Below are positions 1 to 37,900 of a stretch of 37,900 bases of DNA, one piece after another. Each line of letters begins with the position of its first letter. The first letter of the stretch is position 1. Source of the stretch: Clostridia bacterium (lineage in GTDB: Bacteria > Bacillota > Clostridia > Oscillospirales > CAG-272); NCBI GenBank assembly GCA_017545225.1, contig JAFWPR010000031.1, positions 1-37,900 of the forward strand. Direction: 5' to 3'. The notes below the pieces were generated by a model, which was not told the DNA's origin, made no database searches, and worked only from the letters and a program-made list of their open reading frames with translations. The position numbers and the translations under genes were made by a program.

Positions 1-557
1 ACGTCGACCTCTACCTCATCCACTGGCCGTGCGTGGAAAAAGTGACCCCCGAGTGGAAAGAGATCAACGCCGCAACGTGGCGCGGCTTCGAGAAGATGTA
101 CCGCGACGGCAAACTCCGCGCGATCGGTCTGTCCAACTTTGAGAAGAAACATATCGACGCGCTCGCAGAGACCGCGGAGATCGCACCGATGGTCAACCAA
201 ATCGAGTTCCACCCCGGTTACACCCAGCCGGATAACGTAAAGTATTCCAAAGAATGCGGAATGGCGGTCGAAGCGTGGAGCCCGCTCGGAAGCGGCGCCG
301 TCCTCAAGGACGGGAAACTCGGCGCGATCGCGGCAAAGTACGGCAAGAGCGTCGCTCAGCTCTGCATCCGCTTCGCTCTGCAGTGCGACGTCATCCCGAT
401 GCCGAAATCGGTAACTCCCGCGAGGATCGCCCAGAATATGGAAGTCTTCGACTTCGAGATCTCGGACGAAGACATGAAAGCGATCGCCGCGATGCCCGAG
501 CTCGGATTCAGCGGATACCGTCCCGAAGAAGCGCCCGCCGACGCCCTTGTCGGTTAA
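1..557 (+). CDS. Aldo/keto reductase, C-terminal part (5' truncated by window)
   Basis: The reading frame is already open at base 3 and runs to TAA at 555-557, so the N-terminal half lies outside the window. The visible 184 or so residues begin with the family motif DLYLIHWP, which carries the active-site His of the Asp/Tyr/Lys/His tetrad. They continue with GLSNF, NQIEFHPG, EAWSPLGSG and IPMPKSVTPARIAQNM, the last being the NADP(H) phosphate-binding segment. This is the normal order of an AKR (beta/alpha)8 barrel, an NAD(P)H-dependent reductase of aldehydes or ketones, close to the 2,5-diketogluconate reductase type. The physiological substrate cannot be read from sequence. The gene ends just before a strong bidirectional terminator. 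Confidence 0.93.
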   Translation, partial: VDLYLIHWPCVEKVTPEWKEINAATWRGFEKMYRDGKLRAIGLSNFEKKHIDALAETAEIAPMVNQIEFHPGYTQPDNVKYSKECGMAVEAWSPLGSGAVLKDGKLGAIAAKYGKSVAQLCIRFALQCDVIPMPKSVTPARIAQNMEVFDFEISDEDMKAIAAMPELGFSGYRPEEAPADALVG

Positions 558-566
558 TAAAGACAC

Positions 567-600
567 AAAAAAACAGCCCGTTTATCGGGCTGTTTTTTTT
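567..600. terminator. Bidirectional intrinsic terminator
   Basis: An 8-bp GC-rich stem (573-580 with 586-593, loop TTTAT) is flanked by an A-tract on the left and a T-tract on the right. It ends the aldo/keto reductase on the plus strand and the YitT gene on the minus strand. The minus-strand stop codon (582-584) lies in the loop. Confidence 0.9.
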
Positions 601-1589
601 TCTTTTCTCGCTTTTTTCTTCGCTTCGCGTTTGAGGCGGCGGGCTTCGCGCCGGCTCTTTTCCTCCGGCGTTTCAACGTTCGTTATCTCTTCGTCCGTGC
701 CGTACGGTCCCGCCGCAACGTTTGCGCGCGCGACGGTAAAGCCTCGCCCGCGGACCTCCTTGATCTGCGTCACCGTGATGAAGGCGAGCGGGTCGCACGA
801 GTGGACCGCCTCGATCGCGTCGTGCATCTTGCGCTGCGATATGACGCAGATGACCGCTTTCTGCTCCTCGCAGAGACGGCCCGTCTCGATCACGGAGAGC
901 GTCACGCCGACTCCGAGGTCGTCGAGCAGTTTCTTCCTTATCGCGTCGTAATACTTTGAGATCACGAAGAGTTCGATCTGAGGTTTGCCGAATATCATCG
1001 CCTTATCGAGAATTATGCTCTCGAGGACGATGACGATGATACCAAGCATCGTCTTTTCCGGCCCGATGAAGATCGCCTGACCGCCGACGACGAGTATATC
1101 CATGAGCCATACGAGCAGAGCCAGCGGAAGGTGGAACACCTTGTGAAAAATCAGATTCAGGACGTCCATGCCGCCTGTCGACGAGCCGACCCGCATGACG
1201 AGTCCGAGCGAAATGCCCGTCAGGACGCCCGCGAAGATCGCGGCGAGCAGAGCGTTGTCCGTCATGTCGTAGATGCCCGGGATCCTCTCGAACACCCACA
1301 TGAACGACGGGAACAGAAACGTGCTCGCGATGGTCGTGAGCGCGAACTTCCGCCCAAGGACGATCCGCCCGAGAATAAGGAGCGCAACGTTCAGTCCGAG
1401 AACTATATACGATACGTCGACGTTCGGCATCAGCCTCTGCAGAACGATGCCGATACCGGTCGTGCCGCCCATGACGATGTCGTGCGGGATGATGAACGCG
1501 ACGACCAAAAAGGCGAGAAGTGCGTTCCCCGCCAGAATACAGAAAGTCGTCACCGCTATTCTTTTCCACCGTTTGTCGTAAGGTCTCAT
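582..1589 (-). CDS. YitT family membrane protein (DUF161/DUF2179)
   Basis: The 335-residue product has the YitT layout: five or so hydrophobic helices in the first 200 residues (starting IAVTTFCILAGNALLAF), a glycine-rich GGTTGIG / GSSTGGMD signature, and a soluble C-terminal DUF2179 domain (GVTLSVIETGRL...AVICVISQRK). The function of the family is not established; it is an integral inner-membrane protein. The start was placed at 1589 because a TTGAAA-N17-TAAAAT promoter at 1630-1658 puts the likely transcript start near 1623, below the two upstream in-frame ATGs (1631, 1718), and GGGAG precedes 1589. The protein ends in a highly charged tail of about 25 residues rich in Lys, Arg and Glu. Confidence 0.9.
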   Translation of the reverse strand: MRPYDKRWKRIAVTTFCILAGNALLAFLVVAFIIPHDIVMGGTTGIGIVLQRLMPNVDVSYIVLGLNVALLILGRIVLGRKFALTTIASTFLFPSFMWVFERIPGIYDMTDNALLAAIFAGVLTGISLGLVMRVGSSTGGMDVLNLIFHKVFHLPLALLVWLMDILVVGGQAIFIGPEKTMLGIIVIVLESIILDKAMIFGKPQIELFVISKYYDAIRKKLLDDLGVGVTLSVIETGRLCEEQKAVICVISQRKMHDAIEAVHSCDPLAFITVTQIKEVRGRGFTVARANVAAGPYGTDEEITNVETPEEKSRREARRLKREAKKKARKEKKTAR

Positions 1590-1629
1590 ACTTTTACCGT
1601 CTCCCGTCGGAACGTCTCTTACGTATAAC

Positions 1630-1658
1630 ATTTTATCAAATATCCGCTCCGTTTTCAA
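1630..1658 (-). promoter_or_regulatory. SigA-type promoter of the YitT gene
   Basis: On the minus strand, TTGAAA (1653-1658) and TAAAAT (1630-1635) are separated by exactly 17 bases. This excludes the longer in-frame starts of the YitT gene. Confidence 0.75.
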
Positions 1659-1746
1659 TAGGATTTCCCAAAGAGACCGGTCGGGACGCCGCGCGGCGCT
1701 TTCCCGGCCCGTTTTCATTCTTTTTCATAAAAATCAACAAAAACTC

Positions 1747-1775
1747 TGTACATGAACCTTATTCTATGATACAAT
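1747..1775 (+). promoter_or_regulatory. Probable promoter of hpf
   Basis: TGTACA (1747-1752, 4 of 6 to consensus) and TACAAT (1770-1775, 5 of 6) are separated by 17 bases in an AT-rich stretch, about 50 bases upstream of the hpf start. No stress-sigma motif was recognised. Confidence 0.55.
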
Positions 1776-1825
1776 ATAACTGTAGGGAGCGTTGTTCCCG
1801 AATTCTCAGTAAAGGTGGTTGAACA

Positions 1826-2353
1826 ATGAACATCTCCGTTATAGGCCGGCACCTGAACGTCAGAGAAGACACGAAGGCCCTGATAGAGAAAAAACTCGCG
1901 AAGTTCGATAAGTTTTTCCCGTCAGGCGCCGACGCCTCGGTAACCTGCAAGAGCGAGGGCGATGAAAAGCGGATGGAGATCACTATATCCGTCGGAGGTA
2001 CCCTGTTCCGCGCCGAGGAGTCAAGCTCGTCGTTCCAGAACGCGCTCGACGGCTGCATGAGCTCGATCGAACGCCAGATCCGCAAGAACAAGACCAGACT
2101 CGAGAAGAAAATGAGGTCTTCGATCGCGGTGCCCGTTGCCGAAAGTTCCGACGTGCCGGCGGAGGAAGAACTCCTCTTCGACGTCAGAACGAAAACCTTC
2201 CCCCTGAAACCGATGACGACCGACGAAGCGATCCTTCAGATGAATCTGCTCGGTCACTCTTTCTACCTCTTCTGCGACTCACAGACCGAGGAGACGTGCG
2301 CGGTCTATAAGAGAAGGGACGGGGCGTACGGCCTCATCGTTCCTCAGAAATAA
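1826..2353 (+). CDS. hpf: Long-form ribosome hibernation promoting factor
   Basis: The 175-residue protein has the two domains of long HPF. The N-terminal RaiA/HPF domain (about 1-100) opens MNISVIGRHLNV and has the family pattern of helix and basic segment (RQIRKNKTRLEKKM). The C-terminal dimerisation domain (about 118-175) contains DEAILQMNLLGHSFYLF and ends YGLIVPQK. Long HPF binds the 30S decoding region and pairs two 70S ribosomes into inactive 100S dimers in stationary phase. AAAGGTGG precedes the ATG. The gene is monocistronic: it has its own promoter and a terminator 13 bases after the stop. Its last 75 bases overlap the convergent SOS-type gene. Confidence 0.97.
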   Translation: MNISVIGRHLNVREDTKALIEKKLAKFDKFFPSGADASVTCKSEGDEKRMEITISVGGTLFRAEESSSSFQNALDGCMSSIERQIRKNKTRLEKKMRSSIAVPVAESSDVPAEEELLFDVRTKTFPLKPMTTDEAILQMNLLGHSFYLFCDSQTEETCAVYKRRDGAYGLIVPQK

Positions 2354-2731
2354 CGCGGAAATTTCAGCCGCGGCTTCACCGCCGCGGCTTTTTTCGTTGT
2401 CAGCGAAATAATAGGCGCAGAAAGAGCCGAGCGCGTCCTTTACCATATCGCGTATCTGTTCCGTCCCGCATCCGATCTTTTCGGCAAGGATCCGCTCGCC
2501 GTCCGGCCGAGTGTCGATAAACGCTCCCTCGAGAAGAACGTACTCCACCGCGGTGAGGCGCAAAAGCGCCGCTTCGACCCGGCGGACGTGCGCCGCCTGC
2601 GTCTTCATCCTCTTTGCGAGTTCCTCCGACGGCTTCTTTTCGGCCATCGCCTTCATAACGACGACCGCCCGTCTTTCGTAGGCGTAGTTTATAAGAGCCG
2701 CCCTTCCCTCTTTCAGTATATTCCCGTCCAT
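2279..2731 (-). CDS. SOS-regulated small protein, possible HTH, function unknown
   Basis: I do not recognise this 150-residue protein. It is mostly helical and basic in its first half. A central block (VEYVLLEGAFIDTRPDGERI, then LAEKIGCGTEQIRDMVKDAL) faintly resembles a sigma region 4 or ArpU/RinA-type helix-turn-helix; this is an impression, not an assignment. The gene is well supported as real: AAAGGGGA sits 8 bases before the ATG, and upstream is an exact TTGACA-N17-TATAAT promoter with two GAAC-N4-GTTC LexA boxes (2755-2768, 2786-2799), so DNA damage should induce it. It converges on hpf and overlaps its last 75 bases. No clear terminator of its own was seen within the window. Alternatives are a DNA-damage checkpoint protein or a prophage-derived regulator. 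Confidence 0.72.
   Translation of the reverse strand: MDGNILKEGRAALINYAYERRAVVVMKAMAEKKPSEELAKRMKTQAAHVRRVEAALLRLTAVEYVLLEGAFIDTRPDGERILAEKIGCGTEQIRDMVKDALGSFCAYYFADNEKSRGGEAAAEISALFLRNDEAVRPVPSLIDRARLLGL
2366..2394 (+). terminator. Terminator of hpf
   Basis: Stem AGCCGCGG (2366-2373) pairs with CCGCGGCT (2382-2389), with an 8-base loop and a run of six T (2389-2394). It lies inside the coding region of the convergent gene at 2279-2731. Confidence 0.85.
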
Positions 2732-2754
2732 TTATTTGTCCCCTTTCACAATGT

Positions 2755-2768
2755 CGAACATATGTTCG
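2755..2768. promoter_or_regulatory. LexA (SOS) box 1
   Basis: The sequence CGAACATATGTTCG is a perfect 14-base palindrome and matches the Gram-positive LexA/DinR consensus CGAAC-N4-GTTCG. It overlaps about +1 to +14 of the minus-strand transcript. Confidence 0.88.
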
Positions 2769-2775
2769 TTTTATG

Positions 2776-2804
2776 ATTATAGCACCGAACATTTGTTCTG
2801 TCAA
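2776..2804 (-). promoter_or_regulatory. Exact-consensus promoter of the SOS-type gene
   Basis: TTGACA (2799-2804) and TATAAT (2776-2781) are separated by 17 bases on the minus strand, with an extended -10 TG (TGCTATAAT). The spacer contains one LexA box and the other covers the likely transcript start. This is a strong promoter that should be tightly repressed. Confidence 0.88.
2786..2799. promoter_or_regulatory. LexA (SOS) box 2
   Basis: CGAACATTTGTTCT keeps the GAAC-N4-GTTC core and lies in the spacer between the -35 and -10 of the minus-strand promoter. Its centre is 31 bp from box 1, roughly three helical turns, so two LexA dimers could sit on the same DNA face. Confidence 0.85.
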
Positions 2805-2826
2805 GGGGTTTTTCTTATTTGGGGAA

Positions 2827-2855
2827 TTGAAAATTCGGCGTCCTTGTGATAGAAT
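2827..2855 (+). promoter_or_regulatory. Promoter of the PHP phosphatase operon
   Basis: TTGAAA (2827-2832), 17-base spacer, TAGAAT (2850-2855). The start of transcription near 2862 excludes the GTG at 2846 as a start codon and supports the TTG at 2891. The -35 box is only 22 bases from the -35 of the divergent SOS promoter. Confidence 0.75.
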
Positions 2856-2890
2856 TATACGGAACGAAAACGAAAGACGAGGAATCACCC

Positions 2891-3676
2891 TTGGAGCCCC
2901 TTATAACGGCGAATTACCACACTCACTCGAAATACTGCAGACACGCTTCCGGCGAGGCGGAGGACTACGCGAACGCCGCTGTCGAAGCAGGCCTTGAGGT
3001 GCTCGGTTTCAGCGACCACACGCCGTATCCCTTCCCCGACGGATACTACAGCGGTTTCAGAATGTTCCCGCGGGAAATGAAAGACTATATCGCGGACGTC
3101 CGGCGCTGCAGAGAGAAGTTCGGGGACAAACTCGAGATAAAGCTCGGATATGAGGTCGAATACTACCCGCGCCACTTCGGAGCGCTCATCAAAACGCTTG
3201 CGGAGTCCGGGTACGATTATCTGATCCTCGGCCAGCACTTCACGAAAAACGAATACGACGGCGAGTACTCGGGCGAGGAAAGCAGCAGCACGGAAAAACT
3301 GAAAACGTACGTCGATCAGGTCTCCGAGGCGATGGAAACGGGGCTATTCTCCTGTCTCTGCCATCCGGAACTGATACACTTCTCGGGACCGGATGAGATC
3401 TATGAGGAACATATGACGCGTCTTGTCGAGGTCGCGGTAAAGACAGATACCCCGCTTGAGATAAACCTGCGCGGGCTGAAATTCGGAGCCCAGTACCCTG
3501 ACGAGAGGTTTCTCGATATCGCCGCGCCGCTCGGAGCAAAGTTCATCATCGGAGTCGACGCGCACGATCCCGACGATCTTATCCCGGCAGAAGAACATGA
3601 AAAGGCGCTCGAACTCGCGGGGAAGCACGGTCTATGCCTTCTCGAACGCATGGAACTTAAAAAGCCCGCCGTATGA
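2891..3676 (+). CDS. PHP-domain phosphatase, histidinol-phosphatase (HisJ/HisK) type
   Basis: The 261-residue protein is a PHP-fold metal-dependent phosphoesterase. The metal ligands of the family are visible: YHTHSKYC at about residue 10, GFSDHTPYPFP at about 42, a Glu in GYEVEYY, LGQHF, LCHPE and GVDAHDP near the C-terminus. Length and motifs match monofunctional histidinol-phosphatase (last phosphatase step of histidine synthesis), but no other his gene is nearby, so the substrate is uncertain. I chose the TTG at 2891 because GAGGAA lies 7-8 bases before it and the promoter falls at 2827-2855; an upstream GTG (2846) is in frame but precedes the likely transcript start. It heads a three-gene operon, 22 bases from the next gene. 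Confidence 0.88.
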   Translation: MEPLITANYHTHSKYCRHASGEAEDYANAAVEAGLEVLGFSDHTPYPFPDGYYSGFRMFPREMKDYIADVRRCREKFGDKLEIKLGYEVEYYPRHFGALIKTLAESGYDYLILGQHFTKNEYDGEYSGEESSSTEKLKTYVDQVSEAMETGLFSCLCHPELIHFSGPDEIYEEHMTRLVEVAVKTDTPLEINLRGLKFGAQYPDERFLDIAAPLGAKFIIGVDAHDPDDLIPAEEHEKALELAGKHGLCLLERMELKKPAV

Positions 3677-3698
3677 CGGGCAGCCCTCGGAGGGAAAA

Positions 3699-4997
3699 AT
3701 GATCATCTCGGAAAAGATCAGAAAAATCGCTGATAACGCGGAGCGTGAAATGCGCGATCTGTTCGCCGATATCGACGGGATAGCGGAGAAAAACACAGAG
3801 CGCGTGCTCGATGCTTTCCGCGAGGAGCAGATCTCGGAGAGCCATTTCACGCCGAGCACCGGATACGGTTACGGAGACCGCGGCAGAGACGCGATCGACG
3901 CCGTGGCGGCGCGGATCTTCCGCGCGGAAGCGGGCTTTATGCGCAGTTCCGTCATCTCCGGTACCCACGCGCTGACCGTGGGCCTTTTCGCACTGCTCCG
4001 TCCGGGCGACACGCTCCTCTCCGTCACGGGCAAACCGTACGACACGCTTGAAGAAGTGATCGGAACGGAGAAGACCGCGGATAACGGATCGCTGCTTGAT
4101 TTCGGAATTCACTACGAACAGATCCCTATGGCGGAAGACGGTATCGACGTCGCCGCCGTGAAAGAGCGCGTCGCGCGCTCCGGCGGGGAGATAAAAGTCG
4201 TTTTTATCCAGCGCTCGAAGGGTTATCTCTCCCGTCCGACGCTGACGGTCAGGCAGATCAGAGAGACAGCGTACGAAGTCAGAAAAGCGGCGGCGGAGCA
4301 CGGGGTGCCCGCGCCGTTCGTCGTCGTCGACAACTGCTACGGAGAGTTCACCGAGACGAGCGAGCCGTGTTTCGATCCCGGCGTCGGGGGAGAAGCGGGC
4401 GTCGATCTCGTTATCGGATCGCTCATTAAGAACCCCGGAGGCGGGATGGCGGACACGGGCGGATATCTGATCGGATCGCGGCGCGCCGCGGAACTCGCGG
4501 GGTACCGTCTCTGCTGCCCCGGCGTGGGTCTGGACGCGGGAGCATCGCTCGGCCAGAACAGAAATATACTTAAAGGGTTGTTTTACGCGCCGCACACCGT
4601 CGCGCAGGCGATGAAGACCGCTCATCTCGCGGCGTACGTTTTCTCCGCACTCGGTTTCCCGGTCGATCCCGGGCCGTTCGACAGGAGGAGCGACATCATC
4701 CAGACGGTGCGCCTCGGGACGCCTGAAGGACTCGTCGGTTTCTGCCGGGGCATCCAGTCCGCGTCTCCGATCGATTCGCACGTCGCGCCGGAGCCGTGGG
4801 ACATGCCCGGCTATTCCGATCCCGTCGTCATGGCGGCGGGCGCGTTCGTGAACGGTTCCTCGATCGAATTGTCCGCCGACGGCCCGATGAGAGAACCGTA
4901 TACCGCTTTCCTGCAGGGCGGACTGACCTATGAGAGCGGGAAACTCGGGATCCTTCGCGCCGCGCAGTGCGTACTCGATAACAAAGAAACGAAGTGA
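3699..4997 (+). CDS. Methionine gamma-lyase family protein (PLP-dependent, YnbB type)
   Basis: This 432-residue protein matches the Met_gamma_lyase family of fold-type I PLP enzymes, often annotated as aluminium resistance protein or YnbB. Visible are SGTHALTVGLFALLRPGD (cofactor phosphate site, about 87), VVVDNCYGEF with Asp211 to hold the pyridine nitrogen, and GSLIKNPGGG with the Schiff-base Lys244. The true substrate of this family is not well established. ATG at 3699 follows GGAGGG with good spacing; an in-frame extension to 3597 would overlap the PHP gene and has no ribosome site. The stop is 4 bases before mntP, so the two are probably translated together. Confidence 0.9.
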   Translation: MIISEKIRKIADNAEREMRDLFADIDGIAEKNTERVLDAFREEQISESHFTPSTGYGYGDRGRDAIDAVAARIFRAEAGFMRSSVISGTHALTVGLFALLRPGDTLLSVTGKPYDTLEEVIGTEKTADNGSLLDFGIHYEQIPMAEDGIDVAAVKERVARSGGEIKVVFIQRSKGYLSRPTLTVRQIRETAYEVRKAAAEHGVPAPFVVVDNCYGEFTETSEPCFDPGVGGEAGVDLVIGSLIKNPGGGMADTGGYLIGSRRAAELAGYRLCCPGVGLDAGASLGQNRNILKGLFYAPHTVAQAMKTAHLAAYVFSALGFPVDPGPFDRRSDIIQTVRLGTPEGLVGFCRGIQSASPIDSHVAPEPWDMPGYSDPVVMAAGAFVNGSSIELSADGPMREPYTAFLQGGLTYESGKLGILRAAQCVLDNKETK

Positions 4998-5001
4998 TCG
5001 G

Positions 5002-5568
5002 ATGAGTATACCCGAACTGCTGATCCTCGCCGTAAGTCTTTCCGCCGACGCGTTCGCCGTGTCGGTCTGCAAAGGACTCGCGATGGGGAAGATAAAATTC
5101 TCCCGCGCGCTGGCCGTCGGGATATGGTTCGGCACGTTCCAGGCGCTGATGCCGACGGTCGGTTATTTCCTCGGTACCGCGATCGGCGGGGTGATCGGGC
5201 GGTACGGATTCATCGTCGCGTTCGTGATCCTTACGGCGATCGGCGTCAAGATGATCGTCGACGCGATCAGGGGAGCGGAAGAAAAAGCGAGCGGTGGGCT
5301 CGACGTGAAGGAGATGCTCCTTCTCGCCGTGGCGACGAGCATCGACGCTTTCGCCGCAGGCGTCTCTATGGCGCTCGTCGAGGTGAATATCGCCCTGTCC
5401 GCGGCCGTCATCGGCGTGATGACGCTCGTTCTGTCAACCGGCGGCGTGTACGTAGGCGGTATATTCGGCGACAAATTCGAAAAGCCTGCGCGGATCGCAG
5501 GCGGCGCCGCGCTCGTCGCGCTCGCCGTCAAAATATTGATCGAAGGAATAATAACTCTGAATAAATAA
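5002..5568 (+). CDS. mntP: Manganese efflux pump MntP
   Basis: The product is 188 residues, the usual MntP length, with six predicted membrane helices in two homologous halves. Each half has the metal-binding signature near its start: LSADAFAVSVCKGLAMG at about 13 and TSIDAFAAGVSMAL at about 113, with the paired Asp residues intact. MntP exports Mn(II) and protects against manganese excess. In many bacteria it follows a Mn-sensing yybP-ykoY riboswitch; here it is the last gene of an operon, 4 bases after the PLP enzyme, and I see no riboswitch. The ribosome site is weak, which fits translational coupling. The in-frame upstream ATG at 4930 is inside the previous gene. Confidence 0.96.
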   Translation: MSIPELLILAVSLSADAFAVSVCKGLAMGKIKFSRALAVGIWFGTFQALMPTVGYFLGTAIGGVIGRYGFIVAFVILTAIGVKMIVDAIRGAEEKASGGLDVKEMLLLAVATSIDAFAAGVSMALVEVNIALSAAVIGVMTLVLSTGGVYVGGIFGDKFEKPARIAGGAALVALAVKILIEGIITLNK

Positions 5569-5570
5569 AA

Positions 5571-5606
5571 CAAGCCGGTCACCCGCAGCGACCGGCTTGA
5601 ATTTTG
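5571..5606. terminator. Bidirectional terminator between mntP and dxs
   Basis: A perfect 10-bp stem CAAGCCGGTC (5571-5580) / GACCGGCTTG (5590-5599) is flanked by T-rich sequence on both strands. It ends mntP (+) and dxs (-), which converge here. Confidence 0.9.
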
Positions 5607-5620
5607 TTTTTGAGAAAGCG

Positions 5621-7459
5621 TTATCTTCCCGACAGGATACGGCGGGCGATCGCGTCGGAGGTGAAACCGTATTTGTCGAGGAGAAAGTCGAGATCCCCGT
5701 GCGGCGGGAACTCGTCCTCTATCGCGTGGACGACGACCCGTCCCTTATAACCGGATGCCCCGAGATACGCCGCCGCCGATTCGGCAAAGCCGCCCCGCTT
5801 TATCCCCTCTTCGATGAAAAAGACTTCTTTCGCCCCGCGAACGGCTTCGAAGAGCGCGCCGCCGTCAAGCGGTGCTATTTTCGTGAAGCGAACGACGCCG
5901 ACCCGCATGACCGGCGCGAGAAGATCAGCCGCATCGTACGCCTGAGCCGTGACTCTGCCGTACGTAACGATGAGGACTTCGGCCTCCGGATTGAACACGA
6001 AAAGACCCGACTCCGTCTTCACAAACCTGTCTCTCGGATAGTCGGCCTCCCTGCCCTTCGGGTAGCGGATCACGCGCGGACCGCTTTTCTCCGGCAACTC
6101 GGCGATCAGTTCGGACAACTCCCCGCGCGAGTCGGGCGAAAGCACCGTGACTCCCGGAACCGACGAGAAGAGCGCGACGTCGAAGATACCCTGATGAGTC
6201 GATCCGTCGCCGGGGACGAACCCCGCGTGCGAAAGAAGATACGTGACGGGGAGTCCCTGGAGAGACGAATCCTCAAGCACCTGGTCGAAGATCCTCTGAG
6301 CGAACGTGGAGTAAACGGCGCAGAAAGGTCTCATCCCGCCGAGCGCGAGGCCGCTCGAAAACGATGCGGCGTGCTCCTCGGCGATCCCGACGTCGAAAAA
6401 TCTTTCGGGAAATCTTTTACCGAACTCCGCGGTACCCGTTCCCTCCGGCATCGCCGCGGTCACGGCTACGACCCTTTCGTCCTCCTCTCCGAGTTTCAGA
6501 AGAGCGGCGGAGACGGCGGCGCAGAACGTCGCGGGATCTTTTTCCGTTCCCCGTTCGGGATCGAAAGGCGGAACGAAGTGATAGGCGTCGGGTTCCGCTT
6601 CCGCCGGCGGATAGCCGAGCCCTTTTTTCGTTTTCAGATGAACGAGGACGACCTCGTCACGCGTCTTCGCCTCCTCGAGGACGGAGATCACCTTGGAGAC
6701 GTCGTTCCCGTCGACGGGGCCGAGATATTCGATCCCGAGCGCCTCGAATATATTCGTGTTGAGGAACAGTCTCTTGAGAGATTCCTTGATTCGGCGAGCG
6801 CCGCTGACGAGCGCGCGGCCGATCAGAGGGATATGTGAAAAGAACTTTTTGAGGCCGCATTTGAACGCGAAATAACGTTCGCTCGTTCTGATACGCGACA
6901 AATGCTTTGAAAAGCCTCCGACCGCCTCGGAGATCAGCATACCGTTGTCGTTGAGGATTATGATGAGTCGAAGCCCCTTCGCGGCGCAGTTGTTGAGCGC
7001 TTCGTAGACCATACCGTTCGTGAAAGATCCGTCGCCCGAGATCGCGACCGTATACGTTTCGTCTCCTCGGAGTTTCTTCGAGGTGGCGACGCCGAGCGCC
7101 TCCGAAACGGCGGGCCCGCTGTGACCGGCGGTAACGGCGTCGTACTCGCTCTCGTTTTTGCTCGTAAAGCCGGAAACGGATCCCTGCTCCCGAAGCGTTT
7201 CGAATTCCGCTCTCCGCCCCGTTATGAGTTTGTGCGTATAGCACTGGTGACCGACGTCGAAGATAAGCGTGTCTTCGGGCGCCGAAAAAACGCGGTGAAC
7301 GGCGAGCGTAAGCTCGACCGAACCGAGATTCGGCGACAGATGACCGCCTCTTTGCGAGACGGTCTTTATTATTTTTTCTCTTATCTCCTCCGCGAGGGCG
7401 GGAAGATCAGCCTCGGGAAGCGCCTTCAGGTCGGCGGGGGAGTTTACGTTTTCAAGCAT
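5621..7459 (-). CDS. dxs: 1-deoxy-D-xylulose-5-phosphate synthase
   Basis: The 612-residue thiamine-diphosphate enzyme condenses pyruvate and glyceraldehyde-3-phosphate, the first step of the MEP isoprenoid pathway. Visible are GGHLSPNLGSVELT at about 38, FDVGHQCYTHKL (68), the ThDP motif GDGSFTNG at 142 continuing to LNDNGM (169), then the pyrimidine domain with FDVGIAEEHA (catalytic Glu) and STHQGIFD. It is a somewhat divergent Dxs: many family members have GDGALTGG at the ThDP motif. The ATG at 7459 follows GAGGA at a spacing of 5; the ORF can be extended only to a TTG at 7477. It is last in the yybS-gdpP-rplI-dnaB-dxs run, with a terminator-like hairpin just ahead of its ribosome site. 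Confidence 0.96.
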   Translation of the reverse strand: MLENVNSPADLKALPEADLPALAEEIREKIIKTVSQRGGHLSPNLGSVELTLAVHRVFSAPEDTLIFDVGHQCYTHKLITGRRAEFETLREQGSVSGFTSKNESEYDAVTAGHSGPAVSEALGVATSKKLRGDETYTVAISGDGSFTNGMVYEALNNCAAKGLRLIIILNDNGMLISEAVGGFSKHLSRIRTSERYFAFKCGLKKFFSHIPLIGRALVSGARRIKESLKRLFLNTNIFEALGIEYLGPVDGNDVSKVISVLEEAKTRDEVVLVHLKTKKGLGYPPAEAEPDAYHFVPPFDPERGTEKDPATFCAAVSAALLKLGEEDERVVAVTAAMPEGTGTAEFGKRFPERFFDVGIAEEHAASFSSGLALGGMRPFCAVYSTFAQRIFDQVLEDSSLQGLPVTYLLSHAGFVPGDGSTHQGIFDVALFSSVPGVTVLSPDSRGELSELIAELPEKSGPRVIRYPKGREADYPRDRFVKTESGLFVFNPEAEVLIVTYGRVTAQAYDAADLLAPVMRVGVVRFTKIAPLDGGALFEAVRGAKEVFFIEEGIKRGGFAESAAAYLGASGYKGRVVVHAIEDEFPPHGDLDFLLDKYGFTSDAIARRILSGR

Positions 7460-7475
7460 ATCGTTCCTCGCACTC

Positions 7476-7495
7476 AAAAACCGTCCCGGGGACGG
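7476..7495 (-). terminator. Terminator-like hairpin between dnaB and dxs
   Basis: On the minus strand CCGTCC pairs with GGACGG (7490-7495 with 7481-7486) followed by five T (7476-7480). The dxs ribosome site begins within 10 bases, leaving no room for a promoter, so this may be a partial terminator or attenuator. Confidence 0.55.
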
Positions 7496-7528
7496 GGCGC
7501 CGCCTCCGGGAGATGTGGGACATGAGAA

Positions 7529-8866
7529 TTATCCTTCGTTTTCGTTCGCCAGAGTGACGAATTTCGTGTACTGGCCTATAAATCCGAGCGTCACTTTTCC
7601 GACTGCACCGTGACGGTTTTTCGCCACGATGACTTCCGCCGTGCTCTGATTGTCTTTTTTGTCCTTGTAATACTCGTCGCGGTACAGGAACAGCACTACG
7701 TCGGCGTCCTGTTCGATCTGTCCGGATTCGCGGAGGTCCGAAAGCATAGGCCTCTTGTCCGGCCTGCTCTCCGGGCTTCTCGAGAGCTGCGCGCAGCAGA
7801 GCACCGGAGCGCCTATTTCTTTTGCGAGCTGCTTCAGTCCGCGGGAGATCGCTCCGACCTCGTTCACGCGGTTCTCCTGCCTTCTTCCTCCGTCGTCGGC
7901 GGAGATCAGCTGCAGATAATCGACGACGACGAGAGCCGGATCCTTTACCCGTCTCATCTTCGCCCTGATTTGTCCTATCGAAATACCCGCGGTGTCGTCG
8001 ATCCTGATATCGAGTTTCGCGAGTTCCACCGCCGTACGGGCGATATTCTCCCATTCCTCGGCGTCGAGCTTGCCGGATCTCATCTTATAACTGTCGACGA
8101 GCGCCTCGCTCGAGAGCAATCTCGTTACGATCTGTTCTGCCGCCATCTCGAGCGAGAAAATACAGACCGGCTTTTTCGTTTTTCTCGCGACCGCGGTGGC
8201 AATGTTCATTGCAAACGCCGTTTTACCCATTGAAGGACGGGCGCCTACGAGGATGAGGTCGCTGTCGAAAAGGCCGACGATCACGTTGTCGAGCGCGCTG
8301 AAGCTCGACGAGGTCCCGCGGGAGGCCTCGGGGTTTTCCTTGACCTCCTCGAGATGCTTGTGGACCGAGACGAGAAGATCGCTCAGTTGGACGAACGATT
8401 TGCTCGACCTCTCCTCTGCGATCGAATAGATCTGACTCTCGGCGTACTCCACGAGCTTGTCCGCGTTTTCCTCGCCGAGATACGCTTTTTCCGAAATGTT
8501 CTCGCCCGCCTCTATAAGGCGGCGCAGAACGGCTTTTTCCCTGACGATCCGCGCGTAGTCCGCGGCGTTTGCCGCCGTCGGAACGACCCCGGCGATCAGT
8601 TTGAGATAGTCCTTACCCGTATCGCCTTCGAACACTTCGCTCTTCTTGATCTCGTCGAGAAGCGTAACGATATCGATATTTCTGCTGAGCGAATACATCG
8701 ACAGCATGATCCGATACAGCGCCGCGTGCTCTTCCTGATAAAAGTCGTCGGAGCTCACAGTCTCCGATACGACGTCGATACAGGACGGGTCTATCATAAT
8801 AGACGCTATGAGAGACTGTTCCGCTTCGAGAGAAAACGGCACCCGTCTTTGAAGTTCTCCGTTCAT
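7529..8866 (-). CDS. dnaB: Replicative DNA helicase DnaB/DnaC
   Basis: The 445-residue protein is the hexameric helicase that unwinds the replication fork. The N-terminal DnaB domain opens VPFSLEAEQSLIASIMIDP (about 9-27) and contains the conserved PTAANAADYA. The RecA-like ATPase domain has Walker A GARPSMGKT at 208-216, FSLEMAAEQIV, Walker B LVVVDYLQL at about 311, CAQLSRSPE, DLRESGQIEQDADVV, and the C-terminal arginine-finger region KNRHG. Length is normal and no intein is present. ATG at 8866 is preceded by AAGGA. It sits 24 bases downstream of rplI, the conserved rplI-dnaB order. Confidence 0.98.
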   Translation of the reverse strand: MNGELQRRVPFSLEAEQSLIASIMIDPSCIDVVSETVSSDDFYQEEHAALYRIMLSMYSLSRNIDIVTLLDEIKKSEVFEGDTGKDYLKLIAGVVPTAANAADYARIVREKAVLRRLIEAGENISEKAYLGEENADKLVEYAESQIYSIAEERSSKSFVQLSDLLVSVHKHLEEVKENPEASRGTSSSFSALDNVIVGLFDSDLILVGARPSMGKTAFAMNIATAVARKTKKPVCIFSLEMAAEQIVTRLLSSEALVDSYKMRSGKLDAEEWENIARTAVELAKLDIRIDDTAGISIGQIRAKMRRVKDPALVVVDYLQLISADDGGRRQENRVNEVGAISRGLKQLAKEIGAPVLCCAQLSRSPESRPDKRPMLSDLRESGQIEQDADVVLFLYRDEYYKDKKDNQSTAEVIVAKNRHGAVGKVTLGFIGQYTKFVTLANENEG

Positions 8867-8890
8867 ATCACTTGCCGTCCTTTTTACGCG

Positions 8891-9343
8891 TCACACTCCG
8901 GTCACGATAACGTTGACCGTGCCGGCGACCTGAGGATGGAGTTTTACCGGTATCTCGTACTTGCCGAATTTCTTAATCGGCTCGTCGAGGTTTATCTTTC
9001 TTCTGTCCACGGTGATGCCGTGTTCCTTTTCGAGCGCGTCGCCTATATCCTTCGCGGTAACGGAGCCGAAAAGTTTTCCGCTCTCCGCAGACCCGCCCTT
9101 CACCTTGACCGTGACGACGACGCCCTCGAGTTTCTCTGCCGTTTCTTTCGCCTCGGCAAGTTCCACAGCCGCCTTGTGCGCTTTCGCAGCCTCGCGGTTT
9201 TTTACCTCGTTGAGAACGGTTCCGGTCGCCTCAGCTGCTATTCCCTTGGGAATGAGAAAGTTTCTGGCGTATCCGTCGGAAACCTCGACTATCTGATCCT
9301 TCCGGCCGATCTTCGGCATATCTTTAATGAGTACGACTTTCAT
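8891..9343 (-). CDS. rplI: Ribosomal protein bL9
   Basis: The 150-residue product has the bL9 architecture: an N-terminal RNA-binding domain opening MKVVLIKDMPKIGRK with the signature GYARNFLIPKGIA, a long central helix (about 41-75), and a C-terminal domain ending in VTGV. bL9 binds 23S rRNA at the base of the L1 stalk and affects reading-frame maintenance. The ATG overlaps the TGA of gdpP as ATGA, so the two are translationally coupled, and GGGAGAG serves as ribosome site. Confidence 0.98.
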   Translation of the reverse strand: MKVVLIKDMPKIGRKDQIVEVSDGYARNFLIPKGIAAEATGTVLNEVKNREAAKAHKAAVELAEAKETAEKLEGVVVTVKVKGGSAESGKLFGSVTAKDIGDALEKEHGITVDRRKINLDEPIKKFGKYEIPVKLHPQVAGTVNVIVTGV

Positions 9344-11406
9344 TGTTCTCTCCCGTCTCCTTTCGTTTTTTCCTGCGCGGCGGCTTCTCCGTCGAGATAG
9401 TCGTCGATCGCAGCCTTCAGCATCTCTTCCGCTTCTTCCGTCCCGACTCCGCGCAACTGAGTCCCCGCGGTATCGAAATGACCGCCTCCGCGGAGGCGTT
9501 CAAGGATGAGCTGGACGTTGATCTCCCCGGACGACCGCGCCGAAATGTGTACGGTATCGCCCAGGCGGACGATCGCGAACGCCGCTTTCACACCGCGGAC
9601 GCCGATCAGGCTGTCCGCGACCTTTGACGCCGTTATCTTATCGCCGCCTTCGCCGTCGCTCTCACCGCAAACGGCTATCGCGGCGCACTGTCTGTAGATC
9701 CTCACGCCCGACAGGAAGCGCGCTTCTTTCACGAAACTGTCAAGTCCGGTCTTGAAGAGTTCCTGAACCGTTTCGGGCATTGCTCCGTTGTCGTGCAGAT
9801 ACAGCGCCGCGCCGAACGTTCTCGATCCGGTCGACCGGGTGAATTTCTTAGTATCGAGAATAATGCCCGCGAGCATCAGCCCGGCTTCTCCCGCTCCGAT
9901 GAATCCGGACGGAAGCACCTGCTCCATCATCTCCGCGACGAGTTCGCACGCGCTGGACGATTTCGTCTCTATATATTCGACGACCGGTTCTCTCTCAAAC
10001 TCGGAGTGCTTTCTGTGGTGGTCGATCACCGCGTAGCACTTCGGGACCGAAACCAGGTCGGGCGCCTCGGAGATCGCGATGTTGTTGACGTCGGTGAGAA
10101 TAACGAACGTGTCCGTTCTTACGCTGTCCTGCGCCCGGGCGGGTGAGATGAAGAGTTTTCCGACGCCATCGCCGACTCCGTCGTAGATCTCGCGGCACCG
10201 TTTGACGTTCACGTCCTCCGGATCGGCGACAATATGCGCCTCAACACCGCAGAACTCGACGATCTTCGAGAGTCCGACGCACGCGCCGATACTGTCGTAA
10301 TCCGGGTACTTGTGACCCATGATAAGAACGCCGGACGAGCGCGAAATGTGCATCAGGAGTTCGTTTGATACGACGCGCGAGCGTACGCCGCTGCGCTTCA
10401 GCGAGGCGCGCGATCTGCCGCCGAAGTACTCGGTGGAGTCGTCGAGCTTCAGGACGACCTGATCGCCTCCGCGCCCGAGAGCCATATCGATCGCGGCGCG
10501 CGCGGCTCTCTCTTTTTCGGAGAACTGCCCGGTGACGGACGCGATGCCCACCGAAACGGTGACGGGAAGCTTCTCCTCGCCGACGCGTATATCGCGGATC
10601 CGGTCGAGCACGTCGAATTTTCTGTCGATATATTTCGGAAGATACCTCTTCTCAAAGACGAGAAGATATCTGTCTCTTTCGAATTCTTTGATTATTCCCT
10701 TGACTTCTGCCGCCCACTCTCTGAGATACTCGTCGATCTTGGTTGTCGCGGGGCGGAACGACTCGCTCTCATACTGGATCATCTCCGTCAGGTTGTCGAT
10801 GAAGATGTACGCGACGACAAGATCGCTCTCCTCTATCTGCGTGCGGAAAAGTTCAAGTTCTCCGGCGAGTTCCTTCATCCTCATCGCGGGGACCGCGGTG
10901 ACGAGAAGATCTGCTCTTCCGTTTCTGACGACGTAAGACGAGGCGATAAAATAGGAGTCTCCGATCTCAACGCCGATACCGCTCTGAGAAGGCGCCTCTC
11001 TCAACTCGTCGACGGTGGCGCCGGTGATCTCGAGCACCGTCTTCCCATACGGCTTCTTGCCGTCGGGCATGACAGCGGCCAACCCTTCGTTGCACCAGAC
11101 TACGGAGCCGTCGTTGCGACAGAGGATCATGACGGCGTCGGCTTTATCGATCCCGTCGAGGACCGTTCTGGTCAACCCGGCTCTGTCCTCCCTGCCGCGG
11201 GCGCTCCCGGGTATAATTCTCGGAATAAACAGTATCGCCGCGACCGCGACGAGATATGCCGCGATCGTCACCGCACCGACGCGCAGCGCGCCGAGGTGAA
11301 GTTTTGCTACGACCAGCGAGTAACAGACGAGCAGCACGACCGCTACGACGGCGCACGCTATAAGCTGCCACGGCTTTATGACCGATTTTCTTTTTTTACT
11401 GTTCAT
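9340..11406 (-). CDS. gdpP: c-di-AMP phosphodiesterase GdpP (DHH family)
   Basis: The 688-residue protein has the full GdpP order: two membrane helices (about 13-33 and 42-62), a degenerate PAS domain (about 70-165), a degenerate GGDEF domain (about 175-310, no GGDEF motif, ending GRGGDQVVLK), and a DHH/DHHA1 phosphodiesterase. Metal ligands are present: GHKYPDYDSIGA (364-375), TDVNN (Asp439), IDHH (461-464) and LDTKKF (518); DHHA1 carries RGGGHFDTAG at 639. GdpP cleaves cyclic di-AMP to pApA and so tunes potassium, osmotic and cell-wall homeostasis. ATG follows AAAGGA. It overlaps yybS by 11 bases and rplI by 4, the conserved yybS-gdpP-rplI arrangement. Confidence 0.97.
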   Translation of the reverse strand: MNSKKRKSVIKPWQLIACAVVAVVLLVCYSLVVAKLHLGALRVGAVTIAAYLVAVAAILFIPRIIPGSARGREDRAGLTRTVLDGIDKADAVMILCRNDGSVVWCNEGLAAVMPDGKKPYGKTVLEITGATVDELREAPSQSGIGVEIGDSYFIASSYVVRNGRADLLVTAVPAMRMKELAGELELFRTQIEESDLVVAYIFIDNLTEMIQYESESFRPATTKIDEYLREWAAEVKGIIKEFERDRYLLVFEKRYLPKYIDRKFDVLDRIRDIRVGEEKLPVTVSVGIASVTGQFSEKERAARAAIDMALGRGGDQVVLKLDDSTEYFGGRSRASLKRSGVRSRVVSNELLMHISRSSGVLIMGHKYPDYDSIGACVGLSKIVEFCGVEAHIVADPEDVNVKRCREIYDGVGDGVGKLFISPARAQDSVRTDTFVILTDVNNIAISEAPDLVSVPKCYAVIDHHRKHSEFEREPVVEYIETKSSSACELVAEMMEQVLPSGFIGAGEAGLMLAGIILDTKKFTRSTGSRTFGAALYLHDNGAMPETVQELFKTGLDSFVKEARFLSGVRIYRQCAAIAVCGESDGEGGDKITASKVADSLIGVRGVKAAFAIVRLGDTVHISARSSGEINVQLILERLRGGGHFDTAGTQLRGVGTEEAEEMLKAAIDDYLDGEAAAQEKTKGDGREQ

Positions 11407-12433
11407 TGTCTTCAGTTCCTTTATCCTTCGCCGGTCTCAGCGACCGGAACGCACCGAAATACGACAACAGGGGAATCAAAATTGAGATCAAAAGCGATGC
11501 AACCGTCCCACCGAAGAAGACGATGGCGGCCGCCGCGGCGATCAGGATCACGATCGGTCTGCCTCCGCCCCGACGCTTCTTCGCCGACCGCAGCAGACTC
11601 TTTATTCCGACGACGAAGAAGATCGCCATCAGAACGTAATCTACGTTGAGTATGACGTACGACCACGGATCGGGAATAACGCCCGTCATGAACGACAGCA
11701 GCGTGGCGAGAATATAGATGAGCGCAAACGGGCGCGGCGCATTGAACTCGCCCTGCAGGATAAGATCGCGGGTCCCGGCGACCCGCGCCGCGAGGCCGAA
11801 AAGGACCGTGAATATCAGCGAGACGATCATTGAAAAAATCATCACCGCAGCGGGTACGAGAGCCGTGACGGCGGCAGAAAGAGCGTCGGAGTCGATCGCT
11901 CCCGCAGAGAGACCGTTCTGCTCCGAGATCCTTATCATCTCCGCCAACACCTTTTTCGACGCTCCCGAAAGCCGTTCCGCTGCGGCCGTGACCGATCCGG
12001 TGGAGTCGGAAAGCAGAAGAAGAAGGATACCTGAAAACGCGGCGAAGAAGAGAGCTGACAAGAGCAGGAAAACGTAAAACTTCTCCGCACGGCGGATGAT
12101 AAGCACGCCCGTCACCGACGATAAGAACAGGATCGCGCACAGCGCGATCAACGCGAGGATCATATCGACTCCCGGGAGCAGGACCGCGAGGTATCCGAGA
12201 GCGAACGGCACCAGGGAGAACATTATCGCCCTCTGATGCGTAAAAATGAACGTCATAACGAGCGCCGACACGAAAAATACGGGCGCAGACGCCGGAAAAT
12301 GACCCGCGCCGAACAAATACGCCGCTCCGAACGCGGCGGCGAACGCAAACAGTGACGACAGAACGGAGCGCGCGACCTTTGACGTTCCGCGTCCCGAGCC
12401 GTTCATCTCTCCGGTATCCGGTACGTTATCCAA
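11396..12433 (-). CDS. yybS: YybS family membrane protein (DUF2232)
   Basis: This 345-residue integral membrane protein has about eight hydrophobic helices and the C-terminal pair of segments typical of DUF2232/YybS (around LIYILATLLSFMTGVI and YVILNVDYVLMAIFFVVGIK). Its biochemical function is unknown; it almost always precedes gdpP. I use the TTG at 12433, since AAGGGAG lies about 10 bases ahead; the ATG at 12406 has its purine tract too close. It is the first gene of the operon and is driven by an exact-consensus promoter about 45 bases upstream. The C-terminus overlaps gdpP by 11 bases. Confidence 0.88.
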   Translation of the reverse strand: MDNVPDTGEMNGSGRGTSKVARSVLSSLFAFAAAFGAAYLFGAGHFPASAPVFFVSALVMTFIFTHQRAIMFSLVPFALGYLAVLLPGVDMILALIALCAILFLSSVTGVLIIRRAEKFYVFLLLSALFFAAFSGILLLLLSDSTGSVTAAAERLSGASKKVLAEMIRISEQNGLSAGAIDSDALSAAVTALVPAAVMIFSMIVSLIFTVLFGLAARVAGTRDLILQGEFNAPRPFALIYILATLLSFMTGVIPDPWSYVILNVDYVLMAIFFVVGIKSLLRSAKKRRGGGRPIVILIAAAAAIVFFGGTVASLLISILIPLLSYFGAFRSLRPAKDKGTEDNEQ

Positions 12434-12477
12434 AAGACCGCTCTCCCTTCAAAATAGTTATATATATGCAGTATGGT

Positions 12478-12506
12478 ATTATACCAAAAAAAGGGGCGTT
12501 TGTCAA
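12478..12506 (-). promoter_or_regulatory. Exact-consensus promoter of the yybS-gdpP-rplI-dnaB-dxs operon
   Basis: On the minus strand TTGACA (12501-12506) and TATAAT (12478-12483) are separated by exactly 17 bases; the spacer has a run of seven T. The yybS start lies about 38 bases below the expected transcript start. Confidence 0.9.
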
Positions 12507-12582
12507 TGAGGGCTGCCGTGTCAGCCGAACCTTATATTTTGTAAAAAAGCAGCCCGGGGACACAATATTTGCCGTTTCATAC

Positions 12583-12611
12583 TTGACATTTGCCTAAACA
12601 TACTGTATAAT
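12583..12611 (+). promoter_or_regulatory. Exact-consensus promoter of rny
   Basis: TTGACA (12583-12588), 17-base spacer, TATAAT (12606-12611). The expected transcript starts near 12618 and carries a leader of about 128 bases. Confidence 0.9.
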
Positions 12612-12629
12612 AATCGTGTATATCGTTTT

Positions 12630-12709
12630 GCCGCCGTCATGCGGCCGAACGGTGTACGTCATTGATAATTGCCTCATCCGCGGGACGGCCGGACGCCGCC
12701 TTCGGATGA
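12630..12709 (+). promoter_or_regulatory. Two hairpins in the rny 5' leader
   Basis: Hairpin A pairs GCCGC (12630-12634) with GCGGC (12641-12645) over a 6-base loop. Hairpin B pairs TCATCCG (12674-12680) with CGGATGA (12703-12709), and an inner CGGC/GCCG can extend it. Neither is followed by a T-tract, so they are not terminators. They could be stabilising or autoregulatory structures; I match them to no known riboswitch. Confidence 0.5.
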
Positions 12710-12745
12710 ACGATATATCAAAATCGAATATAAGGGAGGTACAGT

Positions 12746-14287
12746 ATGGAACTGTATATCGCCATACCGGCGATAATTGTATCTCTCGTGGTTGGATTGA
12801 TTGCCGGATACGTTTATCGCAAGAAAAAAGCAGAAGGGCAGATCGGTTCCGCCGAAGCCCAGGCTAAAAAGATACTCGAAGACGGGATCAAAGCCGCGGA
12901 GACGAAGAAGAAAGAGGCGTTGATAGACGCCAAGGAAGAGATCCTCAAAGCAAAGAACGACTTTGACGAAGAGATCAAAGAAAGAAGAAACGAACTGTCG
13001 AGACAGGAACGGCGCATGGCGTCGAAGGAGGAAGCGCTCGACAAAAAGACCGAGTCGATAGAAAAGAAAGAAGAGACGCTCGCCGAAAAGATCCGCGAGA
13101 CGGAAAAACTCAACGAATCGGTCGAAAAGCTTCGTCAGGAACAGATCGACTCGCTGCAGAAGATATCGCAGATGTCCTCCGAGCAGGCGAAAGAGAAACT
13201 GCTCCAGATGATGGAGGAAGAGATCCGTCACGAAAAGGCGATGAAGATGGCGGCCCTTGAAGAACAGTTCAAGGAAGAAGCGGACGACAAAGCGAAAGAG
13301 ATCCTCTCGCTCGCAATCCAGCGCTGCGCCGCGGATCACGTCGCCGAGATCACCGTATCCGTCGTCCCGCTGCCGAGCGAGGAAATGAAGGGCAGGATCA
13401 TAGGGCGCGAGGGACGCAACATCAGAGCGATAGAAACGCTCATCGGCGTCGACCTCATCATCGACGACACGCCTGAGGCGATCACGATCTCCTGCTTTGA
13501 CCCGATAAGGCGCGAGATCGCCCGTATCGCTCTTGAAAAACTGATCCAGGACGGCCGCATCCATCCCGCAAGGATCGAAGAAATGGTCGAGAAAGCACGC
13601 CGCGAAGTAGACGCGGCGATCAAGCAGGCGGGCGAAAAGGCGACGTTCGAAACGGGCGTTCACGGCTTCTCCCCCGAGATGATCAAACTTCTCGGCAGAC
13701 TGAAATACAGAACGAGTTACGGCCAGAACGTGCTCAAGCACTCGATAGAAGTTTCTCTCCTCTCCGGCATCCTCGCAGATGAACTCGGCGCGGACAGCAT
13801 GGTGGCGAAACGCGCCGGCCTGCTGCACGACATCGGCAAGGCGCTGACTCAGGAGGTCGAAGGATCGCACGTCCAGCTCGGCGTCGAGGTCGCGACCAAG
13901 CACAAGGAGAGCAAGGAGATCATCCACGCGATCGAAGCGCACCACGGAGACGTGGAGGCCGAAACGCTGATCGCGGTCATCGTCCAGGCGGCGGATGCCA
14001 TCTCGGCGGCCCGTCCCGGCGCACGGCGTGAGAACCTCGAGAACTACATCAAGAGACTCACGAAACTCGAAGAGATCGCAAACGAGTTCGACTGCGTTGA
14101 AAAGTCATACGCAATTCAGGCAGGGCGCGAGATCCGCATAATGGTCAAGCCCGAGATGGTAGATGACGATACCATGGTCCTCGTGGCGCACGACATAGTG
14201 AAAAAGATCGAGGGCGAACTCGAATACCCCGGCCAGATCAAGGTACATATAATCCGCGAGAGCAGAGCGATCGACTACGCGAAATAA
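12746..14287 (+). CDS. rny: Ribonuclease Y
   Basis: The 513-residue endonuclease has the standard RNase Y order: an N-terminal membrane anchor (4-24), a long charged coiled coil (about 26-195), a KH domain with [10 protein letters not shown] (216-225), an HD domain with the His-Asp pair at 361-362 ([11 protein letters not shown]), and the RNase Y C-terminal domain ending in IDYAK. It starts bulk mRNA decay at the membrane and processes riboswitch and operon transcripts. The ribosome site AAGGGAGG is near perfect. It is monocistronic, between its own consensus promoter and a strong terminator. Confidence 0.98.
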
Positions 14288-14290
14288 TGC

Positions 14291-14325
14291 AAAAAAGAAA
14301 GCACCGAGAGGTGCTTTCTTTTTTT
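14291..14325. terminator. Bidirectional terminator between rny and the TraB-family gene
   Basis: A perfect 9-bp stem GAAAGCACC (14297-14305) / GGTGCTTTC (14310-14318), GAGA tetraloop, A6 on the left and T7 on the right. The minus-strand stop codon (14324-14326) overlaps the right edge. Confidence 0.93.
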
Positions 14326-15403
14326 AATAATTGACTTCCTCAACGGTATATCCCGCGTCGGTCAGCAGCTGAACGAGTCCGACGCCGTTCGCCATGTGCG
14401 CGGCACCGACCGCGAAGAAAACGGTCTGTCCGCTCCCGAGATATTCGACCGCACGGTCAAACATCCCGAGGTTCCGATCGTCGAGAAGACGGCGGTTATA
14501 GTCCTCGATCAGCGCGATCTGTTCCTCGGTATAATCCGCGGAAAGCTCTTCTTCCCCGTTTTCCGCCGACAGATACTCCCAGAACGCGTCCCTGTCGCCG
14601 GAAAGCCACAGCGCGAACAGTTCATCAAGATCGTCGCCGTAGGTATCCGCGCCGTCCAGCGCGTCTTCGATTAACAGAAGGTACAGTTCGTTATCAAAAG
14701 TGTTGAGTAGCGTTAACTGGAATTCCGCCGACTCCACTTCCAGCACGGGGATCTCTATTCCGTAGGCGTGATCGATCAGCATGCTGTCCATCGCTTTATC
14801 GGTATCCAGATCGGAATACAGTTCCTGGATCGCCGAATCGACCATCTGCGCCCACCATGCGAGATTGTATCGGTCGAAAATCGCGGAGTACATTTCAGCG
14901 CGTTCCAGGAGTTCACAAGAGCGGTCGTACAGTTCCTGCGGCATATAGTCGGAAACGGTGCTCCCGTCGGTCAACAGGTACTGCGCCGTGTCTTTCGCCA
15001 TCTGAACTGCATTCTTTTCGTAAGCGACGACGTCGAACTCCACCGCCAGCGCGTCGCACTCGTCAAGAACCGGAACAACGCGACTGAATACCGCATCGCT
15101 CCGTTCGTCGCCCACGTGACACGTTCCGAAAAGAAACAGCGAATGACCGTCCGCGTCCGTGACGCGCCACAGAAGAGGCGCCGCGGGATCGGGACCTTCC
15201 GTCCCCTCCTCCGTTTCGGATCCGTCCTCCGTTTCGGATCCGTCAGTCTCCGGGACGCTTTCCGTTGCGGCGGGAGTCTCGCTCTCGGTTTCCGTTCGTA
15301 CGGTCTCGGTCGTCCCGTCGGTTTCGGGGCGGGGGCGGACTCCGCAGGAGAAGAGGCTGAAAATGATCAGCACCGAAAGAATGATCGCCGTCAAGCGTTT
15401 CAT
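14324..15403 (-). CDS. TraB/GumN family lipoprotein
   Basis: The 359-residue product starts with a lipoprotein signal: a basic N-terminus, hydrophobic core and lipobox LFSC with the acylated Cys at residue 20. A Thr/Glu/Ser-rich linker of about 50 residues follows, then a TraB/GumN domain opening LLWRVTDADGHSLFLFGTCHVG (GTxH motif) and ending in AVGAAHMANGVGLVQLL, the second conserved His. TraB-like proteins resemble Tiki metalloproteases, but bacterial substrates are unknown. The upstream in-frame ATG (15535) precedes the probable promoter at 15465-15493, so 15403 is preferred. It is a single-gene unit on the outer face of the membrane. Confidence 0.88.
   Translation of the reverse strand: MKRLTAIILSVLIIFSLFSCGVRPRPETDGTTETVRTETESETPAATESVPETDGSETEDGSETEEGTEGPDPAAPLLWRVTDADGHSLFLFGTCHVGDERSDAVFSRVVPVLDECDALAVEFDVVAYEKNAVQMAKDTAQYLLTDGSTVSDYMPQELYDRSCELLERAEMYSAIFDRYNLAWWAQMVDSAIQELYSDLDTDKAMDSMLIDHAYGIEIPVLEVESAEFQLTLLNTFDNELYLLLIEDALDGADTYGDDLDELFALWLSGDRDAFWEYLSAENGEEELSADYTEEQIALIEDYNRRLLDDRNLGMFDRAVEYLGSGQTVFFAVGAAHMANGVGLVQLLTDAGYTVEEVNY
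15207..15242 (+). repeat. 18-bp tandem duplication in the TraB-family linker
   Basis: Two identical 18-base units (15207-15224 and 15225-15242) encode a repeated six-residue Ser/Glu/Thr/Asp/Gly block in the linker. Its length may vary between strains. Confidence 0.85.
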
Positions 15404-15420
15404 ATTTATGCTCTTTCCCG

Positions 15421-15444
15421 GTTGCCGGGACCTCCCTCGGCAAC
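15421..15444 (-). promoter_or_regulatory. Hairpin in the leader of the TraB-family gene
   Basis: GTTGCCG (15421-15427) pairs with CGGCAAC (15438-15444); the minus-strand loop holds AGGGAGG, a ribosome-site-like sequence about 29 bases from the start. There is no T-tract. Confidence 0.5.
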
Positions 15445-15464
15445 CGACGTTATCGTCGCATACT

Positions 15465-15493
15465 ATTTTATCACATCCGTCGGGGTGAGACAA
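15465..15493 (-). promoter_or_regulatory. Promoter of the TraB-family gene
   Basis: TTGTCT (15488-15493, 4 of 6) and TAAAAT (15465-15470) are separated by 17 bases on the minus strand. Confidence 0.6.
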
Positions 15494-15514
15494 GAGATAC
15501 CGTTCCGTTCGATC

Positions 15515-15548
15515 CGAAACAAAACCGCCGGGCACACAGGTCCGGCGG
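15515..15548 (-). terminator. Terminator of the rbfA-to-rluD gene run
   Basis: On the minus strand CCGCCGG (rc of 15542-15548) pairs with CCGGCGG (rc of 15525-15531) and is followed by TTTTGTTT (to 15517). It lies just after the rluD stop. Confidence 0.75.
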
Positions 15549-15553
15549 ACTTT

Positions 15554-16534
15554 TTATTCTGTTGACAGAAGCGACAGTATCTTTTGAAAATTGTCGGGAA
15601 GCGGAGCGAAAAACGTCATACGTTCGCCCGTCGACGGATGCGTCAGTTCGAGTTCCGCGGCGTGCAGGCATTGCCCCGCGAAGAGCGACGGATGCTTTTT
15701 CTCAAACTGCGTCGAACCTCCGCCGTAAACGTGATCGCCGAGCACCGGGTGCCCGATCGACGCCATGTGGACGCGGATCTGATGCGTTCTGCCCGTCTCG
15801 AGTTTCATTTCGGCGTACGTAAAGCCGGGCAGACGTGAAATTACCGAATAATGCGTTACCGCTTCTCTTCCCTCGCCCCGCCGTACGACGGCCATCTTTT
15901 TCCTGTCCGTTCTGTTCCGGTCGATCGGAGCGTCGACGGTGCCCGAATCCTGCGGCAATCCGCCTACGACTATCGCCCGATACGTGCGGCGCATCGAGTG
16001 ATCCTTCAACTGTTCGGAAAGAGAAACGTGCGCGCGGTCGTTTTTTGCCGAACAGATCAGGCCTGAAGTATCCTTGTCTATCCTGTGAATGATGCCGGGC
16101 CGCAGAACACCGTTTATTCCCGAAAGGGAATCGCCGCACCTGAACAAAAGCGCCGATACAAGAGTTCCCGTATCGTGACCCGGCGCAGGATGGACTACCA
16201 TCCCTTGCGGTTTGTTTACGACGATTATATCGCCGTCTTCGTAGACGACGTCGAGAGGAATATCCTCCGGTTCCGCCGTCGGCGGAGCGGCGTCCGGGAT
16301 CGTGACGGCAAACTCGTCGCCCGCGCAGACGCGGGCGTTCTTTTTGAGCGACGAGCCGTCGGCAAAAGAGGCAGCGCCGTCGGTCAGAAGTTTCTGAGAG
16401 GCGGAACGCGTTATACCGAGTTTGTCCGACAGATATACGTCGACCCTCTCGCCGGCTTCATCGGACGTCACGGTCAGGAGAACTGTCCCTTCTGCTTTTT
16501 CATCCTCGAAAACGTCGGATAAAACGTCATTCAC
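15554..16534 (-). CDS. RluD-type 23S rRNA pseudouridine synthase
   Basis: The 326-residue enzyme has an N-terminal S4 RNA-binding domain (about 22-80, GERVDVYLSDKL...SASQKLL) and an RluA/RluD catalytic domain with VVNKPQGMVVHP (about 105) and RIDKDTSGL (catalytic Asp at about 153), followed by GRTHQIRVHMASIGHPVLGD. It converts uridines in 23S rRNA to pseudouridine; the target is probably that of RluD but is not certain from sequence. The GTG at 16534 fits GGAGG 8 bases upstream; the GTG at 16543 does not. It overlaps the end of lspA by 8 bases, and the lspA-rluD order is conserved in Firmicutes. Confidence 0.94.
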   Translation of the reverse strand: MNDVLSDVFEDEKAEGTVLLTVTSDEAGERVDVYLSDKLGITRSASQKLLTDGAASFADGSSLKKNARVCAGDEFAVTIPDAAPPTAEPEDIPLDVVYEDGDIIVVNKPQGMVVHPAPGHDTGTLVSALLFRCGDSLSGINGVLRPGIIHRIDKDTSGLICSAKNDRAHVSLSEQLKDHSMRRTYRAIVVGGLPQDSGTVDAPIDRNRTDRKKMAVVRRGEGREAVTHYSVISRLPGFTYAEMKLETGRTHQIRVHMASIGHPVLGDHVYGGGSTQFEKKHPSLFAGQCLHAAELELTHPSTGERMTFFAPLPDNFQKILSLLSTE

Positions 16535-17045
16535 CCGCCTCACCTCCGGCGGCTTTTTTCTCTTTCCTCGATTTGATCTCGCCGAGGATCAGCGAAAGGA
16601 TCAACACGCCGCATCCGATGCAGACGAACGAATCCGCCACGTTGAATACCCAAAAGTTTATGAGCCGGAAGTCGATGAAGTCGACGACGAATCCGTTCGC
16701 GATCCTGTCGATCATATTGCCGACGCCTCCGCCGAAGATCATGGCGACGGCGACGTTCGTCATCATCCTGCCGTTTCTGTTAATCACGGTGAAGACAGCC
16801 ATAGCGACGAGCGCGACGGAGGAAAGGACCAGAAAGATCCATCTCTTATCCGAGAGCATACCGAACGCGGCGCCTCTGTTTTCAACGTACGTGAAATGAA
16901 GAACGCCTTTGATCAGAGGAAACGTCTCGACGTCGCGGAGCGCCTTTTCAGCGGCGTATTTCGTCGCCTGGTCCGCCGCGATAACGGACGCCGCGATCGC
17001 CGCGTAAAGGATCAGGGGCGAAAATCTGATTTTTTTGTCTTTCAT
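16527..17045 (-). CDS. lspA: Lipoprotein signal peptidase (signal peptidase II)
   Basis: The 172-residue integral membrane aspartyl protease cleaves signal peptides of prolipoproteins ahead of the lipidated Cys. Four helices are visible, with the motifs ENRGAAFGM (about 55), GNMIDR (catalytic Asp113) and FNVADSF (catalytic Asp138). The C-terminus is lysine- and glutamate-rich. The ATG overlaps the stop of the DivIVA-like gene as ATGA, indicating coupled translation. A candidate substrate in this window is the TraB-family lipoprotein. Confidence 0.98.
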   Translation of the reverse strand: MKDKKIRFSPLILYAAIAASVIAADQATKYAAEKALRDVETFPLIKGVLHFTYVENRGAAFGMLSDKRWIFLVLSSVALVAMAVFTVINRNGRMMTNVAVAMIFGGGVGNMIDRIANGFVVDFIDFRLINFWVFNVADSFVCIGCGVLILSLILGEIKSRKEKKAAGGEAGE

Positions 17046-18541
17046 TTTCTGAATCTCAGGAAATTATTGGGATCGAAGTTCTCTCCGTCCTCGTGTTGTT
17101 CATCTTCGTAAAAGTCGCTCTCGGCCGATAATTCTTTCTCTTCTTCGCCGGATAGACCGTCACCGTCCGGAACGTCTCCGAACTTTTTCTTGAGCGCGTC
17201 GACGATATCAGCGTCGTCGGGCAAAGCGTCCGCCGGCCCGAACGCCTCCTCAGTCTTTTCGGCAGCCATATATTCGAGTCCCCTGAGGATCTCGTCGAGA
17301 TCGTAGTCTCTGTACGTTTCGGAAGAAGCGGTATCAAAATCGGCGGCGTCGGGATCTGTCTCTCCGGTTTCGCCCTCTTCCGGTTCCTCAGGTTCCTCAG
17401 GTTCTTCCGGTTCTTCAGGCTCTTCCGGCGCGAAGTCGTTTTCGTCCTCAAGGATACCGGAGGGTTCCCCGTCGGGATACTCGTTTATATAATCAAGGAT
17501 CGAATCAGAGAATTCTTCGTCTTCGTCCTCGTCCTCGTCTTCCTCTTCGTCTTCTTCCTCGTCCTCGCCGTACTTCTCATACTCTTCAGCGAACCCGTCT
17601 TCTTCATCTTCTTCCGACTGCACGTCTTCTTCGTCCGGCGCGCCGTCCTCACGGTAAGAGTCGTTCTCGTCAAAAGCGAACGGAAAGCCTTCTCTTATAA
17701 CCGCTTCTTCCGGTTCTTCCTCATCTTCAAAAACGGGCGAGAAATCGGGGATCGTTATATCATCGAGGCTCTCTTCTTCCGGGACCTGTTCTTCGTCGGT
17801 CGCCTCGTTCGCGTCTTCCTCAGCGTCGTCCGCGGCCTCTTCCTGCCTCTCCCATGAAAAAGTATCTTCTTCCGGTTCGGGTTCCGTAAGAGCCGGCTCC
17901 TCCTCTTTCTCCGGGATCACGTCCGGAAGAACCTCGTCTTCGGGTATTGCCGTATGCTCGGATTCCGTCGGCGAAAAAACGGTTTCTTCCTCCGTTCGGG
18001 AGGTTTTTTCGGCGCGGTCGAATAATGTCGCCGCTTTCCCGCGATCGACCTGTCCAAGTTCGTCAAGCGTGCTGAGCACGTTCCCGTACTCCTCTGAAAG
18101 CTTTTCCCTGAGTTCCGATACGACCGCCTTCGCGCGCGAGAGCAACGCTTCGCGCTCTTTGAGCATCTCAAGCGCCTCAGACTTCGCCTCCTCGGCGTAG
18201 ATATCGGCGTCCGCCCGCTCGCAGGCAGCGTCCGCCCTGATGCATTCTGCTTCCGCTTCGGCCTCGCGGACGAGTCTGTCGGCCCTCTCCTTTGCCTCGC
18301 TCAGAAGACGCTCCGCCTTTTCTCCTATCTCTTCTATCTCGTGACGGCGCAGTTCGTCCTCGACGCCGCGTTTCTTGCTCTCCGCAGCGACCGAAGAAAT
18401 ACGTCCCTTCAGTTTTTCGTTCTCCGCGACAAGGGAGTAGTATTTTTCCTGAACTACGGTAATGAACGCGTCGACGTGTTCCGGGGAATACCCATGGATC
18501 GCCCTTCTGAAAACGGGTACTCTGATATTTTTATCCGCCAT
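17042..18541 (-). CDS. DivIVA-domain protein with a very long acidic tail
   Basis: The first 60 residues are a DivIVA/GpsB-type membrane-curvature domain (VFRRAIHGYSPEHVDAFI, then a heptad region). A coiled coil runs to about residue 165 (HEIEEIGEKAERLL onwards). The remaining roughly 330 residues are extremely rich in Glu and Asp with few hydrophobics, including a Glu/Asp run and six EEP-type repeats (17375-17428). Typical DivIVA proteins are about 160-250 residues, so the total of 499 is about twice normal. DivIVA scaffolds localise to poles and septa; its place next to sepF, yggT and ylmH supports a division role. GGAGGG precedes the ATG. The tail is probably disordered; its function is unknown. 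Confidence 0.9.
   Translation of the reverse strand: MADKNIRVPVFRRAIHGYSPEHVDAFITVVQEKYYSLVAENEKLKGRISSVAAESKKRGVEDELRRHEIEEIGEKAERLLSEAKERADRLVREAEAEAECIRADAACERADADIYAEEAKSEALEMLKEREALLSRAKAVVSELREKLSEEYGNVLSTLDELGQVDRGKAATLFDRAEKTSRTEEETVFSPTESEHTAIPEDEVLPDVIPEKEEEPALTEPEPEEDTFSWERQEEAADDAEEDANEATDEEQVPEEESLDDITIPDFSPVFEDEEEPEEAVIREGFPFAFDENDSYREDGAPDEEDVQSEEDEEDGFAEEYEKYGEDEEEDEEEDEDEDEDEEFSDSILDYINEYPDGEPSGILEDENDFAPEEPEEPEEPEEPEEPEEGETGETDPDAADFDTASSETYRDYDLDEILRGLEYMAAEKTEEAFGPADALPDDADIVDALKKKFGDVPDGDGLSGEEEKELSAESDFYEDEQHEDGENFDPNNFLRFRK
17375..17428 (-). repeat. Six 9-bp repeats encoding Pro-Glu-Glu units
   Basis: Six consecutive 9-base units, read on the minus strand, each encode Pro-Glu-Glu in the acidic tail of the DivIVA-like protein. 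Third positions vary between units, so the array is old or under coding selection rather than freshly duplicated. Confidence 0.88.
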
Positions 18542-18553
18542 TTTTCCCTCCGC

Positions 18554-19399
18554 TTAAACGTATTTATTGACAGTGACGCGGATCTTTCCGCTCCTCGTCA
18601 CGCCCGTTTCTTCTCCGACGGAGAATTTGCCGTATCCTCTCGCCGATATGACGTCGCCCGGTCCGACCGTTCTGTCCGGCCTGTCCTCATCCTCGAAATT
18701 GACCTCGCATAATCCGCGGAGGACGAGTTCCTTCGCATCTGAACGGCTCAGCGGGAAGACCGCGCCGATGAGCGCGTCGAGGCGCATAGACGCCGCGACC
18801 GCCGTGATCTGTTCAGTCTTGCGCTCCGCCGTAAAGCCGTCCGGCGGCGCTTCTTCTTTCACCGTCACTTTGTCTGACCCGACTCTGTCGAGTTCCGACG
18901 ATATGAGCGGCGCTATTTTTGATGTCACAAATATCCTCGCTGAAAAACCGTTCTCCGGAACTATGTCGCCCACGGACCCCCTGTCGATCCCGAGTGCGAG
19001 GACGGAACCGAGATAATCGCGGTGGAAAAGCGTCCTGTAACCGCTTCCCTTCACCGAAATACACGTAATCCCGTAGACTTCGTCCCCGCCGTAGAGCGGA
19101 ACGGTCTTTATAAAAAACTCCTCTCTGCCGCTTGAGAAAAGAGGAGTGTCGGGCAAGTTCGGCGGCGCGCCGCCGATATCTGCCCATTCAGGGAAAAAAA
19201 CCGCGACGCGCCTTTCGGCGCCGCGGCATCCTCCGTAAAAAAACAGTCTGTTCAATTTGTCAGCCGACATCCCTGCCGCGGCGCGAAAAAAGACTGCCTG
19301 CTCGTGCGGCGTGAGAAAACGACTTGTTTCAAAAGAGACGCCGGGGCGGGAAGCAAGCTCCGCCGCCCTTGCGGCGACCAGTTCGTCATCAAAGGACAT
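18554..19399 (-). CDS. ylmH: YlmH family RNA-binding protein (S4 domain)
   Basis: The 281-residue protein has the YlmH layout: an N-terminal domain with FLTPHEQAVFF (about 29) and GGCRGAERRVAVFFP, a middle domain carrying HRDYLGSVLALGIDRGSVGDI, and a C-terminal S4 RNA-binding domain (about 205-275, MRLDALIGAVFPLSRSDAKELV). YlmH is encoded in division clusters and has been linked to rescue of stalled ribosomes; its role here is inferred. ATG at 19399 follows GGAGGG by 5 bases; the upstream GTG (19432) has no support. It is 12 bases upstream of the DivIVA-like gene. Confidence 0.93.
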   Translation of the reverse strand: MSFDDELVAARAAELASRPGVSFETSRFLTPHEQAVFFRAAAGMSADKLNRLFFYGGCRGAERRVAVFFPEWADIGGAPPNLPDTPLFSSGREEFFIKTVPLYGGDEVYGITCISVKGSGYRTLFHRDYLGSVLALGIDRGSVGDIVPENGFSARIFVTSKIAPLISSELDRVGSDKVTVKEEAPPDGFTAERKTEQITAVAASMRLDALIGAVFPLSRSDAKELVLRGLCEVNFEDEDRPDRTVGPGDVISARGYGKFSVGEETGVTRSGKIRVTVNKYV

Positions 19400-19441
19400 A
19401 TCGACCCTCCGACTGCGCCGTCCCGCCGACACGGCCTCATG

Positions 19442-19714
19442 TCATCCGAGGATGAGCCGCAGGATAATAAGCAGTATAAACGTGGCGAAAAACGAAACGT
19501 CGATCGGAGATCCCTCGAACAGATGAAATCTGTCGAACAGCGCTCTCATCGGGGCGGTCACGACCTCGGTATAACCGAAAATAAACCGGGTAAACGCATT
19601 GTCGATATCCGCGGGTATCCAACTGAATACAGCCCGGACAAGCATTATGATCTCCGTGACCGAGATGAGAAGCAAGACCGTGTTTTTGATTATGTACAGT
19701 ACCAAGGCGAACAC
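19442..19714 (-). CDS. YggT family membrane protein (YlmG type)
   Basis: A 90-residue protein with two hydrophobic segments (about 3-24 and 71-89) and the YggT pattern RAVFSWIP...FTEVVTAPMR, here FGYTEVVTAPMRALFDR. It starts at a GTG preceded by GAGAGGAG. Function is not established; the family lies in the sepF-ylmG-ylmH-divIVA division cluster of Firmicutes and is thought to be membrane-associated. It is between sepF and ylmH in the conserved order. Confidence 0.93.
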   Translation of the reverse strand: MFALVLYIIKNTVLLLISVTEIIMLVRAVFSWIPADIDNAFTRFIFGYTEVVTAPMRALFDRFHLFEGSPIDVSFFATFILLIILRLILG

Positions 19715-19733
19715 GCTCCTCTCATCCGGGAAA

Positions 19734-19752
19734 CCGGCGCTCCTTGCGCCGG
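19734..19752 (-). other. Hairpin between sepF and yggT
   Basis: A perfect 7-bp stem CCGGCGC (19734-19740) / GCGCCGG (19746-19752). On the minus strand the 5-base loop is AAGGA and only TTT follows, so it is a poor terminator. It may set the relative expression of sepF and the genes below. Confidence 0.55.
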
Positions 19753-19780
19753 AGTCGCCCCGTCAGAGCCGGGTCAAAAA

Positions 19781-20302
19781 TCAGAATTCGGGAAATACGT
19801 CGGTTTCGGGAGCCGGTTCCGGTTCCGGTTCTTTAGCCTTGGGAACGCGGAGCTGAGCGTCGCCGACGTCAACGTTGCTGGGGGTGATAACGTAAGCGTT
19901 GGAAGCAATCTTCTTGATCGAGCCGTCGATCGAGTAAGCGACGCCGGAGAGGAAGTCGATAAGTCTTCTCGCGGTTTCCTTGCTCGTGCTTTCGAGATTG
20001 AGAACGACGGTGCGTTTGTTCAGAAGATGATCGGCGATCTGGGTGACGCTGTCAAACTGCTGGGGCTTGACAACCTTCATCTCGAGCGCGGTGCCGGAGC
20101 CGGAAAGGCTGATGCCTCCCATAGAACCTGCGTTGCCCATATTGCCGATATTGGACTGATTCATTCCGCCAATACCGCCCTGATCGTCGTCAGCGCCTTC
20201 TCCGTACTCGTCGAAATTGTCATAGTAGGTGTCGTCGAAGTCATCGCCGTACCCTGCGGAAGAACCGCCGGTCACGTTTTTGATTCTGTCGATAAGTCCC
20301 AT
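19781..20302 (-). CDS. sepF: Cell division protein SepF
   Basis: The 173-residue protein begins with the amphipathic membrane-binding helix MGLIDRIKN, followed by a Gly/Asp/Asn-rich linker (about 12-70) and the SepF core (about 75-160: MKVVKPQQFDSVTQIADHLL, then TVVLNLESTSKETARRLIDFLSGVAY). SepF anchors FtsZ to the membrane and organises the Z-ring. The linker is richer in Gly/Asn/Met repeats than usual. GGAGG precedes the ATG. It lies between yggS and yggT, the conserved cluster order. Confidence 0.97.
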   Translation of the reverse strand: MGLIDRIKNVTGGSSAGYGDDFDDTYYDNFDEYGEGADDDQGGIGGMNQSNIGNMGNAGSMGGISLSGSGTALEMKVVKPQQFDSVTQIADHLLNKRTVVLNLESTSKETARRLIDFLSGVAYSIDGSIKKIASNAYVITPSNVDVGDAQLRVPKAKEPEPEPAPETDVFPEF

Positions 20303-20354
20303 AACATGCCTCCGTAATATATTTCTTGTTTTTCAGGTTTGATTTAATGAGTGT

Positions 20355-21059
20355 TCAACGGTAATTCCGCCTGCCGAACAGGGCGCTTCCGACTCTCACG
20401 AGCGTCGCACCTTCCTCGATCGCTTCAACGTAACTGTCGCTCATTCCCATTGACAAAATACACTCTCTTATATTATGCGATTTTTTTTGAAAAATGTCAA
20501 TAAAAATTGAGTAAGTTTCTCTAAAATATTTTCTGTATTCATCTTTTTCGGAGCAAACCGGCGCCATGACCATGATACCTCTCGTTCTGACTCCGGGAAG
20601 TTCGGAAATACGCGCCTCCGCCTCTGCCGCTTCCTCGGGCAGAAAACCCGATTTCGCCTCCTCGCGGCCGATGTTTATCTCGATCAGAACGTCCTGAACG
20701 AGCCCCGCCGCCGACGCGATAGAACCGATTCGTTCCGCAAGATGCAGCGAGTCGACCGATTGGATGAGCGAGGCCTTGCCGACGATGAATTTCGCTTTGT
20801 TCGTCTGCAGATGCCCTATAAACTGGTAGTCGAGCGCGCCTGAAAGTACACCGTACTTTTCGGTGAACTCCTGCTGCCTGTTCTCTCCCGCCGCGGTAAG
20901 ACCGAGATTCTCCGCGGCGAACAGTATATCCTCCGCGGGGACCGTCTTCGTCGCGGCGAGAAGCGTCACGTCCCCGCCGCCGCGCTTTGAGACCGCCGCG
21001 GCGATATTCTCTCTCACTTTTTTGAAATTTTCCGTTATTTCAAGTTGTCTTTCCGTCAT
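20355..21059 (-). CDS. PLP homeostasis protein YggS/YlmE
   Basis: The 234-residue single-domain TIM barrel binds pyridoxal phosphate. The Lys of LLAATKTVP (about residue 38) forms the Schiff base; GENRQQEF, FIGHLQTNK, SVDSLHLAERI, VLIEINIGREEAKSGF and LSMGMSDSYVEAIEEGATLVRVG are the family signatures. It maintains PLP and amino-acid pools and is not an enzyme in the usual sense. The only nearby ribosome-site-like sequence is close to the ATG, so translation is probably coupled to the upstream gene. A stretch at about 20450-20545 is markedly AT-rich compared with its surroundings but the reading frame is intact. Confidence 0.95.
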   Translation of the reverse strand: MTERQLEITENFKKVRENIAAAVSKRGGGDVTLLAATKTVPAEDILFAAENLGLTAAGENRQQEFTEKYGVLSGALDYQFIGHLQTNKAKFIVGKASLIQSVDSLHLAERIGSIASAAGLVQDVLIEINIGREEAKSGFLPEEAAEAEARISELPGVRTRGIMVMAPVCSEKDEYRKYFRETYSIFIDIFQKKSHNIRECILSMGMSDSYVEAIEEGATLVRVGSALFGRRNYR

Positions 21060-21066
21060 TCCTTAC

Positions 21067-22437
21067 TCACTTTCGCGGAGGAAGATGGGTCATCCCCTCC
21101 GACAGACCCGTACCGCCCGTTATCATCAGGTCGTTCTGCCTGAGCCACGGGATATATTTCGTTTCTTCCGCCTTCTCCGTTTCGGACGCCGCTCCGGTTT
21201 CGGCGGGTCCGACCGTTTCTTCCGGTCCCGCGGTCTCGCCCGGCTCGGCGGCGGCAGCCTCGTCCTCCGCCGTGACCTCGCGGCAGAGATAGAATCCGCC
21301 CGATTCGTCGATCACGTCGATGCGTCTGAAACCGACTTTTATCTCGTCTATGATATAAACGCCCTCTACCCCGTCGACGATCCTGACCGCAGACACCGGC
21401 ACCTTAAATCCGGTCGTTTCGGCGGTGATCACCGTCACGGACTGGGATCTGGTAAAATCAAAGCCCTCTTTTACCGCCTCGCACTCGAAGACGACCAACG
21501 CGCCGTCTCCCGCAGTGCTTACGGAATAAACGGTCATATCGAGAGGAGTCTCTGAGTTGTTCTGCAGCGTCACTCGGAATTCTCCGCCGACGCCCCCGAT
21601 CTTCGACGCATCCTCTTTCGTCATCGGACAGGCGAGATACCACTTGTGGTTCGTCACGATCTTACCCGCCGTGCCCTCGACGGGAGCGGGTTCCGTTGAG
21701 ATCAGTTCGTTAAGCGCGGTGAGGGAGAGCGAATCTACCTTTGAAGAGGAGAAAATCGCCTCGTACCCGTCGCACTCGGAGTAATAATACCCCGACGCAG
21801 GAGATACGACCGTCTCGACCAGCGTTCCGAGCCCTGACCTCAGGCTCTCTTTTTGCGCCTCGAGTTCGGCGATCCTCGCAGAAAAATCGCTTATCTCGCC
21901 GATGAGAACGGACCTCTTCTTCATCTTGAGGAAAAGATCGGAATGGTACGACGATTCTCTCGCGAGATTCCCCGTCTCCGCCGCCCTTCTCATCTCCACG
22001 ACCGTATCGAATATACCTTCGTCGACAGTCCCCGTATCGCCTATCGCAACGGAGAGAGTCCTGCAGTTCTCGAGCATGGAAATCTGTCTGTCGATCGCCG
22101 CGAGCTGATTCCCGATATCGGGAGAATACCCGCTGTATATCTCTGCGACTTTATCGGACGATCGGACTTTTTCTCCGTCCTCAAGCGCGGAGTAAAGAGA
22201 ACCCGAATTGTACGAAGAAACGGCGATCGGCGTCTCTTGCCTGAAGATATACCCGTCGCAGGTGACGGTGCTTCTCAGCGTCGTCCGGCGTGCAAACATC
22301 GTACTGACGTCCTTTTCGAAACCCGCCGCGATGTGATAGCTCAGGTAGGCGACGAGTCCTATCGACAGGATCGAGACCGCCGCCCAGAACGCCGTTCTTT
22401 TCAGGTATTTTTTATCGAAAAAAGATGTTTTTTTCAT
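21067..22437 (-). CDS. HlyD-like membrane-anchored periplasmic adaptor-type protein
   Basis: The 456-residue protein has one N-terminal membrane helix (about 17-36) and then an extracytoplasmic region with an HlyD/biotinyl-lipoyl-like organisation: TLRSTVTCDGYIFRQETPIAV, a short coiled coil (about 125-215), then VVSPASGYYYSECDGYE as the second half of a lipoyl-like barrel. The C-terminus carries a long Ala/Glu/Pro/Thr-rich segment and a short conserved-looking end. HlyD-type proteins bridge ABC or RND exporters, but no partner transporter is nearby. Proteins of this general type sit next to yggS in several Clostridia; the role there is unknown to me. Confidence 0.8.
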   Translation of the reverse strand: MKKTSFFDKKYLKRTAFWAAVSILSIGLVAYLSYHIAAGFEKDVSTMFARRTTLRSTVTCDGYIFRQETPIAVSSYNSGSLYSALEDGEKVRSSDKVAEIYSGYSPDIGNQLAAIDRQISMLENCRTLSVAIGDTGTVDEGIFDTVVEMRRAAETGNLARESSYHSDLFLKMKKRSVLIGEISDFSARIAELEAQKESLRSGLGTLVETVVSPASGYYYSECDGYEAIFSSSKVDSLSLTALNELISTEPAPVEGTAGKIVTNHKWYLACPMTKEDASKIGGVGGEFRVTLQNNSETPLDMTVYSVSTAGDGALVVFECEAVKEGFDFTRSQSVTVITAETTGFKVPVSAVRIVDGVEGVYIIDEIKVGFRRIDVIDESGGFYLCREVTAEDEAAAAEPGETAGPEETVGPAETGAASETEKAEETKYIPWLRQNDLMITGGTGLSEGMTHLPPRK

Positions 22438-22460
22438 TCAAACCTCTCCTTCGATCCGCA

Positions 22461-24740
22461 TTACAGTTTTATCACGTTTGCGCCCGCTTTTTCAGCCCGC
22501 TTCTCTTCTTCCTCGCGGCACGTGCAGAGGAACGACTGAAGACCGAACGACTCGGACGACAAAAGCGCGACCGCAGCCCCGAGCCTGCTCTCGTCGAACC
22601 GCGCGAAGCTCTCGTCGAAAACAACGGGAGGGTACTCCGCCGTTTCGCCCGAGAAAAGAGTCTTGATAAGCGCAAGGCGAAGCGAGAGATAAGCCGCGTC
22701 CTCGGTCCCCGACGAGAGAAGCTCCGCTTCTTTCGTTCCCGCCTCGCAGTCGGTGAAGTAAAGATCCATCGCGGGTGAGATCGAAAGACCGCGGTATTTG
22801 CCGTGCGAGATCTCGCTCATCATCTCTCCCGCCGTCTCTCTGACCTGCGGGAGAACGCCCGAACGAAGATTATCGCCGGCAAGACTCAACGCCTCGTAAG
22901 CCGTGACGTAAGCGGCGTGACGGCGTTTCAGATCATCGATGAGAGAATCGAGTTTTTCGAGTTTTTCCGCCGCTTTGGCGGGTGATTTCGCCGTAGCGCG
23001 AAGTTCAGCGAGCCTGCGGTCGAGTTCAGCGTCTCTCTTTTTCAGTTCGATCACGCTCCCGCGGCAGAAATCTCTCTTCATCGCCGCTTCTCTGACCGCT
23101 TCCTGACTCATCGACGCGGCTTTTTTGCCGGCGTCGGTCGTCATGACCTCGCGGGCGGCGTTTACGGTCGAGACGGGATCGATGTCCGCAGTCTGTTCCC
23201 TCAGCGCGGCGAGACGGCCCGTCAGCGCCGCGCGCTCGGACTCGAGGCGCGTCACGGCCGACCTTTTCTCCGCGACGGTCGCTTTCACTTTTTCAAGCAG
23301 TTCGCCGTCTTCCGCGTCGTCCGGTATGTCGACGTACAGTTTCTTCGCAATATCAAGAAGCTTTTCCTTCGACTCCGCAACTGCGGCGGTCGCGGCTTCA
23401 AGGTCTGAGGCGGCTTTTTCTTTTTTCTCTTTCAGATCGAGGTTTTCTTTTCTCTCCTGTTCTCTTATCCTGACGGTTTCGGCAAGTTCATCGGCGGACG
23501 GAGCGCCCCAATCCTCTATGATCGCGCGCAGATCGGAACGGCTCTTTGAGCCGAGAGCAAAGAAGATCACGGAGAAGAGAACGAACGCTGCCGCTCCCGC
23601 GGCGACGTAAAACCATTCGGGTCTGTTCATCATGAATTTGAGCGTGATCGCGCCTCCTGCGGCGAGCAAGCCGAGCACGAGGAATACGGTCCCCAGCACC
23701 GTCCTCGCTTTTGCCTTTGAGCGAAGGCGTTCGGAACGCCTGACGTCCTCGAACGGATCGCCCTCGAATTCACCTTCGTCGTCTTCATCTTCCGGGTCGG
23801 GCAGTGCCTCGTAATTCTCACGCGCCTTGACGAGCGCCTCGAAATTTCTCCCGAACATCCCGACCGCGCCGTCGCAGTCGCCGTCCGGCTCAGTTCCTTT
23901 TTCTTTCTCAAGCTGCTTTTCCGTTATTTCGAGATCCGATGCCGTTTTTGCGACCGCGTCGAGTTTTCTCTTGTCGGAGATCACTTTGAGCGACGAAAAC
24001 AGCTCGTCGTAACTCTTCGCGTTCTCCTCTGCGGAAGAGAGCTTTTTCCGCGTCTCATCCAGGGACGCCTCGACTCTGACCGTCTCGTCGGAATTTGATT
24101 TGTCGCTCTCCACTTTCTCGCGGAGGGCAAATCTCTCCGCTTCCAGCTCTCTGATCATCCCGCCGGTTTTGTTCTTGTGAAGGAGCGCTACGCGGGCGCG
24201 GTCGAGTTCTTCGAGCGCCTTTTTCACGTTCACCTTTTCGTCGGCGGCGGTGACCATATTTTCGACAGATCTGCTGAGCGGTTCCGTCTCCGGCTTGACG
24301 CCCGTCGCCTGCCTGACGAAAGCGGTATTGACGAAAACCGCCTCGGGAACCCCGAGCAGATATTCACCGACGGATCCCGTGAAGCTTACGGGTACGCCGC
24401 CCGGTTCTCTGACGAGCGTAACCGTCTCCTTGAACGTTCCCTTTCCTCCGCGAGAGACGTCGGCGAGCGTTCTTTCGATCCTGTATTCGTCTCCCGAGTC
24501 GGTCACGACGACGAGTGTTCCCGATGCCTCGCCCGTCTTCCAGTTGACGTATTTCTTCCGTTCTATCGCTGCCGGGCCGCGCGTCGCGGGCATACCGTAG
24601 AGCATGAATTTGATGAACATCGCGATCGACGTCTTTCCCGACTCGTTGGGCCCGCTTATGACGTTGAGCCCGCGGGATGGGGAGGCGTCGAAACCGGTCA
24701 GCGTCCCGAAGGACGAAACGTGAATTTCTTTTACGTACAT
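22461..24740 (-). CDS. AAA/SMC-like ATPase, YhaN (SbcC-like) family
   Basis: The 759-residue protein has an ABC/SMC-type split ATPase. Walker A GPNESGKT is at 30-37, and the C-terminal half carries LLSSGTEDAAYLSLRLALI (signature region) and the Walker B PPVVFDESFARFDES. Between are long coiled coils (about 180-270 and 400-650) interrupted by two adjacent membrane helices (about 345-395), characteristic of YhaN rather than SbcC. It starts at an ATG 7 bases after the stop of the metallophosphoesterase gene, with AAAGGAG in that overlap zone. The pair probably acts on DNA ends or damage, like SbcCD or Rad50-Mre11, but the membrane insertion makes the cellular location unusual. Confidence 0.9.
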   Translation of the reverse strand: MYVKEIHVSSFGTLTGFDASPSRGLNVISGPNESGKTSIAMFIKFMLYGMPATRGPAAIERKKYVNWKTGEASGTLVVVTDSGDEYRIERTLADVSRGGKGTFKETVTLVREPGGVPVSFTGSVGEYLLGVPEAVFVNTAFVRQATGVKPETEPLSRSVENMVTAADEKVNVKKALEELDRARVALLHKNKTGGMIRELEAERFALREKVESDKSNSDETVRVEASLDETRKKLSSAEENAKSYDELFSSLKVISDKRKLDAVAKTASDLEITEKQLEKEKGTEPDGDCDGAVGMFGRNFEALVKARENYEALPDPEDEDDEGEFEGDPFEDVRRSERLRSKAKARTVLGTVFLVLGLLAAGGAITLKFMMNRPEWFYVAAGAAAFVLFSVIFFALGSKSRSDLRAIIEDWGAPSADELAETVRIREQERKENLDLKEKKEKAASDLEAATAAVAESKEKLLDIAKKLYVDIPDDAEDGELLEKVKATVAEKRSAVTRLESERAALTGRLAALREQTADIDPVSTVNAAREVMTTDAGKKAASMSQEAVREAAMKRDFCRGSVIELKKRDAELDRRLAELRATAKSPAKAAEKLEKLDSLIDDLKRRHAAYVTAYEALSLAGDNLRSGVLPQVRETAGEMMSEISHGKYRGLSISPAMDLYFTDCEAGTKEAELLSSGTEDAAYLSLRLALIKTLFSGETAEYPPVVFDESFARFDESRLGAAVALLSSESFGLQSFLCTCREEEEKRAEKAGANVIKL

Positions 24741-24747
24741 CCCCCGA

Positions 24748-25908
24748 TCACTCCTTTCCGTACCACGCCGGCAGTGCGTCTGCAACTGATTCGCCCGCAA
24801 GCGCGGCAAGTCCGTATCGAAGCGCCGCGGAAGCGATCTTCCTCTTCTCGGGCTCCGGCGACGTCAGAAGCGGTTCGAGTACCCTGTAAAACTCGCCCTT
24901 CACGGTGGGGTCTGCGGCAAGCGCCGAGGCGTTCCAGTCCGGCGTCGTTTCGTCCCGGACGTCGAGCGCGTACAGCCGCTCCCCGAGATCGGAAAGCGCA
25001 GCCGTATCGACGGCGAGATCCTCGCGTACGCGGCCGGTGAGCGTCAGGCGCAGAAGCGTGTCGTCTCCGTATTTTCGCTCGGAAATGAAGTTCGATATTT
25101 TCTCCTTGAGCTCTTCCCCGTCGGCGACTCCGTCGACTGCAAGAGAGAGCGATTCGTAACGCCTTTTGGAAAAGCGGACGCGGGAGTACCTCACCGGAAC
25201 TTCCTCGCCCGGCGAACTCCTTCTGCCGATCTCACATAAGACGGCTCCTTTCGGACCGGTTTCGTCGAATGACCGTCCCTCGAGGCACCCGCAGTAAGCG
25301 ATCCCGTGCGGGAGAGAGACAGAGTCGGGATTGTGGACGTGACCGAGAGCGCAATAGTCCGCGCCGAACGCAAGAAGTTCGTCCGCGGTGAGGGGACAAG
25401 ACGCGGAGATCGGGGAAGTGAGGTCGCAGTGGACAGACAGCACGTTGACGAGGCCGTCGTTTTCCGCTTTTTTCCCGGCGAGGGGGTTGTCCCTCATCGC
25501 CGTCTTCTCGAATCCCCATCCGTATACTCTGAATCCGAGTTCCGGGAACTCGAACGAGGAAAGCTCCTCCGATGTGAATATGTAGGTGTTATCGGGAAAA
25601 ACGTTCTTGCGCCAGACGCTTCCCTCCCCGGCGGGATCGTGGTTTCCGGGGCTGATAACGACGGGGCATTTCAGTTTTGAGATCTCCCTGATGAGAAGAG
25701 AGATCGTCTCTCTCGTCGCGAAACCGACGTCGAACATATCCCCCGTGATGAGGAACAGATCGACGTTTTCGGTCCGGGCGTACGTCATGAGCGACGTGAA
25801 CGTTCCCCGAAGTTCGTTCCTTCTGACCTCGGAGCGGTGGGTATCGAGGCCGGAGAACGGACTGTCGAGGTGGATATCACCCGTGTGAAGTATCTTGATG
25901 CTCTCCAT
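24748..25908 (-). CDS. Mre11/SbcD-like metallophosphoesterase, YhaO family
   Basis: The 386-residue protein is a calcineurin-like phosphoesterase with the full ligand set: HTGDIHLDSPF (about 8), TGDMFDVG (about 55), SPGNHDP (about 90), VLSVHCDLT and ALGHVHNPD (about 200-205). The C-terminal 150 residues are the capping domain. It pairs with the SMC-like ATPase that follows, an arrangement expected of a DNA nuclease complex. Its 5' end overlaps truB by 32 bases in a different frame, and the ribosome site is weak (GAGAG), pointing to coupling with truB. Confidence 0.91.
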   Translation of the reverse strand: MESIKILHTGDIHLDSPFSGLDTHRSEVRRNELRGTFTSLMTYARTENVDLFLITGDMFDVGFATRETISLLIREISKLKCPVVISPGNHDPAGEGSVWRKNVFPDNTYIFTSEELSSFEFPELGFRVYGWGFEKTAMRDNPLAGKKAENDGLVNVLSVHCDLTSPISASCPLTADELLAFGADYCALGHVHNPDSVSLPHGIAYCGCLEGRSFDETGPKGAVLCEIGRRSSPGEEVPVRYSRVRFSKRRYESLSLAVDGVADGEELKEKISNFISERKYGDDTLLRLTLTGRVREDLAVDTAALSDLGERLYALDVRDETTPDWNASALAADPTVKGEFYRVLEPLLTSPEPEKRKIASAALRYGLAALAGESVADALPAWYGKE

Positions 25909-26866
25909 GTTTTTTCTCTCTTTCTGACGATCCCTCGGGAGGGACGAGGCTGAGATCGAATAGTTTTTCCGAGCGGATCACGCTTTCGCCGCTTTCGGTA
26001 ACGACTCTTCCGAGCCCGATGAGGACTCCGCCCTCCGTGACGCGGAGAAGCGTTCCGTCGGGGAACGAGGTGCGTATCCATTTCTGCGGAACGGGAGAAC
26101 CGCAGGCGAAGAGTTTTGCAAGCCGCGCCCCCGGGGCGGTCTCGGGCAGATCTGCGAAGAGCGCGGCGGTCGGTGTGACCGCGGCGATCCGCTCCTCGAG
26201 CGTCATGCTCTCTATCTCTTCCACGGTGCGGGAACCCTCAAGAGTGAACGGCCCGCTCCTGACTCTCACGAGCGACGCCATCGCGGCTCCGCATCCGAGT
26301 TTTTTGCCTATGTCGTCGCAGAGCGTGCGCACGTACGTGCCTTTCGAGCAGACGACGCGGAGGGAATACGTCCCGTCGTCTTCCTTTTTCGCCTCGCACG
26401 CCTTTATCGTGACGCGGCGCGGTTCGCGCTCGACCGTCTCGCCGCGGCGTGCGATATCAAGCAGCTTTTCGCCGCCCATCTTAATGGCGGAATACATCGG
26501 AGGGATCTGGTCGTACTCGCCGACGAAAGACGCCGCGGCTTTTACGACTTCATCCTCGTTCGGTATGCTGTCCGACGAAAAGACCGTCTCGCCCGTCACG
26601 TCCTGCGTGTCGGTGGCTATCCCGAGTTTCATTCCTGCAAGGTATTCCTTCTCATCCGCCATAACGTACTCGGACGCTTTGACCGCCCTGCCGAGAAGGA
26701 TCGGGAGAACGCCCGTCGCCATCGGATCGAGCGTGCCGGTGTGACCGACCCGCGGGGTGTCGTACAGTTTCCGCATAGCGGAGACTATGCGGTGGGACGT
26801 GACTCCGGCGTGCTTGTTTATGATGAGGATACCGCTGACGGTGTCCGGTTTCTTTTTTCTGCTCAT
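25877..26866 (-). CDS. truB: tRNA pseudouridine-55 synthase
   Basis: The 329-residue enzyme makes pseudouridine at U55 of tRNAs. Visible are INKHAGVTSH (about 16), the catalytic block GHTGTLDPMATGVLP (Asp47), YDQIPPMYSAIKMGG and CSKGTYVRTLCDDIG. The C-terminal PUA-like extension ends with a charged tail. The ATG overlaps the nrnA stop as ATGA. Together with rbfA upstream it is the common translation-factor grouping. Confidence 0.97.
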   Translation of the reverse strand: MSRKKKPDTVSGILIINKHAGVTSHRIVSAMRKLYDTPRVGHTGTLDPMATGVLPILLGRAVKASEYVMADEKEYLAGMKLGIATDTQDVTGETVFSSDSIPNEDEVVKAAASFVGEYDQIPPMYSAIKMGGEKLLDIARRGETVEREPRRVTIKACEAKKEDDGTYSLRVVCSKGTYVRTLCDDIGKKLGCGAAMASLVRVRSGPFTLEGSRTVEEIESMTLEERIAAVTPTAALFADLPETAPGARLAKLFACGSPVPQKWIRTSFPDGTLLRVTEGGVLIGLGRVVTESGESVIRSEKLFDLSLVPPEGSSEREKKHGEHQDTSHG

Positions 26867-27882
26867 AAGACCGCTTTATAGCTGTTTTCGAACGCTGAGG
26901 CGACTTTATCGAACGCCTCCTCGGGAGAATCGGCGTAAACGTTGCATCCCGCGGCGCGGCGGTGGCCACCTCCTCCGAAAAGAGCGCAGACCGTCGAAAC
27001 GTCGAAATCGGAATTCGACCGTGAGGAGACTCTGAACTCTCGCGGATCTTGAGTCGACTGTCTTATCACGAACGCGACCTCAGCGCCGATAAGCATTCTC
27101 GGCACGTCGACCGTGCCTCCTGCGTCGCGCTCGGAGATCCCGTTTTCCGCAAACTCTTCAGCCGTTATAATCGACGCGGCGATCGCTCCGTCCGCGAAAG
27201 TTTTCAGATTCTTCACGGTCAGCATTTTTGCGCGGAGTTCGCCCTCCGTCGCCCTGCCGAAAAGAAGTCTGTTTATCTCGTCAGCCGGCATACCGTCCGG
27301 GTCAGCGGCGATCTCTTCAAGAAGCGACGCGGCGATCAGGTGAGTACGCTGCGTAACGTTTGAAAAAGCGAAAGAACCGGTGTCCGAGAGGATCGCGCCG
27401 TAAATCCGGCGTGCGACCTCAGGGTCGCGCGCGATCGCGCCTCTTCTTACAGCCTCTTCATATACGTCGAAAACGATCTCGCCCGCGGCCGACGCCGAGG
27501 GATCGATGAGATTCTTTGAGAACGGTTCGCCCATACCGTGGTGGTCGATCATAAAACCGACGCGGGGGATGAGTTCCCCGAGCGATCCGAACTGCGCGGG
27601 CGACGCGACGTCTACGGCGCAGAAAAGATCGAACCCGTCCGTCTCCTTCGCGCCGACTTTTGCGCCGTCGGGCGGGAGCAGAAAGCGAAGGCGCTCCTGC
27701 GGCTCGTCCGGCAGGATCACAGCAGAACGCACGCCTGCGCCCCGCGCGATGAGCGCAAGCGCGGACGCCGAGCCCACGGTGTCCCCGTCCGGATTCGTGT
27801 GGCAGATCACGGCGAGAGATTCGGACGACGCGACGGCGTCGACGACTTCGCCTACCGTCATTTTTTCAAACGAGGCGGTCAT
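26863..27882 (-). CDS. nrnA: Bifunctional oligoribonuclease/pAp phosphatase NrnA
   Basis: The 339-residue DHH/DHHA1 phosphoesterase has VICHTNPDGDTVGSASAL (about 25-42), AVDVAS, FMIDHHG (about 112), a fourth metal ligand in ILSDTGSF, and the DHHA1 signature FGGGGHRRAAG (about 305). NrnA degrades RNA oligomers of a few residues and removes the 3' phosphate of pAp from sulfur assimilation. It completes RNA decay started by RNase Y and RNase R. The ATG overlaps the rbfA stop as ATGA, and AAGGAGAG is a good ribosome site. Confidence 0.95.
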   Translation of the reverse strand: MTASFEKMTVGEVVDAVASSESLAVICHTNPDGDTVGSASALALIARGAGVRSAVILPDEPQERLRFLLPPDGAKVGAKETDGFDLFCAVDVASPAQFGSLGELIPRVGFMIDHHGMGEPFSKNLIDPSASAAGEIVFDVYEEAVRRGAIARDPEVARRIYGAILSDTGSFAFSNVTQRTHLIAASLLEEIAADPDGMPADEINRLLFGRATEGELRAKMLTVKNLKTFADGAIAASIITAEEFAENGISERDAGGTVDVPRMLIGAEVAFVIRQSTQDPREFRVSSRSNSDFDVSTVCALFGGGGHRRAAGCNVYADSPEEAFDKVASAFENSYKAVL

Positions 27883-28247
27883 TGTTTCTCTCCTTCTTCG
27901 CTTTTCGCCGAGCCGATATCTCGCAGGATCGCGGCGATGTCCGCGCCGTGTTTCACGCCGCTGTCCTCTATGAAGGTGAGTTCCGGCGTTATCCGCATGT
28001 TGAGCGTCTCGGCGAGCCGTTTCCTGATATATCCGGTCGCTCCCTTAAGACCCGCTTTGACCTCGCGTGGATCGTGCTCCTCGAGCACGGAATAGTATAT
28101 CTTGGCGAATTTGAGATCTCCCGACACGTCGGCGGACGTTACCGTTATCATTTTTCCGGCGACTCTCGGGTCCTTGACGTCGCGCAGAATAAGCGACGTC
28201 TCCTCTTTCACCGATTCGTTGACTCTGTCTCTTCTGTATCTTGCCAT
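27879..28247 (-). CDS. rbfA: 30S ribosome-binding factor RbfA
   Basis: The 122-residue KH-like protein matures the 16S rRNA 5' end during 30S assembly. Motifs are YRRDRVNESVKEETSLIL at the start, KDPRVAGKMITVTSADVSGDL in the middle and LRITPEL-like NMRITPELTF near 85. ATG at 28247 follows CGGAGA; the longer in-frame reading upstream to 28601 crosses the promoter region and a divergent gene, so it is rejected. It is the first gene of the 13-gene run. Confidence 0.97.
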   Translation of the reverse strand: MARYRRDRVNESVKEETSLILRDVKDPRVAGKMITVTSADVSGDLKFAKIYYSVLEEHDPREVKAGLKGATGYIRKRLAETLNMRITPELTFIEDSGVKHGADIAAILRDIGSAKSEEGEKQ

Positions 28248-28289
28248 TTCAAAGTCTCCGTATTTTCTAAATATAGTATACCATAATAC

Positions 28290-28298
28290 ATTATAGCA
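28290..28298 (-). promoter_or_regulatory. Extended -10 promoter of the rbfA operon
   Basis: The minus strand reads TGCTATAAT (TG-n-TATAAT), about 43 bases upstream of rbfA. No good -35 box lies 16-18 bases upstream (a TTGACT is 23 bases away), typical of an extended -10 promoter. Confidence 0.6.
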
Positions 28299-28340
28299 CA
28301 AAAGAGCGGGTTCAGTAAAGTCAATTCGGGAAATAATCGG

Positions 28341-28369
28341 TTGACATGACCCACACTTGAGGGTATAAT
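28341..28369 (+). promoter_or_regulatory. Exact-consensus promoter of the coiled-coil gene
   Basis: TTGACA (28341-28346), 17-base spacer, TATAAT (28364-28369), 36 bases before the start codon. It is divergent from the rbfA promoter. Confidence 0.9.
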
Positions 28370-28404
28370 AAAAAAAAGGGTACAATCCTACCACGGAGGC
28401 CGTC

Positions 28405-28809
28405 ATGGCGAAAAACGATCTCAAAAGAATGAATCGCGTACAGCTCACGGAACTTCTCCTTGCCGAAAGGCATCGGATCTCCGAACTCGAGGACGAGGTC
28501 GCCGCTCTCAACGCGAAACTTGAGGAGCGGGAGATCAAAATTGAAAACGCCGGATCGATCGCGGAGGCCTCTCTCTCCCTGAACGGGGTGTTTGAATCCA
28601 CGGAAGCCGCTTGCCGTCAGTATATTGAAAACGTCGAGCGACTCTGCTCCGATCGCGAGAAATCATCGAGGATCAGGGAAGAGTCCTCGAAAAAGGAATC
28701 CGGGGAGATAATCGAGAAAGCAAAGCGCGATGCCGAAACGATCCTTTCGGAAGCGATACGTCTCGGAGAAAAGATTATGAACGAAGCGAAAAAGCGCTCG
28801 GAAAACTGA
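28405..28809 (+). CDS. Small coiled-coil protein with ENAGSIAEASL motif
   Basis: The 134-residue protein is almost entirely helical and charged. It has a coiled coil of about 15-50, the block IKIENAGSIAEASLSLNGVFE at about 44-64, and an amphipathic C-terminal helix (GEIIEKAKRDAETIL onwards). I recall related small proteins in other Clostridia, variously annotated as DNA repair or hypothetical proteins, with no demonstrated function. No membrane segment or catalytic motif is visible. A DivIVA/GpsB-like structural role is possible but not shown. CGGAGG precedes the ATG, it has its own consensus promoter and a terminator, so it is monocistronic and probably highly expressed. Confidence 0.8.
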   Translation: MAKNDLKRMNRVQLTELLLAERHRISELEDEVAALNAKLEEREIKIENAGSIAEASLSLNGVFESTEAACRQYIENVERLCSDREKSSRIREESSKKESGEIIEKAKRDAETILSEAIRLGEKIMNEAKKRSEN

Positions 28810-28822
28810 ACAATCAAAACGC

Positions 28823-28863
28823 AGGCCGCCTCAGGATCATATCGTTTTGAGGCAGCCTTTTTT
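28823..28863 (+). terminator. Terminator of the coiled-coil gene
   Basis: AGGC-n-GCCTCA (28823-28833) pairs with TGAGGC-n-GCCT (28848-28858) across one internal mismatch, followed by T6. Confidence 0.8.
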
Positions 28864-28873
28864 GATTATTGAC

Positions 28874-28901
28874 GTCGGAACGTAAGAATTCCGGCTTTTT
28901 T
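28874..28901 (+). terminator. Second terminator-like hairpin ahead of the sigma factor
   Basis: A 7-bp stem GTCGGAA (28874-28880) / TTCCGGC (28889-28895) with one G-T pair, followed by six T. It lies 30 bases before the sigma-factor start; it may be a tandem terminator or an attenuator in the sigma-factor leader. Confidence 0.5.
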
Positions 28902-28931
28902 GTGTTTATAAGGTCAAAGGAAGGGTGCAAA

Positions 28932-29477
28932 ATGACTGACGAAAAGCTTACGGATCTGATCCGGACAGATCCGGAGACGGGAATGAGCCTTGTCATACGA
29001 CGGTTTTCGGGTCTCGTTTTTTCGATCGTTTCGGGTATTATGGCGGACGTCTCGGACTCTTCGGAGATCGAGGACTGCGTCACCGACGTGTTTTTGCGGT
29101 TCAAAGCGTCTCTTGACGGCTTCAGACCCGAAGCGTCGCTCAAAACATATATCGGAGTGATCGCCAGAAACGCCGCTCTCAACTGTATAAGAAACAAGCG
29201 GACGACCGTCCCGCTCGACGAGGATTTCTTCGTCGGAGCCGCCGTTTCCCCGGACGTCTCCGACGAGATCGCCGAAAAAGAGACGGTCAGGGCGGTCTTC
29301 GACGAGATCAGAAAACTCGGGCACCCCGACTCGGATATCGTATTCAGAAAGTATTATCTCGGCCAAAGCTCAAAAACGGTCGCAGCCAGTCTCGGTATGA
29401 CCGTGTCGAACGTCGACGTGAGATCGCACAGAGCGATCTTGAAGCTCCGGGATAAACTGGAAAGGAAAGAATTATGA
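28932..29477 (+). CDS. ECF-type RNA polymerase sigma factor
   Basis: The 181-residue protein has region 2 at about 20-90 (MSLVIRRFSGLVFSIVSGIM, EIEDCVTDVFLRF, LKTYIGVIARNAALNCIRN) and region 4 at about 115-176 (DSDIVFRKYYLGQSSKTVAASL as start of the helix-turn-helix, ending RSHRAILKLRDKL). No region 3 or extra domain is seen, as in ECF sigma factors that serve extracytoplasmic stress responses. AAGGAAGGG precedes the ATG at 28932. Its TGA overlaps the next ATG as ATGA, which strongly suggests the downstream membrane protein is its regulator. I found no clear SigA promoter for it; it may be autoregulated from a promoter of its own class. Confidence 0.92.
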   Translation: MTDEKLTDLIRTDPETGMSLVIRRFSGLVFSIVSGIMADVSDSSEIEDCVTDVFLRFKASLDGFRPEASLKTYIGVIARNAALNCIRNKRTTVPLDEDFFVGAAVSPDVSDEIAEKETVRAVFDEIRKLGHPDSDIVFRKYYLGQSSKTVAASLGMTVSNVDVRSHRAILKLRDKLERKEL

Positions 29478-30931
29478 AAAAAACGTTTTCGTCGATCCTT
29501 GACGGCGCGGACGAAAAAGATCTCGAGGGATTCTTCGCAGGTATCGAAGAAAAGACGCCTCCCGGAGGGGCGGTCGGAAGGATCGAGGCGAAAGTCGTCG
29601 GACGCAGTGAAAAAAAGACGTCCCGCAGACGGATTCCTCTGTTCGTCGCCGCGGCGTGTTTTCTGCTCGCGGCATGCGCTGTTTTTATCGCAGCGGCTCT
29701 GAGCAGAAAAGCGCCGGATATGAGCTATCCGGAAACGCCCGCCGTTAAAGCGGGAAGCGACGCCGCAGACAAGACCGTCCCGGAGGACGCCGTAAAGCTC
29801 GAAGCTGTCCCCGATCCAGTTGACAGATTCGATATCAAAGACGATCTCGGCGAGGGAACGTTAAGAGGAGCCGACAACGGAATGACCTCCAGAGAGAGAT
29901 ACTCCGGCGTCGGGATATTTGAATCCGGCGGGACCGCGTACCTGTATTATCTCGAGGGGAAAACGATCTGTGAAATGAGAGACGACGGGCTGCGGGATAC
30001 CGGAGTTACGGTCCCGGAGACGCTGCTTCCTTTCCGCAGCGTATGCGGCGACGCCGCGTACTTAGGCGGAACGTTCGACTGTCTTTCGGTCGAACGCGGG
30101 CTTTTCAAAGCAAATCTGCTCACGGGGAAGATCGAAAAGATCATCGACGCCCCTGAAATCATCTCATCCGCAGCGGTCTGCGGAGACAGAATATGGTATT
30201 CAACGCACCCGAATATGGCGGATTTCAGATACTCGCTGAAATGCGCGGATCTGTCGACAGGTGAGATCACGGTCCTGATCCGCGATTCGGACGACCCGAT
30301 CGGAAAACTGCAGACCGTCGGCGGCGATCTTTTCTTCGCCTTATACAACGTCGGGATCTGCCGCGTTTCGGACGGTTATCTTTATCAGGTCGCCGAGGCT
30401 CCCGACGTCCGGTCTTTTTGCATATCGGACGGAAAGATATACGTTTGCGAAGAGACGCCCGACGGTACGGGGGCGACGGTCCGGGTGAGCGTGTTCGACG
30501 GCGACGGAGCCGTTCTCGGTTCAAAAAAGGTCCTCAATCACGCGCCGAATACCGAAGAAGGAAAAAACAACCTTTACTTTGAAGGCGCTTCCTGCGACGA
30601 GCTGACGGTTTACGGCGGAAAAGTCGTGTCGTTCGATCAAAACGGGATATATCTTGAAGACGTCGAAAACGGAACGTCGGAAAAAATCGTCAGTCTGTCC
30701 GGGGTCGGCGACAGATACGTAGATTTTATGTTCCGGCAGTTTTGGCAGGGATATGATACCGATGAATGGATCGCCGAGCACCGGGAAGCAGTCGACGGTA
30801 AGAGATCGTACTGGTATTCCGGAGTCTCAAAGACGGTCTTCGACGGAAAGCTTTACGTCATGTTCGGCGACGAGCTGACGGTTTACGACGGAAAAGAAGC
30901 GAAAAACATACCGTTTGAGAGCGCCTCATAA
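29474..30931 (+). CDS. Putative anti-sigma/sensor membrane protein with extracytoplasmic repeat domain
   Basis: The 485-residue protein has about 53 cytoplasmic residues, one membrane helix (about 54-76), a short linker and about 380 residues outside. The outer part repeats short beta segments with Gly/Tyr/Asp patterns such as GGTAYLYYLEGKTI, CGDAAYLGGTF, VCGDRIWYS, VGGDLFFALYN, ISDGKIYVCEE, YGGKVVSFDQNG and FDGKLYVMFGD, resembling a beta-propeller of the DUF5050 type. Position and ATGA overlap with the ECF gene suggest an anti-sigma factor that senses an extracellular signal. I see no zinc-binding ZAS motif in the N-terminal part, so the sigma-binding segment would be of another class. Confidence 0.75.
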   Translation: MKKTFSSILDGADEKDLEGFFAGIEEKTPPGGAVGRIEAKVVGRSEKKTSRRRIPLFVAAACFLLAACAVFIAAALSRKAPDMSYPETPAVKAGSDAADKTVPEDAVKLEAVPDPVDRFDIKDDLGEGTLRGADNGMTSRERYSGVGIFESGGTAYLYYLEGKTICEMRDDGLRDTGVTVPETLLPFRSVCGDAAYLGGTFDCLSVERGLFKANLLTGKIEKIIDAPEIISSAAVCGDRIWYSTHPNMADFRYSLKCADLSTGEITVLIRDSDDPIGKLQTVGGDLFFALYNVGICRVSDGYLYQVAEAPDVRSFCISDGKIYVCEETPDGTGATVRVSVFDGDGAVLGSKKVLNHAPNTEEGKNNLYFEGASCDELTVYGGKVVSFDQNGIYLEDVENGTSEKIVSLSGVGDRYVDFMFRQFWQGYDTDEWIAEHREAVDGKRSYWYSGVSKTVFDGKLYVMFGDELTVYDGKEAKNIPFESAS

Positions 30932-30934
30932 AAC

Positions 30935-30963
30935 AAAACGCGTCCCGAAAGGGGCGCGTTTCA
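30935..30963. terminator. Bidirectional terminator after the sigma/sensor operon
   Basis: A 10-bp stem AACGCGTCCC (30937-30946) / GGGGCGCGTT (30951-30960) with a GAAA loop and one G-T pair. On the minus strand it is followed by TTTTGTTTT and ends the glycosylase gene; the plus-strand T-tract is short. Confidence 0.8.
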
Positions 30964-31446
30964 GATTATGATCTTTCTCCATTCGGTCAGCAGCCTTTCC
31001 GTGCTCCACGCCGCGTTTGCCGGACTCGTCGACGGAAGCGGGACGGCGGGCCTGCCGGTCGAAGGCAGGGCGTATCTGACGTAATACTTATAAGCCGCCG
31101 CTCCGTTCGTGAATATCGCCTTTATTTCCGCGGCGCATAAAATGACCGAAAGATCGTTCGGGGAGGCGTTTTTTATACTCGCGTCGGAAGATCCCCTGAT
31201 CTCGCACGAATGAAGAACGTCCCAGAGCGCGACGCCGTTCCGAATGAGAAGGTCTTTCTTTTCTTCGACCGTGCGCGGCGTCTCTTCCTCAAAAAGAGCG
31301 GAGACGACTTTCCAAAAACGGTTCTGCGGGTGACCGTAAAAGAATCCCACTTCGCGCGACTTCACGGAAGGAAAACTCCCGAGGATCAGAATGCGCGAGT
31401 TTTTATCGAATACGGGCGGGATAGGGTGAATGATCGCGCCGTTCAC
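30961..31446 (-). CDS. Mug-like DNA glycosylase (deoxyinosine/hypoxanthine type)
   Basis: The 161-residue protein belongs to the uracil-DNA glycosylase superfamily: the active-site region ILILGSFPSVKSREVGFFYGHPQNRFWKV (positions about 19-45) and the C-terminal motif LPSTSPANA (DNA-intercalation loop). The short form with PSVKSRE and YGHPQNRFW is that of clostridial deoxyinosine-DNA glycosylases; the exact base removed is inferred. I prefer the GTG at 31446, preceded by CGGAGGAAAG; the in-frame TTG at 31476 lies in the tail of a terminator. It follows the CNNM gene, with that terminator between. Confidence 0.85.
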   Translation of the reverse strand: MNGAIIHPIPPVFDKNSRILILGSFPSVKSREVGFFYGHPQNRFWKVVSALFEEETPRTVEEKKDLLIRNGVALWDVLHSCEIRGSSDASIKNASPNDLSVILCAAEIKAIFTNGAAAYKYYVRYALPSTGRPAVPLPSTSPANAAWSTERLLTEWRKIII

Positions 31447-31474
31447 GTACTTTCCTCCGTTTGCCTGAGTTTTC

Positions 31475-31509
31475 AAAAACCGGGCGGCCGATCCCGGCCG
31501 TCCGGTTTT
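31475..31509. terminator. Strong bidirectional hairpin terminator after the CNNM gene
   Basis: A 12-bp stem (31479-31490 with 31495-31506, one G-T pair, ATCC loop) has A5 on one side and T4 on the other. The glycosylase gene lies downstream on the minus strand, with no room for its own promoter before its ribosome site. Confidence 0.85.
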
Positions 31510-31511
31510 AT

Positions 31512-32789
31512 CTATTCTTCCTCTTTTTCTTCTGCCTCTTCGTCCTCTTCCTGCTCGACTATCACGTTTATCGCGACGACGCGCTGGTTGTCCGTCTCGG
31601 TAACGGTGACGTGAAGGTTTTCATAATCGAACGTATCGCCCACGTCGGGGATCTTTCCGATCTGATCGAGCACCCATCCGCCGACGGAGCCCTGATCCTC
31701 TTCCGCGTCGAGATCGAAAAATTCAAACATCTCGTCAAGGTCGGCGTTGCAGCTTACCCTGTACGAACCGTCGTCAAGCAGCGTGAATTCCTCGACGACT
31801 TCGTCGTGTTCGTCCCAGATCTCGCCGACGAGCTCCTCGAGGATATCTTCCATCGTCACAATGCCGAGCGTACCGCCGAATTCGTCGGTGACGACGGCGA
31901 TGTGCGCCTTTTGCTGTTGAAGCATCTTGAGGATATCGCTGATCTTCATCGTCGGAGTGACGAAGACGGGCGGCTTCATGATCTCTCCCAATGATTTGGC
32001 CGTTATCTTCGGACCGTCGTAAAAGTCCTTCTGATGGACGACGCCGACGATATTGTCTATCGAATCCCTGTAAACGGGCAGCCGCGAGAAACCGGTGTCA
32101 GTGAACACGCGGGCGATATCTTCTTTTTTCGCATCCTCCGACACGCCCTCGACGTCGACGCGTGGGGTGAGGATGTCGACCGCCTCCTGCTCGTTGAACT
32201 CGATCGCGGAGCGGAGAAGTTCGCTCTCCTCGGCGTCGATCATACCGCCCTCTTCGACCTCGTCGACGAGGACGAGGAGTTCGTCGGGCGTCATCTTTCT
32301 GTCATCCTTTACCTTGAACACCTTCAGAAGAAGCTTCTGCCAAAGGGAGAAGATGAAGGTAATCGGAGTCAGGATAACGATGAAAAAACGGATGAGCGGG
32401 GTCGAGAACATCGCGAATCTCTCGGGCGATTCCTTGGCGAGCGTCTTTGGCGAGATCTCGCCGAAGATCAGGACGAGGGCGGTGACGACGACGGTCGCTA
32501 CGGTCGTGCCGGTCACTTCACTGCTCAAAATCTTGATGAAGAACACAGTCGCTATCGCCGTGAGAGCGATGTTGACGGCGTTGTTCCCGACGAGGATCGT
32601 CGACAGGAGCCTGTCGTATTTCTCGGACAGCGCAAGCGTGCTGCCCGCGCGTTTGTTGCCTTTTTCGGCAAGCGCTTTGAGCCTCGCCTTGTTGAGCGAG
32701 GAAAACGCGGTCTCGGTCGCTGAAAAATATGAGGACATAAGAATGAGCAGCGCCATTACGATAATGGTAATAACGTCGTTTGTGTCCAT
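31512..32789 (-). CDS. CNNM/CorC-family divalent-metal transporter (DUF21 plus CBS)
   Basis: The 425-residue protein has the full hemolysin C/CorC layout: a DUF21 membrane domain (about 1-190, SSYFSATETAFSSLNKARLK at 19), two CBS motifs (about 205-330; TPRVDVEGV, TGFSRLPVYRDSIDNIVGVV, EFGGTLGIVTMEDILEELVG), and a C-terminal CorC_HlyC domain. It ends in a very acidic tail. CNNM/CorC proteins export or modulate Mg(II) and other divalent cations. The ribosome-site match AAAAGGAG is unusually far (about 16 bases) from the ATG at 32789. It follows the 43-residue ORF on the same strand. Confidence 0.93.
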   Translation of the reverse strand: MDTNDVITIIVMALLILMSSYFSATETAFSSLNKARLKALAEKGNKRAGSTLALSEKYDRLLSTILVGNNAVNIALTAIATVFFIKILSSEVTGTTVATVVVTALVLIFGEISPKTLAKESPERFAMFSTPLIRFFIVILTPITFIFSLWQKLLLKVFKVKDDRKMTPDELLVLVDEVEEGGMIDAEESELLRSAIEFNEQEAVDILTPRVDVEGVSEDAKKEDIARVFTDTGFSRLPVYRDSIDNIVGVVHQKDFYDGPKITAKSLGEIMKPPVFVTPTMKISDILKMLQQQKAHIAVVTDEFGGTLGIVTMEDILEELVGEIWDEHDEVVEEFTLLDDGSYRVSCNADLDEMFEFFDLDAEEDQGSVGGWVLDQIGKIPDVGDTFDYENLHVTVTETDNQRVVAINVIVEQEEDEEAEEKEEE

Positions 32790-32853
32790 AAGTGTGTATG
32801 ATTCACTCCTTTTCGTTCAATGAGTCTGCCGTGATAATCCTGCCGCCGCCCGC

Positions 32854-32985
32854 TCAGAGGCGAAGACGGATCGGCCCGCCTGAGGCGAAAACGTATCTCA
32901 CGGGCGTTTCTTCTATCTCTGCGAAAAGGTTTTCATATCTGACCGTGCGCTTTACGGGAAGGCACAATCGGGGAGGTTCGTCCAT
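32854..32985 (-). CDS. 43-residue ORF between the transketolase and CNNM genes, unknown
   Basis: An ORF of 43 codons on the minus strand, with CAGGAG 7 bases before its ATG (32983-32985) and TGA at 32854-32856. It starts MDEPPRLCLPVKRTVRYENL and is basic with alternating hydrophobic residues, no membrane helix and no known motif. It lies 15 bases after the tktC stop, 64 bases before the CNNM gene, co-directional with both. I recognise no family. Its good ribosome site, spacing and the otherwise unexplained 211-base gap support it as a real small protein; chance occurrence cannot be excluded. Confidence 0.5.
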   Translation of the reverse strand: MDEPPRLCLPVKRTVRYENLFAEIEETPVRYVFASGGPIRLRL

Positions 32986-33000
32986 CTGTTTTCTCCTGTT

Positions 33001-33939
33001 TTATTTGAGGGCTATCGCCCGTTTCGCGCGGTCGGCGATCGCAGCCGCGTCGAGGCCGAAATACGATACGAGTTCTTTTGCGGGTCCGGAGCGGCCGAAG
33101 ACGTCTTCGACGCCTACTCTGAGGACGGGAACGGGACAGGTCTCGGCGAGAGTCTCGCAGACCGCCGCGCCGAGTCCGCCTATAACTGTGTGCTCCTCGC
33201 ACGTGACGACCGCTCCGCACTTTTTCGCCATTGCGGTGACGGTCTCGCTGTCGAGCGGTTTGATCGTCGAGATATTCACGACGGACGCCGAGACGCCTTC
33301 CGCGGCGAGCAGTTCCCGCGCCGCGAGCGCCTGCTCGACCTCGATTCCGGTCGCCATGATCGCGACGTCGCCGCCGTCCGCGAGGACGGACGCCTTACCG
33401 ATCTCGAATTTGTAATCGTCGCCGTAAACGTACGGTACCGCCATTCTGCCGAAGCGGAGGTAGACGGGTCCCTTGTACTCGATAGCCGCCTTGACGGCGA
33501 GGCGCGCCTCGACTCCGTCGGCGGGATTAAGAACGACCATTCCGGGGATCGTCCTCATGAGGGCGATATCCTCGCAGCACTGGTGAGTCGCGCCGTCTTC
33601 GCCGACGGTGATACCCGCGTGTGTCGCGCCGATCTTGACGTTGCAGTGGGGGTAGCCCACGGAGTTCCTTACCTGCTCGAAGGAGCGCCCCGCCGCGAAC
33701 ATTGCGAACGAGGACGCGAACGGGATCTTACCCGTCAGGGAAAGACCGACCGCCACTCCTATCATATTGTTTTCCGCGATCCCGCAATCGAAAAATCTGT
33801 CGGGATACGCCTTTTTGAAGATGCCGGTCTTCGTCGCCGCGGCAAGGTCCGCGTCGAGCACCACGAGATCGGGATAAACCGCGCCGAATTCCTCCAGCGC
33901 CTTTCCGTACGCCTCACGGGTCGCTATCTTGTCAGCCAT
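33001..33939 (-). CDS. Transketolase, C-terminal subunit
   Basis: The 312-residue protein carries the pyrimidine-binding and C-terminal domains of a split transketolase: VLDADLAAATKTGIF (about 25), FFDCGIAENNMIGVAVGL with the catalytic Glu, TVGEDGATHQCCEDIALMR, and the C-terminal swivel domain with VNISTIKPLDSETV. Paired with the N-terminal subunit at 34826-35647, it would exchange two-carbon ketol units in the pentose phosphate pathway. AAAGGAT precedes the ATG. Unlike the usual tktN-tktC pairs, the two halves are separated by a 282-residue gene. Confidence 0.94.
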   Translation of the reverse strand: MADKIATREAYGKALEEFGAVYPDLVVLDADLAAATKTGIFKKAYPDRFFDCGIAENNMIGVAVGLSLTGKIPFASSFAMFAAGRSFEQVRNSVGYPHCNVKIGATHAGITVGEDGATHQCCEDIALMRTIPGMVVLNPADGVEARLAVKAAIEYKGPVYLRFGRMAVPYVYGDDYKFEIGKASVLADGGDVAIMATGIEVEQALAARELLAAEGVSASVVNISTIKPLDSETVTAMAKKCGAVVTCEEHTVIGGLGAAVCETLAETCPVPVLRVGVEDVFGRSGPAKELVSYFGLDAAAIADRAKRAIALK

Positions 33940-33970
33940 TTTTATGTGATCCTTTCGTTATTCTCAAAAA

Positions 33971-34819
33971 TCAATGACCTAATACTCTCTGTTTGTACGG
34001 CGAACTTCTCGCCTCGAGATCGGGGAAACGGCGCTCTATCGCAGCCGCGGCGATCTCGATATCCTCCGCCGCTTCAAGCGGCGTCGAGGTGCCCACCGTG
34101 ACCATATCGCACTCCCTTATCGCGCTGAAACTGAACGTCAGCCCAACGTACGGGGTCGTCCTGCCCGCGGCGAGCGGCTTGATCGTCATCACGGGCTTTT
34201 TCGCGTCGTGAATGATCCGCGCCACGTTCTCGACCTCGACCTGCATCAGAAATCCCATACAGTTGAAGATCTGGATGTACGTCTCAACGTCGTATCCGCA
34301 ACTGTCGGCGTAGACGACCGTCTCAGGCATATGAGTCGACAGACCGGGGATCATCCCCGCGTCGCGGATCATCGAGAGATAATCGGGAAGGCGCGGGATC
34401 GACTCGGAACCCTTGTCAAGAAGTTTTTCGACGCAGGTGTGATGGAGCAGGCAGAAATCGCTGCCGATCTCTGCGCTGTGCTTTATAAGCGCCTCCGCGT
34501 CGCGTCTCCCCTCGGGGGTGTCCTCGACGTTGACTCCGGGGGTGTCGATTCTGATGATCTTCTTTCCCGACTTCTGCTCGGCGTAGTCGATCGCCCTCTC
34601 CATGATCGGCATAGTGCTGATCGGAGCCATCAGAGCATCGACTCCCGCGTCAAGAAAGACGGAGATCGTTGGCCAGAAGTCCTCCGGCTCGGGGAAGCGC
34701 TCGCGGATCGCGTCGTCTGCCGCCGCTCCGCGGTGGCTCCACCCGAGGAACCAATTCGTACCTATCAGAAGACGGGGCAGGCTGATCCCGCCGACCGTCG
34801 TTCTCGGAAACGGTTTCAT
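33971..34819 (-). CDS. TIM-barrel-like protein embedded in the transketolase operon, unknown
   Basis: I cannot assign this 282-residue protein. It has an alternating beta/alpha pattern: LLIGTNWFLGWSHRG at 17-31, DALMAPISTMPIMERAIDYA at about 61, DFCLLHHTCV at 121-130 and QVEVENVARIIHDAKKPV in the third quarter. The last strand and loop, MTIKPLAAGR at 211-220 and VTVGTSTPLEAAEDI at 240-254, resemble the C-terminal barrel of Fe-S-type aldo/keto reductases. It lacks their Cys-rich cofactor motif, so redox function is not indicated. It begins 6 bases after the tktN stop, so it is part of the same operon, and it may act on a sugar or sugar phosphate. Confidence 0.8.
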   Translation of the reverse strand: MKPFPRTTVGGISLPRLLIGTNWFLGWSHRGAAADDAIRERFPEPEDFWPTISVFLDAGVDALMAPISTMPIMERAIDYAEQKSGKKIIRIDTPGVNVEDTPEGRRDAEALIKHSAEIGSDFCLLHHTCVEKLLDKGSESIPRLPDYLSMIRDAGMIPGLSTHMPETVVYADSCGYDVETYIQIFNCMGFLMQVEVENVARIIHDAKKPVMTIKPLAAGRTTPYVGLTFSFSAIRECDMVTVGTSTPLEAAEDIEIAAAAIERRFPDLEARSSPYKQRVLGH

Positions 34820-34825
34820 GCTCCG

Positions 34826-35647
34826 TCAGCGTTCGCCGAGGTCGCGCATCGCGATCTCGTACTGTTCCGCGTTGGGCGCGGAACCGTGCCACGCGACGTT
34901 GTTCTCCATGTACGAGACGCCCTTGCCCTTGACGCTGTGCTGGATGATAACGCCGGGGCGGTCGGAAGAGACGACTTCCGAGAACGCCTTTTCAAGGGAA
35001 TTGAAATCGTGAGCGTCCGCGTGGACGACGTTCCAACCGAACGCGCGGAATTTATCCTCGTGAGGAGCGGGATCCATGACCTCGGAGATCGGCCCGTCGA
35101 TCTGAAGTCCGTTCAGGTCGACGATCCACGTGAGGTTGGAGAGGTGATAGTGAGAAGCGAACATCGCCGCCTCCCAAACCTGTCCCTCTTCGGTCTCTCC
35201 GTCGCCTAAGATCGCGTAAATTCTGTTCTTTTTGCCGTCTTTCAGACAGCTGAGCGCCATGCCGCACGAGACGGACGCGCCCTGTCCGAGCGAACCCGAC
35301 GACATGTCGACGCCGGGGGTGTGCTTCATATCGGGGTGGCACTGAAGATAACTCGTCGTCTTGCGGAACGTCTTGAGATCCTCGACGGGGAAATATCCTC
35401 TGTGAGCGAGAGCCGAATAAAGGCCGGGGGCGCAGTGACCTTTCGACAGAACGAGTCTGTCGCGGTCCGGATCGTCGGGACGCTCCGGGTCGATATTCAT
35501 CTTTTCAAAATACAGGTAGGTCAAGAGGTCCGCGATAGAGAGCGATCCGCCCGGATGGCCCGATGAAGCGGAATACACGGCGTCGATTATCCCGACCCGT
35601 ATTTTTCTGCTTATTTCACTGAGTTCGGCAAGTCTTTTTTCGTCCAT
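34826..35647 (-). CDS. Transketolase, N-terminal (thiamine-diphosphate) subunit
   Basis: The 273-residue protein is the ThDP-binding half of a split transketolase: SSGHPGGSLSIADLLTYLYF at about 28, DRLVLSKGHCAPGLYSAL, SLGQGASVSCGMAL, and the ThDP motif GDGETEEGQVWEAAM continuing to WIVDLNGLQIDG. It needs the C-terminal subunit (33001-33939) for activity. AAAGGA precedes the ATG. It is the first gene of the operon below a TTGACA-N17-TAAAAT promoter, with a short perfect hairpin in the leader. Confidence 0.95.
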   Translation of the reverse strand: MDEKRLAELSEISRKIRVGIIDAVYSASSGHPGGSLSIADLLTYLYFEKMNIDPERPDDPDRDRLVLSKGHCAPGLYSALAHRGYFPVEDLKTFRKTTSYLQCHPDMKHTPGVDMSSGSLGQGASVSCGMALSCLKDGKKNRIYAILGDGETEEGQVWEAAMFASHYHLSNLTWIVDLNGLQIDGPISEVMDPAPHEDKFRAFGWNVVHADAHDFNSLEKAFSEVVSSDRPGVIIQHSVKGKGVSYMENNVAWHGSAPNAEQYEIAMRDLGER

Positions 35648-35660
35648 AGTCCCATCCTTT

Positions 35661-35677
35661 CTCCGCCTCGGGCGGAG
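35661..35677 (-). promoter_or_regulatory. Leader hairpin of the transketolase operon
   Basis: CTCCGCC pairs perfectly with GGCGGAG over a 3-base loop, between the promoter and the ribosome site. It may protect the 5' end of the transcript; it has no T-tract. Confidence 0.6.
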
Positions 35678-35694
35678 AGTATCATATCTCGTAT

Positions 35695-35723
35695 ATTTTA
35701 ATATATAAAGTATTCTTTGTCAA
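35695..35723 (-). promoter_or_regulatory. Promoter of the transketolase operon
   Basis: TTGACA (35718-35723) and TAAAAT (35695-35700) are separated by 17 bases on the minus strand. The -35 is 10 bases after the RNase R stop, and no terminator separates them, so RNase R transcripts probably continue into this operon. Confidence 0.85.
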
Positions 35724-35733
35724 TACGGAATCC

Positions 35734-37854
35734 TCAGCGGACGAGGGCGAAAGTGAGTTTGCCCGTCGTGACGTCCGCGCCGGTCAGCCGTACCCTCACC
35801 GTGTCGCCGAGGCGGTATCTTTGCTCTCCCGCGACGATCTGGGCGCCGTTTTTCGCCGCTTCGGCGCCTTCGGGAAACTCCGTCATCGGGACGAGTCCCT
35901 CCGCGGTATTGGAAAGTCTGACGAACAGTCCGAAAGGCGTCGCCGAACTGACGGCGGCGTCGAACTCCTCGCCCGTCTTCCCTCTCATATATTCCGCGAT
36001 GAAGAGCGCCTCTATCTGTCTCTCGGCGGCGACCGCGCGCATCTCGCGGTCGGTGCTGACAGCCGCCGCGTCGGTCGACTCTTTCGTCCGCTTCGCCCCC
36101 GCGCCGTCCGACGACGCGCCTGTATCGAGCGCCCCGCCCGCCGCATACGCGGCCGCGGAGAGCTCTCTGTGGATGAAGAGATCGGGATATCTTCTTATAG
36201 GCGAGGTGAAGTGGCAGTAGAGGTCCGCGCCGATGCCGAAATGACGGCCCGGGACGGGGGAATACTTCGCCTTCATCATCGAGCGCAGAACGATCCCCGA
36301 AACGGTGTCGAACACGCCCTGCCCCATCGCCTCCGCGTCTTTGAGGATCTCGGATATCGGTCCGTACGATGCGCGGGCAGGTACTTTGTCGACCCCGTGC
36401 GGGTCGACGCCGATGACGGCGAGCGCCCCCGCGAGATCGGACAGCTTTTCGGCCGACGGCTCCTCGTGGACGCGGTAAACGAACGGCAGTCCGCGATCGG
36501 TCCCGATCGACGCCGCCGCTATGTTCGCCTCGAGCATGAACTGCTCGATGATCCGCTCCGTTTTCCCGCGCTCGATACGCACGACGTCGACCGGAGAACC
36601 GTCCTCTCCGAGCATGATCGCCGCCTCGTCTTCAGCAAGTTCGACAGCACCGCTCGCCGTCCTTTTCTTCTTCAGAAGACAGGCGAGTTCCCACATAAGA
36701 GAAAGCGTATCGGCAACGGCCGAGTATTTTTCGTAAAACGGGGACTTCTTTCCCGATTCGAGCACGTCGTTTGCCTCGGAGTAAACGCCGCGGAGCGACG
36801 ATCTTATGACCGACGGGAACAAAGACGCCTTCACCCTCTCGCCTTTTTCGTTGAGCGTGACGGCGACGGAAAGCGTATATCTCTCCTCGCCGCCGGAAAG
36901 CGAACAGCAGCCGTTCGACAGAACGGCAGGAAGCATCGGCACGACCTTGTCGGTGAAATATACCGACGTGCCTCTGTCCCTCGCGTCGCGGTCGAGCGCG
37001 CCGCCTTCTTTCACGTAATGCGACACGTCCGCTATATGGACGCCGAGCTCAAACCCGCCGTCGGTCCGTTTCAGCGAAACGGCGTCGTCGAGGTCTTTCG
37101 CACCCGCGCCGTCGAGCGTGAAGATCAGTTCATCCCTCAGGTCGACTCTTCCGTCCGGCACGACGGCCTCGCGGGCTGCTTCTTCGGCTTCGGCCTCCGC
37201 CTCGCGCGAAAAAACGGTCGGGATCCCCGAGGAGTCGAGGACCGCGTCGTAATTTGCGTGCATCTCTTCCGCCGCGCCGTAATTCTTCGTCACGACGCAC
37301 GGGAGCGGCGCTTCCCTTTTAAGAGTCAGCGGGTCGTATTCGTCCGCTCGGCGCGATGATCTCTCGAAATATCCTTTTCCGACGGGAACGGCGAGAACCA
37401 GATCGCCCGCCTCGAACGGTATGCCGCCCTCAGCGCGGAAGGTGACCCTGAGCTTCGCATTTTTCGGTTTGACGTAAAAGCGCGCGCCGACCGGGACGAC
37501 GGTCCCGACGACCGACCCGTTCGCACGTTCGTCGAACGAGACGACCTCTCCCTCGGTCCTCGTCCCCTCGGAACGGCGGATCGCTACCGATACGGTATCT
37601 CCCGTCATCGCGCCCGCGGTCGCATCCGGCGGAATAAAAACGTCCGCACGGGACCCGTCCTCGACGCGGCAGAAACCGTATCCGTCTCCGCTGTAGTCGA
37701 AAACGCCGTGAACGATCGGGGCGTCCTCTCTTCTTTTTGTCTGCGCCTTCGGCTTTCTGCGATCGGACGCAAGACTTCTGACGGAACTCCGGGCGATCCT
37801 TTTTTTCGCGCCTCTGTTTCCGTATTTTTCTTTTTTCCCTCTTTTTCTTTTCAT
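35734..37854 (-). CDS. rnr: Ribonuclease R
   Basis: The 706-residue 3'-5' exoribonuclease has a highly basic N-terminus, cold-shock domains (about 47-165; VHGVFDYSGDGYGFCRV), the catalytic RNB domain with the four metal-binding Asp residues in LDGAGAKDLDDAV (248, 254, 256, 257), HIADVSHYV, HFTSPIRRYPDLFIHR, and a C-terminal S1 domain (about 630-706). It degrades structured RNA and works with RNase Y and NrnA. An Ala/Gly/Ser/Thr-rich insertion of about 35 residues lies between the RNB and S1 domains. AAAGGA precedes the ATG at 37854. Confidence 0.97.
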   Translation of the reverse strand: MKRKRGKKEKYGNRGAKKRIARSSVRSLASDRRKPKAQTKRREDAPIVHGVFDYSGDGYGFCRVEDGSRADVFIPPDATAGAMTGDTVSVAIRRSEGTRTEGEVVSFDERANGSVVGTVVPVGARFYVKPKNAKLRVTFRAEGGIPFEAGDLVLAVPVGKGYFERSSRRADEYDPLTLKREAPLPCVVTKNYGAAEEMHANYDAVLDSSGIPTVFSREAEAEAEEAAREAVVPDGRVDLRDELIFTLDGAGAKDLDDAVSLKRTDGGFELGVHIADVSHYVKEGGALDRDARDRGTSVYFTDKVVPMLPAVLSNGCCSLSGGEERYTLSVAVTLNEKGERVKASLFPSVIRSSLRGVYSEANDVLESGKKSPFYEKYSAVADTLSLMWELACLLKKKRTASGAVELAEDEAAIMLGEDGSPVDVVRIERGKTERIIEQFMLEANIAAASIGTDRGLPFVYRVHEEPSAEKLSDLAGALAVIGVDPHGVDKVPARASYGPISEILKDAEAMGQGVFDTVSGIVLRSMMKAKYSPVPGRHFGIGADLYCHFTSPIRRYPDLFIHRELSAAAYAAGGALDTGASSDGAGAKRTKESTDAAAVSTDREMRAVAAERQIEALFIAEYMRGKTGEEFDAAVSSATPFGLFVRLSNTAEGLVPMTEFPEGAEAAKNGAQIVAGEQRYRLGDTVRVRLTGADVTTGKLTFALVR

Positions 37855-37900
37855 TTTTTCCTTTCGATAATGCGTGACAGCTATAGATAAAGGGCAACCG

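What the first reader, a model, noticed from the sequence alone, without database searches (positions are those of the whole stretch)
2279..2804. Exact-consensus promoter gated by two LexA boxes drives an unrecognised 150-residue protein
The sequence shows TTGACA-N17-TATAAT with one GAAC-N4-GTTC box in the spacer and a perfect 14-base palindromic box over the start of transcription. LexA of Gram-positive bacteria is known to bind this motif. A strong promoter with double occlusion is the design of genes that are silent until damage, such as division inhibitors or toxins. The protein has no family I recognise, only a faint sigma region 4/HTH resemblance, so a new SOS effector is possible.
Basis: partly seen in the sequence, partly recalled or inferred. 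Interest (0 to 1): 0.8.

Follow-up and report, generated by a model that had tools for sequence, protein, structure and literature searches.

The report
SOS-switched relic of a phage regulator
A gut bacterium has kept a DNA-damage-controlled switch and one regulator gene from an old captured virus-like particle system that several close relatives still carry, which suggests that in these bacteria the alarm for broken DNA may also control a virus-like packaging machine.

Summary
On the minus strand an exact TTGACA-N17-TATAAT promoter carries a GAAC-N4-GTTC box in its spacer and a perfect 14-base box at the expected start of transcription. The same double-box promoter precedes the orthologue in 11 of 12 genomes of the genus, although the proteins share as little as 19% identity. 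lexA carries a matching operator in 9 of 10 loci printed.

The protein is no obvious toxin. Its family has a sigma-region-4 helix-turn-helix, and a homologue resembles phage transcription activators. In 7 of 12 species the promoter is followed by a 10-13 kb operon: zinc-ribbon-like protein, this regulator, terminase, portal, P22-like coat, tail proteins, amidase. It is single-copy, with no PF00589 integrase on its contigs: GTA-like. G006 carries it at the window's site.

In the window's species the packaging genes are gone. The solo gene is under purifying selection (dN/dS 0.19-0.36); its last ~38 residues are read-through into antisense hpf.

Sister groups have LexA-like boxes on both regulator and structural promoters. 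LexA binding, induction and packaging are untested.

The parts
2776..2804 (-). promoter: TTGACA (2804-2799), 17-nt spacer, TATAAT (2781-2776), TG before the -10
   Evidence: 12 of 12 consensus positions; hexamers invariant across 11 species
2787..2798 (.). LexA-type box 1, GAACAAATGTTC on the minus strand, inside the promoter spacer
   Evidence: conserved
2755..2768 (.). LexA-type box 2, perfect palindrome CGAACATATGTTCG over about +1 to +14
   Evidence: conserved
2740..2746 (-). Shine-Dalgarno-like AAAGGGG, 8 nt before the ATG
   Evidence: read from the sequence
2396..2731 (-). core of the regulator (codons 1-112): N-terminal helices plus sigma-region-4-like helix-turn-helix; under purifying selection
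   Evidence: alignment; sigma region 4 profile match; dN/dS; pLDDT 80-93 per 10-residue block to residue 110
2279..2395 (-). C-terminal tail (codons 113-150) made by read-through into the hpf terminator and antisense hpf; low model confidence
   Evidence: absent from the element-linked homologues aligned and from G007; residues 114-143 pLDDT < 50
2366..2389 (+). intrinsic-terminator-like hairpin behind hpf, inside the solo ORF
1826..2353 (+). hpf-like gene (name recalled): conserved neighbour that marks the site; converges with and overlaps the solo ORF
2846..3676 (+). PHP-type phosphoesterase gene (name recalled; start codon uncertain), divergent neighbour on the promoter side; same neighbour in G003, G006 and G007

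Best explanation
This is a LexA-repressed promoter driving the last retained gene of a domesticated, GTA-like phage element. The protein is a small sigma-region-4-like regulator of the RinA/ArpU type. In relatives it is encoded just upstream of the terminase genes and is expected to switch on head, packaging and lysis genes once LexA is cleaved after DNA damage. In the window's lineage the zinc-ribbon gene before it and the packaging genes after it were lost. The loss fused the regulator's end to the hpf terminator region, leaving a solo gene that is still selected and should still be made in the SOS response. Most likely it now acts as an SOS-induced DNA- or RNA-polymerase-binding regulator of unknown targets. 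Shown by sequence: promoter and boxes, their conservation, homology, operon context, shared locus, absence of the packaging genes from the held genomes, purifying selection. Inferred: direction of the change (loss), LexA binding, SOS induction, activator function, DNA packaging by the relatives, present target.
For: Double-box promoter in 11 of 12 genus genomes. Seven of these continue into zinc-ribbon-like protein, regulator, TerS and TerL; portal, P22-like coat, Dit, Gp37-like tail protein, holin and amidase were identified by profiles in representative elements. In G006 the element lies between the PHP and hpf genes, where the window has the solo gene; the G011 contig shows only the hpf side. 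TerL and coat protein were not found in G000, G001, G003 and G007. The family profile matches sigma region 4, and the G006 homologue matches phrog_36 and phrog_248. dN/dS for codons 1-111: 0.19 (0.09-0.43) G000/G003, 0.36 (0.21-0.56) G000/G001, 0.33 (0.20-0.52) G003/G001. These three share the same fused tail, so the divergence postdates the loss. lexA matches in 12 of 12 genomes; 9 of 10 lexA loci printed show GAAC-N4-GTTTAC upstream. In genus g41, 10 of the 13 regulator loci among the best 30 matches have a box with at most one mismatch at their promoter. Of 12 sister-group terS promoters examined, 11 have such a box within 60 bases of the -35 and 9 have upstream iterons, against 1.3% of random 45-mers.
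Against: The window protein itself matches no family credibly, and the G006 and G004 homologues have no meaningful Pfam match. The motif S-T/S-x-Y-R/K of the presumed recognition helix, present in 11 of 12 element-linked copies aligned, is lost in all four solo copies, so DNA binding may have changed or gone. No late promoter of the sister-group type was found in any of the 12 genus genomes, so no target is known. Capsid identities correlate only weakly with host identities (r about 0.40 for six genomes), so some horizontal movement is possible. In g41, 3 of 13 regulator loci show no box, one of them cut by a contig end.
Confidence: 0.72

Rival explanations
1. A dying remnant: promoter and ORF persist from the lost element but no longer do anything useful.
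For: Packaging genes not found and no zinc-ribbon ORF before the four solo copies; presumed recognition-helix motif lost in all four solo copies; protein evolves fast (69% identity to G001 while hpf is 95%).
Against: dN/dS upper bounds 0.43 to 0.56 for divergence after the loss; ORF open in four species; -35, -10 and the GAAC/GTTC half-sites of both boxes unchanged in the same four species.
Confidence: 0.2
2. The seven intact copies are ordinary, still mobile prophages or capsid-forming satellite islands, and the window holds a prophage or satellite scar rather than part of a domesticated system.
For: Coat relatives occur on IMG/VR viral contigs of up to about 52 kb (completeness not checked), and a TerL relative in a complete chromosome (L139) has a PF00589 integrase about 2 kb from it; weak correlation of capsid and host distances; element sites differ between the two clades of the genus.
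Against: One coat copy per carrier genome: 7 of 12, 16 of 25 and 7 of 9 genomes in three genera; no PF00589 integrase on any of the seven element contigs (serine recombinases not searched); all seven genus TerLs form one clade (100/99); same PHP-hpf site in G006 as in the window and G003.
Confidence: 0.25
3. A new SOS effector, such as a toxin or division inhibitor.
For: Tight double LexA-type control; no credible family match for the window protein; motif lost in solo copies leaves room for a new role.
Against: Homology to a phage regulator with a sigma-region-4-like domain; no transmembrane or secretion features seen by eye (no predictor was run).
Confidence: 0.07
4. The useful product is the transcript: SOS induction sends a minus-strand RNA across the 3' end of hpf and lowers hpf expression.
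For: The ORF overlaps hpf by 75 nt in the window, and the same fused tail is present in G003 and G001; on the minus strand the hpf terminator hairpin is not followed by a T run (sequence; not listed as a minus-strand terminator).
Against: The coding part is under amino-acid-level selection; in G007 the solo gene has its own stop codon before any hpf overlap.
Confidence: 0.08

Closest known systems
Late transcriptional regulators of Firmicutes phages (RinA, ArpU, Ltr; names for phrog_36 and phrog_248 recalled)
   Same: Small helical protein of 106-135 aa encoded just before the terminase genes in seven relatives; weak profile match of the G006 homologue to phrog_36 and phrog_248. Ltr of phage phi13 acts at a promoter with direct repeats upstream of the late genes (passages of PMC13123087), like the iterons.
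   Different: In phi13 the regulator belongs to a phage released from CI-type control; here it is first or second behind a LexA-type promoter. The window copy has no phage genes and a changed recognition helix.
FpGTA, the GTA-like element of Faecalibacterium (PMC12946183; abstract, passages and sections 9, 10 and 26 seen)
   Same: GTA-like element of gut Ruminococcaceae; TerS, TerL, portal, scaffold, coat, holin and endolysin; no replication genes; one 10.5-kb and one 5.5-kb operon.
   Different: FpGTA is split in two operons and thought to be podovirus-like; the main text does not mention LexA, though its Discussion says in general, citing other work, that GTAs are inducible through the SOS response. 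Homology between FpGTA and this element was not tested: I had no way to fetch its sequence by name in the collections open here.
Phages that use the host LexA as repressor (GIL01 of Bacillus thuringiensis; PMC4551915, start of abstract)
   Same: LexA boxes directly on a phage promoter.
   Different: GIL01 is a temperate phage that does not integrate (listing); here the target is a short chromosomal element or a lone regulator.
Alphaproteobacterial GTAs with predicted LexA sites (Dinoroseobacter shibae, PMC6473078, passages)
   Same: A LexA site predicted at a GTA gene cluster.
   Different: Unrelated bacteria and GTA lineage; quorum sensing, CtrA and GafA are the regulators discussed; the LexA sites are in silico predictions.

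Membership tests
LexA (SOS) regulon of Gram-positive bacteria | GAAC-N4-GTTC operator overlapping the promoter | tested here: met
   two exact boxes on a 12/12 promoter
LexA (SOS) regulon of Gram-positive bacteria | operator conserved before orthologues | tested here: met
   11 of 12 genus genomes; at least one exact box at 11 of 11 genus regulator loci, and at most one mismatch at 10 of 13 loci of genus g41
LexA (SOS) regulon of Gram-positive bacteria | a LexA of matching specificity in the genome | tested here: met
   TIGR00498 over cut-off in 12 of 12; CGAACATCTGTTTA before lexA in G000; specificity itself inferred
LexA (SOS) regulon of Gram-positive bacteria | LexA binds and transcript rises after DNA damage | not testable with these tools
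   needs a bench experiment
RinA/ArpU-type late regulators | profile match | tested here: inconclusive
   G006 homologue: phrog_36 7.7e-6, phrog_248 2.4e-5; window protein: none; no Pfam match of G006 homologue
RinA/ArpU-type late regulators | gene directly upstream of terminase genes | tested here: not met
   met in 7 relatives, but no terminase was found in the window's genome
RinA/ArpU-type late regulators | sigma-region-4-like helix-turn-helix | tested here: met
   profile A5 against solved structures, best four matches E 9e-5 to 2e-4, all sigma factors; all-helical model, pLDDT 80-93 per block for residues 1-110; fold comparison could not be run
Gene transfer agent | head and packaging genes without replication or integration genes | tested here: inconclusive
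   window locus: no such genes. Seven relatives: head, packaging and lysis genes, no PF00589 on their contigs; serine recombinases not searched by profile; not every element ORF was scanned
Gene transfer agent | vertical inheritance at a fixed locus, one copy | tested here: inconclusive
   single copy in 7/12, 16/25, 7/9 genomes; one TerL clade for the genus; at least two different sites within the genus; capsid-host correlation 0.40
Gene transfer agent | packages random host DNA | not testable with these tools
   no particle data
FpGTA | homology of TerL and coat protein to FpGTA | not tested
   FpGTA sequence not obtained

The most novel reading that the evidence does not exclude
A lineage of gut Clostridia carries a GTA whose production is switched directly by LexA in a feed-forward loop: LexA represses both a sigma-4-like activator module and the packaging operon that it activates, tying DNA damage to capsid-mediated DNA release. 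In one sub-lineage the activator outlived the particle and became a free-standing SOS regulator.
Probability: 0.35. Interest if true: 0.85.

Novelty: new variant of a known kind. Interest (0 to 1): 0.6.

Why it matters
GTA-like packaging was reported in gut Ruminococcaceae and Oscillospiraceae in 2026 (PMC12946183); that paper notes in general that GTAs can be SOS-inducible but does not mention LexA. If the elements described here are GTAs, this gives a concrete sequence-level switch: LexA-type boxes on the activator and on the packaging operon. It predicts that DNA-damaging drugs would trigger DNA packaging and release in rumen and gut Clostridia. The solo gene is a clean natural case of a phage regulator that outlived its phage genes under selection, with a deletion junction shared by three species.

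Tried and rejected
Window protein against Pfam, PHROGs and NCBIfam: only weak, unrelated matches (Amidase_3 E 0.01, endolysin 0.13, anhydro-MurNAc kinase 0.048), rejected as chance; none fits the context.

Regex search for integrases in 80 loci found none, even in L139, where the profile search places one; so it has no value.

Search for the sister-group late-promoter motif in the 12 genus genomes: 0 of 12, up to 3 mismatches. This removed the simplest idea for the solo protein's target.

Correlation of capsid and host identity as a proof of vertical descent: r 0.40, six genomes, 15 pairs (capsid with lexA 0.35), not convincing. In that script G001 hpf was picked in the wrong frame (G001 has no capsid and did not enter the correlation) and G011 dropped out for want of a picked hpf ORF.

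Tree of 70 TerL rows: 10 of the 80 loci were dropped because no ORF passed my filter. The LexA label was set by me on 15 loci, including L094, L098 and L105, whose boxes have a mismatch or lie on the separate regulator module. L106 and L108, which have an exact box upstream, were left unlabelled, and L116, also with exact boxes, is not in the tree. So the clustering is indicative only.

The 12 terS promoters were chosen from L092-L107 (L103, L104 and L106 not examined; L093 belongs to the window's genus).

Fold comparison of the model with PDB or viral structures: never accepted by the machine.

Full report
OBSERVATION. The described promoter is real. On the minus strand TTGACA (2804-2799) and TATAAT (2781-2776) are 17 nt apart and match the consensus at 12 of 12 positions. 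One GAAC-N4-GTTC box lies in the spacer (2787-2798) and a perfect 14-base palindrome at 2755-2768, over the expected start of transcription. The ORF runs 2731-2279. The number of boxes in the window alone is not improbable, but their placement and conservation are. A pattern built from the promoter and its spacer box, with up to 2 mismatches, occurs in 11 of 12 genomes of the genus with 0 control matches. Its 18 matches comprise 11 regulator-linked sites, one per genome (0-1 mismatch), and 7 others without the regulator behind them. Across the 11 species both hexamers and the box half-sites are invariant or nearly so, while the proteins behind them are down to 19% identical to the window's. 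The twelfth genome, G002, is 55% complete.

IS IT A LexA SITE. All 12 genomes have a LexA match above the curated cut-off. Of the ten canonical lexA loci, nine show GAAC-N4-GTTTAC in the printed upstream stretch; the tenth (L170) has one single-mismatch site whose position was not printed. The G008 hits are partial and were not inspected; in G007 (80% complete) only a second paralogue was found. The literature gives GAACN4GTTC for B. subtilis and lists GAAC-N4-GTTT/C boxes for C. difficile (passages of PMC4234289). In the window's genome CGAAC-N4-GTTYR has 31 matches (both strands; palindromic sites count twice) against 10 for the reversed control. Of the 21 loci fetched for them, my filter kept three with a promoter-like context: this gene, lexA, and an unknown 191-aa ORF on contig C93.

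WHAT THE PROTEIN IS. The window protein alone has no credible family match. Its context in seven other species is informative. In G004, G005, G006, G008, G009, G010 and G011 the same promoter is followed by a small protein with CxxC motifs (zinc-ribbon-like; Pfam Zn_Ribbon_TF only at E 0.005, below its cut-off), then the homologue of the window protein, then TerS and TerL. The operon spans about 10-13 kb from promoter to amidase. Profiles on representative elements identify TerS, TerL, portal, P22-type coat protein (PF11651), head-tail adaptor, minor head protein, Dit, Gp37-like tail protein (PF14594), holin and amidase. The G006 regulator matches phrog_36 (transcriptional regulator, 7.7e-6) and phrog_248 (transcriptional activator, 2.4e-5); that these are the RinA/ArpU families is recalled. 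A profile of 16 homologues matches sigma region 4 in solved structures, the best four at E 9e-5 to 2e-4. In 395 family genomes it also gives many weak matches at positions 51-106 inside ORFs of about 260-300 aa, as expected for sigma factors (inferred from length). AlphaFold gives an all-helical core with per-block pLDDT 80-93 for residues 1-110, with helices 61-72, 78-86 and 90-115 in the helix-turn-helix region; residues 114-143 are below 50. Fold comparison could not be run.

HOW THE WINDOW LOCUS AROSE. In G006 the element lies between the PHP gene and a P-type ATPase (by eye) plus hpf. In the window and in G003 the solo gene lies between the same PHP and hpf genes. G011 and G001 show the hpf side, G007 the PHP side. 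In G007 the contig with the solo gene and the contig with hpf share an exact 91-base end overlap, which suggests but does not prove adjacency. TerL and coat protein were not found in G000, G001, G003 and G007 (completeness 87, 96, 96 and 80%), nor in G002. The C-terminal ~38 residues are absent from the element-linked homologues aligned and from G007, and correspond to the hpf terminator and antisense hpf. G000, G003 and G001 share exactly this fused tail, so the change predates their split. Since then codons 1-111 have evolved with dN/dS 0.19 (95% bootstrap 0.09-0.43), 0.36 (0.21-0.56) and 0.33 (0.20-0.52). The gene has therefore been kept for its protein after the phage genes were lost. That the intact element is ancestral is inferred from its presence in both clades of the genus. 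Against a simple carry-over of function, the S-T/S-x-Y-R/K motif found in 11 of 12 element-linked copies aligned is lost in all four solo copies.

WIDER CONTEXT. The coat protein was found in 27 of 395 family genomes, 4 of 71 genera, one match each. By genus: 7 of 12 in the window's genus, 16 of 25 in g41 and 7 of 9 in g85. Of 89 TerL relatives in named genomes the best 80 were kept; the nearest 22 (L086-L107) are all MAGs, many labelled as from ruminant or other animal guts. An exact box lies within 3 kb upstream of TerL in 15 of the 80 loci, 12 of them among L086-L102, the others L106, L108 and L116. In the TerL tree of 70 rows the 15 loci that I labelled as LexA-linked fall in one supported clade of 19 (98/93); the labelling caveats are in Tried and rejected. 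In genus g41 the zinc-ribbon-like/regulator module can be a separate unit, and in L094, L101 and L105 it is divergent from a PHP-type ORF (judged by eye). Of 12 g41 genomes with both a strong regulator hit and a coat hit, 6 have them on different draft contigs. Ten of 13 g41 regulator loci among the best 30 matches carry a box with at most one mismatch (5 exact) at a TTGACA-N17-TATAAT-type promoter; L223 and L224 do not, and L217 is cut by the contig start (several of these loci are the same records as L094, L098, L101 and L105). Twelve sister-group terS promoters examined have a poor -35 (TGACA or CGACA), upstream GG(G/A)AAAA iterons in 9 of 12 (random 45-mers 1.3%), and a box with at most one mismatch within 60 bases in 11 of 12, exact in 4. 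This is the layout of an activator-dependent promoter also blocked by LexA. Late activators at promoters with direct repeats are known (PMC13123087, passages). None of the 12 genus genomes has this promoter type.

DOMESTICATED OR MOBILE. For domestication: single copy, high prevalence, no PF00589 integrase on the seven element contigs, short gene set, one TerL clade for the genus, shared site in G006 and the solo species. Against: at least two chromosomal sites within the genus, weak capsid-host correlation, coat relatives on IMG/VR viral contigs of up to about 52 kb, and an integrase near one distant TerL relative (L139). Coat matches in 108 phage records are all under 60% identity, the best of the 20 listed 39.4%. 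I file the intact elements as GTA-like, not as GTAs.

COMPARISON AND NOVELTY. FpGTA of Faecalibacterium is the nearest published system that I found in this group of bacteria (PMC12946183; abstract, passages and sections 9, 10 and 26 seen). Its main text contains no mention of LexA; its Discussion says in general, citing other work, that GTAs are SOS-inducible. Homology was not tested. Searches of the held library for gene transfer agent with LexA and Clostridia returned one genome paper on Brachyspira. With LexA and SOS they returned 26 papers, 12 listed, several of them on alphaproteobacterial GTAs, including in silico LexA sites at the D. shibae GTA cluster. Direct LexA control of a phage is known from GIL01 (start of abstract). 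So each piece has a precedent. The combination, a LexA-gated activator for a GTA-like element in Clostridia and its survival as a solo selected gene, I did not find in those searches.

Noticed in passing
L177, L178, L179, L180 (G007, G001, G003, G000): A second LexA paralogue with its own box (GGAACAATTGTTCC in three, GGAACAAAAGTTCC in G007) near the start of transcription is seen in the four solo species (in G007 it is the only LexA found). Among the eight others only G008 has two LexA hits, both partial.
   Followed up: partly
L197 about 1455-2087 (reverse complement), contig C93 of the window genome: Another promoter with a LexA-like box (CGAACGAATGTTTG) just downstream of the -10, before an unknown 191-aa ORF.
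   Followed up: no
L227, L229, L230 upstream of the regulator ORFs: Three more distant regulator homologues of one other genus have a promoter whose spacer is a different palindrome-like sequence (TTCCGAAATTTCGGAA type), suggesting a different repressor in the same position.
   Followed up: no
L031 and L033 (G004): Two near-identical promoters TTTACAGAACGRTTGTTCTGTGATACAAT on different contigs; a repeated, possibly mobile, LexA-box promoter.
   Followed up: no
L014 end and L015 start (G007 contigs C16 and C73): Both contig ends carry the same 91-base stretch, with a short GTTACCC-type inverted repeat nearby, between the solo gene and hpf.
   Followed up: partly
L036 upstream of the promoter (G005): In G005 the element lies next to an rnpA/yidD/yidC/jag gene block (names by eye); in G008 and G009 it lies next to an RluD-like pseudouridine synthase, with yidC/jag also near it in G008.
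   Followed up: partly
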